Shown here one piece after another: positions 1 to 64,000 of a stretch of 64,000 bases of DNA. Location: NCBI RefSeq assembly GCF_019303535.1, contig NZ_JACCIU010000001.1, positions 744,001 to 808,000 on the forward strand. The letters run 5' to 3'. The notes under the pieces are model-generated. The model was not told the origin of the DNA, ran no database searches, and was given only the letters and a program-made list of their open reading frames with translations. Position 1 is the first letter of the stretch; each line of letters starts with the position of its first letter. Made by a program: the position numbers and the translations under genes. Source of the stretch: Lactobacillus sp. Sy-1. GTDB taxonomy: Bacteria > Bacillota > Bacilli > Lactobacillales > Lactobacillaceae.

Positions 1-150
1 TGGAAGGAAATTGGAATTACTTACATTAGTGTTCCGCTAGTATTAATTCTATACATCTTCTATAAAGTTAGGCATCATACTAAGTTGATTCCGCTAGATA
101 AGGTGGATGTTAGTCCGGTTTCCAAAGCGACAATCGATAGTGAAAAATAA
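1..150 (+). CDS. Amino-acid permease, C-terminal fragment
   Basis: The window opens inside a reading frame that runs 49 codons to a TAA at 148-150. It encodes one hydrophobic helix (ITYISVPLVLILYIFYKV) followed by a charged cytosolic tail containing HHTKLIPLDKVD. That ending is typical of lysine-permease-like members of the APC/AAT amino-acid permease family. The start and most of the gene lie outside the window, so the substrate cannot be judged. A strong intrinsic terminator follows directly. The permease assignment rests only on the tail and is moderate. Confidence 0.55.
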   Translation, partial: WKEIGITYISVPLVLILYIFYKVRHHTKLIPLDKVDVSPVSKATIDSEK

Positions 151-155
151 TCTCA

Positions 156-187
156 AAAGTTATCCTATTTTCAGGATAACTTTTTTT
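156..187 (+). terminator. Intrinsic terminator after the permease gene
   Basis: An 11-bp perfect stem (AAAGTTATCCT with AGGATAACTTT) closes a 6-nt loop and runs into a T tract. It separates the permease from the serS transcription unit. Confidence 0.9.
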
Positions 188-198
188 GTGCAAAAATA

Positions 199-227
199 TT
201 GCTAATTAAGGACGGATATAATATGAT
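199..227 (+). promoter_or_regulatory. Probable promoter for the serS T-box transcript
   Basis: TTGCTA (199-204) and TATGAT (222-227) are separated by 17 bp. A consensus TATAAT also sits at 217-222, but it has no -35 box at good spacing. Either -10 would start the transcript just upstream of the T-box leader. Confidence 0.5.
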
Positions 228-233
228 AATAGT

Positions 234-462
234 GATTAAATACTAGATTAAAACACAATGTATGTTTATTAAGTAGACGTCTAAGAGATGTAGTGGTTGG
301 TGTAAACTACAGGTCGAAAATTCCGACATATTAATGAGTGGGCAGGTAATGCTGCACGGTTGGTGGCCGTTATCACAGATGAGTTGTCCGATTGATTTCG
401 GGAACTTGGGTGGTACCGCGAAAAGCAGGCTTTCGTCCCAATGACGAAGCCTGCTTTTTTAT
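234..462 (+). promoter_or_regulatory. T-box leader of serS (tRNA-Ser sensing)
   Basis: The leader carries the conserved T-box core AACTTGGGTGGTACCGCG at 403-420. The apical GGTTGGTG motif of Stem I lies upstream near 294-301. A long terminator hairpin, AAGCAGGCTTTCGTC pairing with GACGAAGCCTGCTT, lies at 422-460 and ends in a T run. A TCC at 322-324, downstream of the apical loop, is a plausible serine specifier codon. In this family uncharged tRNA binds the specifier and the T-box bulge and stabilises an antiterminator, so serS is expected to be induced when serine is short. The class is clear from the sequence. The specifier assignment is inference, because I did not fold Stem I. Confidence 0.93.
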
Positions 463-483
463 ATTTTTAGGAGGGATTTTCCA

Positions 484-1776
484 ATGTTAGACATGAAGTT
501 GATTAGAAACAACGAACAATGGTTTAAGGAAAAGATGGCAACACGGGGCATTGATGAAAAGCAAATTGATGAACTACTGGCACTTGATCAAAATCGCCGT
601 GACATTTTAGTTAAGGTTGAAAGTTTAAAGGCCGAAAGAAATAAGGTTTCAGATGATATTGCTAAGATGAAGCGTGCTAAAGAAGATGCTAGCGGACCAA
701 TTAACCGAATGAAAGAAGTCGGTGCTGAAATCAAGGAATTAGATGAACAAGAACAAGAAGTATCAGCTAAGCAAAGTGATTTAGCTGCGCACCTTCCTAA
801 CATCCCAAATGACGACGATCCAGTTGGGCTAACTGAAGAGGGGGCAAAAGAACTCCGCAAAGTTGGTACTCCTCGTGAATTCACTGATTTTAAGCCTAAA
901 AACCACTGGGAAATTGGTGAAAGCCTTGGAATCTTGAACTTTGAACGGAGCGCAAAGGTAGCTGGAAGCCGTTTTGTTTACTACGTTGGAGCTGGTTCAT
1001 TGCTTGAACGGGCAATTTACAATTTCTTCTTGGACCAAAATACCAATGCTGGATATGAAGAAATTATTCCTCCATACATGGTTAATTCAGAATCAATGTT
1101 TGGAACGGGGCAATTCCCTAAGTTCTTGGAAAAGAAGGCTGGGTTTGAAATTGCAGATAGTGATCTAACCATGATTCCAACTGCTGAAGTACCATTGGTT
1201 AACTACTACCGGGGCGAAGTAATTCCAGAAGATAAGCTTCCCGTTAAATTTACAGCATTAAGTCCAGCTTTCCGTTCCGAAGCTGGGAGTGCTGGTCGTG
1301 ATACCCGTGGTTTGATTCGTTTACACCAATTTAATAAGGTGGAAATGGTTCAATTTACCAAGCCAGAGGAATCTTGGGCTGCATTAGAAGAGCTTACTCA
1401 CCAAGCTGAAAGTCTTCTTAAGTTATTAAAGATTCCATACCATGTAATTACGCTAACAACTGGTGATATGAGTTTTACTGCTGCAATGACTCACGACATT
1501 GAAGTTTGGATGCCCGCTCAAAACTGTTATCGTGAAATCTCAAGTTGTTCTAACACTACTGACTTCCAAGCACGGCGGGCTAAAATTCAATACCGGGATG
1601 AAAGTGGTAAGCTACAGTTTGTCCACACTTTAAATGGTTCAGGATTAGCTGTTGGTCGGACCGTTGCTGCAATTTTGGAAAACTTCCAAAATGAAGATGG
1701 AACGGTTAACATTCCAGAAGTGCTTCAACCATACATGCATGGCATGAAAAAAATTGAGAAACAAGATTTATTCTAA
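484..1776 (+). CDS. serS: Seryl-tRNA synthetase
   Basis: This class II aminoacyl-tRNA synthetase charges tRNA-Ser with serine in the cytosol. The 430-residue length is normal. The N-terminal arm (about residues 25-100) is charged and heptad-rich, as expected for the coiled coil that grips the long variable arm of tRNA-Ser. Class II motif 2 appears near residue 263 ([15 protein letters not shown]), and motif 3 near residue 384 ([18 protein letters not shown]). The ATG at 484 follows GGAGGGA at 470-476 with good spacing. The gene is monocistronic: a T-box attenuator lies directly upstream and an intrinsic terminator follows. Assignment is secure. Confidence 0.98.
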
Positions 1777-1804
1777 AACGTTGATGTAATAGCGTTTTGA
1801 AGGT

Positions 1805-1842
1805 GAGGATTAGGGATTGTGTTCCTAATCCTTATTTTTTTT
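1805..1842 (+). terminator. Intrinsic terminator of serS
   Basis: AGGATTAGG (1806-1814) pairs with CCTAATCCT (1824-1832), followed by a run of eight T. Confidence 0.9.
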
Positions 1843-1941
1843 GCAAAAAAGGGTAGCTTTTTTAGATAATCTATTATATACTAGTTTTTGTTGATTTTTA
1901 CTGATTGCTTTTCAGATGAAAGGCGAAAATAAAAAAAGTTG

Positions 1942-1970
1942 TTGACATTGTTTCTACTAAGTGATATTAT
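1942..1970 (+). promoter_or_regulatory. Promoter of the tRNA cluster
   Basis: A consensus TTGACA (1942-1947) is separated by exactly 17 bp from TATTAT (1965-1970). It lies about 38 bp upstream of the first tRNA. The near-consensus boxes fit a strong stable-RNA promoter. Confidence 0.85.
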
Positions 1971-2007
1971 TAAATAGTTGCTTAAGTCAATAAGCGTTTA
2001 AGACCTC

Positions 2008-2080
2008 GGAGGATTAGCTCAGTTGGGAGAGCATCTGCCTTACAAGCAGGAGGTCACAGGTTCGAGCCCTGTATCCTCCA
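2008..2080 (+). tRNA. tRNA-Val (anticodon TAC)
   Basis: The acceptor stem GGAGGAT/ATCCTCC, D-arm, anticodon loop CTTACAA and T-loop TTCGAGC are all present. The discriminator is A and no CCA is encoded. First gene of the cluster. Confidence 0.97.
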
Positions 2081-2094
2081 TTTTTTATTTTCAC

Positions 2095-2167
2095 GAGCCG
2101 TTAGCTCAGCCGGTAGAGCATCTGACTTTTAATCAGAGGGTCGGGAGTTCGAACCTCCCACGGCTCA
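2095..2167 (+). tRNA. tRNA-Lys (anticodon TTT)
   Basis: The acceptor stem GAGCCGT/ACGGCTC and anticodon loop CTTTTAA give anticodon TTT. The T-arm GGGAG/CTCCC is perfect. The discriminator A is followed by TTAAC, so CCA is not encoded. Confidence 0.97.
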
Positions 2168-2185
2168 TTAACATTTTAATAATAT

Positions 2186-2268
2186 GCGGGCGTGGCGGAA
2201 CTGGCAGACGCGCTAGATTTAGGTTCTAGTGTCCTTTGGACATGGGGGTTCGAGTCCCTTCGCCCGCA
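2186..2268 (+). tRNA. tRNA-Leu (anticodon TAG)
   Basis: The acceptor stem GCGGGCG/CGCCCGC and anticodon loop TTTAGGT give TAG. A long variable arm (about GTGTCCTTTGGACAT) marks it as a class II tRNA, as expected for leucine. CCA is not encoded. Confidence 0.96.
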
Positions 2269-2279
2269 CTTACCAATTT

Positions 2280-2353
2280 GCCGACTTAGCTCAGTTGGTT
2301 AGAGCGCATCACTAGTAATGATGAGGTCGGGCGTTCGAATCGTCTAGTCGGCA
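2280..2353 (+). tRNA. tRNA-Thr with an A34 anticodon (AGT)
   Basis: The acceptor stem GCCGACT/AGTCGGC is perfect, and the anticodon stem CATCA/TGATG closes loop CTAGTAA. The anticodon is therefore AGT, reading ACU and, if A34 is deaminated to inosine, ACC and ACA. The T-stem GGGCG/CGTCT uses two G-U pairs. Most bacteria encode A34 only in tRNA-Arg(ACG), so this isoacceptor is noteworthy. CCA is not encoded. Confidence 0.94.
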
Positions 2354-2360
2354 TTTTTGT

Positions 2361-2432
2361 GCGGAAGTAGTTCAGTGGTAGAACATCACCTTGCCATGGT
2401 GGGGGTCGCGGGTTCGAATCCCGTCTTCCGCT
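2361..2432 (+). tRNA. tRNA-Gly (anticodon GCC)
   Basis: The acceptor stem GCGGAAG/CTTCCGC and loop TTGCCAT give GCC. The discriminator is T, as usual for tRNA-Gly. CCA is not encoded. Confidence 0.97.
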
Positions 2433-2462
2433 TTTTATTTTATATTAAATAAATCATAGCCT

Positions 2463-2548
2463 GCCGGGGTGGCGGAATTGGCAGACGCACAGGACTTAAA
2501 ATCCTGCGGTTAGTGATAACCGTACCGGTTCGATCCCGGTCCTCGGCA
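2463..2548 (+). tRNA. tRNA-Leu (anticodon TAA)
   Basis: The acceptor stem GCCGGGG/CCTCGGC has one G-U pair. The anticodon loop CTTAAAA gives TAA. A long variable arm (GGTTAGTGATAACC) marks class II. CCA is not encoded. Second leucine isoacceptor of the cluster. Confidence 0.96.
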
Positions 2549-2571
2549 TTTTTTATTTTTAATAACATTTT

Positions 2572-2645
2572 GCACCCATAGCGCAACTGGATAGAGTGTC
2601 TGACTACGAATCAGAAGGTTGTAGGTTCGACTCCTACTGGGTGCA
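2572..2645 (+). tRNA. tRNA-Arg (anticodon ACG)
   Basis: The acceptor stem GCACCCA/TGGGTGC and loop CTACGAA give ACG, the usual bacterial TadA substrate. CCA is not encoded. Confidence 0.97.
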
Positions 2646-2691
2646 TTTTTTTGTTTCTTCTACTATAATGAGTAGAGAGATGAAATCATTT

Positions 2692-2765
2692 CGGGAAGTA
2701 GCTCAGCTTGGTAGAGCACTTGGTTTGGGACCAAGGGGTCGCAGGTTCGAATCCTGTCTTCCCGA
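2692..2765 (+). tRNA. tRNA-Pro (anticodon TGG)
   Basis: The acceptor stem CGGGAAG/CTTCCCG has the C1-G72 pair typical of bacterial tRNA-Pro. The anticodon stem CTTGG/CCAAG closes loop TTTGGGA. CCA is not encoded. It is paralogous to the next gene. Confidence 0.97.
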
Positions 2766-2797
2766 TCGAGTCTCACAGTTAAATAGTTCAGAAACAT

Positions 2798-2871
2798 CGG
2801 GAAATAGCTCAGCTTGGTAGAGCGCTGCGTTCGGGACGCAGAGGTCGCAAGTTCGAATCTTGTTTTCCCGA
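2798..2871 (+). tRNA. tRNA-Pro (anticodon CGG)
   Basis: It is nearly identical in the D-arm to the preceding tRNA-Pro. The anticodon stem is CTGCG/CGCAG around loop TTCGGGA, giving CGG. The acceptor (CGGGAAA/TTTCCCG) and T-stem (GCAAG/CTTGT, one G-U pair) differ from the paralogue by compensatory changes, so it looks functional. A run of seven T after the discriminator probably ends the tRNA transcript. Confidence 0.95.
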
Positions 2872-2904
2872 TTTTTTTGTCTCTAAATTTAACGAACAAA
2901 ATAC

Positions 2905-2953
2905 TTTTATTTCACTAGTTAATTTCTTATAATATTAGTCAAGATTAGTCAGA
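2905..2953 (+). promoter_or_regulatory. ctsR-clpC promoter with a CtsR operator
   Basis: TATAAT (2928-2933) is preceded at 17 bp by a weak -35 (TTTTAT, 2905-2910). Directly downstream is the heptad repeat AGTCAAG-ATT-AGTCAGA (2937-2953). It matches the CtsR consensus RGTCAAA-NAN-RGTCAAA with one deviation in each half. It covers the expected transcription start, so CtsR bound here should block its own operon until heat or protein stress inactivates it. Confidence 0.85.
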
Positions 2954-2968
2954 GATGAGATGAGGATA

Positions 2969-3439
2969 ATGCAGTCAAAAAATGTTTCAGATATTATCGA
3001 AAAATATTTAAAGCAGATTTTAGCTGAGGCTAGCCATGTCGAAATTCGGCGCTCAGAGGTTGCGGATCTTTTTCATGTTGTCCCCTCACAGATTAACTAC
3101 GTTATTAAGACTCGGTTTACCATCCAAAACGGCTACGTAGTTGAAAGTAAGCGTGGCGGTGGTGGATACATTAGGATCGAGAAGGTAAAGTTACTAGATA
3201 ATATAGAAGTGTTAGACTCATTACTAGATATAATTGGGACTAGTATTTCCGAAAGGGACGGTGGTTCGATTGTTAAAACGTTGTATCACAGTCAATTGCT
3301 TACTAGTAAGGAAGCTAGGATTATCCTAGCAGCAATTGATAAGGATAGTCTGATGATTAATAATGATATCGAAACAGCGAATCGTTTAAGGTCACAGATT
3401 CTATCTTCAGTGTTGAATCATTTAAGATTCGAAGATTAG
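2969..3439 (+). CDS. ctsR: CtsR, repressor of class III stress genes
   Basis: CtsR is a dimeric winged-helix repressor of clp genes. The N-terminal domain carries the helix-turn-helix stretch VVPSQINYVIKTRF and the glycine-rich wing RGGGGYIRI, the hallmark loop of the family that reads DNA and senses temperature. The C-terminal half is the dimerisation and ClpC-interaction domain. I chose the ATG at 2969 because lactobacillar homologues begin MQS. An in-frame ATG at 2960 would add three residues, and the Shine-Dalgarno spacing does not settle it. The gene is co-transcribed with clpC. The mcsA and mcsB genes found beside ctsR in Bacillus are absent here. Confidence 0.95.
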   Translation: MQSKNVSDIIEKYLKQILAEASHVEIRRSEVADLFHVVPSQINYVIKTRFTIQNGYVVESKRGGGGYIRIEKVKLLDNIEVLDSLLDIIGTSISERDGGSIVKTLYHSQLLTSKEARIILAAIDKDSLMINNDIETANRLRSQILSSVLNHLRFED

Positions 3440-3463
3440 GAAACGGAAAGCGAGGCACATTTT

Positions 3464-5944
3464 ATGGATAACCTATTTACTCCAAGCGCGCGTAACGTAT
3501 TAGTAATTGCACAAGAACAAGCTAAAAACTTTAGACATCAAGCAGTTGGCACTGAACACCTTCTGTTAGCATTGACCTTAGAACCAAATGGAATTGCTTA
3601 TAGTGTATTAACCCAATTTCAAATTCACGATGAGGACATTCGGACTGAAATCGAACGGGTGACTGGCTTTGGTAACGTTGAAGGACTGGATAGTTCTTCA
3701 TATCTTCCTTATTCACCAAAGGCTAAGGACATCTTAGCCCTAGCCGGGACGATTGCTAGAAAATATGGTTCCAATAAGGTTGGGACCGAACACCTACTAC
3801 TAGCACTAGTAAGTGATGAAGCAATTCTATCCGCTAGAATCTTCATCACCCTTGGTGCTGCACCAAAGGCAATTAGAATGTCAACCCTTAGAAAGATGGG
3901 GGTTAGCTCCATTTCTGGGAAGAACGGTTCATTCGGCAATAAAAAGAACCGGAATGCTCCTAAGGGCAATACACCAACCCTAGATTCACTAGCGACCGAT
4001 TTGACTGAGGTAGCTCGTGAGGATCGACTAGACCCAACTGTTGGTCGTGAAAAGGAAGTTAAAAGAGTGGTTCAAATCCTTAGTCGGCGGACGAAGAATA
4101 ACCCTGTCTTAATTGGTGAACCTGGGGTTGGAAAAACTGCCATTGCCGAAGGATTGGCTCAAAAGATTATTAACGGTAGCGTTCCAGAAGATATGACTGA
4201 CAAGCGGTTAATGATGCTTGATATGGGCTCGTTGGTTGCTGGAACTAAATATCGTGGTGAGTTCGAAAGTCGCCTTAAGAAGGTCATTAAGGAAATTAAG
4301 GATAGTGGCAACATCATTCTATTTGTTGATGAATTGCATACTCTAGTTGGTGCAGGTGGTGCTGAAGGCGCAATTGATGCTTCCAACATCTTGAAGCCTT
4401 CATTAGCTCGTGGTGAGCTCCAAATGATTGGTGCTACAACATTAAATGAATACCAAAAATATATCGAATCAGATACAGCATTAGAAAGAAGATTTGCAAC
4501 GGTTCAAGTTGATGAACCATCACCAGAAGAAACGGTACAAATTTTGAAGGGGATTCGGCCTAAGTATGAAGAACATCACCACGTTCAAATTACTGACGAC
4601 GCAATTGAAAAGGCAGTTGAACTTTCTAACCGCTACATCCAAAGTCGTTTCCTCCCTGACAAGGCGATTGATTTAATGGATGAAGCTGCTGCTAAGGTTA
4701 GAATTAACGAACAACCTGCTAAGTTGTCTGCAAACCGAGCAAAATTGAACCAGCTAGATACTGAAAAGGAACAGGCAATTGAAGCCCAGGACTTTGATCG
4801 GGCCGTTAAAATTAGACAACAGGCTAAGGCCGTTGCTGTGAAGGTGGAAGCTGAAGAAGCTAAGCGAAAGCAAGCTCACGAAGACAATGAATATTCATTG
4901 AAGGAAACTGGTCAAGACATCGCTGAAGTAGTTGCTCAATGGACTGGAATTCCAGTAACCCAACTCAAGAAGACTGATGCTGACAGACTAATTAACCTAG
5001 AAGACGTGTTGCACAAACGGGTTGTAGGTCAAGATGAAGCTGTGTCTGCAGTGGCCCGTGCAATTAGAAGAGCACGCAGTGGCCTTAAAGATCCTAATAA
5101 GCCAATTGGTTCCTTTATGTTCCTTGGTCCTACTGGGGTCGGGAAGACCGAATTGGCTAAGGATTTAGCAGAAGCAATGTTTGGTTCTGAAAACGACATG
5201 ATTAGAGTTGATATGTCTGAATACATGGAAAAGTACTCTACTAGTCGGTTGATTGGTTCTGCCCCTGGTTATGTGGGTTATGAAGAGGGGGGCCAACTAA
5301 CTGAAAAGGTTAGACAGCATCCTTATTCGGTGGTTCTTCTCGATGAAGTTGAAAAAGCCCATCCAGATGTTTTCAATCTACTATTACAAGTGTTAGATGA
5401 TGGTTACCTTACTGATTCGAAGGGTCGGAAGGTTGATTTCAGAAACACGGTTATTATTATGACTTCGAACTTGGGTGCTACTACGCTTAAGTACAAGAAG
5501 ACCGTTGGATTTGGAGCTGAAAAGGCTGATGCTGATGATTACAAAGCGATGTCCGCAACCATCAAAGAACAATTAAAGAAGTATTTCAGACCTGAATTCT
5601 TGAACCGAATTGATGAAGTGGTAATCTTCCACTCCCTTAACAAGCAACAACTCCATGATATTGTGAAGTTGATGGCTCAAGATCTCCTTGAAAGAATTTC
5701 TGAACAAGGGATTAAGGTTAAGCTTACATCAGCTGCCATCGATGTGGTTGCTGAAGCCGGGTTTGATCCTCAATATGGGGCTCGACCAATCAGACGGGCA
5801 TTGCAAACCAAAGTTGAAGATCAGCTAAGTGAAACGATGCTATCAGGACAAGTTGCAACTGGTGACTCACTAACGATTGGTGCTAGTCATGGTAAAATTA
5901 AAATTAGTGTCAAAAGTGGGAATCAAAAATCTACAAATAAGTAA
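3464..5944 (+). CDS. clpC: ATP-dependent Clp protease ATPase subunit ClpC
   Basis: ClpC is a hexameric AAA+ unfoldase that feeds damaged or tagged proteins to ClpP. At 826 residues it is full length. The Clp N-domain repeats occupy about residues 1-145. The first AAA module has Walker A GEPGVGKT near residue 219 and a Walker B followed by DELH. A UVR-type coiled-coil insertion lies near residues 425-455, which distinguishes ClpC from ClpB and ClpE. The second AAA module has GPTGVGKT near residue 555. The ATG at 3464 follows GCGAGG. It sits 24 bp behind ctsR under the CtsR operator. A strong terminator follows. Confidence 0.98.
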   Translation: MDNLFTPSARNVLVIAQEQAKNFRHQAVGTEHLLLALTLEPNGIAYSVLTQFQIHDEDIRTEIERVTGFGNVEGLDSSSYLPYSPKAKDILALAGTIARKYGSNKVGTEHLLLALVSDEAILSARIFITLGAAPKAIRMSTLRKMGVSSISGKNGSFGNKKNRNAPKGNTPTLDSLATDLTEVAREDRLDPTVGREKEVKRVVQILSRRTKNNPVLIGEPGVGKTAIAEGLAQKIINGSVPEDMTDKRLMMLDMGSLVAGTKYRGEFESRLKKVIKEIKDSGNIILFVDELHTLVGAGGAEGAIDASNILKPSLARGELQMIGATTLNEYQKYIESDTALERRFATVQVDEPSPEETVQILKGIRPKYEEHHHVQITDDAIEKAVELSNRYIQSRFLPDKAIDLMDEAAAKVRINEQPAKLSANRAKLNQLDTEKEQAIEAQDFDRAVKIRQQAKAVAVKVEAEEAKRKQAHEDNEYSLKETGQDIAEVVAQWTGIPVTQLKKTDADRLINLEDVLHKRVVGQDEAVSAVARAIRRARSGLKDPNKPIGSFMFLGPTGVGKTELAKDLAEAMFGSENDMIRVDMSEYMEKYSTSRLIGSAPGYVGYEEGGQLTEKVRQHPYSVVLLDEVEKAHPDVFNLLLQVLDDGYLTDSKGRKVDFRNTVIIMTSNLGATTLKYKKTVGFGAEKADADDYKAMSATIKEQLKKYFRPEFLNRIDEVVIFHSLNKQQLHDIVKLMAQDLLERISEQGIKVKLTSAAIDVVAEAGFDPQYGARPIRRALQTKVEDQLSETMLSGQVATGDSLTIGASHGKIKISVKSGNQKSTNK

Positions 5945-5956
5945 AATGAACTAATC

Positions 5957-5988
5957 AAAAAAAGAGGAAGTAATTCCTCTTTTTTTGA
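5957..5988 (+). terminator. Intrinsic terminator after clpC
   Basis: A 13-bp perfect stem of A7GAGGAA and TTCCTCT7 closes loop GTAA. It should insulate rpoB from stress-induced clpC transcription. Confidence 0.92.
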
Positions 5989-5998
5989 GCTTTATATA

Positions 5999-6027
5999 TT
6001 GACATTTACTATTAATATGAGTAATAT
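5999..6027 (+). promoter_or_regulatory. rpoB: Promoter of rpoB-rpoC
   Basis: TTGACA (5999-6004), a 17-bp spacer and TAATAT (6022-6027). The predicted start lies about 190 nt upstream of rpoB, which leaves a long structured leader. Confidence 0.85.
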
Positions 6028-6033
6028 AGCATT

Positions 6034-6136
6034 ATATAACTACGAATTGAAATGAGTTCTTGCGATCTATTGTCCGGAAGAGCTCCTATATCCCCCAAAG
6101 TTGAGATTATTGAATCTGTTTTGGGGATTTTTTTTG
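6034..6136 (+). ncRNA. Structured 5' leader of rpoB with an attenuator-like hairpin
   Basis: After the promoter, GAGTTCTT (6054-6061) pairs with AAGAGCTC (6078-6085). It is followed by a second hairpin in which ATCCCC..AAA pairs with TTTTGGGGAT (6090-6128) around an inner AGATT/AATCT stem, ending in eight T. The second hairpin looks like an intrinsic terminator placed between promoter and gene. A conserved Lactobacillales element named Lacto-rpoB is known at exactly this position. I cannot confirm from memory that this sequence matches its consensus. Confidence 0.6.
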
Positions 6137-6164
6137 CCCTAAATGAGTGAAAAAGTAGGAAAAA

Positions 6165-6206
6165 TACAATTTGTAATCAAATTGTAACATTTCTTTTCGT
6201 AGAAAT
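6165..6206 (+). repeat. Two adjacent inverted repeats just upstream of the rpoB ribosome binding site
   Basis: TACAATTTG-TAAT-CAAATTGTA (6165-6186) is a perfect 9-bp inverted repeat. It is followed two bases later by ATTTCT-TTTCGT-AGAAAT (6189-6206). The second ends four bases before the Shine-Dalgarno site. They may be an RNA structure affecting translation or a DNA operator. No function is known to me. Confidence 0.6.
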
Positions 6207-6226
6207 AATTAGGAGAGGTGAATAAC

Positions 6227-9200
6227 TTGGCAGGACATTTAGTTAAATATGGAAAGCACCGTATTCGTAGAAGTTACGCTCGAATCAAGGAAGTTCTTGA
6301 TTTACCTAACTTGATTGAAATCCAAACTAATTCATATCAATGGTTCTTGGATGACGGATTACGGGAAATGTTTAATGACATTATGCCAATTGATGACTTT
6401 AAGGGTAATTTATCTTTAGAGTTCGTTGATTATCAATTATTAGAACCAAAGTATACAGTAGAAGAAGCACGTGCGCATGAGGCAAATTATTCAGCTCCAT
6501 TGCATGTTACTCTTAAGCTGACGAACCATGATACTGGTGAAATTAAGACCCAAGATGTTTTCTTTGGCGATTTTCCATTGATGACTGACCAAGGGACCTT
6601 CATTATTAATGGTGCCGAACGGGTTATCGTTTCTCAATTAGTTCGTTCTCCTGGAGTGTTCTTCCACAAGGACGTTAATAAGAACGGCCGGACTGTATTT
6701 GGTTCCACCATTATCCCTAACCGTGGGGCTTGGATGGAATTTGAAACTGATGCTAAGAACGTTTCCTACGTAAGAATTGACCGGACCCGGAAACTACCAA
6801 TTACCGAATTAGTGCGTGCACTTGGTTTTGGTGATGATAGCGAAATTAGTGAAATTCTTGGTTCTAATGATAGTTTATCATTAACCCTTGAAAAGGATGT
6901 TCACAAGAATGCTGACGACTCCCGAGTTGAAGAAGCATTAAAGGATATTTACGAACGACTACGGCCAGGTGAACCAAAGACTGCTGATTCATCTAGAAGT
7001 CTTTTGACAGCCCGTTTCTTCGATCCAAAGCGTTACGATATGGCACCTGTTGGTCGGTTTAAGACTAACAACAAATTAAAACTTAAAAACCGTTTATTAG
7101 GGTTAACTCTAGCTGAAACTTTGGCTGATCCTGATACTGGTGAAATTATTGCTAATAAGGATGACGTTATTAGTCGTGAACTATTAGAAAAATTAAAACC
7201 ATACCTTGATCGTCAAGACTTTAAGGCATATACCTTTGAACCATCTGATCAAGCTGTTGTTACTGAACCAATGACAATTCAAGTTATCAAGGTATACTCT
7301 AAGAACGACCCAGATCGGATTGTTCCAGTAATTGGTAACGATAACATTCCATTGGACTTCAAACACATTACCCCAGCCGATATTATTGCTTCAGTTAATT
7401 ACTTCTTTAACCTTCAAGAAGGAATCGGCGAACCAGATGATATTGATCACTTGGGTAACCGGCGGATTCGTTCAGTTGGTGAATTACTTCAAAACCAATT
7501 TAGAATTGGATTAGCACGGATGGAAAGAGTAGTTAGAGAACGGATGTCAATCCAAGATGCTGCTACTGTTACTCCACAACAATTGATCAATATTAGACCA
7601 GTGGTTGCTTCCGTGAAGGAATTCTTTGGGTCCTCCCAACTTTCTCAATTCATGGATCAAACCAACCCCCTTGGTGAATTGACCCACAAACGGCGTCTTT
7701 CTGCCTTGGGACCTGGTGGTTTAACTCGTGATCGGGCTGGATACGAAGTTCGGGACGTTCACTACACCCACTACGGTCGGATTTGTCCAATTGAAACTCC
7801 CGAAGGTCCAAATATCGGGTTGATCAATAGTCTTTCTAGTTATGCACGGGTTAATAAGTATGGTTTTGTTGAAACTCCATACCGGCGTGTGTCATGGAAG
7901 GACCACAAGGTTACTGATAAAATTGATTACTTGAGTGCTGACGAAGAAGATAAGTATGTTGTTGCGCAAGCTAACTCTAAACTTAATGATGACGGTTCAT
8001 TTGCAGAACCGACTGTTTTGGCTCGTCACCGTTCAGATAACATTGTTGCTAACATTGAAAATGTTGATTACATGGACGTTTCACCTAAGCAAGTAGTTTC
8101 AGTTGCGACTGCATGTATTCCTTTCTTGGAAAATGATGACTCCAACCGGGCCTTGATGGGTGCTAACATGCAACGGCAAGCGGTTCCATTGGTAAACCCA
8201 CATGCTCCACTAGTTGGAACTGGGATGGAATACCGGGCTGCTCATGATTCCGGAGTTGCTTTGATCTGTAAGCACGAAGGAAACGTTGAATACGTTGATT
8301 CACGCGAAGTACGCGTTCGTCGTGACGATGGTGCACTAGACACTTACAAGTTAATGAAGTTCCAACGTTCCAATGGTGGTAAGAACTACAACCAACGGCC
8401 AATCGTTAAGGTTAACGACCACGTTGACGCTAACGAAGTTTTAGCTGATGGGCCATCAATGGAAAACGGTGAATTAGCATTGGGACAAAACCCAGTGGTT
8501 GCCTTCATGACTTGGCAAGGGTACAACTTCGAAGATGCGATCGCCATTAACGAACGCCTCGTTCGTGATGACGTCTACACTTCCATTCATATTGAAGAAT
8601 ATGAATCAGAAGCGCGTGATACTAAGTTAGGACCTGAAGAAATGACTCGTGAAATCCCTAACGTTGGGGAAGATGCACTTAGAAACCTTGATGAAAACGG
8701 GGTTGTCAGAATTGGTGCTGAAGTTCACGATGGTGATATTTTAGTTGGTAAGGTTACTCCTAAGGGTGTGACTGAATTATCAGCTGAAGAACGTTTACTT
8801 CACGCTATCTTTGGTGAAAAGGCTCGTGAAGTACGGGATACTTCCCTTAAGGTTCCTCATGGTGCTGGTGGAATTATCCAAGACATTAAGGTCTTTAGCC
8901 GTGAGAATGGTGATGAACTTGCTCCAGGGGTTAACCAAATGGTACGAGTTTACATTGCTCAAAAGCGGAAGATTCAAGTTGGAGACAAGATGTCCGGACG
9001 TCATGGCAACAAGGGAACTGTTTCAATCGTAATCCCTGAAGAAGATATGCCATACTTGCCAGATGGAACTCCAATCGACATTATGTTGAGCCCAATGGGT
9101 GTGCCTTCACGGATGAACATCGGACAACTACTTGAATTGCATTTAGGAATGGCTGCTCGTAAGTTAGGAATTCACGTTACTACGCCAGTTTTCGATGGAG

Positions 9201-9835
9201 CTAGTGATGATGATATTGATGACATTGTTAAGGAAGCTGGAATGGCTCCTGATACTAAGTCAGTTGTCTACGATGGTCGGACTGGTGAACCATTTGATAA
9301 GCGGATTGCAGTGGGAGTTATGCACTACTTGAAACTTGCTCACATGGTTGACGATAAGATTCATGCTCGTGCAATTGGACCTTACTCATTAGTTACCCAA
9401 CAACCACTTGGTGGGAAAGCTCAATTTGGGGGCCAACGGTTTGGTGAAATGGAAGTTTGGGCGCTTGAAGCTTATGGTGCTGCATATACCCTTCAAGAAA
9501 TCCTTACTTACAAGTCTGATGACGTTGTTGGTCGGGTTAAGACTTACGAAGCCATCGTTAAGGGCGAACCAATTCCAAAGCCAGGGGTTCCTGAATCATT
9601 CCGAGTACTTGTTAAGGAACTACAAGCCTTAGGACTTGATATGAAGGTGCTTAACAAGGATCACGAAGAAGTTGAACTAAGAGATATGGACAATGAAGAT
9701 GATGATGTTGTGAATGTTGATGCTTTAAGCAAGTTAGCTAAGGAACAAGAAGCTAAGAAGAACGCTGAAAAGGATGAACAATCAGACAGTGAATCTGAAA
9801 AGTCAAACACTACTAACACAAATTCTAATGATTAA
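6227..9835 (+). CDS. rpoB: RNA polymerase beta subunit
   Basis: RpoB is the beta subunit of the core polymerase and forms one pincer of the active-site cleft. The rifampicin-pocket region near residues 468-510 ([21 protein letters not shown], then LSALGPGG) reads as wild type. Later conserved blocks such as [10 protein letters not shown] are intact. The TTG at 6227 gives [12 protein letters not shown], matching relatives, with AGGAGAGG six to eight bases upstream. The GTG at 6218 overlaps the Shine-Dalgarno site and is rejected. The C-terminus carries a low-complexity acidic and Ser/Asn-rich tail. rpoC follows after 17 bp in the same operon. Confidence 0.98.
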
Positions 9836-9852
9836 ATAAGGAGGCCGCTCAA

Positions 9853-12800
9853 TTGGTCGATGTTAATAAATTCGAAAGCATGCAAATTGGCCTAGCATCT
9901 TCTGATAAAATCCGTAGTTGGTCATATGGTGAAGTTCAAAAACCAGAAACCATTAACTACCGGACCTTGAAGCCTGAAAAAGAAGGTTTGTTCGATGAAC
10001 GAATCTTTGGGCCTACTAAGGACTGGGAATGTGCTTGTGGTAAATACAAGCGGATTCGTTACCGCGGAATTGTCTGTGACCGATGTGGAGTTGAAGTTAC
10101 CCGCTCCAAGGTTAGAAGAGAACGGATGGGCCACATTGAATTGGCTGCACCGGTTACTCATATTTGGTACTTCAAGGGAATTCCTAGTCGGATGGGACTT
10201 GTCTTAGACATGAGTCCACGGGCATTGGAAGAAGTAATTTACTTTGCTTCCTACGTTGTTACTGACCCGGGTGATACGCCACTTGAAAACAAGCAACTAC
10301 TATCAGAACAAGATTACCGTGAAAAGAAACTAGAATACGGAAGTCGCTTCAAGGCTGGTATTGGTGCCGAAGCAATCAAGACTTTGCTTGAAAATGTTGA
10401 TGTTCAAAAGGAAACGAATGAACTTAAACAAGAGTTAAAGAAGGCTACTGGTCAAAAGAGAACCCGTGCGGTTCGTCGATTAGATATTTTGGAAGCATTC
10501 TTAACTTCTGAAAATGATTTAGATTGGATGGTAATGGACGCCATTCCTGTTATTCCACCTGACCTTCGTCCAATGGTTCAATTGGAAGGTGGCCGTTTTG
10601 CCACTTCAGATTTAAATGACCTATACCGGCGGGTAATTAACCGTAATAACCGGCTTAAGCGACTATTAGATCTACATGCTCCTGGAATCATTGTTCAAAA
10701 CGAAAAGCGGATGCTTCAAGAAGCCGTTGATGCTTTAATTGATAATGGTCGGCGTGGTCGTCCAGTTGCCGGTCCAGGTAACCGTCCATTGAAGTCATTG
10801 TCACACATGCTTAAGGGTAAGCAAGGTCGGTTTAGACAAAACTTACTTGGAAAGCGGGTTGATTACTCCGGACGTTCAGTTATTGATGTTGGTCCATTCC
10901 TTAAGTTCAACCAAATGGGACTGCCAGTGCCAATGGCAATGGAACTTTTCAAGCCTTTCATTATGAAGGAATTGGTTAAGCGTGGAATTGCATCTAACAT
11001 TAAGAACGCTAAGCGCCAAATTGATCGTCAAGAAGACGAAGTGTTTGACGTCTTAGAAGATGTTATTAAAGAACACCCAGTGCTACTTAACCGGGCCCCT
11101 ACGCTTCACCGTTTGGGAATTCAAGCCTTCGAACCAGTATTAGTAAGTGGGAAGTCCATGCGTTTACATCCATTGGCCTGTGAAGCTTACAATGCCGATT
11201 TCGATGGTGATCAAATGGCCATTCACGTTCCACTTTCAGATGAAGCACAAGCTGAATCAAGAATTCTAATGCTTGCTGCCAGTCATATCCTTGCCCCTCG
11301 TGATGGGAAGCCAATTGTTACACCATCACAAGATATGGTTATTGGTAATTACTACCTAACCATGGAAGAAGCTGGTCGTGAAGGTGAAGGAATGATCTTT
11401 AATGACTATGATGAAGCACTTCTTTCCTACCAAAATGGGACTACTCACTGGCACACTAGAGTAGGAATTCGAGCATCATCAATGCCTGATAAGCCATTTA
11501 CCGATGACCAAAAGGATAAGATTTTAATTACCACAACTGGTAAGATTATCTTTAACCATATTTTACCTAAGGCATTTACTTACTTGAATGAACCAACTGA
11601 CACTAACGTGCATGGTCACATTCCAGATAAGTACTTCCTTGAACCTGGTGAAGATATTTTTGAACACTTGAAGGATGCACCAATCGTGCCACCATTTAAG
11701 AAGGGCTTCTTAAGTGACGTGATTGCTGAAGTATATAACCAATACAAGGTTACCATCACTTCGAAGTTACTTGATCGAATCAAGGATATTGGTTATGACA
11801 AGTCTACTAAATCTGGATTAACCGTTGGAATTACCGATGTTACTGATTTAAAGGAAAAGCCTGCCGTTCTTGAAAAGGCTCACAAGAAGGTTGACATGGT
11901 TACTAAGCAGTTCCGGCGTGGTTTGATTACTGATCAAGAACGTTACGAAAGAGTTATTCAAATCTGGACTGACGCTAAGGATGAAATCCAAGAATTGCTG
12001 ATGAACAACTTCGACCCTCAAAACCCAATCTTTATGATGAGTGATTCTGGAGCTCGTGGTAACATCTCAAACTTTACTCAATTAGCTGGGATGCGTGGAT
12101 TGATGGCTTCTCCAAGTGGAGACATCATGGAATTGCCAATTACTTCTAACTTCCGTGAAGGATTAACCGTCTTGGAAATGTTTATTTCTACCCATGGGGC
12201 TCGTAAAGGGATGACCGATACGGCCTTGAAGACTGCCAACTCTGGTTACTTAACTAGACGGCTTGTTGATGTGGCCCAAGATGTTATTATTCGTGAAGAT
12301 GACTGTGGAACTGACCGTGGATTGATTGTTCAAGCCCTTACAAACGGGAATGAAACGATTGAACCGCTATACGACCGAATTATTGGACGGAACGCAATGA
12401 AGAGTATTGTTGATCCTAAGACCGGCGAAGTAATCGTTAAGAAGAACCAAATCATTAATGAACCTGAAGCCCAAGCAATTGTGGATGCTGGAATTAAGGA
12501 AGTTGAAATCCGTTCTGCATTTACTTGTAACAGTGTTCATGGGGTTTGTTCTAAGTGTTACGGACGAAACCTTGCTACTGGGGACCCAGTTGAAGTTGGA
12601 GAAGCAGTCGGTACGGTTGCTGCCCAAGCCATTGGGGAACCTGGTACTCAATTGACTATGCGGAACTTCCATACTGGTGGGGTTGCCGGAAACTCAGATA
12701 TTACCCAAGGACTTCCACGGATTCAAGAAATTGTTGAAGCCAGAAACCCTAAGGGGAAAGCTGAAATTACTGAAGTTACTGGAACTGTTGAAACAATTGA

Positions 12801-13503
12801 AGAAAATCCTGCGGAAAGAACCCAAGAGATTACCATCAAGGGTGATACAGATACCAGAACTTACAGTGTTCCAATTAATTCACAACTTCAAGTTGCTGAA
12901 GGCGACTTCATTAGACGAGGCAGTAAGTTAAACGATGGTTCAATTGATCCTAAGGAATTAATTAAGGTTAGAGATACGATCTCAACTGAAGTTTACTTGC
13001 TTAGTGAAGTTCAAAAGGTTTACCGTGGTCAAGGGGTGGACTTAAGTGATAAGCACGCCGAAATCATGATTAGACAAATGCTTCGGAAGGTTCGAATCAT
13101 GGACCCTGGTGACACTGAGTTACTTCCTGGAACATTAATGGATATTAATGACTTTAAGGAAAGTAACCGTGAAGCCGTTATCACTGGTAAGATTCCTGCT
13201 ACATCCCGTCCAGTATTGCTTGGAATTACTAAGGCTGCCCTTGAAACGAACAGTTTCTTATCAGCTGCCTCCTTCCAAGAAACTACTCGGGTGTTAACAG
13301 ATGCTGCCATTCGTGGTAAGAATGATCCATTAGTCGGATTGAAAGAAAATGTTATTATTGGTAAGTTAATTCCTGCTGGTACTGGTATGCACACTTATGG
13401 TGATATCAAACCAAAGGAAATCGGTGCATCTAGTACCGATGGCGTTTACTCAATTAGTCAATTAGAAGAAAAGATTAAAAAAGAAGAAGACGCTAAAAAT
13501 TAA
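9853..13503 (+). CDS. rpoC: RNA polymerase beta-prime subunit
   Basis: RpoC contains the catalytic magnesium-binding loop [10 protein letters not shown] near residue 446. The N-terminal zinc ribbon cysteines (CACGKYKR then CDRCG) lie near residues 60-78, and the second zinc cluster near residue 890 ([13 protein letters not shown]) is intact. The 1216-residue length is normal for lactobacilli. The start is TTG, behind AAGGAGG. It is co-transcribed with rpoB. The operon ends at a hairpin shared with the convergent comC gene. Confidence 0.98.
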
Positions 13504-13518
13504 TTAACCGTTTAAAGT

Positions 13519-13554
13519 AAGGATTGCCATTTAATTGGTAATCTTTATTTTTTT
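13519..13554. terminator. Terminator between convergent rpoC and comC
   Basis: AAGGATTGCC (13519-13528) pairs with GGTAATCTTT (13537-13546), including two G-U pairs, followed by a T run on the plus strand. On the minus strand it lies at the 3' end of comC, where the poly-U tract is weaker. Confidence 0.75.
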
Positions 13555-14227
13555 ACATAAAAATTAAATTAAATAGGTAGCCAATTGTAATAAATGGGAT
13601 GAAGGCAATCCGCTTTTGCTTTGCAAACAGCCAGGCATAAATTAAAGCAGTAGTGGTGGCGAGCATTAATAACGTTAGAATGCCACTAAATCCAATAATT
13701 AACCCAACAATGAAAAGAACATCAATGTCTCCACAACCAATTTTGATGGTGAAATAGTTTAGTGATTGAACCACTAAGTATGCCCCTAGCAAAATGATTA
13801 ATAAAATAAGATTACCACCATTAAAAATTAAATAATGGGTTACGTTAATGATTAATAGAATAATAATTAAAATAGTGGGGACGGTTAATTTTTGGTTGTC
13901 AATGATCGATAGGGTGATTAAAATTAAAATGGAAATGAAAATTAACCAGTTAAAGTTAAAATAGGATTGAAGGATGAATGCGCCACCAAAGATAAACTCG
14001 TTAGTAATTAATTCGCGGTTGATTACGGACTTGCAATAGCGACAACGGCCCTTTAAAGATAAATAACTAACGATTGGAATTAGATCTACTGGTTTCAGGG
14101 GGGTCCGACATTGATCACAATGTGATCTAGGGAAAATGATTGATTCACTTCGGTTAGCTCTTTGAATTACTAATGATATGAACGATCCCAATGCTGTCCC
14201 AATAACAAATAAAATAATTGAATTCAT
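13553..14227 (-). CDS. comC: Type IV prepilin-like leader peptidase ComC
   Basis: This membrane aspartyl protease removes the leader of ComG-type pseudopilins used in DNA uptake. The protein has 224 residues and many hydrophobic helices. The cytosolic loop carries two CxxC pairs (Cys37/Cys40 and Cys62/Cys65), as in the family's zinc-binding loop. The two catalytic aspartates are visible at Asp110 (IIDNQKLTVP) and Asp167 in the GCGD motif. The chosen ATG (14225-14227) gives MNSIILFVIGTALGSF and has GAGGTGG upstream. A longer frame to 14365 lacks homology. It is a single gene convergent with rpoC and divergent from the str operon. No other competence gene is in the window. Confidence 0.9.
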   Translation of the reverse strand: MNSIILFVIGTALGSFISLVIQRANRSESIIFPRSHCDQCRTPLKPVDLIPIVSYLSLKGRCRYCKSVINRELITNEFIFGGAFILQSYFNFNWLIFISILILITLSIIDNQKLTVPTILIIILLIINVTHYLIFNGGNLILLIILLGAYLVVQSLNYFTIKIGCGDIDVLFIVGLIIGFSGILTLLMLATTTALIYAWLFAKQKRIAFIPFITIGYLFNLIFM

Positions 14228-14286
14228 ATTTACCACCTCGGAAATTAACATACGTAAGAAATGATAAATACTATTTTTTAAATCCA

Positions 14287-14315
14287 TTGACACGCCATAT
14301 TGGTAGTGATAAGAT
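14287..14315 (+). promoter_or_regulatory. Promoter of the str operon
   Basis: A consensus TTGACA (14287-14292), a 17-bp spacer and TAAGAT (14310-14315). It lies 60 bp upstream of comC on the other strand. It gives a leader of about 150 nt before rpsL. Confidence 0.75.
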
Positions 14316-14379
14316 AATAAAGTGCTTGCTGATGCAAGGAAGTATGTTCTTTGCACTATGTACAATTTCGTACGTAAAC

Positions 14380-14414
14380 GGCGGTTCTTTTTTTAAGAAT
14401 AAAAATGAACCACC
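14380..14414 (+). other. Hairpin in the rpsL leader
   Basis: GGCGGTTC (14380-14387) pairs with GAACCACC (14407-14414) with one mismatch. The loop is T-rich then A-rich and can extend the stem. It lies within the transcribed leader of rpsL, about 55 bases upstream of the start codon. An autoregulatory role is possible but unproven. Confidence 0.5.
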
Positions 14415-14470
14415 TGGATGTGTGGACTTATATATTATATTTTAAAAATTATGAAAGGAGGAATTTTTAG

Positions 14471-14884
14471 ATGCCTACTATTAACCAATTAGTTCGTAAC
14501 GGACGTAAATCTAAAAGTTCTAAATCAAAATCCCCTGCTTTAAACCATGGGTACAACAGTTACAAGAAAGTACAAACCAACAACCCAGCTCCTCAAAAAC
14601 GTGGAGTTGCTACCCGTGTTGGTACTATGACTCCTAAGAAGCCTAACTCTGCATTACGTAAGTATGCCCGTGTTAGATTATCCAACTTAATCGAAGTTAC
14701 TGCTTACATTCCAGGAATTGGACACAACCTTCAAGAACATAGTGTTGTTTTAATTCGTGGTGGACGTGTTAAGGATTTACCTGGGGTTCGTTACCACATT
14801 ATTCGTGGTGCTTTAGATACTGCCGGTGTTGATGATCGTCGTCAAGGTCGTTCTAAGTACGGTACTAAGAAGCCTAAGGAATAA
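14471..14884 (+). CDS. rpsL: 30S ribosomal protein S12
   Basis: S12 lies at the decoding centre and helps control accuracy. The 137-residue form has the insertion typical of low-GC Gram-positive bacteria ([21 protein letters not shown]). The [11 protein letters not shown] and [12 protein letters not shown] loops are present with the wild-type lysines whose substitution confers streptomycin resistance in other bacteria. The ATG follows GAAAGGAGG. First gene of the str operon with rpsG and fusA. Confidence 0.98.
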
Positions 14885-14917
14885 TCGATTAAACTTAAAA
14901 ACGAGGAGGATATTTAA

Positions 14918-15388
14918 ATGCCAAGAAAAGGACATGTTGCGGATCGCGAAGTACTTCCTGATCCAATTTACAACTCAAAGTTGGTTACCAGCTTAATTAA
15001 CCATTTAATGTTAGATGGTAAGAGAGGGACTGCATCAAAGATTTTATACGGTGCATTCGACATGATTAAAGAAGAAACTGGTAACGATCCAGTAGAAGTA
15101 TTCGAAGAAGCAATGAAGAACGTTATGCCAGTACTTGAAGTTAAGGCTCGTCGTGTTGGTGGGGCTAACTACCAAGTTCCAATCGAAGTTCGTCCAGGTC
15201 GTCGGACTACTTTAGGTCTTCGTTGGATCACTAACTACTCACGTTTACGTGGTGAACATACTATGACTGAACGCTTAGGTCGTGAAATCATGGATGCTGC
15301 TAACAACACTGGTGCTTCCGTTAAGAAGCGTGAAGACACTCATAAGATGGCTGAAGCTAACCGTGCATTTGCACATTACCGTTGGTAA
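14918..15388 (+). CDS. rpsG: 30S ribosomal protein S7
   Basis: S7 nucleates assembly of the 30S head and contacts the E site. The 156-residue protein is normal for the family, beginning MPRKGHV and ending AFAHYRW. The ATG has GAGGAGG upstream. It lies 33 bp behind rpsL. A hairpin follows before fusA. Confidence 0.98.
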
Positions 15389-15425
15389 TTAGCGTTTAGT
15401 TATTCTTATAATTTGTTATAATAAT

Positions 15426-15459
15426 AAGTGGCTAATTGGTGTTCAATAGCCACTTTTAT
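15426..15459 (+). terminator. Hairpin with short T run between rpsG and fusA
   Basis: AAGTGGCTA (15426-15434) pairs with TAGCCACTT (15447-15455), followed by TTATTT. The T run is short. It is more likely a partial terminator tuning fusA relative to rpsL-rpsG than a full stop. Confidence 0.6.
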
Positions 15460-15497
15460 TTGAAACTGAACTGTTTTGAGAGGAGAAACAATTACAC

Positions 15498-17591
15498 ATG
15501 GCTAACAAACGTGAATTCCCACTAGAAAAGACTCGTAATATCGGTATTACTGCCCATATTGATGCTGGTAAGACTACCGCTACTGAACGGATCTTGTACT
15601 ACACTGGAATTACCCACAAAATTGGTGAAACCCATGATGGTGCTTCACAAATGGACTGGATGGAACAAGAACAAGAACGTGGTATTACTATCACTTCCGC
15701 TGCTACTACTGCGCAATGGAAGGGTTACCGAGTAAACATTATTGATACCCCAGGACACGTGGACTTCACTGCTGAAGTTGAACGTTCACTACGTGTTCTT
15801 GATGGTTCAATTACTGTTTTAGATGCTGCCGCTGGGGTTGAACCTCAAACTGAAACTGTTTGGCGTCAAGCTTCTGAATACAACGTTCCAAGAATTGTTT
15901 TCGCTAACAAGATGGATAAGTTGGGTGCTGACTTTGATATGTCAGTTAAGTCACTTCACGAACGTTTGGATGCAAATGCACATGCAATTCAAATGCCAAT
16001 TGGTGCCGAAGATGACTTCGAAGGTATGGTTGACTTAATTGAAATGAAAGCATACCTTTACGACGAAGACAAGTTAGGTTCCGAATGGGATACTGTTGAA
16101 ATTCCTGATAACTTAAAGGAAGAATCACAAAAGCGTCATGATGAATTAGTTGAAGCTGTTGCTGATGTTGATGAAGATATCATGAACAAGTACCTTGAAG
16201 GTGAAGAAATCACTAAGGATGAATTAAAGGCTGCTATCCGTAAGGCTACTTTAAACCTTGAATTCTACCCTGTATTAGCTGGTTCAGCATTTAAGAACAA
16301 GGGTGTTCAAATGATGCTTGATGCAGTTATTGATTACCTTCCATCACCACTTGATGTTCGCCCATACAAGGCTACTGATCCTGATACTGGTGAAGAAGTT
16401 GAATTAAAGGCTGACGACAACAAGCCATTTGCTGCCTTAGCATTTAAGATCATGACTGATCCATTCGTTGGACGTTTAACATTTATTCGTGTTTACCGTG
16501 GTAGTTTGGAATCAGGTTCATACGTATTGAATGCTACTAAGGACAAGCGTGAACGTGTTGGTCGTTTACTACAAATGCACTCTAACCACCGGAAAGAAAT
16601 TCCAGAAGTGTTCTCTGGTGATATCGCTGCTGCTATTGGTTTAAAGAATACCACTACTGGTGATTCATTAACTGATCCTAAGCACCCATTACACCTTGAA
16701 TCAATGGAATTCCCTGACCCAGTTATTAGTGTTTCCGTTGAACCTAAGACTAAGGCTGATCAAGATAAGATGAACAACGCTTTACAAAAGCTTGCTGAAG
16801 AAGATCCTACCTTCAAGGCTGAAACTAACCCTGAAACTGGTGAAACTATTATCTCCGGAATGGGTGAACTTCACTTGAACATCATTGTTGATCGTATGAA
16901 GCGTGAATTCAAGGTTGAAGCAACGATTGGTGCTCCACAAGTTGCTTACCGTGAAGCATTTACTAAGGCTACTAAGGCTCAAGGTAAGTTCATTCGTCAA
17001 TCTGGTGGTAAGGGTCAATACGGGGATGTTTGGATTGAATTTACTCCAAACGAAGCCGGTAAAGGATTCGAATTCGAAGATGCTATCGTTGGTGGGGTTG
17101 TTCCTCGTGAATTTATCCCTTCAGTAGAACAAGGTTTGAAGGAATCAATGGCTAATGGTGTTCTTGCAGGATACCCATTGATTGACGTTAAGGCTAAGTT
17201 ATACGATGGTAGTTACCATGATGTCGATTCTAGTGAAGCTGCATTTAAGATTGCTGCTTCAATTGCATTGAGAAATGCTGCTAAGACTGCTGATCCAGTT
17301 ATTCTAGAACCAATCATGAAGGTTGATATTGTTGTTCCTGAAGAAAACATGGGTGATGTTATGGGTCAAGTAACTTCACGTCGTGGGAATGTTGATGGAA
17401 TGGAAACTCGTTCAAAGGCTCAATTAATTCATGCTTATGTTCCACTTTCTGAAATGTTTGGTTACGCAACTACATTGCGTTCAGCTACTCAAGGTCGTGG
17501 TACATTCTCAATGAGTTTTGATCACTACGCTCCAGTTCCAAAGGCTATTCAAGAAGAAATTATCAAGAAGAACGGTGGAAACGCTGAATAA
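15498..17591 (+). CDS. fusA: Elongation factor G
   Basis: EF-G is the GTPase that drives translocation of tRNA and mRNA. The P-loop AHIDAGKTT lies near residue 19, the DTPGH switch near residue 83 and NKMD near residue 137. The remaining domains, including the ribosome-contacting domain IV near residues 480-600, are complete at 697 residues. The ATG follows GAGAGGAG. It closes the str operon and is followed by a strong terminator. Confidence 0.98.
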
Positions 17592-17614
17592 TAAAATCAA
17601 TTAATTTTATTATT

Positions 17615-17647
17615 AAAGGAGACTGAATTTTTCAGTCTCCTTTTTCA
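17615..17647 (+). terminator. Intrinsic terminator of the str operon
   Basis: A 13-bp perfect stem AAAGGAGACTGAA/TTCAGTCTCCTTT closes a TTT loop. The right arm is partly duplicated just downstream (TTTTTCAGTCTCC at 17641-17653). Confidence 0.92.
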
Positions 17648-17706
17648 GTCTCCAATAAATTGAAAGTAAAATAATTTTAAAACGGCAAATTATTTTTTAT
17701 AAACCC

Positions 17707-17735
17707 TTGCAACTAGGCTTTAAATCGGGTATTAT
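17707..17735 (+). promoter_or_regulatory. Promoter of the S10-spc-alpha operon
   Basis: TTGCAA (17707-17712), a 17-bp spacer and TATTAT (17730-17735). The predicted start lies about 155 nt upstream of rpsJ. Confidence 0.8.
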
Positions 17736-17741
17736 AGTTAA

Positions 17742-17890
17742 GTACTGATTTTTGAGGGGTTGTTATACCCTAAACAGGACAGATGATAGCATTGATGTGA
17801 GAGATTGCGGCACACCCGGTTGCATTGCCATGAAGGATGGTCGGGAACTTTCACGGAGTTAGTCTTATTTTTAAAATAGACGAAGGAGGG
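17742..17890 (+). ncRNA. Structured 5' leader of the S10 operon
   Basis: The leader holds several short stems. AGGGG pairs with ACCCT around TTGTTAT near 17754-17771. A CCCG/CGGG stem encloses the small hairpin GCCAT-GAAGG-ATGGT near 17814-17852. No real gene is encoded. S10 operons are commonly autoregulated at such leaders, by L4 in enterobacteria. Which protein or mechanism acts here cannot be read from the sequence. Confidence 0.5.
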
Positions 17891-17896
17891 AATACA

Positions 17897-18205
17897 ATGG
17901 CAAAACAAAAAATTCGTATTCGATTAAAGGCTTATGAACACCGCATTTTAGATCAATCTGCTGAAAAGATTGTCGCAACGGCTCAAAGAACTGGTGCCAA
18001 AATTTCTGGTCCAATTCCATTGCCTACTGATCGGACTGTTTACACTCTTTTAGCTTCACCACATAAGTTTAAGAAGTCACGTGAACAATTCGAAATGTTA
18101 ACTCACAAGCGTTTAATTGACATCTTGAATCCAACACCAAAAACTGTTGATTCATTGATGAAACTTGATCTACCAAGTGGTGTAGATATCGAAATCAAAC
18201 TATAA
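17897..18205 (+). CDS. rpsJ: 30S ribosomal protein S10
   Basis: S10 (NusE) is a head protein of the small subunit and also partners NusB in antitermination. The 102-residue product begins [16 protein letters not shown] longer frame from 17837 is rejected because its extra 20 residues have no homology and the ATG at 17897 has GAAGGAGGG upstream. First gene of the long ribosomal operon. Confidence 0.98.
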
Positions 18206-18239
18206 TTTTTAGAAATACAATCATATCGGAGGTGTACTC

Positions 18240-18875
18240 ATGACCAAAAAAGGAATCTTAGGTAAAAAAGTAGGAATGACTCAAGTATTCAGTGAAAATG
18301 GAGAATTAACTCCAGTTACTGTTATTGATGTTACTCCTAACGTTGTTTTGCAAAAGAAGACCGTTGAAAATGACGGTTACGAAGCAATTCAAGTTGGTTT
18401 TGACGACAAGAGAGCTGTTCGTTCAAACAAACCAGAAAAAGGTCATGCAGCAAAAGCAAAGACTAATCCTAAGCGCTTCATTAAAGAAATTCGAGATGTT
18501 GAGCTTGGCGATTATAACGTAGCAGACGAAGTAAAGGCAGATGTCTTCGAAGCAGGTGACATCGTTGATGTTACAGGTATCTCGAAGGGTCATGGATATC
18601 AAGGTAACATCCACAAGGATGGTCAATCACGTGGACCAGAAACTCATGGTTCAAGATACCACCGTCGTCCTGGTTCATTAGGTTCAATCATTAACCGTGT
18701 TGTTAAGGGTATGAAGCTTCCAGGTCGGATGGGTAACAAGACTGTTACTATTCAAAACCTTGAAATCGTAAAGGCTGACACTGAAAACAACGTTCTTCTT
18801 GTTAAAGGTAACGTTCCAGGTGCCAACAAATCACTATTAGTAGTTAGATCTGCAGCTCGCGGATCTCAAAAATAA
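18240..18875 (+). CDS. rplC: 50S ribosomal protein L3
   Basis: L3 is an early assembly protein that reaches toward the peptidyl-transferase centre. The 211-residue product begins [17 protein letters not shown], and the extended loop [12 protein letters not shown] near residue 137 is intact. A CGGAGG site precedes the ATG. It lies 34 bp behind rpsJ. Confidence 0.98.
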
Positions 18876-18892
18876 GAAAGGAGGAACAATAA

Positions 18893-19516
18893 ATGACAAG
18901 CGTAGCATTATACAAACAAGATGGTAGTACAAATGGCAACGTCGACTTAAATGACGCCATTTTCAACATCGAACCAAACGATAGTGTTGTATTTGATACA
19001 ATCACTATGCAACGCGCATCACAACGTCAAGGTACCCATGCTGTTAAAAACAGAAGTGCCGTTCGCGGTGGTGGTAAGAAGCCATGGCGTCAAAAGGGAA
19101 CTGGTCGTGCTCGTCAAGGTTCCATCCGTTCACCACAATGGCGTGGCGGTGGTGTTGTCTTCGGACCAACTCCTCGCTCATACGCATACCACCTTCCAAA
19201 GAAGGTTACTCGTTTAGCTGTTAAGTCTGTTCTTTCAGAAAAGGTTGCTAACGATGCCTTTGTTGTTGTTGATTCACTAGCATTTAGTGCTCCTAAGACT
19301 AAGGAATTTAACAACGTATTAAAGAATTTGGATGCTACTACTAAGACTTTAGTTGTCTTAGAAGATGACAACGATAACGTTGCTTTATCAGCACGTAACT
19401 TAAAGAACGTTACTGTTATTAGTGCTAAGAGTGTTAACACTCTTGACGTTGTTCACAGTGACAAGGTTGTTATTACTAAGGCTGCTCTTTCTCAAGTAGA
19501 GGAGGTGCTCGCATAA
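18893..19516 (+). CDS. rplD: 50S ribosomal protein L4
   Basis: L4 lines the polypeptide exit tunnel. In some bacteria it also represses its own operon. The 207-residue protein carries the tunnel loop near residues 50-90 ([21 protein letters not shown]). The ATG follows GAAAGGAGG. Its stop codon overlaps the rplW start by one base, which suggests translational coupling. Confidence 0.98.
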
Positions 19517-19803
19517 TGGAATCACGCGATATCATTTTACGTCCAGTTATCACTGAAGCAACCACTGCTTTAATGGATGACAAACGTTACACATTTGATG
19601 TAGACGTACGGGCAACTAAGACACAAGTTAAAAAAGCAATCGAAGATATCTTTGATGTTAAGGTTGTTAAAGTAAACATTATGAATCTTAAGGGTAAGAA
19701 GAAGCGCCAAGGATCATTCGTTGGTTACACTAAGAAGCGCCGTAAGGCAATCGTTACTCTATCTTCAGATTCAAATGAAATTCAATTATTTAGCGAAAAA
19801 TAA
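19516..19803 (+). CDS. rplW: 50S ribosomal protein L23
   Basis: L23 sits at the tunnel exit and docks trigger factor and SRP. It is 95 residues, starting [16 protein letters not shown]. The start overlaps the rplD stop, and AGAGGAGG lies inside the end of rplD. Confidence 0.98.
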
Positions 19804-19828
19804 AATATTAAAATAGGAGGGGAATACT

Positions 19829-20671
19829 TTGGCACTTAAAAAGTACAAACCAACCAGTAATGGTCGTCGTAACATGACTAGCCTTAACTATAAGGAAGTT
19901 ATTACGACTCAAAAGCCTGAAAAGTCTTTATTGGCTGCTAAGAAGCACCAAGCTGGTCGTAACAACTCAGGCCGCATGACTGTTCGTCATCGTGGTGGTG
20001 GTAACAAAAACCAATACCGGATTATTGATTTTAAGCGTAACAAAGATGATGTTATGGCTACTGTTCAATCAATCCAATATGACCCAAATCGGACTGCTAA
20101 TATCGCATTATTAGTATATGCTGATGGTGTTAAATCATACATCCTTGCCCCTAAGGGACTAAAGGTTGGGGATAAAGTTGAATCAGGTGCAAATGCTGAT
20201 ATTAAAGTTGGTAATGCATTACCATTGAACAAGATCCCAGTTGGTAGTATCATTCATAACATCGAATTGAAGCCTGGTAAGGGTGGTCAATTAGTTCGTT
20301 CTGCTGGTACTTCAGCTCAATTATTAGGTAATGAAGGTAAATACGCACTAGTTAAGTTATCATCTGGTGAAGTTCGTATGATTCTTTCAGTAAACCGTGC
20401 TACTATCGGTAGTGTTGGAAATGAAGAACACGGATTAGTTAATGTTGGTAAGGCCGGTCGTACTCGTTACAAAGGTCAACGTCCACATGTTCGTGGTTCT
20501 GTAATGAACCCTAACGACCATCCACATGGTGGTGGGGAAGGTAAAGCTCCAGTTGGTTACCCATCTCCATTATCACCATGGCACAAGAAGACTGTTGGTA
20601 AGAAGACTCGTTCTAAGAGTGCTCGTTCTAACAAGATGATTGTTCGTCGTCGTAAAGGTTCAAAGATGTAA
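19829..20671 (+). CDS. rplB: 50S ribosomal protein L2
   Basis: L2 is needed for subunit association and peptidyl transfer. The 280-residue protein contains the conserved C-terminal segment [16 protein letters not shown] near residue 229 with the functionally important histidine. The start is TTG ([10 protein letters not shown]), preceded by TAGGAGGGG. Confidence 0.98.
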
Positions 20672-20715
20672 TTTAATTCATCACTAAAAGATGAATTTGA
20701 AAGGGAGGTTTTATA

Positions 20716-20994
20716 ATGAGTCGTAGTTTAAAGAAGGGACCATTTGCTGATGCCAGTCTTTTAAAGAAGATTGATGCTCAAAAGGATTCTGAAAAGAAGT
20801 CAGTAATTAAGACCTGGTCTCGTCGATCAACTATTTTTCCAAGCTTCATTGGATACACTATCGCTGTTTATAACGGGAGAAGACACGTTCCCGTTTACGT
20901 TCAAGAAGACATGGTAGGACACAAGCTTGGTGAATTCGTACCAACCCGTACTTTCCATGGTCACGCTAAGGGTGACGATAAGAAAACTGTCTAA
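20716..20994 (+). CDS. rpsS: 30S ribosomal protein S19
   Basis: S19 is a head protein near the A site and the intersubunit bridge. It has 92 residues, beginning [12 protein letters not shown] and containing the conserved [19 protein letters not shown] precedes the ATG. Confidence 0.98.
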
Positions 20995-21011
20995 ACAAGG
21001 AGGATTAATAA

Positions 21012-21359
21012 ATGGCTGAACAAGTTACATCAGCAAAAGCTACTGCAAGAACTGTTCGTATTGCCGCTCGTAAGGTCCGCCTTGTAGTTGATCTTATTAG
21101 AGGTAAAAGCGTGGCAGAAGCCAGTGCAATCTTGAAATTCACTCCTCGGGGTGCTTCTCCAGTTGTATCAAAGGTTCTTATGTCAGCTGTAGCTAATGCA
21201 GAAAATAATTTTGATTTAGATCGTGAAGACTTAGTTGTAAGTGAAGCATATGTAAATGAAGGACCAACTTTAAAGCGGTTCCGTCCTCGTGCAAAGGGTT
21301 CAGCTTCACCAATTAACAAGAGAACTAGTCACATCACTGTCGTAGTTTCTGAAAAGTAG
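21012..21359 (+). CDS. rplV: 50S ribosomal protein L22
   Basis: L22 lines the exit tunnel with L4 through its long beta-hairpin. The 115-residue protein has the hairpin tip near residues 85-100 ([18 protein letters not shown]), the site of macrolide-resistance changes in other species. AAGGAGG precedes the ATG. Confidence 0.98.
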
Positions 21360-21371
21360 GAGGTATAACGC

Positions 21372-22088
21372 GTGGGTCAAAAAGTAAATCCAAACGGATT
21401 TCGTGTAGGAATCATCCGCGATTGGGAAGCAAAATGGTATGCTGAAAAAGATTTTGCTGCTAATCTTAAGGAAGACCTTCAAATCCGTAAATATATCGCA
21501 GAAAGACTTTCTGACGCTTCTGTTTCTACTGTAGAAATCGAACGTGCTGCAAAGCGTGTCAACGTTTCTATTCACACTGCTAAGCCAGGAATGGTTATTG
21601 GTAAGGGTGGATCCGAAGTTGAAAGTCTTCGTAAACAATTAAACTCATTAACTGGTAAGCGTGTTCACATTAACATTATCGAAATCAAGAAACCTGATTT
21701 AGATGCTATTCTTGTTGGTGAAAACATTGCTGCTCAACTAGAAGGTCGTGTGGCTTTCCGTCGTGCAATGCGTCAAGCAATGCAACGTAGTGTTCGTTCA
21801 GGTGCTAAGGGTATTAAGACTCAAGTAGCTGGTCGTTTGAATGGTGCTGATATGGCTCGTATCGAATCATACGCTGAAGGTACTGTTCCATTGCATACTT
21901 TACGTGCTGATATCGATTACTCATGGGAAGAAGCACATACTACTTACGGTGCTATTGGTGTTAAGACTTGGATTTATCGTGGTGAAATTTTACCAGGCCA
22001 AGCTGCTGTTAACAACGATATCCCAGCTAATAACAATAATCGTCGAAACAACAACCGGCGGAACAATAATCGTAAAGGAGGGGAATAA
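21372..22088 (+). CDS. rpsC: 30S ribosomal protein S3
   Basis: S3 is part of the mRNA entry channel. The KH domain is recognisable near residues 60-100 ([12 protein letters not shown]). The start is GTG ([13 protein letters not shown]) behind TAGGAGG. The last 20 or so residues are an Asn/Arg low-complexity tail ([15 protein letters not shown]). Such tails vary between lactobacilli. It is followed two bases later by rplP. Confidence 0.97.
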
Positions 22089-22090
22089 GC

Positions 22091-22522
22091 ATGCTAGTAC
22101 CAAAACGTGTAAAACATCGTCGTGAACATCGTGGTAAGTTACGTGGTCAAGCAAAGGGTGGTAAGTCAGTTACTTTCGGTAGTTATGGTTTACAATCATT
22201 AGATTCACATTGGATTACCAATAGACAAATCGAAGCTTGTCGTGTTGCTATCACACGTTACATGAAGCGTGGTGGGAAAGTTTGGATTAAGATTTTCCCT
22301 CACAAATCATATACTGAAAAAGGTGTCGGAGTTCGTATGGGTAATGGTAAGGGTGCCCCAGCTGGATGGGTTGCCCCCGTTAAACGTGGTAAGGTGTTAT
22401 TCGAAGTAGGAGACACTACTGATGAAATTGCTAAAGAAGCTTTACGTTTAGCTGCAATGAAGCTTCCTGTACGTACTAAGATTGTTAAAAAGGAAGTAGG
22501 TGGCGAATCAAATGAAGGCTAA
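22091..22522 (+). CDS. rplP: 50S ribosomal protein L16
   Basis: L16 stabilises the A-site tRNA on the large subunit. It has 143 residues, starting [25 protein letters not shown] lies in the end of rpsC, just before the ATG. Its 3' end overlaps rpmC. Confidence 0.98.
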
Positions 22523-22706
22523 AGAAATTAATGAATTAACCACTGATCAAATGCACGAAAAAGAACAAGGTTACAAAGAAGAATTGTTTAACCTTCGTTT
22601 TCAATTGGCTACTGGACAATTGGAAAATACTGCAAGATTAAAACAAGTTCGTAAGAACATTGCACGTATTAAGACTGCACTTCGTCAAAAAGAATTAAAC
22701 AAGTAA
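22512..22706 (+). CDS. rpmC: 50S ribosomal protein L29
   Basis: L29 is a small two-helix protein at the tunnel exit. I take the ATG at 22512 ([10 protein letters not shown]), which matches the family and gives 64 residues. An in-frame GTG at 22500 would add four residues inside rplP. The start overlaps the rplP stop by 11 bases, so the two are probably translationally coupled. Confidence 0.97.
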
Positions 22707-22731
22707 GAATACGATAAAAGGAGGTTTATAC

Positions 22732-22998
22732 ATGAGCGAAGAACGTAATGAACGCAAGGTATACCGTGGTCGCGTTGTTTCTGACAAGATGGATAAGACT
22801 ATTTCTGTAATTGTTGAAACCACTAAGACTCATCCAACTTACGGTAAGCGGGTTAAGTATTCAAAGAAATACAAGGCGCATGATGAAAAGAATGAAGCTA
22901 AAAATGGCGACATTGTTGAAATCATGGAAACTCGGCCATTATCAGCTACTAAACATTTCCGTTTAGTTAACATTGTTAAGAAAGCTGTTATTATCTAG
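22732..22998 (+). CDS. rpsQ: 30S ribosomal protein S17
   Basis: S17 is a primary 16S rRNA-binding OB-fold protein. The 88-residue product contains [26 protein letters not shown] precedes the ATG. Confidence 0.98.
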
Positions 22999-23046
22999 TC
23001 ATTTTATCGTATTCTAATGATCCAACTATGAAGGGAGGATTTTACC

Positions 23047-23415
23047 GTGATTCAACAAGAAAGTCGTTTAAAAGTTGCTGATAACTCAGGTGCTCGTGAA
23101 ATTTTAACCATTAAGGTTTTAGGTGGATCAAGTAGACGTTATGCAGGTATCGGTGACATCATTGTTGCTACTGTAAAACAAGCAACACCAGGTGGCGTTG
23201 TCAAAAAGGGTGACGTTGTTAAGGCTGTTATCGTTAGAACTAAGTCTGTATCTCGTCGTAAGGACGGTTCATACATTCGTTTTGACGAAAATGCTGCTGT
23301 TATCGTTAATGATGACAAGAGCCCCCGTGGAACTCGTATCTTTGGACCGGTTGCACGTGAATTACGTGACAACAACTTCATGAAGATCGTTTCACTAGCT
23401 CCTGAAACACTATAA
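23047..23415 (+). CDS. rplN: 50S ribosomal protein L14
   Basis: L14 forms intersubunit bridges. It has 122 residues, starting [16 protein letters not shown] from a GTG codon behind AAGGGAGG. The 48-bp gap after rpsQ contains no obvious terminator. Confidence 0.98.
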
Positions 23416-23446
23416 TAACTACTAAACGCCAAGGAGGTGCCGTAAA

Positions 23447-23755
23447 ATGTTAATTAAAACTGGTGACAAAGTTCGTGTAATCAGTGGTAAAGACAAGGGT
23501 AAAGAAGGAACTGTTACAAAGACTATTGCCTCAACAGATCGCGTAGTAGTTGAAGGTGTTAACATCGTTAAGAAGCATCAAAAAGCTTCTCAAAGTAACC
23601 CACAGGGTGGAATTAATGATGTAGAAGCACCTATTCATGTTTCTAACGTTATGATTATTGACCCTTCTAACAACGAACCAACTAAGATTGGAATTAGAGA
23701 AGATAACGGAAAGAAAGTTCGCTTCTCAAAGAAGACAAATACATCACTCGATTAA
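23447..23755 (+). CDS. rplX: 50S ribosomal protein L24
   Basis: L24 is an assembly initiator with a KOW motif near the N-terminus ([16 protein letters not shown]). It is 102 residues. AAGGAGG precedes the ATG. Confidence 0.98.
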
Positions 23756-23783
23756 TTTTTGATGAAGGGAGGATATCTCATTT

Positions 23784-24326
23784 ATGCCAAGTCGCTTACA
23801 AGACAAATACACTAATGAAATTTCAAAATCATTAGTTGAAAAATTTAACTACTCATCAATCATGCAAGCTCCAAAGCTTGATAAGATTGTTTTGAACATG
23901 GGTGTTGGTGACGCTGTTACCAACGCTAAGAATTTAGATGAAGCAGTTGCTGAATTAGCTTTAATTTCTGGTCAAAAGCCATTAGTTACAAAGGCTAAGA
24001 AGTCAATTGCCGGTTTTAGACTACGTGAAGGTATGTCAATCGGTGCTAAGGTTACTTTACGTGGCCAACGTATGTACGAATTTTTAGATAAATTGATTAA
24101 CGTTTCACTTCCACGTGTCCGTGATTTTCATGGTGTTAGCAAGAAATCATTCGACGGTCGTGGTAACTACACTTTAGGTGTTCGTGAACAATTAATTTTC
24201 CCAGAAATCAACTACGATAACGTTAATCGTGTTCGTGGATTAGATATTGTTATTGTTACTACTGCTAATAGTGATGAAGAATCAAAAGAATTATTAGCAC
24301 AATTCGGAATGCCATTCACTAAGTAG
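23784..24326 (+). CDS. rplE: 50S ribosomal protein L5
   Basis: L5 binds 5S rRNA and contacts the P-site tRNA. The 180-residue product has conserved blocks such as [11 protein letters not shown] and the C-terminal [16 protein letters not shown] lies upstream. Confidence 0.98.
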
Positions 24327-24349
24327 TGAATCTATAGGGAGGCTTTATA

Positions 24350-24535
24350 TTGGCTAGAAAAGCATTAGTTTTAAAAGCAAATCGTCCTGCAAAGTTCTCA
24401 ACTCAAAACTACACAAGATGTGAACGCTGTGGACGTCCTCACTCTGTTTACAGAAAATTCCATCTATGCCGTCTTTGTATTCGTGATTTAGCCCACAAGG
24501 GTCAAATTCCTGGTATGAAGAAGGCCAGCTGGTAA
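24350..24535 (+). CDS. rpsN: 30S ribosomal protein S14, zinc-binding short form
   Basis: The 61-residue S14 contains CxxC pairs at Cys24/Cys27 and Cys40/Cys43. This is therefore the zinc-containing form, not the longer zinc-free paralogue used under zinc limitation. The start is TTG (MARKALVLK) behind AGGGAGG. Confidence 0.97.
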
Positions 24536-24566
24536 AATATAAAAAATAAAGGGAGGCTTATCGTTT

Positions 24567-24980
24567 ATGTCTATGACAGATCCAATTGCAGATTTCTTAA
24601 CTCGGATTCGGAATGCCAACATGGCTCGTCACGAATCAGTTGAAGCACCTGCATCAAAAATTAAACGTGCCATTGCTGAGATCCTTAAAAACGAAGGATT
24701 CGTTCGCGATGTTGAATACATCGAAGACGACAAGCAAGGCGTTATCCGCGTATTCTTAAAGTACGGTAAGGATAACGACGGTAGAAGTAACCGTCGTGTT
24801 ATCTCTGGTTTAAAGCGTATTTCAAAGCCAGGTTTACGTTCATACGTTGATTCACAATCAGTTCCTAAGGTTTTAAATGGTTTAGGAATTGCGATTATTT
24901 CAACTTCTGAAGGTGTTATTACTGATAAGGAAGCTCGCGCCAAGAAAATTGGTGGCGAAGTATTAGCTTACGTTTGGTAA
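24567..24980 (+). CDS. rpsH: 30S ribosomal protein S8
   Basis: S8 binds the central domain of 16S rRNA and in enterobacteria represses the spc operon. It is 137 residues, starting [17 protein letters not shown]. It is a few residues longer than many homologues because of an internal insertion near residue 75 (DNDGRSNRR). AGGGAGG precedes the start. Confidence 0.97.
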
Positions 24981-25007
24981 AATTTTAAAAGTATTGGAGG
25001 TGTAATT

Positions 25008-25547
25008 TTGAGTCGTATTGGTTATAAAAAGGTTGAATTACCTGAAAAGGTTGAATTCAGTCAAGAAGATGACAAGTTAACTGTTAAGGGACCTAAGGGT
25101 ACATTATCAACTACGCTTTCACCTGAAATTGCTGTTAAGGTTGAAGATAACGTTGTTAGTTTTGAACCTAGCGTTCGTTACACTAACAAAGTTCGTGCAA
25201 TGCACGGAACTATGCGTGCTAACTTCAACAACATCGTTGAAGGTGTTACTAACGGTTTCAAGAAAACCCTTAAGCTTATCGGGGTTGGATACCGTACTCA
25301 ATTAAAGGGTAAGACTTTAATTCTTAACGTTGGTTACTCAAACCCCGTTGAAATTGAAGTTCCTGCAGATCTTGAACTAGAAGTTCCAGATAACACAACT
25401 ATTAACATCAGTGGAATCAACAAGCAACACGTTGGTGACTTTGCTGCTAAGGTTCGTGCCGTGCGTTCACCTGAACCATACAAAGGTAAGGGTATTCGTT
25501 ACGAAGATGAATATGTACGTCGTAAGGAAGGTAAAACTGGTAAGTAA
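25008..25547 (+). CDS. rplF: 50S ribosomal protein L6
   Basis: L6 is a two-domain protein near the GTPase centre. It has 179 residues, starting [15 protein letters not shown] from TTG with TTGGAGG upstream. The conserved [12 protein letters not shown] is present near residue 155. Confidence 0.98.
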
Positions 25548-25598
25548 TATTATTATTACTTATTATTTTGCTACTATATTAAATTAGAGGTGACTATT

Positions 25599-25955
25599 TT
25601 GATTACAAAACCAGATAAGAACAAGACACGCCAACGTCGTCATTTACGTGTCCGTAACAAGATTTCTGGTACTGCCGAGTGCCCACGCTTGAACGTTTTC
25701 CGTTCTAACAAAAACATCTACGCTCAAATTATTGATGATGTAGAGGGTGTGACGCTTGCTAGTGCCTCAACTCTCGATAGTGAAGTTAGTGAAGGAAACA
25801 AGACTGACCAAGCTAAAATCGTGGGTAAGTTAGTTGCTGAAAGAGCAGCTGCTAAAAACGTTAAAAATGTTGTATTTGATCGTGGGGGTTACCTTTACCA
25901 TGGCCGTGTTCAAGCCTTGGCAGAAGCCGCTCGTGAAAATGGACTAGAATTCTAA
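25599..25955 (+). CDS. rplR: 50S ribosomal protein L18
   Basis: L18 delivers 5S rRNA to the large subunit. I place the start at TTG 25599, giving [15 protein letters not shown], because the upstream in-frame GTG at 25590 lies within the Shine-Dalgarno site GAGGTG. The protein then has 118 residues, the usual length. Confidence 0.97.
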
Positions 25956-25976
25956 AAAAGGAGGAATTGACAACAC

Positions 25977-26495
25977 ATGGCTAAAAAAATTCGTCCGAAC
26001 CAAATTGACGCAAGTAAATTAGAACTTGAAGATAATGTTGTTGCTATTAATCGGATTACCAAGGTTGTTAAAGGTGGACGTCGTCTACGTTTTGCTGCTT
26101 TAGTAGTTGTTGGTGACAAGAATGGACATGTTGGTTTCGGTACTGGTAAAGCTCAAGAAGTTCCAGAAGCTATCCGTAAAGCAGTTGAAGATGCTCGTAA
26201 GAACTTAATTGAAGTACCAATTGTTGGAACTACTATCCCTCACGAAGTTGTTGGTATCTTCGGTGGTGGAAAGATCATGTTGAAGCCAGCCGTTGAAGGT
26301 TCTGGAGTTGCTGCTGGTGGTGCTGTTCGTGCCGTTATGGAATTAGCTGGTATCGATGATGTTACTAGTAAGCGTCTGGGTTCAGACACACCAATCAACT
26401 CTGTTCGTGCAACTTTCGAAGGTTTAATTTCATTGAAGAGTGCAGAAGAAGTTTCTGCTTTACGTGGTGTTTCTGCTCAACACTTAGCAGAATAA
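25977..26495 (+). CDS. rpsE: 30S ribosomal protein S5
   Basis: S5 contributes to decoding accuracy and mRNA unwinding. The 172-residue product has the double-stranded RNA-binding-like N-terminal region ([19 protein letters not shown]). AAAGGAGG precedes the ATG. Confidence 0.98.
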
Positions 26496-26509
26496 GGAGG
26501 AGTTTAGAG

Positions 26510-26692
26510 ATGGCTCAATTAAAAATTACTTTAGCTCATAGTGCAGCGCACCGTCTCCCTAAGCAACGTAAAATCGTTGAAGCACTTGGTTTACACCGTG
26601 TTAACAGCACTGTTGTAAAGCAAGATAACGAAGCTGTTCGTGGTGCCTTATTTAAGATCGCACATTTAGTTAAAGTTGAACAAGTTAAGTAA
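26510..26692 (+). CDS. rpmD: 50S ribosomal protein L30
   Basis: L30 is a small protein of 60 residues ([20 protein letters not shown]) between rpsE and rplO. AAGGAGG precedes the ATG. Confidence 0.97.
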
Positions 26693-26722
26693 TTTACTAT
26701 TTAATAAGGAGGTGTACTTTTA

Positions 26723-27154
26723 ATGAAGTTAAATGAATTAAAAGCTGCTGAAGGTTCACGTTCATCAAGATCAAGAATTGGTCGTGGTCGCGGAAGTAAA
26801 GGTAAGACCGCTGGTCGTGGACAAAAAGGTCAAAAAGCTCGTAGCAAGACTCGTTTAGGTTTTGAAGGTGGGCAAATGCCTCTTTACCGTCAAATGCCAA
26901 AACGTGGATTCTCTAACATTAACCGCAAGGAATATGCAGTTGTTAACTTAGCATCATTAAACCAATTTGATGATGGTGCGGATGTAACTCCTGAAAGCCT
27001 TGCAGAAGCTGGTTTAGTTAAAAACGTTAAGTTTGGAATTAAGATTCTTGGCGAAGGCGATTTAACTAAGAAATTAACTGTTAAGGCTAACAAGTTTTCT
27101 AAGTCAGCCCAATCAGCAATTGAAAATGCCGGCGGTAAAATTGAGGTGATCTAA
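26723..27154 (+). CDS. rplO: 50S ribosomal protein L15
   Basis: L15 is a late-assembly protein with a long basic N-terminal extension ([20 protein letters not shown]). It has 143 residues. Its stop overlaps the secY ATG by one base, so the two are likely coupled. Confidence 0.98.
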
Positions 27155-28470
27155 TGCTATCAACCATAACGAGCGCTTTTAAGATAAAGGATATTAGAAA
27201 TAAGATCCTCTTTACTTTAGGAGTACTAATTGTTTTTAGACTTGGTTCATTTATTACGGTTCCTGGTATAAACGCTAAAGCACTTCAAAGCGTTTCTTCT
27301 TCTGGATTGGTTAGCATTTTAAACACCTTTAGTGGTGGTGGGTTAACAAACTACTCCATCTTCGCTATGGGTGTTTCACCGTATATTACTGCTCAAATTG
27401 TTGTTCAACTTCTCCAAATGGATATCGTTCCTAAGTTTGTGGAGTGGGGTAAACAAGGGGAAGTTGGTCGACGTAAATTAAATCAGGTTACTAGAATTAT
27501 GACCGTTATTCTTGCGTTCGTCCAATCCGTTGGGATTACAGCTGGTTTTAATACTTTAAGTAGTTTGAATCTAGTTAAAAATCCTGGAATTGCAACTTAC
27601 GTAAGTATTGGTATTATTCTAACCGGTGGTTCAATGTTAACAACCTGGATGGGAGACATGATTACTGATCGAGGAATCGGTCAGGGTGTTTCCATGATTA
27701 TCTTTGCAGGTATTGTTGCAAGAATTCCAGTTGGAATCCAACAACTATATACTGATTATATTGTGGGTGAAAGTGGATCTGGTTTATGGCAAGGAATTGC
27801 ATTCTTAGCTGTAATTCTTATTGCTGTTTTAATTATTGTTACTTTTGTTACCTGGGTTCAACAAGCTGAACGAAGAATCCCAATTCAATATACGAGACGG
27901 GTTTCCAGTTCAAATGATAGTAGTTATCTACCATTAAAGGTTAACGTTGCTGGGGTTATCCCAGTTATCTTTGCCAGTTCGTTTATTTCAACTCCGCAAA
28001 CAATTTTAATTTATTTTGCGAATAATCACCAAAACGATACTTGGTATCAGATAATGTCACAAATATTTAATATGCAATCAGTTTATGGTTCCATATTATA
28101 TACACTTTTGATTGTTGTATTTACTTTCTTCTATGCTTTCGTTCAGGTCAATCCAGAAAAACTTTCTGAGAATTTAACCAAACAAGGAAGTTATATTCCG
28201 GGAGTTTGGCCAGGTAATGAAACTCAAACTTATATTTCTAAATTATTAATGCGTTTGAGTGTTGTCGGTGCTATTTTCTTAGGAATCGTTGCTTTAATTC
28301 CACTTATTGCTCAAAACGTTTGGAACTTGAGCGAATCAGTTGGTTTGGGTGGTACTAGTTTATTAATCGTTGTCGGGGTTGCAATTGAAGCAATTAGACA
28401 GATTAAGGGATTAATGATGAAGCGTGAATACGTTGGATTTATTAAGAACCCTAGACCAACAGATTTATAG
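27154..28470 (+). CDS. secY: Preprotein translocase channel subunit SecY
   Basis: SecY is the ten-helix membrane channel through which SecA pushes unfolded preproteins. The 438-residue product has the plug and pore region near residues 60-80, including ALQSVSSSGLVSILNTFSGGG. Conserved cytosolic loops such as DRGIGQGVSMIIF near residue 173 and the C-terminal MMKREYVGFIKNP are also present. GAGGTGAT precedes the ATG. Confidence 0.98.
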   Translation: MLSTITSAFKIKDIRNKILFTLGVLIVFRLGSFITVPGINAKALQSVSSSGLVSILNTFSGGGLTNYSIFAMGVSPYITAQIVVQLLQMDIVPKFVEWGKQGEVGRRKLNQVTRIMTVILAFVQSVGITAGFNTLSSLNLVKNPGIATYVSIGIILTGGSMLTTWMGDMITDRGIGQGVSMIIFAGIVARIPVGIQQLYTDYIVGESGSGLWQGIAFLAVILIAVLIIVTFVTWVQQAERRIPIQYTRRVSSSNDSSYLPLKVNVAGVIPVIFASSFISTPQTILIYFANNHQNDTWYQIMSQIFNMQSVYGSILYTLLIVVFTFFYAFVQVNPEKLSENLTKQGSYIPGVWPGNETQTYISKLLMRLSVVGAIFLGIVALIPLIAQNVWNLSESVGLGGTSLLIVVGVAIEAIRQIKGLMMKREYVGFIKNPRPTDL

Positions 28471-28487
28471 AATAAAGGGGTAATATT

Positions 28488-29150
28488 ATGTCAATGAATC
28501 TTATTTTAATGGGACTACCAGGTGCTGGTAAGGGTACTCAAGCAGAATATATTGTTGAAAAATATGGAATTCCTCATATCTCAACTGGTGATATCTTCCG
28601 TGCTGCAATTAAAAATGAAACTCCAATGGGAGTGGAAGCTAAAAAGTACATTGATAAGGGTGAATTAGTTCCAGATGAAGTTACTTCTGGAATTGTTAAG
28701 GATCGTTTATCACAAGATGACACTAATAAGGGATACATGTTAGATGGTTTTCCTAGAACTTTACAACAAGCTAATGATTTAGAAAAAATTGCAAGTGATC
28801 TTGATAAGCCAATCGATGCGGTAATTAACATTGATGTTGATCCTAAGACTTTGGTTGATCGTTTATCCGGACGGTTTATTTGTAAAAATTGTGGTGCTAC
28901 TTACCATAAATTATTCAAAATGCCAAAGGTTAAAGATACTTGTGATGTTTGTGGCGGACATGAATTTTATCAACGTAGTGATGACAAACCTGAAACAGTT
29001 AAAAATCGTTTAGATGTTAACATTAAAATGAATACACCTTTGATTGATTTTTATAAAAATAAGAATGTTCTGTTTACTGTTGATGGGAATCAATCCATTG
29101 AAGACGTTACTAAGGCGATTACCAAAATCCTTGATAAATTTCAAGATTAA
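28488..29150 (+). CDS. adk: Adenylate kinase
   Basis: Adenylate kinase interconverts ATP plus AMP and two ADP. The P-loop GLPGAGKGT lies near residue 9. The lid carries a zinc-binding CxxC pair (CKNC and CDVC near residues 131-153), typical of Gram-positive enzymes. ATG 28488 has AAAGGGG at good spacing. An internal ATG two codons later gives [10 protein letters not shown], the usual annotated start. It follows secY in the spc operon. Confidence 0.97.
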
Positions 29151-29292
29151 TTTCTCTATTATATCAATTTATTGTTGATATAATTGTTCAGTCGCGCTTT
29201 GTGTGCTAAACTATCCTATGTATGTAGGATTGAGAAATTAGTGCATTTAATTATGTATTAATAAAATATATGATTTTTGGGAGGATTTTTCT
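29151..29292 (+). other. Structured gap between adk and infA
   Basis: ATATCAA/TTGATAT forms a 7-bp inverted repeat at 29161-29181 that overlaps a possible TATAAT (29179-29184). TCCTA/TAGGA forms another at 29214-29229. Neither is followed by a T run. An internal promoter or a leader element for infA-rpmJ-rpsM-rpsK-rpoA-rplQ is plausible. No gene is seen. Confidence 0.4.
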
Positions 29293-29511
29293 TTGTCTAA
29301 AGATAATGTCATTGAAGTTGAGGGTAAAGTACTAGAAACTTTACCTAATGCAATGTTTCGTGTTGAATTAGAAAACGGACATGATATCTTGGCCCATGTT
29401 TCAGGTAAGATTCGGATGCATTACATCCGGATATTACCTGGTGATAAAGTTACTGTGGAATTATCTCCATATGACTTAACAAAGGGTCGAATCACATACC
29501 GTTTCAAGTAG
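29293..29511 (+). CDS. infA: Translation initiation factor IF-1
   Basis: IF-1 occupies the 30S A site during initiation. The 72-residue OB-fold protein starts from TTG ([22 protein letters not shown]) with TGGGAGG upstream, and ends GRITYRFK. It leads the alpha-operon segment. Confidence 0.98.
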
Positions 29512-29536
29512 AACTTTTGTTTAGGAGGCAATTAGA

Positions 29537-29653
29537 ATGAAAGTACGTCCATCAGTAAAACCAATGTGTGAAAATTGTAAAGTTATTAGACGTAAAGGCC
29601 GTGTTATGGTTATTTGTACTAACCCTAAGCACAAACAACGTCAAGGCAAGTAA
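29537..29653 (+). CDS. rpmJ: 50S ribosomal protein L36
   Basis: A 38-codon gene encodes [16 protein letters not shown] and continues to KHKQRQGK. The C-x2-C (Cys11/Cys14), Cys27 and His32 form the zinc site of the canonical L36. TAGGAGG precedes the ATG. It lies between infA and rpsM, its usual place. At only 38 codons it is easily missed by length-filtered gene finding. Confidence 0.97.
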
Positions 29654-29683
29654 TTATATTATTAATATAGGAGGTGCAATTTA

Positions 29684-30034
29684 ATGGCTCGTATCGCTGG
29701 AGTTGATTTACCACGTGACAAGCGTATCGTAATCGGTTTAACTTACATTTTTGGTATTGGTAAGTCAAGATCACAAGAAATCCTTTCAAAAGCTAACGTT
29801 TCTGAAGATGTTCGTGTTCGTGACTTAACTCCTGACCAAGAAGATAAAATTCGTGAAGTTGTTGACAATTACAAAATTGAAGGTGACTTACGTCGTGAAG
29901 TAAGTATGAACATTAAGTTATTACAAGAAATCGGTTCATACCGTGGAATGCGTCATCGTCGTGGTTTACCTGTTAGAGGTCAACACACTAAGAACAATGC
30001 CCGTACTCGTAAGGGTAAAAAGGGTAGTAAGTAA
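29684..30034 (+). CDS. rpsM: 30S ribosomal protein S13
   Basis: S13 contacts the P-site tRNA and the intersubunit bridge. It has 116 residues, slightly shorter than the usual 121, ending [19 protein letters not shown] precedes the ATG ([14 protein letters not shown]). Confidence 0.97.
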
Positions 30035-30065
30035 AATATTTCTATAAAGGAGGTAAATAATTCTC

Positions 30066-30458
30066 ATGGCAACTAAGAAAAGAAATACACGTAAGCGTCG
30101 TGTAAAGAAAAATATTGAATCTGGTGTTGCTCACATTCACTCCACTTTCAATAACACTTTAGTAATGATCACTGATGTTCAAGGAAATGCTATTGCTTGG
30201 TCTTCTGCCGGTGCATTAGGTTTCCGTGGTAGTCGTAAGTCAACTCCTTTTGCTGCTCAAATGGCTGCAGAAGCTGCTGCTAAGACTTCAATGGAACATG
30301 GTATGAAGACTGTCGAAGTAGCTGTTAAGGGTCCTGGTTCAGGTCGTGAATCAGCTATTCGTGCACTTCAATCTACTGGATTGGAAGTTTCCGCTATTCG
30401 TGATGTAACTCCAGTTCCTCATAACGGATCTCGTCCTCCAAAGCGTCGTCGGGTTTAA
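30066..30458 (+). CDS. rpsK: 30S ribosomal protein S11
   Basis: S11 lies on the platform near the mRNA exit. The 130-residue product ends with the conserved [25 protein letters not shown] precedes the ATG. Confidence 0.98.
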
Positions 30459-30536
30459 GGTTATTTGTCCGTTATTTGGTTAACGGGAATAAACTTTTAT
30501 TGACTCGTAACGCTTTGAAAGGGGTAGAAGATAAGA

Positions 30537-31487
30537 ATGATTGAATTTGAAAAGCCTGATATTCATAAAATTGATGAAACCGATAACTATGGTGAAGTTG
30601 TTGTAGAACCATTAGAACGTGGTTATGGGACAACCCTTGGTAATTCTTTGAGAAGAATTTTACTTTCATCTTTACCTGGTGCTGCGATTACTAGTGTTCA
30701 AATTGATGATGTCTTACACGAATTCTCTACTATTAAGGGTGTTGTTGAAGACGTTACTCAAATTATTCTTAATGTTAAGAAGATTGATTTGAAAATTGAA
30801 GGTTCAGACGATGTTGAAAAGTCTTTTGAAATCAACGTTACTGGTCCGGCTAATGTTACTGCTGGTGATATCGAAGCTGATTCAGATGTTACGATCTTAA
30901 ATAAAGATTTGCACATTGCTACGGTTGCAGAAGGAACCACTTTCCATATGCGTTTAACAGCGAATAAGGGTCGTGGTTACGTTTCTGCTGATGAAAATAA
31001 AGAACGTAATGAAGGAATGCCAATCGGTGTTTTACCAGTTGATTCCATTTATACCCCAATCGAACGTGTAAACTACCAAGTTGAAAATGCACGGGTTGGT
31101 CACAAAGCTGATTATGATAAGCTTACTCTAGATGTTTGGACCAATGGTTCCATGACGCCTAGTGAAGCTGTTAGTTTAGCTGCTAAGATTCTAACTGATC
31201 ACCTTAATATGTTTGTTAACCTTACCGATGAAGCTAAGAATACTAAGGTAATGGTTGAAAAAGAAGAAACACATAAGGAAAAAATGTTAGAAATGACAAT
31301 TGAAGAACTTGACCTTTCAGTTCGTTCTTATAATTGTTTGAAACGCGCTGGGATTAATACTGTTCAAGAACTTACTGATAAGAGCGAAGCTGATATGATG
31401 AAGGTTCGTAACCTGGGTCGCAAGTCACTTGATGAAGTAAAGGTTAAGTTAAATAATTTAGGCCTTTCCCTACGTAAAGAAGATTAA
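30537..31487 (+). CDS. rpoA: RNA polymerase alpha subunit
   Basis: The alpha dimer scaffolds core polymerase assembly. The N-terminal dimerisation domain includes [20 protein letters not shown] near residue 30. The C-terminal domain near residues 245-315 binds UP elements and activators ([19 protein letters not shown]). The 316-residue length is normal. AAAGGGG precedes the ATG. Confidence 0.98.
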
Positions 31488-31504
31488 AAGGAGGATATCC
31501 AGAT

Positions 31505-31888
31505 ATGAGTTACCGTAAATTACAACGCACAAGTGCTCATCGTCGTTCATTACTTCGTAATTTAACCACTGAACTACTAATCAATGGTCAAATTAAGACT
31601 ACTGAAGCACGTGCTAAAGAAGTTCGCTCAACCACTGACAAGATGATTACTCTTGGTAAGCGTGGTGATCTTAGTGCTCGTCGTAAGGCTGCTGCATTCT
31701 TACAAAACGTAATTGCAGATGCTAAGCAAGATGGCGACACTGTAACCGTTCAAACTGCTTTACAAAAGCTTTTTGATGATGTTGCACCTAAGTATTCCGA
31801 CCGTAACGGTGGATACACTCGTATGTACAAGACCATGCCTCGTCGTGGTGATGGTGCATCAATGGTTATTTTACAATTAGTTGACTAA
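31505..31888 (+). CDS. rplQ: 50S ribosomal protein L17
   Basis: L17 lies near the tunnel exit and ends the alpha operon. The 127-residue protein begins [28 protein letters not shown] precedes the ATG. A long structured 3' element follows. Confidence 0.98.
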
Positions 31889-31913
31889 TTGTTTATAATT
31901 TCATAATTAAATG

Positions 31914-32020
31914 AAATCACTAGGGTTAGTAATATAGAACGTTATGATGATGGGAGTCCCGAGTCTAGTTCGAATGTAGATCGCTATCTATGCATTACTA
32001 ACCTGTTAGTGATTTTTTTA
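31914..32020 (+). ncRNA. L17 downstream element-like structured 3' UTR and terminator
   Basis: AAATCACTA (31914-31922) pairs with TAGTGATTT (32007-32015). Immediately inside, GGTTAGTAAT (31924-31933) pairs with ATTACTAACC (31994-32003). The 60-nt interior contains further pairing potential. The outer stem runs into seven T, so the whole fold can terminate transcription. A conserved Lactobacillales motif called the L17 downstream element is known at this position, and this almost certainly represents it. Its function is unknown. Confidence 0.75.
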
Positions 32021-32058
32021 TACATAAATTTATATTAAAATAGAATTGAGGGATTATT

Positions 32059-32898
32059 ATCAACGATTTCATTATTAAGGTTAACCATCTAAAATATAAA
32101 TATTCGGATGCCAATGAATATTCACTTCAAGATGTTTCCTTTAACGTTAAACGGGGCGAATGGTTATCCATTATTGGTCATAACGGAAGTGGGAAAAGTA
32201 CCCTAATTAGTGCTCTAGATGGACTAATTGAAATCAATGGTGGTTCAATTGAAGTTGACTCAGTTCGTTTAACTCCAGCAACCGTATGGGATATAAGAGA
32301 GCAAATTGGGCTAGTTTTTCAAAATCCCGATGATCAGTTTGTTGGTGCCACTGTCGAGGATGACATTGCTTTTGGTCTTCAAAACCGTAAAATTGATCAT
32401 GATAAAATGCATCAAATTGTCGACCAAGCACTTGAATTAGTGAATATGATGAAATTTAAATATAAATCTCCCTCAGATTTATCTGGTGGTCAAAAACAAA
32501 GAATTGCATTAGCTGGAATCATTGCTTTAACGCCTAAGATTATTATCTTGGATGAAGCAACAAATATGCTAGATCCAGTTGGTAAAAAACAAGTACTGTC
32601 CGTGATTAGGGAACTAAAACAACGTTATAGCCTAACGGTTATTTCAATTACCCATGATGTTAATGAACTTAAGTTAGCAGATCGGATATTAGTATTAAAT
32701 GATGGAATCGTGGTTGCTGAAAATCGTCCGGAAGAGATATTCAATCAACCTCAAAAGCTACTCAAATTAGGCTTAGAATTACCATATTCAGAACAAATTA
32801 AGTGGGAATTAAGTCGTTTTGGAGTTGATATTCCTGAACATTACATGAATGAAGGAGCATTTATAGAATGGATCAAGCAATTTCCTTTAAAGAAGTAA
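32059..32898 (+). CDS. ecfA1: ECF transporter ATPase EcfA1, non-canonical start codon
   Basis: EcfA1 is one of two ATPases energising vitamin and metal ECF transporters. Walker A GHNGSGKST lies at residues 40-48, the signature LSGGQKQR near residue 141 and Walker B IIILDEA near residue 163. In this frame a TGA at 32047 is followed by no ATG, GTG, TTG or CTG until codon 117 at 32407, beyond the P-loop. GAGGG at 32048-32052 points to ATC at 32059 or ATT at 32056 as the start, giving a normal length of about 279 residues. Either initiation is non-canonical or the N-terminus is damaged. It overlaps ecfA2 by 31 bases. Confidence 0.85.
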   Translation: MNDFIIKVNHLKYKYSDANEYSLQDVSFNVKRGEWLSIIGHNGSGKSTLISALDGLIEINGGSIEVDSVRLTPATVWDIREQIGLVFQNPDDQFVGATVEDDIAFGLQNRKIDHDKMHQIVDQALELVNMMKFKYKSPSDLSGGQKQRIALAGIIALTPKIIILDEATNMLDPVGKKQVLSVIRELKQRYSLTVISITHDVNELKLADRILVLNDGIVVAENRPEEIFNQPQKLLKLGLELPYSEQIKWELSRFGVDIPEHYMNEGAFIEWIKQFPLKK

Positions 32899-33749
32899 GC
32901 TATTTATACCAACCCGATACGCCATTTGAATCCAAGGCATTAGATCAAGTTAGTTTTGATGTCGATAATGGTGATTTCATTGCTTTAGTTGGCCATACTG
33001 GGAGTGGCAAATCAACTTTGATTCAACAAATTAACGGATTATTATTACCCACTTCTGGTTTTGCAAAGATAAATGATATAATTCTTAATGCTAAAACCGC
33101 AATCAAGCAAGTTTACGAATTACGGAAGCGGGTCGGAATTGTATTTCAACAACCGGAAACCCAGTTATTTGAAGAGACGGTTGAAAAAGATATCGTTTTT
33201 GGACCCCGTAATTTTGGGGTTCCAGCAGCAGAGCTTCATCAACTGGCGATTAATAGTATTAAACAGGTTGGGTTAGATGCTAAGTTACTCAATCGTTCGC
33301 CCTTTGACTTATCTGGAGGCCAAATGAGACGGGTTGCAATTGCCGGAGTGTTGGCTTCCAAACCCGATGTTTTAGTTCTAGATGAGCCAACTGCTGGTTT
33401 AGATCCCAAGGGGCAACTAGACATTATGAATTTGGTGAAGAGCTTGAATCAAAAGGATAACGTAACCGTAGTTTTAGTTACTCACCAAATGGAAATTGTT
33501 GCTAAGTTTGCAAAGCAGGTAGTGGTCCTTAATCACGGACAGTTAGCTTTTAAAGGAACTCCACGTGAATTATTCAAAAATCAAGACCTGCTAACTAAAA
33601 TGAGTTTAACTGCTCCCGAAACGGTACAATTTAACGATCAACTTAAGGCTACGGGAATTAATCTAGGTGGTTTTCCATTGACTCCTGCTGAGCTTACTGC
33701 TGAATTACTTAATAAAATAAATTTTAAAATGAGTGATGATAATGAATAA
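32868..33749 (+). CDS. ecfA2: ECF transporter ATPase EcfA2
   Basis: This is the second ATPase of the ECF energising module. Walker A GHTGSGKST lies near residue 42, the Q-loop FQQPETQLFEETV near residue 97, the signature LSGGQMRR near residue 148 and Walker B VLVLDEPT near residue 168. At 293 residues it is full length. The start lies inside ecfA1 with GAAGGAG upstream, and ecfT overlaps its end, so the three are translationally coupled. Confidence 0.97.
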   Translation: MDQAISFKEVSYLYQPDTPFESKALDQVSFDVDNGDFIALVGHTGSGKSTLIQQINGLLLPTSGFAKINDIILNAKTAIKQVYELRKRVGIVFQQPETQLFEETVEKDIVFGPRNFGVPAAELHQLAINSIKQVGLDAKLLNRSPFDLSGGQMRRVAIAGVLASKPDVLVLDEPTAGLDPKGQLDIMNLVKSLNQKDNVTVVLVTHQMEIVAKFAKQVVVLNHGQLAFKGTPRELFKNQDLLTKMSLTAPETVQFNDQLKATGINLGGFPLTPAELTAELLNKINFKMSDDNE

Positions 33750-34536
33750 ATTACTACTGGGTCGCTATATTCCAGGAAACTCAATCGTTCATCGAATGGA
33801 TCCAGCTTCTAAAATATTACTATCGATTTTCTTTGTGTTTATTATTTTCTTTGCTAATAATTTAGTTACTTACGGGTTAATGACGTTATTAGCATTAGTA
33901 TCGGTAGTCGCATCTAGAACATCGCTTAGGTTCTTTATTAGGGGAATTAGGCCCTTACTATGGGTGATTATTTTTACGGTAATTATTCAAATTCTATTTG
34001 ATAACACTGGCCATCAACTCTTTAAATTTTACTTTCTAACAGTAACTGATAATGGATTAAAGACAGCTGGTTTTATCTTTATAAGATTTTTGCTAATTAT
34101 CTTTTTCTCCACCGTACTAACGTTGACTACCGATCCGTTAGCAATTGCTTCAGGAATCGAAAAACTGCTGATGCCGTTGAAAAAAATTAAGTTTCCCGTT
34201 TACACAATGTCGCTAATGATTTCAATTTCACTTCGCTTCGTTCCGACGTTAATGGATGAGACAGAGACGATTATTAAGGCACAGAGTTCGCGGGGGGTAA
34301 AATTTAAAGAGGGGAATATTCTTGCCCGGTCAAAGAAAATGATTCCGATTTTAATTCCGTTGTTTATTAGTTCTTTTAAGCATGCTGAGGGTCTCGGTAG
34401 GGCAATGGAAGCTCGTGGATATAAAGACGGTGATAATCGAAGTCAATACCACGTTTATAAAGCAAGTAAAATTGATTTTTGTACCTGGGCGGTATTTATC
34501 ATATCAGGAATATTAATTTTTGTACTTAGGGGGTGA
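33742..34536 (+). CDS. ecfT: ECF transporter transmembrane subunit EcfT
   Basis: EcfT is the membrane scaffold that couples EcfA1A2 to exchangeable substrate-binding S-components. The 264-residue protein has several hydrophobic helices. It also has the two coupling-helix Ala-Arg-Gly-type motifs, SSRGVKF near residue 190 and MEARGYKDG near residue 223. I chose the ATG giving MNKLLLGRYIPGNS. In-frame GTG and ATG codons up to three codons earlier are possible. It overlaps ecfA2 by eight bases. Confidence 0.95.
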   Translation: MNKLLLGRYIPGNSIVHRMDPASKILLSIFFVFIIFFANNLVTYGLMTLLALVSVVASRTSLRFFIRGIRPLLWVIIFTVIIQILFDNTGHQLFKFYFLTVTDNGLKTAGFIFIRFLLIIFFSTVLTLTTDPLAIASGIEKLLMPLKKIKFPVYTMSLMISISLRFVPTLMDETETIIKAQSSRGVKFKEGNILARSKKMIPILIPLFISSFKHAEGLGRAMEARGYKDGDNRSQYHVYKASKIDFCTWAVFIISGILIFVLRG

Positions 34537-34537
34537 A

Positions 34538-35338
34538 ATGGTGGCACGATTTAAAATTGGATTAGCTTATGATGGAACTAAATTTGCTGGGTTTCAAAAG
34601 CAACCAAACCAAAGAACTGTGGAGGGAGTGTTAACCCAGGTGGTTAACAAAATGGCCAAAAATCCTGATCCAGCCATTGCAGTTTATGGTTCTGGGCGAA
34701 CTGATGCTGGCGTCCATGCACTAGGACAAGTTGTTCACTTCGATTTTCCGTTTCAAATTAATGAAGTGGGAATGTTAAAGGGAATTAATAGCATGCTACC
34801 GTTAGACATGGAAGTTACGGATGTTAAGATTGTGCCTGATGACTTTCACGCCCGTTATGACGTCTCCGGAAAAAGATATCAATATCGTTTTGACCTGAGT
34901 GAATTTATTAATCCATTTAAAAGGTTTTACACTGGGCATTGGCGGTTTCCAGTTGATATTGATAAAATTAAACAAGCGATTCCTGATTTAGTAGGAGAAC
35001 ATGACTTTTCAAGCTTTGTTGCTTCCGGATCAACGGCTAAAACTAACGTTAGAACAATTTATGAAGCGACTTGTTATTTGAATGAAGAACAAAATGAAGT
35101 TGTTTTAGAATTCTATGGAAACGGGTTCTTATACAACATGGTAAGGATCATGTCAGGAGTTTTGATTGAAATTGGATCTGGACGGCGACCGGTTGATGAT
35201 ATTAAGCGGCTTTTTAAAGTCAAAAATCGGAACCAAGCTAGGCTAACTGCGCCGGCTAGTGGCTTATACTTAAAGCGGGTTTACTACGAGGGTGACGATC
35301 CAAAACATCCAACCAAATTACCAGTCAAACAAAGATAA
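34538..35338 (+). CDS. truA: tRNA pseudouridine synthase A
   Basis: TruA makes pseudouridine at positions 38-40 of many tRNAs. The catalytic aspartate lies in SGRTDAGVHA near residue 56. The 266-residue length is normal. ATG 34538 (MVARFKIGLAYDG) follows AGGGGGTG one base after the ecfT stop. An upstream in-frame ATG at 34520 inside ecfT is rejected. The link to ecfT and rplM is conserved across Firmicutes. Confidence 0.96.
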   Translation: MVARFKIGLAYDGTKFAGFQKQPNQRTVEGVLTQVVNKMAKNPDPAIAVYGSGRTDAGVHALGQVVHFDFPFQINEVGMLKGINSMLPLDMEVTDVKIVPDDFHARYDVSGKRYQYRFDLSEFINPFKRFYTGHWRFPVDIDKIKQAIPDLVGEHDFSSFVASGSTAKTNVRTIYEATCYLNEEQNEVVLEFYGNGFLYNMVRIMSGVLIEIGSGRRPVDDIKRLFKVKNRNQARLTAPASGLYLKRVYYEGDDPKHPTKLPVKQR

Positions 35339-35345
35339 TTTTTTA

Positions 35346-35374
35346 TTGACTTTATTAACAAATGTTTGTATTAT
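35346..35374 (+). promoter_or_regulatory. Promoter of rplM-rpsI
   Basis: TTGACT (35346-35351), a 17-bp spacer and TATTAT (35369-35374) lie just after truA. Confidence 0.85.
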
Positions 35375-35380
35375 GGTAGT

Positions 35381-35447
35381 TGGTATTGTTTGCCCCACAA
35401 TAAAGCCCCGGAAACTTTTAGTTGGTGTCGAACAAACACAGAAACAT
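35381..35447 (+). ncRNA. Probable L13 ribosomal protein leader
   Basis: About 80 nt of leader lies between the promoter and the rplM ribosome binding site, at the position of the Firmicute L13 leader that is thought to bind L13 and repress rplM-rpsI. It contains complementary patches (GTTGGTATTG, GCCCC, GGTGTCGAAC). I did not derive a convincing complete fold, so the assignment rests mainly on position. Confidence 0.45.
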
Positions 35448-35460
35448 GGAGGAATTCAAA

Positions 35461-35904
35461 TTGCGTACAACATATATGGCAAAACCAGGTGAAGTAGAAC
35501 GCAAATGGTACGTCGTTGATGCAGATGGCATCGAATTAGGACGTCTATCAACCGTTGTTGCTTCCATCTTAAGAGGAAAAAATAAACCAACATTTACACC
35601 AAACGTTGACACTGGTGATAATGTTATTGTTATTAATGCATCAAAGATTGCTTTATCAGGTCGTAAGGCTGCTAACAAGATTTACTACCACCACTCCAGT
35701 TACATTGGTGGTTTGAAGTCAAAGACGGCAGGCCAAATGCGTGAAAATACACCTGAAAAGCTTATCGAAACTTCAGTTAAGGGTATGCTACCTCATGGTA
35801 CTTTGGGTCACCAAGTATTCTTGAAGTTACACGTATACGCTGGTGAAGATCACAAGCATGAAGCTCAAAATCCAGAAAAGTTAGATATTACTAAATTAAT
35901 TTAA
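35461..35904 (+). CDS. rplM: 50S ribosomal protein L13
   Basis: L13 is an early assembly protein. The TTG at 35461 gives [21 protein letters not shown], matching relatives, with GGAGG at 35448-35452. The longer frame from 35422 covers the ribosome binding site and is rejected. The 147-residue length is normal. rpsI follows after 13 bp. Confidence 0.97.
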
Positions 35905-35917
35905 GGAGGGGACTAAT

Positions 35918-36310
35918 TTGGCTCAAGTACAATATCGCGGCACTGGCCGTCGTAAAGATTCAACTGCACGAGTACGCTTAGTACCCGGTACTGGTAAGGT
36001 CGTTATTAACGACAAGCCAGTTGAAGAATACATTCCATTCGCAAACTTACGTGAAGTTATTATGCAACCATTCAACGTTACTGAAACTCTCGGTAACTAC
36101 GATGTTCTTGCTAACGTAAGTGGTGGCGGTTACTCTGGTCAATCTGGAGCAGTTCGTCATGGAATTTCACGTGCATTATTAGATGTTGACCCTGATTTCC
36201 GTGGTCCATTGAAGCGCGCTGGTTTATTAACTCGTGACCCTCGTATGAAGGAACGTAAGAAACCAGGTTTGAAGAAGGCCCGTAAGGCTGGTCAATTCTC
36301 AAAACGTTAA
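35918..36310 (+). CDS. rpsI: 30S ribosomal protein S9
   Basis: S9 reaches the P-site tRNA with its C-terminal tail, which ends in the conserved [11 protein letters not shown]. It has 130 residues and a TTG start ([15 protein letters not shown]) behind AAGGAGGGG. Second gene of the rplM operon. Confidence 0.98.
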
Positions 36311-36332
36311 AATTTACTTTTATACATTTTGG

Positions 36333-36364
36333 CTCTGCTCCCTTTTGGATGCAGAGTTTTTTTA
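36333..36364 (+). terminator. Intrinsic terminator after rpsI
   Basis: CTCTGCTCC pairs with GGATGCAGAG (a T bulged) around CTTTT, followed by seven T. Confidence 0.88.
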
Positions 36365-36382
36365 TTGGAGGAGCAATTTGTA

Positions 36383-36958
36383 ATGAAAAATAATTTTAAA
36401 TTAGTGGCTCGCGCATTATTTATTGCCATTATTTTAATTCAGACTACGGTTCCCGGATTGGGTTACCTACCAATTGGCCCACTTAGCCTAACGATTATTC
36501 CAGTAACTGTGATTATTGCTTCAATTACACTAGGCACCACCGATGGAATGTTAATTGGTGGAATTTGGGGGTTAATCACGTTTATTAGGGCGTTCTTTTG
36601 GCCTACCAGTCCATTAGCACAGTACGTTTTTATCAATCCATTAGTATCCGTTTTGCCACGCATTTTAATCGGCTTAGTTGCAGGAATTACTTATAAATGG
36701 ACTAGCAAAACTAACCACCAAAAAATATGGCTATCAATTATCGGAGCAGTTGGGTCATTGACCAATACCGTGCTATTGCTTGGAATGGTATATGTATTTT
36801 ACAATGGGTACGCCCATGAACTATATCAAATTGATACGAAGGCGTTATTACCTTACTTATTAACCGTATTCTCAACCAATGGGTTGTTGGAGGCTTTAAT
36901 TGCAGTCGTGTTAACTCCATTGATTGCAGTTCCACTTATAAAATTTACTAGCAAATAA
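36383..36958 (+). CDS. ECF transporter S-component, substrate not assigned
   Basis: This small integral membrane protein has about six hydrophobic segments in 191 residues. It opens with MKNNFKLVARALFIAIILIQ and continues PGLGYLPIGPLSLTIIPVT, the pattern of S-components in the broad ECF family that includes pantothenate and related vitamin binders. S-components capture the substrate and share the EcfA1A2T module, which is encoded 1.8 kb upstream. ATG 36383 follows GGAGGAG; the longer frame from 36329 crosses the terminator. No riboswitch is visible to name the substrate. Pantothenate is only a guess. Confidence 0.8.
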   Translation: MKNNFKLVARALFIAIILIQTTVPGLGYLPIGPLSLTIIPVTVIIASITLGTTDGMLIGGIWGLITFIRAFFWPTSPLAQYVFINPLVSVLPRILIGLVAGITYKWTSKTNHQKIWLSIIGAVGSLTNTVLLLGMVYVFYNGYAHELYQIDTKALLPYLLTVFSTNGLLEALIAVVLTPLIAVPLIKFTSK

Positions 36959-37002
36959 AAATAAACAGATTTCCGCTTGTTGCAGGAATCTGTTTATTTT
37001 TT
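36958..37002. terminator. Bidirectional terminator
   Basis: AATAAACAGATTTCC pairs with GGAATCTGTTTATT, with one bulged T. It is flanked by A and T tracts, so it can end transcription of both the S-component gene and the convergent small gene. Confidence 0.9.
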
Positions 37003-37004
37003 AA

Positions 37005-37268
37005 TTATTCATCTGTTTTAGGCGCTTCTTTTTTACGTGGAGCAGCTTTAATCATCTTTAATTTCTTATTGTTAATAACCACTTTGTTATGGTACTTATC
37101 AACAATTGTTGGATCATCGGAATTAAAGGAAATGAGGAATGAGTTTGTATATCCCTTTTCAATAATTCCAGCAAATTTTTGTTTTTCTAATGTAAAAGCT
37201 ACTTGGTCTCCAACATTGTACTTTGCTTGTTCGGGACTAATTTCAGTATTTTTAGCCAAAAATCTCAT
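37005..37268 (-). CDS. DUF2187-like small protein
   Basis: The 87-residue cytosolic protein has a KOW/SH3-like core. YNVGDQVAFTLEKQKFAGIIEKGYTNSFLISF is followed about 13 residues later by KVVINNKKLKMI, which resembles the DUF2187 family of uncharacterised Firmicute proteins. The C-terminal tail is lysine-rich and could bind nucleic acid. It stands alone, convergent with the S-component gene and divergent from xpt. On the minus strand TAGGAGATG places its ATG right after a Shine-Dalgarno site. Function is unknown. Confidence 0.65.
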   Translation of the reverse strand: MRFLAKNTEISPEQAKYNVGDQVAFTLEKQKFAGIIEKGYTNSFLISFNSDDPTIVDKYHNKVVINNKKLKMIKAAPRKKEAPKTDE

Positions 37269-37362
37269 CTCCTAAAAACAGTTTATCCTATGCAATATAA
37301 CTAAAAAAGAATGAAATGTCAATTTATTTTATTAAAAATTTACACATATCCTTCAAATAAGA

Positions 37363-37391
37363 TTGTTTTTAATTTTAAATCTAGTTAAAAT
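37363..37391 (+). promoter_or_regulatory. Promoter of xpt
   Basis: TTGTTT (37363-37368), a 17-bp spacer and TAAAAT (37386-37391). The predicted leader is only about 30 nt, too short for a purine riboswitch. Confidence 0.65.
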
Positions 37392-37428
37392 AAACCTTAA
37401 ATAGAGACTACTGATAGGAGAAATAGAA

Positions 37429-38001
37429 ATGAAATTACTTGAAGATCGAATCAAATCTGAGGGCACCGTATTACCTGGTAACATTCTAAAGGTTGATCGT
37501 TTTTTGAACCATCAAATTGACCCAGCTTTTATGGATCAATTAGGGGCCGAATTTGCTAAGTTATTTAAAAATGACCACATCACTAGAATCTTAACGGTAG
37601 AATCATCTGGAATTGCGCCAGCGGTGTTTGCAGGTCTTCACTTAAACGTTCCAGTAGTATTTGCCCGAAAACACAAAAGTTTAACGCATAATTCTAATAC
37701 TTATGCTGCAGAAGTTTATTCTTATACTAAGCAGGTTACTAATCATATTAGTATTGATAAACGTTTTATTAGCGCAGCTGATAATGTTTTAATTATTGAT
37801 GACTTTTTGGCTAATGGGCAAGCAGTTGCTGGATTATTGGACATTATTAATGCTGCTGAGGCAAAAATTGGTGGAGTGGGAATTGTAATTGAAAAGAGTT
37901 TTCAGGATGGTCATCGTTTAATTACTGATAAGGGAATTAAATTAGAATCACTAGCACGGATAAAATCACTTGATAATAACCAAGTTACGTTTATTGAATA
38001 A
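37429..38001 (+). CDS. xpt: Xanthine phosphoribosyltransferase
   Basis: Xpt salvages xanthine to XMP using PRPP. The 190-residue type I phosphoribosyltransferase has the PRPP-binding motif [13 protein letters not shown] near residue 121. Its opening [29 protein letters not shown] is characteristic of Xpt. GATAGGAG precedes the ATG. In many Firmicutes xpt is controlled by a guanine riboswitch; none is seen here. A PurK-like gene follows 28 bp later and is probably co-transcribed. Confidence 0.95.
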
Positions 38002-38028
38002 TTTAGTTGAAAGTAGGGATTGATTTAG

Positions 38029-39147
38029 TTGGCTAATAATTTTATATACCCAGGAGATACAATTGGAATCATTAATAACGATGTTAATTCATTTAATTTA
38101 ATTACTGAAGCCAAGAAGAATGGGCTCAAAGTGGGGATGTATACCGATAATGCTGACAATCAGTTTGATTCTATTGCTGACTTTGTCATTAATGCATCTT
38201 TAAAAGATAAAAAGCAGTTAAAGGAATTTGCTGAAAAATGTGACGTTGTTACCTATAACTCACTTCGGACGGATGCAGAGTTGATTAACTTTATCGCTCA
38301 ATTTACACGGGTCCCACAGGGAACTGATATTTTGGAAATTATGAACGATCGTTTAATTGAACAGGCTTTTTTAGATGGATTAAATGTTAACACATTACCG
38401 TATGTTACAATCGTTGAACTTGCCGACCTTTATAAATCAATTGATTCGATTGGCTATCCAGCGATGCTAAGACCAATCCAAAAGACCTTTTTTAATGACC
38501 AACGGTTGATTATTCATAACCAGGTTGATATCGCTAAGGCTTCAATTATGCTGGATCGGGGAACTTATATTTTAGAACCCTACATCGAACACGAATTTGA
38601 GTATGACTTAAGCATCATTAACGGGATGAAGGACGATCCTAAGTTATTGCCCCTGGTACAATGCGGATACAAGGGCAAGCAGCTGTTTAGCGCGACTAAT
38701 ATTACTAATCTATCACCAATCGTTACGAATGAAATGAATCGAATTGGTAGATTGGTATCTAAAAATCTCAATTACTTTGGGGCTTTTAAAATTAAATTTC
38801 TCGTTAACAGTAGTGATACGATTTATATCCAATCGATTGAGTGTAAACTAGATATTGATGCAATGATTTTTGATCGGTCATTTGAAAGCGTTACTCAGGG
38901 ACATTTAAGAGCGATTTGTGGACTCCCTACTTTCCCAGAGGTTGATGAAAAAACATTTTACTTAAGGACGTTTACCCAAAATCAACTTTCTGAAATAAAA
39001 CGACAATGGGCACTGAAACCGAACTGGCAATTCGTATTTTATACCAAGGGTGAAAATGAGCATGGGGTGATTGGACATATACTGGTCCCGACGACCTCGC
39101 TCTACCAAGCCATTGAACAGGTAGATAATTCTGATATTTGGTTTTAA
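38029..39147 (+). CDS. PurK-like ATP-grasp protein lacking canonical motifs
   Basis: The 372-residue protein aligns in outline with N5-carboxyaminoimidazole ribonucleotide synthase (PurK). Expected motifs are eroded. The N-terminal glycine-rich GGGQLGR is replaced by INNDVNSFN. The ATP-grasp loop GYDGKGQ is replaced by FFNDQRL. The C-terminal NEIAPRPHNSGH is replaced by QSIECKLDIDAM. The start is TTG, with AGTAGG weakly placed upstream. No other de novo purine gene lies nearby. It may bind a nucleotide without PurK chemistry. Relatives beside pcrA are often annotated as a second purK in lactobacilli. Function is uncertain. Confidence 0.7.
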   Translation: MANNFIYPGDTIGIINNDVNSFNLITEAKKNGLKVGMYTDNADNQFDSIADFVINASLKDKKQLKEFAEKCDVVTYNSLRTDAELINFIAQFTRVPQGTDILEIMNDRLIEQAFLDGLNVNTLPYVTIVELADLYKSIDSIGYPAMLRPIQKTFFNDQRLIIHNQVDIAKASIMLDRGTYILEPYIEHEFEYDLSIINGMKDDPKLLPLVQCGYKGKQLFSATNITNLSPIVTNEMNRIGRLVSKNLNYFGAFKIKFLVNSSDTIYIQSIECKLDIDAMIFDRSFESVTQGHLRAICGLPTFPEVDEKTFYLRTFTQNQLSEIKRQWALKPNWQFVFYTKGENEHGVIGHILVPTTSLYQAIEQVDNSDIWF

Positions 39148-39148
39148 T

Positions 39149-39184
39149 AAGTGGCGGTATATTAATTATACCGGCGCTTTTGTG
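39149..39184 (+). terminator. Probable terminator after the PurK-like gene
   Basis: AAGTGGCGGTATA pairs with TATACCGGCGCTT around TTAAT, with one G-G mismatch, followed by a short T run. Confidence 0.7.
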
Positions 39185-39208
39185 TTATTAGTTATTAAAA
39201 AATGGCTA

Positions 39209-39217
39209 TGCTATAAT
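39209..39217 (+). promoter_or_regulatory. Extended -10 promoter of pcrA
   Basis: TGCTATAAT forms an extended -10 (TG at 39209-39210, TATAAT at 39212-39217). No good -35 hexamer is seen at 17 bp. Confidence 0.6.
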
Positions 39218-39253
39218 AATAAAGATAAGAAATTGAGAGAGGATTGAATAACG

Positions 39254-41518
39254 TTGTCCAAAAATGAACTATTGAGCGGGATGAACGATAAGCAAAGTGA
39301 AGCCGTTTTAAATACTGAAGGCCCGCTTTTAATCATGGCTGGTGCCGGAAGTGGTAAGACCAGGGTATTAACCCACCGAATTGCTTACTTAATTCAGGAT
39401 AAGCAGGTTTTACCATGGAATATTTTAGCGATTACGTTTACTAACAAAGCTGCTCGTGAGATGAAGGAACGGGTAGTGAACCTACTGGGCCCAAGTGGAA
39501 ATGAAGTCTGGGTCTCTACTTTCCATGCCCTTTGCGTTAGGATTTTAAGACGGAATATTGATAAATTAGGGTACGATAAGGCCTTTACAATTGCTGGTAC
39601 TAGTGAACAACAGACCCTGGTAAAGAACATCTTAAAGGACTTAAATTACGATCCTAAAACTTACAATCCCCGTTCAATTTTATCTGCAATTTCAAATGCA
39701 AAGAACGATTTACAAACCCCAGCCGAGTTTATTGCCAAAAATGAAACTGCTGGAAATCCATTTATTAAGGTAATCGGAGAAGTTTATGATCGCTATCAAA
39801 AGGAACTACACCGCAACCAATCAGTTGATTTTGATGATTTAATTATGATGACAATTCAATTATTTGAACAGGCACCGGAGGTCCTACAATACTACCAAGA
39901 TAAATTTAAATACATTCACGTTGATGAATATCAAGATACCAATGAAGCTCAGTATCAATTAGTTCACATGCTTGGTGAAAGATACGAAAACGTCTGTGTA
40001 GTTGGGGATGCTGACCAAAGTATTTATGGTTGGCGGGGTGCCAATATGAATAACATTTTGGACTTCCAAGATGATTATCCAAGCGCACACGTTACCCTAT
40101 TGGAACAGAATTACCGTTCTACTAAAACTATATTGGATGCTGCTAATGCGGTAATTAAAAATAATGAAGAACGAAAAGATAAAAATCTCTGGACTGAAAA
40201 TGCAGTTGGAGAAAAGATTACTTACTACCGTGCCCAGAGTGAAAATGATGAATCACGATTCGTGGTTACTAACATTAAGTCTGAAATGGAGCAAAATAAC
40301 TATTCATATGGCGATTTTGCGGTTCTCTATAGAACGAATGCTCAGTCTCGGGTGATTGAAGAAACACTGCTTAAGTCAAACATTCCATACACCATCGTAG
40401 GTGGGCACAAGTTCTACGATCGAAAGGAAATTCAAGACATCTTAGCTTACTTAACCCTCCTTGCTAACCCGAGCGATTCAATTAGCTTACAACGAATTAT
40501 TAATGAACCTAAGCGTGGGATTGGGGCAGCTAGTGTCGAAAAACTAATTAACTTTGCCAATGACAATGGATGGAGTGTCTTTGAAGCCTGCCAAAATATC
40601 GAATTAAATAATGAAATTGGCAGTCGGGCGCGAAATGCAATTGATAACTTTGGAGCTGTAATGACTGATTTACAATCGAAAGGCGCTCAATTAAGCGTAA
40701 CTGAATTAACCAACGCTATTTTAGAGAAGACCGGCTACTTAGCTACGTTAAAGGCTTCCAAAACACTAGAATCAAAGGCTCGAATTGAAAATATTGAGGA
40801 ATTTTTATCCGTTACTAAGCAGTTTGATGATTCACATCAAGATGCTGAGGACGGAGAATCGTTAGTTGATTTCCTGTCCGATTTATCACTGGTTTCAGCT
40901 CAAGATGACATTGCTGAAAATACACCAGAAGTGACTTTAATGACCCTGCATGCCGCAAAGGGATTGGAGTTTCCGGTAGTGTTTATGATTGGTATGGAAG
41001 ATAACATCTTCCCGCTATCAAAAGCGATGGGTGAATCAAAGGAATTAGAAGAAGAGCGTCGATTAGCATACGTTGGGATTACCAGGGCGCAAAAGAAATT
41101 GTACCTAACTAACACCTTCTCCAGAATGCTTTACGGGAGACGGCAGAATAATCCTGCTTCACAGTTTATCGAAGAAATTAGTCCAGAACTGATAGATGCT
41201 GTGAATTCAAACGGTCAAGCTACAACCATGGAAGGACCGAAAACCCCATTTGATAGTTCAAATGGTCGACGAGCCCGCTTTGCTAACTCATCTCCGTATC
41301 AAGCACCAACCAGTCACCATATCGGTGGACCTAAGCAAACTGGTGCAAATAAACAATCCTGGGTTGTTGGTGATAAAGTATCCCATAAGGCTTGGGGAAT
41401 TGGAACGGTGGTTAAGGTTGAAGGCTCTGGTGAAAATACGGAACTAGACATTGCCTTTCCAGAACCAACCGGAATCAAGCGCCTATTAGCGGCTTTTGCA
41501 CCAATTAATAAGCAGTAA
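39254..41518 (+). CDS. pcrA: ATP-dependent DNA helicase PcrA
   Basis: PcrA is the Gram-positive UvrD-type superfamily 1 helicase used in repair, replication of rolling-circle plasmids and clearing of transcription conflicts. The P-loop AGAGSGKT is at residues 29-36, motif II VDEYQDTN near residue 223, and QNYRST and VTLMTLHAAKGLEF follow in order. The C-terminal extension ends in an SH3-like domain (VVGDKVSHKAWGIGTVVKVEG), which in PcrA binds RNA polymerase. The start is TTG with GAGAGG upstream. ligA follows after 21 bp, the usual Firmicute pairing. Confidence 0.98.
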   Translation: MSKNELLSGMNDKQSEAVLNTEGPLLIMAGAGSGKTRVLTHRIAYLIQDKQVLPWNILAITFTNKAAREMKERVVNLLGPSGNEVWVSTFHALCVRILRRNIDKLGYDKAFTIAGTSEQQTLVKNILKDLNYDPKTYNPRSILSAISNAKNDLQTPAEFIAKNETAGNPFIKVIGEVYDRYQKELHRNQSVDFDDLIMMTIQLFEQAPEVLQYYQDKFKYIHVDEYQDTNEAQYQLVHMLGERYENVCVVGDADQSIYGWRGANMNNILDFQDDYPSAHVTLLEQNYRSTKTILDAANAVIKNNEERKDKNLWTENAVGEKITYYRAQSENDESRFVVTNIKSEMEQNNYSYGDFAVLYRTNAQSRVIEETLLKSNIPYTIVGGHKFYDRKEIQDILAYLTLLANPSDSISLQRIINEPKRGIGAASVEKLINFANDNGWSVFEACQNIELNNEIGSRARNAIDNFGAVMTDLQSKGAQLSVTELTNAILEKTGYLATLKASKTLESKARIENIEEFLSVTKQFDDSHQDAEDGESLVDFLSDLSLVSAQDDIAENTPEVTLMTLHAAKGLEFPVVFMIGMEDNIFPLSKAMGESKELEEERRLAYVGITRAQKKLYLTNTFSRMLYGRRQNNPASQFIEEISPELIDAVNSNGQATTMEGPKTPFDSSNGRRARFANSSPYQAPTSHHIGGPKQTGANKQSWVVGDKVSHKAWGIGTVVKVEGSGENTELDIAFPEPTGIKRLLAAFAPINKQ

Positions 41519-41527
41519 CGCTTTTGA

Positions 41528-43552
<2,025 letters not shown>

Positions 43553-43571
43553 TGCATTAGGAGGAATTAGT

Positions 43572-44696
43572 TTGAAACGTTTTAGCGTAATTATTGCTGC
43601 ATTAGCGTCAGTGATTTTATTAGCTGCTTGTGGAAGTAGCAATTCTAGCACCAGCAGTAGCAAAAGTAGTAAAACCAACGATACTCAATTAACTGGGCAA
43701 TCTGATGGAAGTTACTATCAAAGTGTAATTAAAAATGGTCACTACTTGACCAGTAAATCCCGTGGGGTTAACGTACAGCAAAATGGAAATCAACTTAATT
43801 TAAAGAGTTTCGAAGCTGGTTTAATGAATATTTCTAAAAAACAATTCTCAACTGGAAAGTATGTTTTCCAAGAAGGCCAATACGTATCTACTGATACTGC
43901 TGAGAATTGGCTTGGCAGAAAGACGAAGAGTAATCCAGAGGGATTAAACCCAGCTGGGAAGAACACGAAGGTTCCACTATACTTACAACAAATGGATGAA
44001 CAAGATTTCTTAACCCAAGATGGAAATTCACTTAAGATGAGTGGGATGACAATTGGGTTAGGAATTAACTCGGTGTACTACTACCAAAAGCAAGCTTACG
44101 GTGCGACTTATCAGATGAACCTAAGTGATGCTGAAATTAAGGCACAGGGAAAGAAAATGGCGAATGAAGTATTAGCACGACTTCGTAAGACAAAGGCTTT
44201 AAAGAACATTCCAATCGTAATTGCCTTATATAAGCAGGCTCCAGATGATAGCTTAGTTGGTGGGAACTTCTTTGCATATTCCGTAAATAATGGCTCTTCC
44301 ACCTCCGTTTCTAACTGGACTGCTGTGAATGAAAAGAACTACGTCTTCCCGGTTGCTTCTGGTCAAAAGGGACCTTCTAACAATAGTGATGAAAATGATT
44401 TTTCTAACTTTAAGACTCAAATTCAAAACTTCTTCCCGAACTTGAGTGGGGTTACCGCTCAGGCTCAGTACATGAATGGTTCGTTGACTGGAATGAACGT
44501 AAATATCACGACCCAATTTTATAGCCAAACTGAAATTATTAGTTTTACCCAATACCTTCAATCGACTGCCTCTAAATATTTACCAACCGGGGTCCCGATT
44601 GATATTACGGTTTCATCAACCACAGGAGTTCAAAGTTTCCTTTCGAGGAGTACCAATGCGAAGAACTTCACATTCCATATATTTAACAGCTATTAA
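43572..44696 (+). CDS. camS: CamS-family lipoprotein
   Basis: CamS family lipoproteins carry a pheromone-type peptide in the signal sequence of some Gram-positive bacteria. The TTG at 43572 gives MKRFSVIIAALASVILLAAC with a clear lipobox (LAAC, lipidated Cys20), followed by a Ser/Asn-rich linker. The remainder is the CamS domain, anchored outside the membrane. The gene lies 19 bp behind ligA with GGAGG upstream, as in many lactobacilli. A longer frame from 43518 overlaps ligA and is rejected. Signalling activity cannot be inferred from sequence. Confidence 0.92.
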   Translation: MKRFSVIIAALASVILLAACGSSNSSTSSSKSSKTNDTQLTGQSDGSYYQSVIKNGHYLTSKSRGVNVQQNGNQLNLKSFEAGLMNISKKQFSTGKYVFQEGQYVSTDTAENWLGRKTKSNPEGLNPAGKNTKVPLYLQQMDEQDFLTQDGNSLKMSGMTIGLGINSVYYYQKQAYGATYQMNLSDAEIKAQGKKMANEVLARLRKTKALKNIPIVIALYKQAPDDSLVGGNFFAYSVNNGSSTSVSNWTAVNEKNYVFPVASGQKGPSNNSDENDFSNFKTQIQNFFPNLSGVTAQAQYMNGSLTGMNVNITTQFYSQTEIISFTQYLQSTASKYLPTGVPIDITVSSTTGVQSFLSRSTNAKNFTFHIFNSY

Positions 44697-44757
44697 TAAT
44701 AATTAGTGTTAAAATATGTGTTGAGATCAAAATTAAATTCAGAAAGAAGGACAATTG

Positions 44758-45063
44758 ATGGCTGACAGAATTGACAAAGAAACGGTTAATCACGTTGCTG
44801 AACTAGCAAAGTTATCTTTAACCGAAGATCAATTACCTTACTTCACTGGTCAATTAGATAGTATTATGGATTTAGTTGATACATTAAGTGAGGTTGATAC
44901 TGATGGAGTAGAACCAACCTACAGTGTTACCGACCAAATTAATGTAATGCGCGAAGATGTTGCCCAAAACTGGGGTGAACGTGATGCATTGCTAAATAAT
45001 GCACCTGAAGTAGCAGACGGCTTAATTCGGGTACCAACGATCATTGACGAAAGCGAGGATTAA
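44758..45063 (+). CDS. gatC: Glutamyl/aspartyl-tRNA amidotransferase subunit C
   Basis: GatC wraps around GatA and GatB and stabilises the complex that converts Glu-tRNA-Gln (and Asp-tRNA-Asn) to the amide. It is 101 residues from ATG 44758 ([21 protein letters not shown]), with AAGAAGG seven bases upstream. A TTG one codon earlier is possible. gatA starts directly after its stop codon. Confidence 0.96.
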
Positions 45064-45065
45064 TG

Positions 45066-46529
45066 ATGAATTATTTTGATAAAGATATTACCAGCATTCA
45101 CCAAGCCTTAGTTAATGGTGACATTACTGCCGAAGCGTTAACTAAGCAAACCCTTGATAATATCAAAGCTTCAGATTCAGACATCAATGCCTTCATTAAT
45201 TTAGATGAAGATGGTGCGATTAAAACTGCCCAAGCAATTGATAAGAACGGAATTGACCCTGATAACGTCTTATCAGGGATTCCAGTAGCAATTAAGGATA
45301 ATATCCTAACGAATGGATTTACTACCACTGCGGCTTCTAAAATGCTTGAAAACTTCAAGCCCATTTTTGATGCGACTGTAATGAAGAAGTTAAATGCAAA
45401 GCAAACCATTACCGTTGGAAAAACGAACATGGATGAATTTGCAATGGGTGGTTCCACTGAAAACTCAGCATTTAAGAAAACCCATAATCCTTGGAACCTA
45501 AGTAAGGTTCCTGGTGGTTCTTCCGGTGGGTCAGCTGCTTCAGTTGCCGCTGGTCAAATTATTTTTGCCCTTGGTTCTGATACTGGTGGTTCAATTCGTC
45601 AACCAGCGGCCTATAATGGAATCGTAGGTTTAAAACCAACTTACGGCCGGGTTTCTCGGTGGGGATTAATCGCTTTCGGTTCTAGTTTAGACCAAATTGG
45701 TCCGTTGACTAGAAATGTGTTAGATAACGCATTGGTATTAAACGCAATTGCTGGTCATGATGAACACGATTTAACTAGTTCAGACAAAGAAGTTCCTGAT
45801 TACACCGCTACCATTAAGGATGGGGTAAAGGGCTTGAAAATTGCCTTACCTAAGGAATACCTTGCGGAAGGAATTGATCAATCCGTTAAGGATGCCATTT
45901 TAAAGGCTGCTGAAACTTACAAACAACTGGGCGCTACCGTTGAAGAAGTATCACTACCACATACTAAGTATGGGGTTGCTGCATACTACATTTTGGCTTC
46001 TTCAGAAGCTTCATCAAACTTACAACGGTTCGATGGAATTCGTTACGGATACCGCTCACCAGAAGCTAAGAACCTAGAAGAAGTTTACGTTAAGAGTCGT
46101 TCGGAAGGATTTGGTGATGAAGTTAAGCGCCGGATCATGTTAGGAACATTCTCCCTTTCAGCAGGGGCTTTTGACGCTTACTTCCAAAAAGCCGCTAAGG
46201 TAAGAACCCTTATGCTTAACGACTTTAAGAACGTCTTTAAAGATTATGATCTTATCTTAGGACCAACCGCACCAACCACTGCTTTTGGAATTGGTGAAGA
46301 TATTTCTGACCCAGTTACAATGTACTTGAACGATGCAATGACCATCCCAGTTAACCTAGCAGGGCTTCCTGCAATGTCAATTCCAGCTGGGTTCAGCGAT
46401 GGATTACCAATCGGAATGCAATTGATTGGTCGCCCATTTGATGAAGCTACAATTTACAAGGCTGGTTACGCATTCGAACAAAATACTGATTTCCATAAGG
46501 AAACACCAAAAGTGGGAGGGGACAAATAA
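45066..46529 (+). CDS. gatA: Glutamyl/aspartyl-tRNA amidotransferase subunit A
   Basis: GatA is the amidase that releases ammonia from glutamine. The Ser-cisSer-Lys triad is recognisable in VAIKDNI near residue 76, [12 protein letters not shown] near residue 149 and [10 protein letters not shown] near residue 172. ATG 45066 has GAGG seven bases upstream; an ATG one codon earlier overlaps the gatC stop. The gene overlaps gatB by one base. Confidence 0.97.
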
Positions 46530-47950
46530 TGAATTTTGAAACGACCATTGGTTTGGAAGTTCATATTGAATTAAAAACCAACTCTAAAATTTTTAGTCCT
46601 TCACCAGTTGATTATGGTGATGAGCCTAACGCAAATACAAACGTTATTGATTGGGGATACCCAGGGGTATTACCATCCACTAATAAGCAGGTAGTCGCAA
46701 ACGGAATTACCGCTGCGCTAGCATTAAATGCTGAAATTGAAAGACACCCACACTTTGATCGTAAAAACTACTTCTATCCTGATAATCCAAAGGCTTACCA
46801 AATTACCCAAAATGATAAGCCAGATGCTCATGATGGCTGGTTAGAAATTGAAGTTGATGGCAAGAAGAAAAAAATCGGGATTGCAGAAATGCATATTGAA
46901 GAAGATGCTGGGAAGAACAGTCACGGAAGAAACTATTCATACGTTGACTTGAACCGTCAAGGAACTCCTTTGATCGAAATTGTTTCTAAACCAGAAATTT
47001 CAACGCCAGATGAAGCTTACGCTTACCTTGAAACGTTAAGACAACGAATCCAGTTTACTGGAATTTCTGACGTTAAGATGGAAGAAGGTTCCATGCGGGC
47101 TGACGTTAATATTTCAATTCGTCCGGTTGGTCAAAAGGAATTTGGTCAAAAGGTCGAAATTAAGAACATGAACTCCTTCAACTACGTCCGTAAAGCATTG
47201 GCATACGAACAACAACGGCAAAGACAAGTATTAATGTCAGGTGGTAAAATTCAACAAGAAACCCGTCGTTTTGACGAAAAGAATAACACCACAATTTTGA
47301 TGCGGGTTAAGGAAGGTGCCGATGATTATCGTTACTTCCCAGAACCAGACCTTCCAGCATTGGATGTTTCTGATGAATGGATTAACGAACTTCGTGAATC
47401 ACTTCCAGAAATGCCAAATGAACGGAAACAACGTTACGTTGAAAAATTAGGTTTGACTGACTACGATGCAATGGTGCTTACCCAAACTAAGGAAATGTCA
47501 GATTTCTTTGATAAGTTAGTTGAATTAGGTGCTGACCCTAAAATTGCATCTAACTACCTCCAAGTAAACGTTAATGGTTATTTGAACGAAGAACAAGTTG
47601 ACCTAGCTGATACTAAGATCACACCAGAAAACTTAGCTTCCATGATTAAGTTAATTAGTGATGGTACGATTTCGAGTAAGATGGCTAAGAAGGTCTTTAA
47701 GGCGGTTACTGAAGGTGAAGAACCTAAGGAATTCGTTGAAAAGAAGGGCTTAGTACAATTATCTGACCCTGCTAAATTACAACCAATTATCGATGAAATC
47801 CTAGCTGCCAATCCACAATCCATTGAAGACTTTAATAATGGTAAGGATCGGGCAAAGGGATTCTTAGTGGGCCAAATCATGAAGCAAACACGTGGAAAGG
47901 CTAATCCACAAGTCGTTAACGAACTGTTAATGAAAGCTTTGAACAAATAG
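46529..47950 (+). CDS. gatB: Glutamyl/aspartyl-tRNA amidotransferase subunit B
   Basis: GatB binds the misacylated tRNA and activates its side chain with ATP before amidation. The 473-residue protein shows [18 protein letters not shown] near residue 71, the tail-binding domain and a C-terminal YqeY-like helical domain. The ATG overlaps the gatA stop, with GGAGGGG upstream. Presence of gatCAB implies indirect Gln-tRNA synthesis. Confidence 0.98.
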
Positions 47951-47965
47951 GAGAGTTGTGTAAGA

Positions 47966-48949
47966 ATGCGAAAGCGGGCACGAATTATTTATAACCCGAC
48001 TGCCGGACGTGAAGCTCTTAAGCAAAAAATGATTGACATTTTAAGTGTTTATGAAAAAGCTGGTTATGAAACCAGTGTTTTTGCGACAACACCCGAACCA
48101 AATTCTGCTAAGAATGAGGCAACTCGGGTCGCGAAAGAGGGTTTTGAATTAGTGGTTGCCGCTGGCGGTGATGGAACGTTGAATGAAGTGGTAAATGGTT
48201 TAGCACCATTACCACATCGCCCTAAATTAGCAATCATTCCGGCTGGGACAACTAACGATTATGCACGGGCACTTCATATTCCGCGTGAAGACCCAGTTGC
48301 TGCGGCAAAGGTAATCTTAAAGAACCAGTCTTTGAAAATGGATGTCGGTAAAGCTGGTGACAATTATTTTATTAATATTGCAGGTGGGGGATTACTCACC
48401 GAGCTAACTTACGATGTTCCTTCAGACTTAAAAACAATTTTTGGCTACTTAGCTTACCTGGTTAAGGGTGCCGAAATGTTGCCTCGTATTAGACCGATTC
48501 AAATGGATTTAAAGTACGACGGAGGCCATTTTAAAGGGAAAGCGTCAATGTTTTTACTAGCAATGACTAATTCAATCGGTGGGTTAGAAAGAATCGTTCC
48601 TGATGCATCATTAGACGACGGTCAGTTCACTTTGATTATTGTAAAAACTAGTAACCTAGTTCAAATTGCACGGTTATTGGCCAAGGTCATTAATGGCGGC
48701 CGCCATATTGATGATCCCAAGATTATCTATAAAAAGACGACTAAGTTGACTGCTAAACCAGTTAATAACAGGATGCAGATTAATCTGGATGGTGAATATG
48801 GTGGTGATGCTCCCATGGTATTTAACAATCTTAAGCAACACCTTGATACAGTTGTTGATGTTGATAATTTACCAGATACGGCAGTTAGTGACTGGGGAAC
48901 AATTGAAGCTGAACAAAAATTTGTGCAAAATGTTGATAAATTAGATTAG
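47966..48949 (+). CDS. dgkB: Diacylglycerol kinase DgkB
   Basis: DgkB phosphorylates diacylglycerol released during lipoteichoic acid synthesis, returning it to phospholipid metabolism. The 327-residue soluble lipid kinase opens RARIIYNPTAGRE and carries the nucleotide-binding GGDGTLNEVVNGL near residue 67 and IIPAGTTNDYARAL near residue 91. It lies 15 bp behind gatB with AGGAGAG upstream. A strong terminator follows. Confidence 0.95.
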   Translation: MRKRARIIYNPTAGREALKQKMIDILSVYEKAGYETSVFATTPEPNSAKNEATRVAKEGFELVVAAGGDGTLNEVVNGLAPLPHRPKLAIIPAGTTNDYARALHIPREDPVAAAKVILKNQSLKMDVGKAGDNYFINIAGGGLLTELTYDVPSDLKTIFGYLAYLVKGAEMLPRIRPIQMDLKYDGGHFKGKASMFLLAMTNSIGGLERIVPDASLDDGQFTLIIVKTSNLVQIARLLAKVINGGRHIDDPKIIYKKTTKLTAKPVNNRMQINLDGEYGGDAPMVFNNLKQHLDTVVDVDNLPDTAVSDWGTIEAEQKFVQNVDKLD

Positions 48950-48966
48950 CACATATTTTCAAAAAG

Positions 48967-49008
48967 AAAAATTTTGCTGTATGATGAACATATAGCAAAA
49001 TTTTTTTA
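48967..49008 (+). terminator. Intrinsic terminator after dgkB
   Basis: A 12-bp stem AAAAATTTTGCT/AGCAAAATTTTT with a 15-nt loop, followed by T residues. Confidence 0.88.
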
Positions 49009-49030
49009 TTTATAGAATAGGGGACTAAAT

Positions 49031-50392
49031 TTGAAAACGCCAGTACAAGCAGGCAAGACCTATAACGTTAAAATCGTTGATTTAACTTATCAGGGACTCG
49101 GGGTTGCAAAGGTTGAAGATTTTCCAATCTTTGTTAATAACACCCTTCCTGGTGAAACCGCAGTAATTAAAGTGAAGGATATTAAAAAGAATTTCGCCTT
49201 TGGTTCATTAGTGGAACTAACCACTAAGAGTCCAGAACGGGTGGAAAACGTTAATTGGGACTATCTCCAGACCGGAATTGCGCCATTACAGCACCTTAGT
49301 TATGAAGGCCAATTACGCTTTAAACAACACCAAATTGAAGAATTATTTGATAAGCAAAAAATCAAGGTGGATGTCCTACCAACAATGGGGATGGAACATC
49401 CAGACCATTACCGGAACAAAGCGTTAATTCCGGTAAAGATGGTTAATGGGGAACTAACGACTGGTTTTTATAAGAACCATTCACATGACCTCGTGCCCAT
49501 CGAAGATTTTTACATCCAACAACCTGAAATTGACCATGCCATCATAGTGGTTCGTAATATTTTACGGAAGTACCATGTTCGGCCATATGATGAAAAGAAC
49601 CACAGTGGTGTGATTAGAAACATTATGGTGCGACGTGGGTACTACAGTCATGAAATGATGATTGGGTTGATCACACGGACTAAGAAGCTACAGTTAGCCG
49701 AACCAATCGTAAATGAAATTGTGGATGCCCTCCCTGAAGTAAAGAGCATCGTACAAAACGTTAACCTTAAGGATAATAACGTTCTCCTTGGTAAGAAAAA
49801 CAATGTTTTGTACGGGAAACAATACATTACCGATGAGTTGTTAGGGCTGAAGTTTGCAATTTCATTGAATTCATTCTATCAGGTCAACCCAGTGCAAACT
49901 GAGAAGTTATACTCACTTGAAATCGACCACGCTGATTTGGGACCTGATGACACTGTAATTGATGCTTACTGTGGAATTGGGACCATTTCATTAGCGGTGG
50001 CTAAGCACGTTAAGCAGGTCTACGGAGTTGAAATTATTCCGCAAGCGATTGAAGACGCAAAGATTAACGCCCAAAAGAACCACATTAACAACGTTAAATT
50101 CGTGGCTGCAAAGGCTGAAGATCAAATGGCCAAGTGGCAAGAACAGGGCTTGAAGCCAGATGCCATCATCGTTGATCCACCACGCAAGGGGCTAGCTGCT
50201 TCGTTTATTGATAGTGCAGTGGAAATGCAACCGAAGAAGCTGATTTATGTATCCTGTGGACCATCGACGTTGGTTCGGGATGCAAAGCGCTTGATGGAGA
50301 AGGGCTATCACATTTCACGCCCAATTCAACCGGTTGACCAATTTCCACAAACGGTGCATGTTGAAAGTGTAACCATTTTTGAAAGAGATTAG
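49031..50392 (+). CDS. rlmCD: 23S rRNA uracil C5-methyltransferase RlmCD
   Basis: This RumA-type enzyme methylates uracils in 23S rRNA, both U747 and U1939 in Gram-positive bacteria with one enzyme. The N-terminal TRAM domain covers about residues 1-60. The SAM-binding DAYCGIGTISLAVAK lies near residue 311, VDPPRKGL near residue 380 and the catalytic cysteine in YVSCGPSTL near residue 407. The four cysteines that hold a [4Fe-4S] cluster in E. coli RumA are missing: the segment before PLQHLSYE reads NWDYLQTGIA. The start is TTG with a weak GGGG site. Confidence 0.93.
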   Translation: MKTPVQAGKTYNVKIVDLTYQGLGVAKVEDFPIFVNNTLPGETAVIKVKDIKKNFAFGSLVELTTKSPERVENVNWDYLQTGIAPLQHLSYEGQLRFKQHQIEELFDKQKIKVDVLPTMGMEHPDHYRNKALIPVKMVNGELTTGFYKNHSHDLVPIEDFYIQQPEIDHAIIVVRNILRKYHVRPYDEKNHSGVIRNIMVRRGYYSHEMMIGLITRTKKLQLAEPIVNEIVDALPEVKSIVQNVNLKDNNVLLGKKNNVLYGKQYITDELLGLKFAISLNSFYQVNPVQTEKLYSLEIDHADLGPDDTVIDAYCGIGTISLAVAKHVKQVYGVEIIPQAIEDAKINAQKNHINNVKFVAAKAEDQMAKWQEQGLKPDAIIVDPPRKGLAASFIDSAVEMQPKKLIYVSCGPSTLVRDAKRLMEKGYHISRPIQPVDQFPQTVHVESVTIFERD

Positions 50393-50402
50393 GTAAATGA
50401 TG

Positions 50403-50434
50403 AAGAGTTATCCACTGTGGATAACTCTTTTTGT
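50403..50434 (+). terminator. Intrinsic terminator after rlmCD
   Basis: AAGAGTTATCC pairs perfectly with GGATAACTCTT around ACTGT, followed by T residues. Confidence 0.92.
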
Positions 50435-50444
50435 TATTTTATTA

Positions 50445-50472
50445 TTGACTATTAAGTCAAAAAACATATAAT
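50445..50472 (+). promoter_or_regulatory. Promoter and likely autoregulatory operator of the TetR gene
   Basis: TTGACT (50445-50450), a 16-bp spacer and TATAAT (50467-50472) form a strong promoter. The -35 is half of the inverted repeat TTGACT-ATTA-AGTCAA (50445-50460), a plausible TetR-type operator that would block polymerase when occupied. The -10 ends only six bases before the ATG. Confidence 0.75.
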
Positions 50473-50478
50473 GGAATT

Positions 50479-50871
50479 ATGGGAAGAAGAAAAAGTTTTA
50501 ATGAGTCAGAAGTATTAAATAAAATGAGTATGGTTTTTATCCAATATGGATTTGAAGGAACTTCACTAGATTTATTAGTTAATGCTACCGGATTGCTCAG
50601 AGGAAGCCTTTATGCTGCTTTTGGCAGTAAGTTAGGTATGTTCATTGCAGCTTTGAAAGAAAATATTAATCATAGAAAGGATTCGTTTGGAACAACTTAT
50701 TTAGTGATTATTGCAATGATGGAATTAGTTAGTACCAATGTGGAGGTAAAGCAAATTGTTTTAAATTGGTATCATACTAAACCCCAAGCTGATATTGAAC
50801 TAACTTTGGGGAGGGCGTTGCTAAATAAAAGTGGATTATTAGGAGGAATTGATGATGGAAAACAAAGTTAA
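50479..50871 (+). CDS. Short TetR-family regulator, probably leaderless
   Basis: The N-terminal helix-turn-helix domain is clear (EVLNKMSMVFIQYGFEGTSLDLLV, then GLLRGSLYAAFGSKLGMF, residues about 10-60). TetR repressors usually have about 190 residues; this one has 130. The ligand-binding part retains a helix like LVIIAMMELVSTNVEVKQIVLNW but seems to lack a segment before it and the usual C-terminus. The ATG lies six bases after the -10 box with no Shine-Dalgarno site, so the mRNA is probably leaderless. It overlaps and is likely coupled to the next gene. The inducer is unknown. Confidence 0.8.
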   Translation: MGRRKSFNESEVLNKMSMVFIQYGFEGTSLDLLVNATGLLRGSLYAAFGSKLGMFIAALKENINHRKDSFGTTYLVIIAMMELVSTNVEVKQIVLNWYHTKPQADIELTLGRALLNKSGLLGGIDDGKQS

Positions 50872-51217
50872 AATTAATTCAAAAAACTTAGTTGTGATTC
50901 CACAAGGAATTGATAAGTTATTAAGTTTGAAAAAATCATTAACGTTTCAATTAAATAATGTATTAGGGGCAACAATTGATAACGAAATTCTAAACGAATC
51001 AAAGGGAATTAAAGATGGTGGCACTAATATTTCAGGATATTATGCAGGAACTTTTATTAAAAGTAATCGTAAATCTTTTTTTAATGTTAAGAAATCTAGT
51101 ACCGCAGTTGTAATTGAACTAACTAATGAAAACTATAATCAGTTGGTAATTGGGGTTGATAATCCTAGAGAATTAGTTGATCAAATTAATAATTTAGTTG
51201 CGATTAATAGTAAATAG
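50855..51217 (+). CDS. PH-like domain protein of unknown function
   Basis: The 120-residue protein has no signal peptide or membrane segment. Its pattern is a beta-rich N-terminal half, a GYYAGTFI segment, then FFNVKKSSTAVVIELTNENYNQLVIGVDNPRELVDQI. This ending recalls a family of small bacterial PH-fold proteins seen in actinobacteria and Firmicutes. ATG 50855 has AGGAGG eight bases upstream; ATG 50852 and TTG 50849 are alternatives. It overlaps the TetR gene by 17 bases and is presumably its regulated partner. No function is assigned. Confidence 0.65.
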   Translation: MENKVKINSKNLVVIPQGIDKLLSLKKSLTFQLNNVLGATIDNEILNESKGIKDGGTNISGYYAGTFIKSNRKSFFNVKKSSTAVVIELTNENYNQLVIGVDNPRELVDQINNLVAINSK

Positions 51218-51258
51218 CTAACTATTTATGCTTAAGATCCAATCAAAATAATCCCACA

Positions 51259-51288
51259 AAAAAAGAAGCCGATTGCGGCTTCTTTTCC
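51259..51288. terminator. Bidirectional terminator
   Basis: An 11-bp perfect stem AAAAGAAGCCG/CGGCTTCTTTT with loop ATTG sits between the PH-like gene and the convergent permease gene. Confidence 0.92.
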
Positions 51289-51291
51289 ATT

Positions 51292-52626
51292 TTACTTATT
51301 AATTTGTCTTTGGTGGAAGTAATATACTGGAATTCCAATTGCAGTTAAAATCACTCCAGCAATTACTAATCCGGTTTGTGTAAAGATAGTGATGATCAAA
51401 ACGAATAGTGCCCCCACCAATGCGATGATTGGTACGATTGGATAACCAGGGACCTTATATGGTCGGTTTAAATCGGGCCGTTTTCTTCGCAGCATAATTA
51501 CTTCAACGAATAACAAGCAGAAGAATGACCAGACAATGAACATTGACATATCAGTTAAAATATCAAAACTACCTGAACACATCATCAATACTGCAACGAT
51601 AAATTGGAAGATAGCAGCAACGTATGGAGCGCCATTTTTGCTAACCTTAGCAAAGTGTTGACTAAATGGCACCATGTTTTCGTTCCCGAGAACCCGTGGA
51701 ATTTGAATCCCAGTGAAGAGGTAGCCATTGATGGCCCCGTACACTGACACTAGAATTCCGATGGTTACTAACTTTCCACCGTAGGCCCCAAAAATTTGAC
51801 TAGCAACTTGGGAAGCAGTGTTTTGGTTTCCAGCAATTTCATTAATGGGCATGTTTTTTAAGAACACGAAGTTGATCAACGTGTAAATAATCGTAATTAA
51901 ACTTAAACCAATGATAATGGCCTTAGGAAGATCCTTTTTAGGATTCTTTAACTCACCAGCAATGTTACTGATTCCAATCCACCCATCATAAGCAAACATA
52001 GTAGCAAGTAGCCCTTGGCCAAACGCAGACCATACATTAGTGTGGTTAATTGGCGTAAATGGCCATAACTGAACATGAACTTGGCCAGGAATGAATAAAC
52101 CGATTAGCGCAATAATTAAAATTGGAATTAACTTAATGATCAGCGCAATTGATTGAACTTGACCAGCCAATTGACTTCCCAGTAGGTTAATGATTAAAAT
52201 GGTTAATCCACAAGCAATTGCAATGAGGAGACTCATGCTAGTGGAGAGGTGGAATAAATTAACAAACTGGGTTCCAAACACTAGACAAAGACCAGCAACA
52301 TTTCCTGGCGTATACACCAAGGACTGGGCCCATCCGAATAAAAATCCAGTTAACTTACCATAACCTAATTCCAAGAACTTAACCGGCCCCCCAGTTTCGG
52401 GAAGGGCAGCGGCCAATTCAGAAACGGTCAGTCCTGCACAAATGGTTAAAATTCCCGAAACAATCCATACTAAGATGGTCAAGCTAAATGAGTATGTATT
52501 GGCCACAACACTGGCGGTCTTAAAGAAGACTCCCCCACCGATAACGGTACCCATTACGGTTGCAAACGCAGCGAAGGGACCAATTCCACTCTTATTAATA
52601 TCATTTTTCACTTTCAATTCCTCCAT
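51292..52626 (-). CDS. APC-superfamily amino-acid permease
   Basis: This 444-residue protein has about twelve hydrophobic segments. The first carries the substrate-binding GTVIGGGVFF of APC transporters near residue 26, and AALPETGGPVKFLELGYG follows near residue 73. Overall it resembles the LAT/SteT branch of amino-acid exchangers and permeases. The substrate cannot be read from the sequence. GGAGG precedes the ATG on the minus strand. It is separated from gntK by a terminator and so is its own unit. Confidence 0.88.
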   Translation of the reverse strand: MEELKVKNDINKSGIGPFAAFATVMGTVIGGGVFFKTASVVANTYSFSLTILVWIVSGILTICAGLTVSELAAALPETGGPVKFLELGYGKLTGFLFGWAQSLVYTPGNVAGLCLVFGTQFVNLFHLSTSMSLLIAIACGLTILIINLLGSQLAGQVQSIALIIKLIPILIIALIGLFIPGQVHVQLWPFTPINHTNVWSAFGQGLLATMFAYDGWIGISNIAGELKNPKKDLPKAIIIGLSLITIIYTLINFVFLKNMPINEIAGNQNTASQVASQIFGAYGGKLVTIGILVSVYGAINGYLFTGIQIPRVLGNENMVPFSQHFAKVSKNGAPYVAAIFQFIVAVLMMCSGSFDILTDMSMFIVWSFFCLLFVEVIMLRRKRPDLNRPYKVPGYPIVPIIALVGALFVLIITIFTQTGLVIAGVILTAIGIPVYYFHQRQINK

Positions 52627-52675
52627 AAAAGTAATGAAACTATTTTAACACTTTTTTAATAACTAGTCATTTTTA

Positions 52676-52722
52676 CTAAAAAAATAACCATCACTATATG
52701 AAGTGGATGGTTATTTTTTTAG
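52676..52722. terminator. Bidirectional terminator downstream of gntK
   Basis: AAAATAACCATCACT pairs with AGTGGATGGTTATTTT, one base bulged. A tracts on the left and T tracts on the right serve both strands. It ends gntK on the minus strand. Confidence 0.85.
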
Positions 52723-52725
52723 CTG

Positions 52726-54273
52726 CTAGTTACTTAAGTCAACATCGTGTTTTCTTTGGAAATCAGCAATGTTTTTGTATTCTGATTCAAATTCACGGGT
52801 TAGGCGAATGTAAATTGGTAATAATTCCCGATAGATTTCGTAATTTTCTTGGTTGGGTTCAAGCGCAAAGCTCTTGCCAACGAAGTTCTTAACCTCTGAG
52901 AGATCACTGATCATTCCCAGACTGTACATTCCCAGCGTAGCAGCTCCCAGGGCAGTTCCTTCAACGCTTTCTGGAATGTGGACTTCTTGTTCGAAGATGT
53001 CTGAAATGATTTGCCGACAGATAGCGGATTGTGCAAATCCACCAGTCACTTGAATTGACTTTGGATCACCAACAACTTCCTTTAATGCTAGGGAAACGGT
53101 ATAGAGGTTGTAAACAATTCCTTCGAGCGCCGCTCTGATCATGTGGGCTCTGGTATGAATTCGAGTGAGCCCGAAGAACGATCCCCGTGCGTTAGCGTTC
53201 CAAATTGGTGCTCTTTCACCACCCAGGTAGGGATGGAAAATTAACCCATCGGAACCAGCGTGGATGTGAGCGGCAATCTTAGTTAAAATTTCGTATGGAC
53301 TAACGCCCATTTGTTCAGCAGTAACCTTTTCAGGGGCACAGAGTTGATCCTTCACCCACTTGAAGACGCTTCCACCATTATTAACTGGGCCACCAATAAC
53401 CCACATCCCCTTAGTCAGGTAGTAACAAAAGACGCGGCCCTTTTTATCGGTTTTAGGCTTATCTGACATAATCCGCACTGCACCAGAAGTTCCAATTGTA
53501 ACGGCTTCAACTCCTGGTTGAATTGCATTAACCCCAAGGTTAGCTAATGGACCATCAGATGATCCAATTACGAATGGGGTAGCTGGGTCTAGGTGAAGGA
53601 ACTTGGCTGTGTGATCATGAAGGCCCCTTAGTTGATAGGTTGTGTCAACTAGTTCTGGTAATTGATCCCGCCGAACGCCGGTCAACTTAAGGGCATCTTC
53701 ATCCCAGTCCATATTGTAAATATTGAACATTCCAGTAGCATTGGCAATTGAGTAGTCTTCCTTCAAAACCCCGAAGAAGCGGTGGAGAATGTATTCCTTA
53801 ATTCCAATGTACCACCGGGCTTTATCGTAAATATCCTTATGGTCGTTTTTAAGCCAGAGGATTTTTGATAGTGGGGTCATCGGGTGAATTGGGGTTCCAG
53901 TAGCTTCATATAGCTTTTTACCTAATTCACTTTCCTTTAGTTCATGAGCATATTTATATGCCCGGTTATCACCCCATGTAATGGCACGGGTCAAAGGTTT
54001 GTAATTCTCATCAAGGACAATTAAGCTATGCATGGCACATGAAAAGGAGACCCCCTTGATGGTGTCAGTTTCTTGGTTAACCTTATCGGCCAATCGCCGA
54101 ATTCCCTTAACCGTGGCTTCTAGAATTTCGTCAGGATCTTCTTCTGACATATCGGGCGTATCTTGATACATTGGATACCCATTATTTTGAACTCCGATAA
54201 TTTGACCATTTTGGTCATATAAAATCACCTTAGCACTAGTGGTTCCAATATCTACACCAATAATATAATTCAT
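52726..54273 (-). CDS. gntK: Gluconate kinase (FGGY family)
   Basis: Gluconokinase phosphorylates gluconate to 6-phosphogluconate, which enters the pentose-phosphate or phosphoketolase route. The 515-residue FGGY kinase has the N-terminal phosphate loop VDIGTTSAKVILYD, GVSFSCAMHSLIVLD near residue 94 and the C-terminal IQVTGGFAQSAICRQI near residue 420. The pattern is closest to gluconate kinases, not xylulose or glycerol kinases. The ATG is preceded on the minus strand by GATGAGGTAAC. No gluconate permease lies beside it. Confidence 0.9.
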   Translation of the reverse strand: MNYIIGVDIGTTSAKVILYDQNGQIIGVQNNGYPMYQDTPDMSEEDPDEILEATVKGIRRLADKVNQETDTIKGVSFSCAMHSLIVLDENYKPLTRAITWGDNRAYKYAHELKESELGKKLYEATGTPIHPMTPLSKILWLKNDHKDIYDKARWYIGIKEYILHRFFGVLKEDYSIANATGMFNIYNMDWDEDALKLTGVRRDQLPELVDTTYQLRGLHDHTAKFLHLDPATPFVIGSSDGPLANLGVNAIQPGVEAVTIGTSGAVRIMSDKPKTDKKGRVFCYYLTKGMWVIGGPVNNGGSVFKWVKDQLCAPEKVTAEQMGVSPYEILTKIAAHIHAGSDGLIFHPYLGGERAPIWNANARGSFFGLTRIHTRAHMIRAALEGIVYNLYTVSLALKEVVGDPKSIQVTGGFAQSAICRQIISDIFEQEVHIPESVEGTALGAATLGMYSLGMISDLSEVKNFVGKSFALEPNQENYEIYRELLPIYIRLTREFESEYKNIADFQRKHDVDLSN

Positions 54274-54330
54274 TTTAGTTACCTCATCTCTTAAGTGTTA
54301 TTTCTGAAAATAATGAATAATGTCGCTTAT

Positions 54331-54359
54331 ATTATATGAAATCAATTATACACCTTCAA
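54331..54359 (-). promoter_or_regulatory. Promoter of gntK
   Basis: On the minus strand TTGAAG (54359-54354), a 17-bp spacer and TATAAT (54336-54331). It leaves a leader of about 50 nt. Confidence 0.7.
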
Positions 54360-54436
54360 GCAATATCCTGATTAAATTCGATTATCATATATTAGTAATG
54401 TATAATTGATTTATTAATAAAATTGGAATGGTTAAT

Positions 54437-55222
54437 ATGACTGATAGTAGGATTACTAGACGAAGCCGATTAGCCCGTAATAGACGGTACCACCGATTAA
54501 TGGGCTGCTTCAATCTGATATTAATGATTGGAATCGGTTATTTATTAATGATGGGGTTTAATGGATATCAGAATTATCAGACCCAAAAATTAAATCGCTA
54601 TCCAATTCGTGGGGTGACAGTAAGCCAACAGAATAGTTACGTTGATTTTATCTCACTTGCTAATGCTGGCGAAAAATTTATTTACATTCGGGCTAGCCAA
54701 GGCTCCATTTATACTGACAATGACTTTGCCGATAATTACCAACGTTCTCAGGGATCAAATTTAAAAATTGGGGTTTATCACTCATTTAGCTTTAATAGTA
54801 GTGCAGCTGATCAGTTTGCTAACTTCAGTAGTGAGGTGGGCAATGACATTGGAATTTTGCCAATTGCGATTCAAATTAATGTAAATGAAGCTAGTTTGAG
54901 TTCTAGCCAGGTCAGGAGTGTGCGTTCTTTTATTAATCAAATTCAGCAACGATATGACCGTAGGGTCGTGATTTGGTCGACCCCCAAAATCTATGATCAG
55001 GTCCGATTTGGCAAACAACTATGTCTTTTTTGGTCGCTTAATAATAGTTTAAATCACGGTCAATCGGGGGTCTTGAAAACTTATAACGCTAGTCAAAACA
55101 TCAAAAATGATGGCCAAAATCAGCAGTTTATTCAAGCGGTATTTGCTGGTAGTAATGCACAGTGGAAATCATATATTAGACCGAACCTATCGGAAAACGG
55201 AGGAACAACAAGTGAAAACTAA
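54437..55222 (+). CDS. Membrane-anchored GH25-like protein with lost catalytic residues
   Basis: The basic N-terminus is followed by one membrane helix (about residues 25-41), which makes this a type II membrane protein with an external GH25 muramidase-like domain. The fold signature remains (RYPIRGVTVSQQNSYVDF, FIYIRASQGSIYTDNDF, GVYHSFSF). The usual catalytic acids are gone: the Asp of GxDVS is Thr61, the Glu of ATEG is Gln88, and the DxE of LDVE is Gln146-x-Asn148. Hydrolysis is therefore unlikely. ATG 54437 has GGAATGG upstream; ATG 54428 is an alternative. It overlaps the helicase gene by 11 bases. Confidence 0.75.
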   Translation: MTDSRITRRSRLARNRRYHRLMGCFNLILMIGIGYLLMMGFNGYQNYQTQKLNRYPIRGVTVSQQNSYVDFISLANAGEKFIYIRASQGSIYTDNDFADNYQRSQGSNLKIGVYHSFSFNSSAADQFANFSSEVGNDIGILPIAIQINVNEASLSSSQVRSVRSFINQIQQRYDRRVVIWSTPKIYDQVRFGKQLCLFWSLNNSLNHGQSGVLKTYNASQNIKNDGQNQQFIQAVFAGSNAQWKSYIRPNLSENGGTTSEN

Positions 55223-56576
55223 TTTTGCAGAACATTTTCAAAAACTAGGGTTTGATCAACAAACCCCCATTCAAGAACAGGGCTACCAACCAATCTTAGA
55301 TGGCCAGTCGGTTCTGGGGTTATCACCCACTGGATCAGGAAAGACGGTAGCATTTACAATTCCGATTATTGAAAAATTAGCTCCAGGCGATGGAACCCAG
55401 GTATTAGTGTTAGAACCTTCCCAAGAATTAGCAATGCAAACGACTTCCGTAATGCGTGACTGGGCAAAATTAAATGATACAAAGGTACTAGCATTGACGG
55501 GTGGTGCTAACGTAAAGCGACAGATTGAAAAGCTAAAAAAGCGTCCAGAAGTGGTGGTTGGGACCCCCGGTCGGGTATTGAACCTATTAGATGACCATAA
55601 GTTGAAACTCCATCAACTTAAAACGGTAGTCGTCGATGAAGCTGATGATTTACTTCAGGACACGACCCTGACCTCGGTTCGCGAAATTATTAACCAAGGG
55701 CCGTCTGACGTTCAATTAACGTTCTTCTCAGCTACCGATACGCCGATTTTGCATGAACTGAAGAAGTGGTTCAACGTCGAACCAGATTTAATTGATGTGC
55801 GTGCGATTGATAAAAGTGCGGGGGCTGTAAAGCATCGTTTGTTAACCGTCTCCCGTGGAAAACGTAATCAAATGTTGAATCGCTTAATTCACATTAATGG
55901 ATTTAAGGCGCTGGTGTTTTTTGACCAACTGTTAGATCTGAACAAGGCTTATAGTTACTTCCGTCACAATCACGTTACCAATGTAGCCTCATTAACCAGT
56001 AATATGAATCAAATGCAAAGACAAAAGGCAATTTCTGGATTTCGAAAGGGCCATTACAAGCTATTATTAACCACGGATGTTGCAGCACGGGGACTTGATA
56101 TTGCCAAGCTACCAGCGGTGGTTAACTTCGACTTACCAGCCGAAGCAAATCAATATGTTCACCGGGTTGGAAGAACCGGTCGAATGGGAGAACCGGGATT
56201 GGTGGTTAACTTTGGAAATGACCATGATTTTAGGGACTTAAAGCGGTTGGTCTTGGACAATGGTTACGATTTAAAACCTACGTTCTTCTATAAAAATAAC
56301 TTAGTTGATAAGGTGGTTTCTAACCAACCCGAGGCTAGTAGCACCCCTAAGCAAAAGTCCACCAAGATTTCCAATGATGATGAATCTCCGAAAAAATCAC
56401 TTGCTGATACTCCTAAGGAACCAAGTGGTGCTAATCCAGTTCGGAAAGTTAAGGCCAAACAGTTAACTAATAAGCAGCATTCGGCTAAACCGACCAAAAA
56501 GCAAATTAAACACCGTAATAAAAAACACCTTAAAAATAAGGGGATGCGGAAAAAGTGGCGGAATGCTGATAAATAA
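55212..56576 (+). CDS. DEAD-box RNA helicase
   Basis: This superfamily 2 ATP-dependent RNA helicase has 454 residues. The Q motif GFDQQTPIQEQ, motif I SPTGSGKT near residue 38, DEAD in VVVDEADDLL near residue 142, SAT, TTDVAARGLDI and HRVGRTGRMG are in order. Motif Ia reads PSQELA instead of the usual PTRELA. A lysine-rich low-complexity tail from about residue 375 probably binds RNA. Start GTG 55212 has GGAGG eight bases upstream; the frame upstream of it is not homologous. It resembles CshB/YfmL-type helicases of ribosome assembly or cold adaptation. Confidence 0.93.
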   Translation: MKTNFAEHFQKLGFDQQTPIQEQGYQPILDGQSVLGLSPTGSGKTVAFTIPIIEKLAPGDGTQVLVLEPSQELAMQTTSVMRDWAKLNDTKVLALTGGANVKRQIEKLKKRPEVVVGTPGRVLNLLDDHKLKLHQLKTVVVDEADDLLQDTTLTSVREIINQGPSDVQLTFFSATDTPILHELKKWFNVEPDLIDVRAIDKSAGAVKHRLLTVSRGKRNQMLNRLIHINGFKALVFFDQLLDLNKAYSYFRHNHVTNVASLTSNMNQMQRQKAISGFRKGHYKLLLTTDVAARGLDIAKLPAVVNFDLPAEANQYVHRVGRTGRMGEPGLVVNFGNDHDFRDLKRLVLDNGYDLKPTFFYKNNLVDKVVSNQPEASSTPKQKSTKISNDDESPKKSLADTPKEPSGANPVRKVKAKQLTNKQHSAKPTKKQIKHRNKKHLKNKGMRKKWRNADK

Positions 56577-56622
56577 ACACCTTTACAATATGATGTAAAG
56601 ATGAGAAAATTAAGGGTGTTGT

Positions 56623-56695
56623 GGCCCCATAGCACAACAGGATAGGGCACCCGCCTCCTAAGCGGATGATCCCGGTTCGAGTCCGGGTGGGGTCA
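56623..56695 (+). tRNA. tRNA-Arg (anticodon CCT)
   Basis: The acceptor stem GGCCCCA/TGGGGTC has one G-U pair. The anticodon loop CTCCTAA gives CCT, reading AGG, and the T-stem CCCGG/CCGGG is perfect. CCA is not encoded. It stands alone between the helicase gene and the pst operon. Confidence 0.95.
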
Positions 56696-56719
56696 TTTTG
56701 TAACAAACGAGCGTAAAAA

Positions 56720-56758
56720 TTTACACAAAATTTACAATAATCAGATATTATATTTACA
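56720..56758 (+). promoter_or_regulatory. Pho-box promoter of the pst operon
   Basis: TTTACA at 56720-56725 and 56731-56736 are separated by 5 bp, the TTNACA-N5-TTNACA arrangement of PhoP boxes in Firmicutes. A third TTTACA at 56753-56758 keeps the 11-bp register (two turns further). TATTAT at 56746-56751 is a good -10, but its expected -35 position carries no TTGACA-like hexamer. This fits a promoter that depends on a bound activator under phosphate limitation. Confidence 0.8.
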
Positions 56759-56816
56759 TTGCCTTGTTAGAATGTACTTGTTAAATAAATAAAGGACTTT
56801 CAGGGAGGCTCTTTTA

Positions 56817-57707
56817 ATGCTTAGTATGAAAAAGGCGTTATCATTTGTAACAATTTTAGGTGTATCTGGTGTATTACTCGCAGGTTGTGGAAACAGTTCC
56901 AAATCTGGTTCAAGTTCATCCAGTTCAAGTACCAAGATTACTGCTGTTGGTTCAACAGCTTTACAACCATTAGTTGAACAAGCAGCTACTGATTACCAAA
57001 ATGCTAATTCAGGTGCAAGCATCACCGTTCAAGGTGGTGGTTCAGGAACTGGTTTAAGCCAAGTACAACAAAAGGCTGTTCAAATTGGTAACTCTGATAT
57101 CTTTGCTGAAAAGCAATCAGGAATCAAAGCTAGCGAATTGAAGGATCACCAAGTTGCCGTTGTTGGGATGGCACCAGTTGTTAACAAAGATGCCGGTGTT
57201 AAGAACGTTACCATGGATCAATTAAAGAAGATCTTTACTGGTAAGATCACTAACTGGAAGCAAGTTGGTGGTAAGGATGAAAAGATTAGCGTTGTTAACC
57301 GTGCTAAGGGTAGTGGTACCCGGGCTACGTTTGAACAAGCTGTTCTAGGTGGCGCAACTGCTGTTAAGGCTCAAGAACAAGACTCAAATGGGACTGTTCA
57401 AAAGATTGTTTCATCAACTCCAGGTGCTGTTAGTTACCTTGCATTCTCATTCTTGAACAACAAGCTTCAAGCACTTTCAATTGACAATGTTAAGCCAACT
57501 GACGCAAACGTTGAAACTAACAAGTGGAAGATTTGGTCATACGAACACATGTACACTCCAGCTACTCCAAACAAGGAAGCTGAAAAGTTCATCAAGTACA
57601 TTCAATCTAGCAAGGTTCAAAATGGTTTAGTTAAGAAACTTGGTTACATCAGCATTTCTAACATGAAGGTTACTAAGGATGCTAACAACAAAGTTACTAA
57701 CAAGTAA
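56817..57707 (+). CDS. pstS: Phosphate ABC transporter substrate-binding lipoprotein PstS
   Basis: PstS captures phosphate outside the membrane and hands it to PstCA. The signal peptide ends in lipobox LAGC with lipidated Cys24, followed by a Ser-rich linker. The phosphate-binding region opens TAVGSTALQPL, with GGGSGTGLSQV and RAKGSGTRATFE farther on. ATG 56817 has GGGAGG eight bases upstream. A partial hairpin follows before pstC, consistent with more PstS than transporter. Confidence 0.96.
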   Translation: MLSMKKALSFVTILGVSGVLLAGCGNSSKSGSSSSSSSTKITAVGSTALQPLVEQAATDYQNANSGASITVQGGGSGTGLSQVQQKAVQIGNSDIFAEKQSGIKASELKDHQVAVVGMAPVVNKDAGVKNVTMDQLKKIFTGKITNWKQVGGKDEKISVVNRAKGSGTRATFEQAVLGGATAVKAQEQDSNGTVQKIVSSTPGAVSYLAFSFLNNKLQALSIDNVKPTDANVETNKWKIWSYEHMYTPATPNKEAEKFIKYIQSSKVQNGLVKKLGYISISNMKVTKDANNKVTNK

Positions 57708-57728
57708 TTAAAAACAATTTATTAATAG

Positions 57729-57773
57729 TGGGACTGGAGGACGTACATTTAGTACCCTATCCAGTTCTTTCTA
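57729..57773 (+). terminator. Partial terminator between pstS and pstC
   Basis: GGGACTGGA pairs with TCCAGTTCT around an inner GTAC/GTAC stem, followed by a weak T-rich stretch. It probably attenuates read-through. Confidence 0.55.
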
Positions 57774-57794
57774 TTTTATGGGGGATTAAGTTAA

Positions 57795-58718
57795 ATGGAT
57801 CAAATCAAAGCAAAATTGATGAAACCTTCAAAAGAAACCAAACAAGAAACAGTTGGTAAAATCATCAGTTATACTTGTATCGTTGCAATTATGCTGTTAG
57901 TTTTACTAGTTTTATACTTCATTATTTCATTCGGGATGTCCACGTTCACTAAGAACAACGTTAATTTATGGTCATTCCTTTCTGGAACCAACTGGAGTCC
58001 AGGACAAGTGGATGCTCACGGTAACCCTGAAGTAGGGGCATTACCAATGATCGTCACTTCATTTGCGGTTACAATTTTATCCGCACTAGTTGCAACTCCA
58101 TTTGCAATTGCAGTATCACTATTTATGACAATTATTGCTCCTAAGCACGGGAAGGGATTCCTACAAGCCATTATCGAATTATTGGTCGGGATTCCATCAG
58201 TTGTTTATGGTTACATTGGTCTAACCCTAGTGGTACCCTTTATTCGGCACCTTTATGGTGGAACTGGATTTGGGATTTTATCCGGGACAATCGTGTTATT
58301 CGTAATGGTGCTTCCTACAATTACATCCCTAACTGTTGATAGCTTGAAAGCAGTGCCTCGTTACTACCTCGAAGCTTCATTAGCACTTGGGGCAACTCGT
58401 TGGCAAACAATCTACAAGGTAATCTTAAGGGCAGCAACGCCTGGAATTTTAACTGCAATTATCTTTGGGATGGCCAGAGCCTTTGGTGAGGCCCTAGCTG
58501 TTCAAATGGTAATTGGGAACGCAACCCTAATGCCAAAGAGTTTGTTAACTCCTGCTGCAACATTGACTAGTCAATTGACAACTGGAATTGGAAATACCGT
58601 TATGGGATCACTTCCAAATAACGCACTTTGGTCACTTGCATTAATTCTATTATTGATGTCACTTGTATTTAACATCGCTGTTAAGTTCGTTGGTTCGAAG
58701 GGAGACCTGAATAAATAA
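57795..58718 (+). CDS. pstC: Phosphate ABC transporter permease PstC
   Basis: PstC is one of two membrane permeases of the high-affinity phosphate importer. The 307-residue protein has six main hydrophobic segments. The cytosolic coupling loop EASLALGATRWQTIYKVILRAA near residue 194 contacts PstB. GGGGGA precedes the ATG. Its end overlaps the pstA start. Confidence 0.96.
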   Translation: MDQIKAKLMKPSKETKQETVGKIISYTCIVAIMLLVLLVLYFIISFGMSTFTKNNVNLWSFLSGTNWSPGQVDAHGNPEVGALPMIVTSFAVTILSALVATPFAIAVSLFMTIIAPKHGKGFLQAIIELLVGIPSVVYGYIGLTLVVPFIRHLYGGTGFGILSGTIVLFVMVLPTITSLTVDSLKAVPRYYLEASLALGATRWQTIYKVILRAATPGILTAIIFGMARAFGEALAVQMVIGNATLMPKSLLTPAATLTSQLTTGIGNTVMGSLPNNALWSLALILLLMSLVFNIAVKFVGSKGDLNK

Positions 58719-59605
58719 TGAATCCAAAAATTGCCAATAAAATTGCCGATGCTGTCATCTATATTTTGGTAGCAATCGTTGTTATCATCTTAGCATTATT
58801 AATCGGCTTTATTTTAATTACCGGGATTCCACACATTTCCTGGCATTTCTTAACATCTGTTTCACAATCGTTTTCTGCTGGTGGGGGGATTCGAGATCAA
58901 CTATTTAACTCCATTTATCTTTTAATTCTAACTTTAATTATCTCATTCCCAATTGCCTTGGGTTCAGGAATTTACCTAGCTGAATACGCTCCTAAGAACT
59001 GGTTTACCAGTTTAATTCAAACTGCAATTGAAGTTTTGAGTTCACTACCTTCAATCATTGTTGGTTTGTTCTGTTACCTACTTTTCGTTATTGAATTTCA
59101 ATTAGGATTTTCAATCCTTTCCGGAGCCATTGCATTAACTTTCTTTAACTTACCATTACTAACTAGAAGTATTCAAGAATCATTGGAATCGGTTCCCGAC
59201 TTGCAAAGACAAGCTGGTGCATCATTAGGGCTTTCCAGATGGAAGACCATCACTGGAATTATTTTTCCAATTGCCATCCCTGGAATTATTACTGGAATTA
59301 TTCTTAGTGCTGGACGGGTATTTGGTGAAGCCGCTGCTTTGATTTATACTGCTGGTGAAAGTGCTCCGGCCATTAGCTATTCAAACTTTAATCCCTTTAA
59401 TCCGGCTAGCTTTTTAAACCCAATGCGGCCAGCTGAAACATTAGCGGTTCACATTTGGAAGGTTAACACAGAAGGGGTTACTCCCGATGCTTCTCAAATC
59501 TCAAGTGGTTCTTCAGCGGTCTTAATTATCGTTATCTTGATCTTTAACCTAGGAGCTCATTACCTTGGGAAGCATCTCTATGATAAAATGACTGCTAGTA
59601 AGTAG
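58718..59605 (+). CDS. pstA: Phosphate ABC transporter permease PstA
   Basis: The second permease has 295 residues. Its coupling loop [21 protein letters not shown] lies near residue 165, and [19 protein letters not shown] follows. The ATG overlaps the pstC stop by one base, indicating coupled translation. Confidence 0.96.
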
Positions 59606-59628
59606 TAGCTAGTGAAGGAGAAATTACT

Positions 59629-60429
59629 TTGGCATTTAAAGACTATGATTTTAATGATACCTACTTTGCGACTTTTGATGATGAAAAGGCATTAGTAACA
59701 AAGGACATTCAGGTATATTACGGCGATAATCACGCCTTTCATGATGGAAACTTATCCTTTTCAAGAAATAAAATTACGGCGTTAATTGGTGCATCCGGAT
59801 CTGGAAAATCAACTTACTTAAGATGTTTGAACCGGATGAACGATGATGTTGCCCGGGTGACTGGACAAATTATGTATCGTGGAATGAATATTAACTCTTC
59901 TGATGTTAACGTTTATGAGGTGCGGAGCCACATTGGAATGGTGTTTCAAAGACCCAATCCATTTGCGAAGTCGATTCGTGAAAACATCACGTTCGCTCTT
60001 AAGCAACATGGTTTAAAGAATAAATCAGAGTTAGATAAGCGAGTTGAAGAAAGTCTAAGGGGAGCATCCTTATGGGACGAAGTTAAAGACCGGCTTGATA
60101 AGAGTGCTCTCTCACTATCTGGTGGGCAAGCGCAAAGACTCTGTATCGCTCGGGCAATTGCAATGAAACCTGACATCCTATTGATGGATGAACCAGCCAG
60201 TGCCTTGGACCCAATTTCTACTAAGAATATTGAAAACACTTTGAACCAACTAAAGAAGGATTACACAATTATTATTGTTACGCATAATATGCAACAAGCA
60301 TCTAGAATTAGTGATTACACTTCTTTCTTTCACTTAGGGCATGCGCTTGAGTTTGATCGGACTGAACGGATTTTTACTAATCCGCATGTTAAAGCAACTG
60401 AAGATTATATTTCTGGGAACTTCGGTTAA
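59629..60429 (+). CDS. pstB: Phosphate ABC transporter ATPase PstB (first copy)
   Basis: This 266-residue ATPase powers PstCA. Walker [10 protein letters not shown] lies near residue 53, the signature [14 protein letters not shown] near residue 164 and Walker [14 protein letters not shown] near residue 184. It has an N-terminal extension of about 20 residues compared with the next copy. The start is TTG (MAFKDYDFN) behind GAAGGAG. Two PstB paralogues in tandem are common in lactobacilli. Confidence 0.95.
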
Positions 60430-60447
60430 AATGGAGGTAGAATATTA

Positions 60448-61212
60448 ATGACAGATAAAGTTATCACATCAGAGAACGTTCGCCTCTATTACGGAGAAAA
60501 AGAGGCTTTACATGGGGTTAATCTAGACTTTAAGAAGAACGAAATTACTGCGTTGATTGGACCTTCTGGTTCTGGAAAGTCCACTTATTTAAGATGTCTT
60601 AATCGAATTAATGATTTAATTCCAGAAGTTACCGTGACTGGTAGTATCAAGATGGATAAGCAGGATATTTACGCTCCGAATGTTGATATTACTGAACTAC
60701 GGAAGCGGGTGGGAATGGTGTTCCAACAACCAAATCCATTCCCATTTTCTGTGTACGAAAACGTTGCTTACGGGGTTAAGTTAGCCGGCCGGAGTAAGGT
60801 TTCTAAGGCTGAAATGGATAAAATTGTTGAGGATAGTTTAAAGAAAGCGGCTGTTTGGGATGAAGTAAAGGACAACCTAAATGACAGTGCCCTTTCATTT
60901 TCCGGAGGGCAACAACAAAGAATTTGTATTGCCCGGGTGCTAGCGGTTAAACCAGAAATCATTTTATTGGATGAACCAACCAGTGCATTGGACCCAATTT
61001 CTAGCTACGCAATTGAAAACACTTTACTTTCAATCAAGAAAGATTATACTATTATTATTGTTACGCATAATATGCAACAAGCTTCCCGAATTTCTGATCA
61101 AACTGCGTTCTTGCTAGACGGAAAGCTAGTTGAGGCGGGTCCGACTAAAGAAATCTTTATTAATCCAAAAGAAAAGGAAACCAATGATTACCTTAATGGT
61201 AAATTTGGATAG
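60448..61212 (+). CDS. pstB: Phosphate ABC transporter ATPase PstB (second copy)
   Basis: The 254-residue paralogue has Walker [10 protein letters not shown] near residue 33, signature [14 protein letters not shown] near residue 151 and Walker [18 protein letters not shown] precedes the ATG. Both copies keep all catalytic motifs, so they could form a heterodimer or act alternatively. Confidence 0.95.
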
Positions 61213-61224
61213 GGGGAAAACAAC

Positions 61225-61986
61225 ATGCATGATGAATTTTTAGACCAATTAAAAAATTTACAATCTACTTTTATGAATATGGGGATTAACGTTAGTGAAC
61301 AAATTTACCAAGCTTCCAGTACGTTTATGAACCATGATAAATCTCAAGCAAAGTTAATTGTGAGTGATGACTCGCAAGTTAATACTGAAGAAGTTGATCT
61401 AGAAAAAGAAGCTTTAAACTTAATTGCTTTGCAACAACCAGTTGCTGCATACTTTAGACAAATTATTTGTATTTTAAAAGCTAGTTCTGATTTGGAACGA
61501 ATCGGAGACCACGCTAGTTCCATTGCGCAAGAAACGCTCCGAATGAAGAAAAAGCAAAAATTGCCTGATGTTGATGCAATTATTTCTAAGATGACTTTAA
61601 AAATTCGTGAAATGCTTGAAGCTACTCTTGATGCATACCTTCACGAAAACGAATCAGCTGCTAAGTTGATTGCTCAAGATGACTTAACAATTGACAAGTA
61701 CTTTGTTGAATGTCGAAACTTAATTATTGCCGAAATTGAAAAGGATACTAAGAAGATTCCTTCAGCTGCTAGTTACCTATTGGTAGTTCGGCTTCTGGAA
61801 CGGATTGGTGACCATATTGTTAACTTGGACGAATGGGTTGTATATAACCACTCTGGCAAGTTGGTTGAATTGAATCCTGGTAAAATTGAACCAGATTTAA
61901 TTAAGAACGAACTAAAGACAGAAAAAGAAGAAGTTGATGATAATGCCGTAGAAAATCCTAATAGTGTAGATAGTCCATCAAAATAA
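61225..61986 (+). CDS. phoU: Phosphate signalling protein PhoU
   Basis: PhoU is a cytosolic helical-bundle protein that links the Pst transporter to the phosphate regulator. Both metal-binding repeats are visible, DLERIGDHASSI near residue 91 and LLERIGDHIVNL near residue 191. The C-terminus extends about 25 residues beyond the usual length as an acidic, Asn/Ser-rich tail (EKEEVDDNAVENPNSVD). GATAGGGGG precedes the ATG. Confidence 0.95.
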   Translation: MHDEFLDQLKNLQSTFMNMGINVSEQIYQASSTFMNHDKSQAKLIVSDDSQVNTEEVDLEKEALNLIALQQPVAAYFRQIICILKASSDLERIGDHASSIAQETLRMKKKQKLPDVDAIISKMTLKIREMLEATLDAYLHENESAAKLIAQDDLTIDKYFVECRNLIIAEIEKDTKKIPSAASYLLVVRLLERIGDHIVNLDEWVVYNHSGKLVELNPGKIEPDLIKNELKTEKEEVDDNAVENPNSVDSPSK

Positions 61987-62038
61987 TAATTAAAGGTGAT
62001 TTAGATTGATTTAATTATTATAACGTTGGGGTGGAAGC

Positions 62039-62758
62039 ATGAACACGATTCTGTTAGTGACAAATCATTTGAAATTAGCGATGAAGATTAATGCGGCTGG
62101 AAATAACCGTGGTTTCTTTATCAATAACTTTACCAATATTTCTGATATTGATAGTTACCTTAGTAGTTCTAAAATAGTTGGGATTGTTTGGGACTTAGAG
62201 GTTACTAAAACGTTTAAAGATTCTTTGAAGGAACTAAAATCAGTTCGTGAAAATTTTCATGGACCAATTATTACCATTGAGAAGAAGCACCATTCTGAAC
62301 ATGAACAAGCTATTTTTGAAGCACATCTCGATGATTATATTATTGATCCCAATGATGGATTGGGGATTATTCTAAGAATCGAGCAGCGGAATTGGGTTTA
62401 TAATCAAGTTAATAGTGATTCTGATGATACGAAGGTCAATAAGCATGATAGTTTAATGAAGTATAAGAATTTTACTGTTGATTTAAAGCATTTTCAGGTT
62501 AAGTATAATGATGATAATATGAAGCTAACCCCCAAGGAATTTTATTTGATGAACTATTTAATTCGCCATAGTGGCATGGTGTTAAGCCGTGAAAAGATTT
62601 ATAACGGAGTATGGGGCTCTGAGCAAGATGAATTCTCATACATTTCATCTCGGATCGTTGATATGCACGTCAGTCATCTACGTGATAAATTAAAAACGCT
62701 TGCTAATGATGAAGCTAAAATTAAGACCATTCGTGGGTTTGGATATCAGTTTGAATAA
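62039..62758 (+). CDS. Orphan OmpR-family regulator with a degenerate receiver
   Basis: The C-terminal half (about residues 140-238) is a good OmpR/PhoB winged helix (LTPKEFYLMNYLIRHSGMVLSREKIYNGVWG, then TIRGFGYQF). The N-terminal receiver is eroded. The acidic pair after beta-1 is Thr8-Asn9, the conserved Thr is Glu81 and the conserved Lys of DYITKP is Asp103. Only the putative phospho-acceptor Asp52 (IVWDLE) remains. No histidine kinase lies nearby; the next gene is a convergent transporter. It is 52 bp behind phoU and is the likely activator of the Pho-box promoter, perhaps controlled by PhoU or Pst. This role is inference. Confidence 0.85.
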   Translation: MNTILLVTNHLKLAMKINAAGNNRGFFINNFTNISDIDSYLSSSKIVGIVWDLEVTKTFKDSLKELKSVRENFHGPIITIEKKHHSEHEQAIFEAHLDDYIIDPNDGLGIILRIEQRNWVYNQVNSDSDDTKVNKHDSLMKYKNFTVDLKHFQVKYNDDNMKLTPKEFYLMNYLIRHSGMVLSREKIYNGVWGSEQDEFSYISSRIVDMHVSHLRDKLKTLANDEAKIKTIRGFGYQFE

Positions 62759-62766
62759 TAATGAAT

Positions 62767-62810
62767 GATAGGGATTGCACTTAAATTTGCTAGTGTGATC
62801 CCTATTTTTG
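62767..62810 (+). terminator. Terminator of the pst operon
   Basis: ATAGGGATTGCAC pairs with GTGTGATCCCTAT, with one wobble, followed by five T. Confidence 0.88.
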
Positions 62811-62823
62811 TGATTGTAAACTA

Positions 62824-62862
62824 AAAAGAGATGGCTACCGTTAAGTAACCATCTCTTTTATC
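62824..62862. terminator. Terminator of the GRP transporter gene
   Basis: AAAAGAGATGGCTAC pairs with GTAACCATCTCTTTT with one mismatch. The A tract on the left becomes a U tract for minus-strand transcription. Confidence 0.85.
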
Positions 62863-62869
62863 AATATAA

Positions 62870-63754
62870 TTATAGGAATGCTGTAACAGTCGCTGAGATT
62901 AGAATTAAGACCAATCCGATAATTGTAACTAACATTTCCTTATTGGTTTTCCGTTGGTTTAAGAAGAAGATTCCGGTGATTGTTGCAACGATCACTGATG
63001 TTTGTGAAAGAACGAATCCAGTTGCTAAACCATTCATGTCGGGTTGTGCAGATACTAAGTAAGTGAGAGCTGCAAATCCAAAGAAAAAGCCTGCAAATAT
63101 CTGCATGTATGAAACCTTTTCTTTAAAAACATTTTCCTTTTTAATTGTGAATAGATTATAGATGACTGCTCCAACTACCATGCCAATCGCTTGTGGTAAG
63201 AAGGCGTGAACCCCATCAATATGAGCAGCTTGGGGTGCAGCAGAGTAAGACCAGTAGCCAAAGACCCCAATTACCAATAAAATGGTGGCTTTGCTTAGCT
63301 GTGAAGAACTGGTTTTGTCCTTATTTTCTTGCCATGAAGTCATAATGGCTCCAATAATAATAATGACAAGGGCGGCAATTCCAATTATTTTTTTATTGGT
63401 GGTATTCCAATTACCTAGTGCAAAGACCCCCCATAGGGAGGTTACAATTAGCTGTAACGCAGTGGTAATTGGCATCGTTCTTGATGATCCAATTAATTGG
63501 TAGGATTTAAAGGCTAGAATTTGTCCAAAATCCCAACCAATTCCAGATAGCATTGCCAGAATAAATGTCCACCCGGTCGGAATTTGCAATTGCCTAACAA
63601 CTGCAAACAAGATTGCTAAAAGTAATGTTCCAATCGTGGTTCCTAGAATTTGATTATTAGGTTTTCCACCGATTTTGGAAGCGATTGTCGGAAACAATCC
63701 CCACCCGAACAATGGTCCTAATCCAATTAATAATGCAACTGTATTCACATTCAT
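62870..63754 (-). CDS. GRP-family glucose/ribose uptake transporter
   Basis: The 294-residue protein has about ten hydrophobic helices. It opens with LLIGLGPLFGWGLFPTIASKIGG and has SGIGWDFGQILAFKSYQLIG near residue 70. These are features of the GRP transporter family within the drug/metabolite superfamily, which includes GlcU glucose and RbsU ribose uptake proteins. The substrate is not determined by sequence. On the minus strand TAGGAGGA precedes the ATG. A GtrA-like gene lies upstream in the same orientation. Confidence 0.88.
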   Translation of the reverse strand: MNVNTVALLIGLGPLFGWGLFPTIASKIGGKPNNQILGTTIGTLLLAILFAVVRQLQIPTGWTFILAMLSGIGWDFGQILAFKSYQLIGSSRTMPITTALQLIVTSLWGVFALGNWNTTNKKIIGIAALVIIIIGAIMTSWQENKDKTSSSQLSKATILLVIGVFGYWSYSAAPQAAHIDGVHAFLPQAIGMVVGAVIYNLFTIKKENVFKEKVSYMQIFAGFFFGFAALTYLVSAQPDMNGLATGFVLSQTSVIVATITGIFFLNQRKTNKEMLVTIIGLVLILISATVTAFL

Positions 63755-63812
63755 TCCTCCTAAGAAACAAATTATTTAACTAATCTAGTTTACATTAATT
63801 TAATTAATTATG

Positions 63813-64000
63813 CTATCTTTTTCTAAAAACAGCGAATTTAGACCAGACATAGTTGAATACAATCACAAAAACTTCACCAATTAGTTTCATAATTAGGGTG
63901 GAAATTCCAAGGTAGACATGCCCAATTGACATAATGACGTCTTCCATTATAATGGATCCAAACCGTCCGGGAATAAAGATTCCTAATTCCTTGAGGTAGT
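63813..64000 (-). CDS. GtrA-like membrane protein, C-terminal fragment
   Basis: An open frame enters from the right edge on the minus strand and ends at TAG (63815-63813) after 61 residues. It contains a hydrophobic helix, then IVFNYVWSKFAVFRKR. The ending N-Y-x-W-S-K-x-x-V-F-R is typical of the small GtrA-type membrane proteins associated with lipid-linked sugar transfer. Its start lies outside the window. The 58-bp gap to the GRP transporter gene would allow co-transcription. Confidence 0.6.
   Translation of the reverse strand, partial: YLKELGIFIPGRFGSIIMEDVIMSIGHVYLGISTLIMKLIGEVFVIVFNYVWSKFAVFRKR

Follow-up and report, generated by a model that had tools for sequence, protein, structure and literature searches.

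A probable ATC start codon of ecfA1 in Lactobacillus sp. Sy-1 and a congener

The ecfA1 locus and its open frame

The window, i.e. the whole stretch of 64,000 nucleotides from Lactobacillus sp. Sy-1 that was analysed, contains ecfA1, the gene for one of the motor subunits of a vitamin importer. The genus, one of the lactic acid bacteria, has received little study. ecfA1 lies behind rplQ and is followed by ecfA2 and by an ecfT-like gene for the transmembrane subunit (Table 1). The name rplQ is presumptive, given on the basis of the sequence, and it agrees with the match to the L17 downstream element (L17DE) behind the gene. This match falls within a long terminator-like hairpin with a T run, which was not reported by a simple terminator scan; the region 31900-32080 folds with -37.9 kcal/mol (z -2.12) and is 90% identical to that of the congener. 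In Lactobacillales and Listeria, L17DE is described as lying 3' of L17 genes and as a possible means of feedback on L17 (PMC2864571). On the strand of ecfA1, one promoter-like match of 11/12 ends ahead of the hairpin, at 31899, and two of 9/12 end just before the start, at 32046; there are six such matches on both strands as against 1.9 in shuffles, consensus matches being weak evidence.

Table 1. Features of the ecfA1 region and further genes considered for isoleucine-codon starts (positions without prefix are those of the window; prefixes C1 and L are our own contig and locus handles)
Feature	Position	Strand	Description
rplQ (ribosomal protein L17)	31505..31888	+	ORF; upstream gene
Long hairpin with T run, terminator-like, contains L17DE	31913..32019	+	fold; bounds approximate
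L17DE (RF01708)	31936..31996	+	32.2 bits, below gathering score of 37; E 0.00057
Extended Shine-Dalgarno-like site AGAA-UU-GAGGG	32042..32052	+	identical in congener; predicted duplex -9.4 kcal/mol in both species
ATC, probable start codon of ecfA1	32059..32061	+	ATC at congener column; canonical starts near column in 58/58 others
ecfA1	32059..32898	+	279 codons and stop; TIGR04520 351.8 bits, curated cut-off 315
ecfA2	32871..33749	+	ordinary ATG inside ecfA1 (stop 32896-32898); TIGR04521 372.7 bits, cut-off 330
ecfT-like gene, transmembrane subunit	33742..34536	+	CbiQ family TIGR02454 82.7 bits, under cut-off 111.8; behind ecfA2
rimM	C1:1061868-1062392 (L097:13868-14392)	-	Ile codons in both species; no canonical start for 23 codons
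lexA	C1:906181-906813 (L089:18181-18813)	-	ATT in Sy-1, ATC in congener; strong ribosome site
Glycosyltransferase	C1:820804-822039 (L085:12804-14039)	+	ATT in both species
rsmF	C1:1055177-1056634	-	start column TTA in Sy-1, TTG in congener; single-species case
recG	C1:1074976-1077006	-	ATC in congener, GTG ATC in Sy-1; single-species case

The stop-to-stop frame of ecfA1 (32050-32898) follows an in-frame TGA at 32047-32049 and opens with GGG ATT ATT ATC AAC GAT (GGG 32050, ATT 32053, ATT 32056, ATC 32059). The first-pass annotation of this DNA had pointed out that no ATG, GTG, TTG or CTG follows this stop until 32407, past the P-loop, and our analysis confirms it: the first in-frame codons of these types are ATG 32407, GTG 32440, TTG 32548 and CTG 32596, and the Walker A motif GHNGSGKS, which starts at 32176, precedes them all. 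The chance that a single gene contains 116 codons without ATG, GTG or TTG, which make up 5.3-5.5% of codons, is about 0.0014-0.0019; we do not regard this as decisive on a genome-wide scale, and would place the weight on the congener, which has the same absence and the same ATC. The coding sequence had also been described as otherwise intact and of a normal length of about 279 residues, and this too holds. Counted from ATC 32059, the product has exactly 279 residues, the frame is free of internal stops, and all motifs are present and intact (Walker A at residue 40, signature at 141, Walker B at 161, H-loop at 197). The protein scores above the curated cut-off of TIGR04520 and below that of the narrower NF010156 (375.3 against 392). 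Residues 3-274 of the best-scoring solved chain, EcfA1 chain 4huq_B, align to residues 3-274 of the Sy-1 protein with zero offset, so that ATC 32059 occupies the place of residue 1 in the solved relative; the two are alike in length (279 residues) and register, and the difference lies in the start codon of the Sy-1 gene.

The start region in the congener and in other relatives

The genus is represented in our sample by two genomes, Sy-1 and one congener, whose EcfA1 proteins are 74% identical. Alignment with relatives, which the first-pass annotation had proposed as a check, shows that the congener, too, has ATC at the column of ATC 32059, and that no ATG, GTG or TTG occurs in its frame until a TTG at residue 23. 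This TTG corresponds to CTT in Sy-1, a start there would drop the first 22 residues, and an internal start for ecfA1 is unlikely. In-frame stops are found at a short distance upstream of ecfA1 in both species, which leaves no room for a longer form of EcfA1. A canonical start (ATG, GTG or TTG) is present within 15 codons of the column in all 58 other relatives and in neither of the two members of the genus, in a table that comprises one top-scoring match per genome from 60 genomes and leaves out 12 further genomes of the genus of G014, another genus of Lactobacillaceae. A contig search for relatives of ecfA1 returned six loci, the best with 50% identity, none of them named as Lactobacillaceae. 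On the simplest reading, the canonical start of ecfA1 would have been lost in a derived event common to the genus.

The near-cognate codon is accompanied by a ribosome site in both sampled genomes of the genus. The Shine-Dalgarno-like GAGGG at 32048-32052 noticed earlier is indeed present, and we would now read it as part of a longer site composed of AGAA (32042-32045) and GAGG (32048-32051), which agrees with AGAAAGGAGG at 8 of 10 positions, the match to the Shine-Dalgarno core being GAGG only. The site, AGAATTGAGGG, is identical in Sy-1 and the congener, and its predicted duplex energy (Table 1) was computed with a presumed 16S tail. The spacer between site and ATC measures 6 bases in Sy-1 and 7 in the congener, and the intervening codons differ. 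Folding in the vicinity of the start does not exceed that of shuffled sequences.

These differences help to choose among the isoleucine codons. The first-pass annotation had suggested initiation at either ATC or ATT; non-canonical initiation is supported, and comparison with the congener narrows the choice to ATC 32059. Both ATT 32056 and ATT 32053 are in frame and close to the ribosome site of Sy-1, but the congener has TTA and CCA before its ATC at the places of these two codons, with no in-frame ATT there, which makes a start at either of them improbable. Two further isoleucine codons common to both species, ATT 32071 and ATT 32074, count to some extent against ATC 32059, though they lie at least 18 bases from the ribosome site.

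The absence of a canonical start could also mean that ecfA1 is a decaying gene without any usable start. The NG86 comparison of the two species over 279 codons yielded dN 0.171 and dS 1.458, and a dN/dS of about 0.12, which is a rough value as dS is near saturation. By this measure ecfA1 is under purifying selection, and it would be surprising if a gene that lacks a working start held dN so far below dS. With no stops in the frame, intact motifs, and ecfA2 and the ecfT-like gene following in order, decay is very improbable. We give even less credit to an error in base calling or assembly by which an ATG or TTG would have been missed. ATC is one base away from ATG and other genera do have ATG, GTG or TTG near the column, but the congener shares this ATC although the sequence around it differs, and an identical double error is unlikely; error or damage, which the first-pass annotation had named as the competing explanation, thus loses ground to the second species and to dN well below dS. 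Hardly credible at all is initiation at TTG 32046 in another frame with a subsequent shift into ecfA1, since the 10-codon TTG frame does overlap the ecfA1 start, but the TTG lies at -13 in Sy-1 and at -14 in the congener, and the shift required would differ.

We conclude that ecfA1 of this genus is very probably an intact gene beginning at the near-cognate ATC at 32059, and that this start is, in all likelihood, genuine and durable, a feature of a known but uncommon kind.

Candidate isoleucine-codon starts of other genes

For a wider view, 335 non-overlapping pairs of conserved ORFs from 464 kb of Sy-1 and 480 kb of the congener were compared. In four of them (ecfA1, rimM, lexA and a glycosyltransferase gene) the start column is occupied by isoleucine codons in Sy-1 and the congener alike, a rough count, as false frames are among the pairs and weak cases escape the screens. 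The names rimM, lexA, glycosyltransferase, rsmF and recG were given on the basis of the respective sequences and are presumptive. A first screen, for pairs in which both members show at least 20 conserved codons ahead of the first canonical start, returned five pairs, from which ecfA1 and rimM were accepted; on visual inspection, the other three resemble antisense or rRNA frames or frames extended upstream. A second screen, for an isoleucine codon with a ribosome site in both species, gave 12 matches among the 335 pairs. Here rimM, lexA, rsmF, the glycosyltransferase gene and recG were kept as candidates, six matches were set aside by eye as having an ordinary start or being unconvincing, and one, at 858096, belongs to neither group. 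ecfA1 itself, detected by the first screen, falls just below the summed site score (4 + 4) of the second.

Canonical starts prevail in the tabulated relatives of these genes. For rimM they are found in 28/28 other genomes (the table omits 11 of 41 matching genomes), and likewise for lexA in 28/28 (7 of 37 omitted), the ribosome sites of lexA being GAGGAGGTG and GGGGGTG; lexA of Sy-1 has a GTG three codons further in. For the glycosyltransferase gene, ATG, GTG or TTG stands at that very column in 18/18 others (3 of 23 omitted), and a GTG three codons upstream, at the ribosome site, is a rival start. rsmF has a canonical codon at the column or at most two codons away in 15/15 others, in a table of 17 of the 20 matching genomes; that of recG omits 5 of 25. 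As a separate observation, a presumptive hslV-like frame (C1:1010369-1010914) is open from its start in Sy-1, but its counterpart in the congener starts some 30 residues further in, which may be due to a frameshift there.

As a control, G045 and G058, members of another genus from a different family of the order, were compared over 106 pairs. The first screen found no pair and the second three matches: a presumptive ccdA-like gene, a gene that has an ordinary ATG start, and a third match, at 2023338. The ccdA-like gene (L244, G045:C1:2008561; L258, G058:C1:2062157) has ATC behind AAGGAGG and GAGGAGG in the two species, which convinces us as a probable common ATC start. When Sy-1 was compared with G014 (same family, other genus) over 81 pairs, the first screen returned two Sy-1 genes, ecfA1 and another that has an ordinary ATG start, besides a spurious frame on the G014 side, and the second the glycosyltransferase gene and one ordinary gene.

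A broader proposal, compatible with the ATC start of ecfA1, is that the genus has an unusual abundance of isoleucine-codon starts due to lax initiation, for instance through a Lys to Thr replacement in IF3. The four pairs out of 335, together with the single-species cases rsmF and recG, speak in its favour, as does IF3 itself, where Sy-1 and the congener (L071, L072) have Thr in a column occupied by Lys in 29 and Ser in one of the 30 aligned relatives (out of 39 outside the genus); we assume this column to be Arg116 of E. coli. We favoured this reading until the G045/G058 control, which gave a similar rate of at least 1/106, so that 4/335 offers no ground for a special trait of the genus. Moreover, a search with a presumed stem pattern detected, per genome, two anticodon stems of initiator-type tRNA in their usual form (GGGCTCATAACCC, in tRNA clusters) and no altered initiator tRNA. 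We now treat lax initiation as a genus trait only as a rival, and an unlikely one. infC, whose start column in the genus is also an isoleucine codon, was put aside as ordinary, with ATA in 28, ATC in 2 and ATT in 2 of 32 infC regions inspected by eye; throughout the order, infC repeatedly has an isoleucine codon at its start.

It is doubtful, though conceivable, that roughly 1% of the conserved genes in some Lactobacillales have AUC or AUU starts preceded by a ribosome site and that these genes (ecfA1 for vitamin uptake, lexA for the SOS repressor, rimM and rsmF for ribosome maturation) form an IF3-responsive set missed by gene finders. ecfA1, rimM, lexA and the others suggest that isoleucine-codon starts merit a systematic count.

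Proposed initiation at ATC and comparison with known systems

For the preferred start at ATC 32059, we propose that extended Shine-Dalgarno pairing (AGAA and GAGG), 6-7 bases upstream, would place the 30S subunit with AUC in the P site, where the initiator tRNA would read AUC by two good pairs and a third-base mismatch, giving a protein with the N-terminus fMet-Asn-Asp-Phe. We infer that the cell does initiate at AUC, presumably with low efficiency and in an IF3-sensitive manner, which would cap the synthesis of EcfA1. Low output is plausible by analogy with other such starts, and EcfA1 may be the limiting subunit of the ECF module for this reason. The ATG of ecfA2 lies within ecfA1, therefore low translation of ecfA1 could also reduce EcfA2, and coupling may lower both rather than unbalance the pair. 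Because the ECF module serves many vitamin carriers, a weak start on this ATPase could fix the total capacity of vitamin uptake. IF3 is reported to exclude weak third-position codon pairs in vitro (PMC10158994). The C-C pair at the third position of AUC should be weak, so that very little EcfA1 might be made. Gene finders limited to ATG, GTG and TTG would either truncate ecfA1, leaving out Walker A, or call the gene broken.

In titles and abstract openings, among the matches listed and with few subscription journals covered, we found neither an ATC start of ecfA1 nor isoleucine starts in Lactobacillaceae. The class of isoleucine-codon starts is already known; ecfA1 as a member is new. infC is reported to start with ATT in E. 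coli and with ATC in Streptomyces, and sigR with GTC, and IF3 represses such starts (PMC5472188); ATT is likewise given as the start of infC in B. subtilis (PMC6097659). ecfA1 resembles infC of E. coli and Streptomyces in its near-cognate start with a third-base mismatch, so that ATC has precedent, but infC is self-regulating and such a loop is not evident for ecfA1. The pncA gene of Borrelia burgdorferi is described as starting with AUU, and databases still give a shorter protein (PMC13398362). Like ecfA1, it is a metabolic gene with a non-canonical start; its start has genetic, biochemical and crystallographic support, whereas that of ecfA1 is backed by sequence comparison. In S. aureus, infC and ccpN are reported to start with AUA and cvfC1 with AUU, with extended Shine-Dalgarno sites, and AUU and AUA starts to yield about 10% of the AUG output in poor medium, and ccpN up to 30% in rich medium (PMC13009471). 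ecfA1 differs from these cases in having AUC, in encoding a transporter ATPase, in its short Shine-Dalgarno core (GAGG) and in the source of its evidence, which is sequence comparison, but it shares with cvfC1, ccpN and infC of S. aureus an isoleucine start codon, an extended Shine-Dalgarno site and conservation between species.
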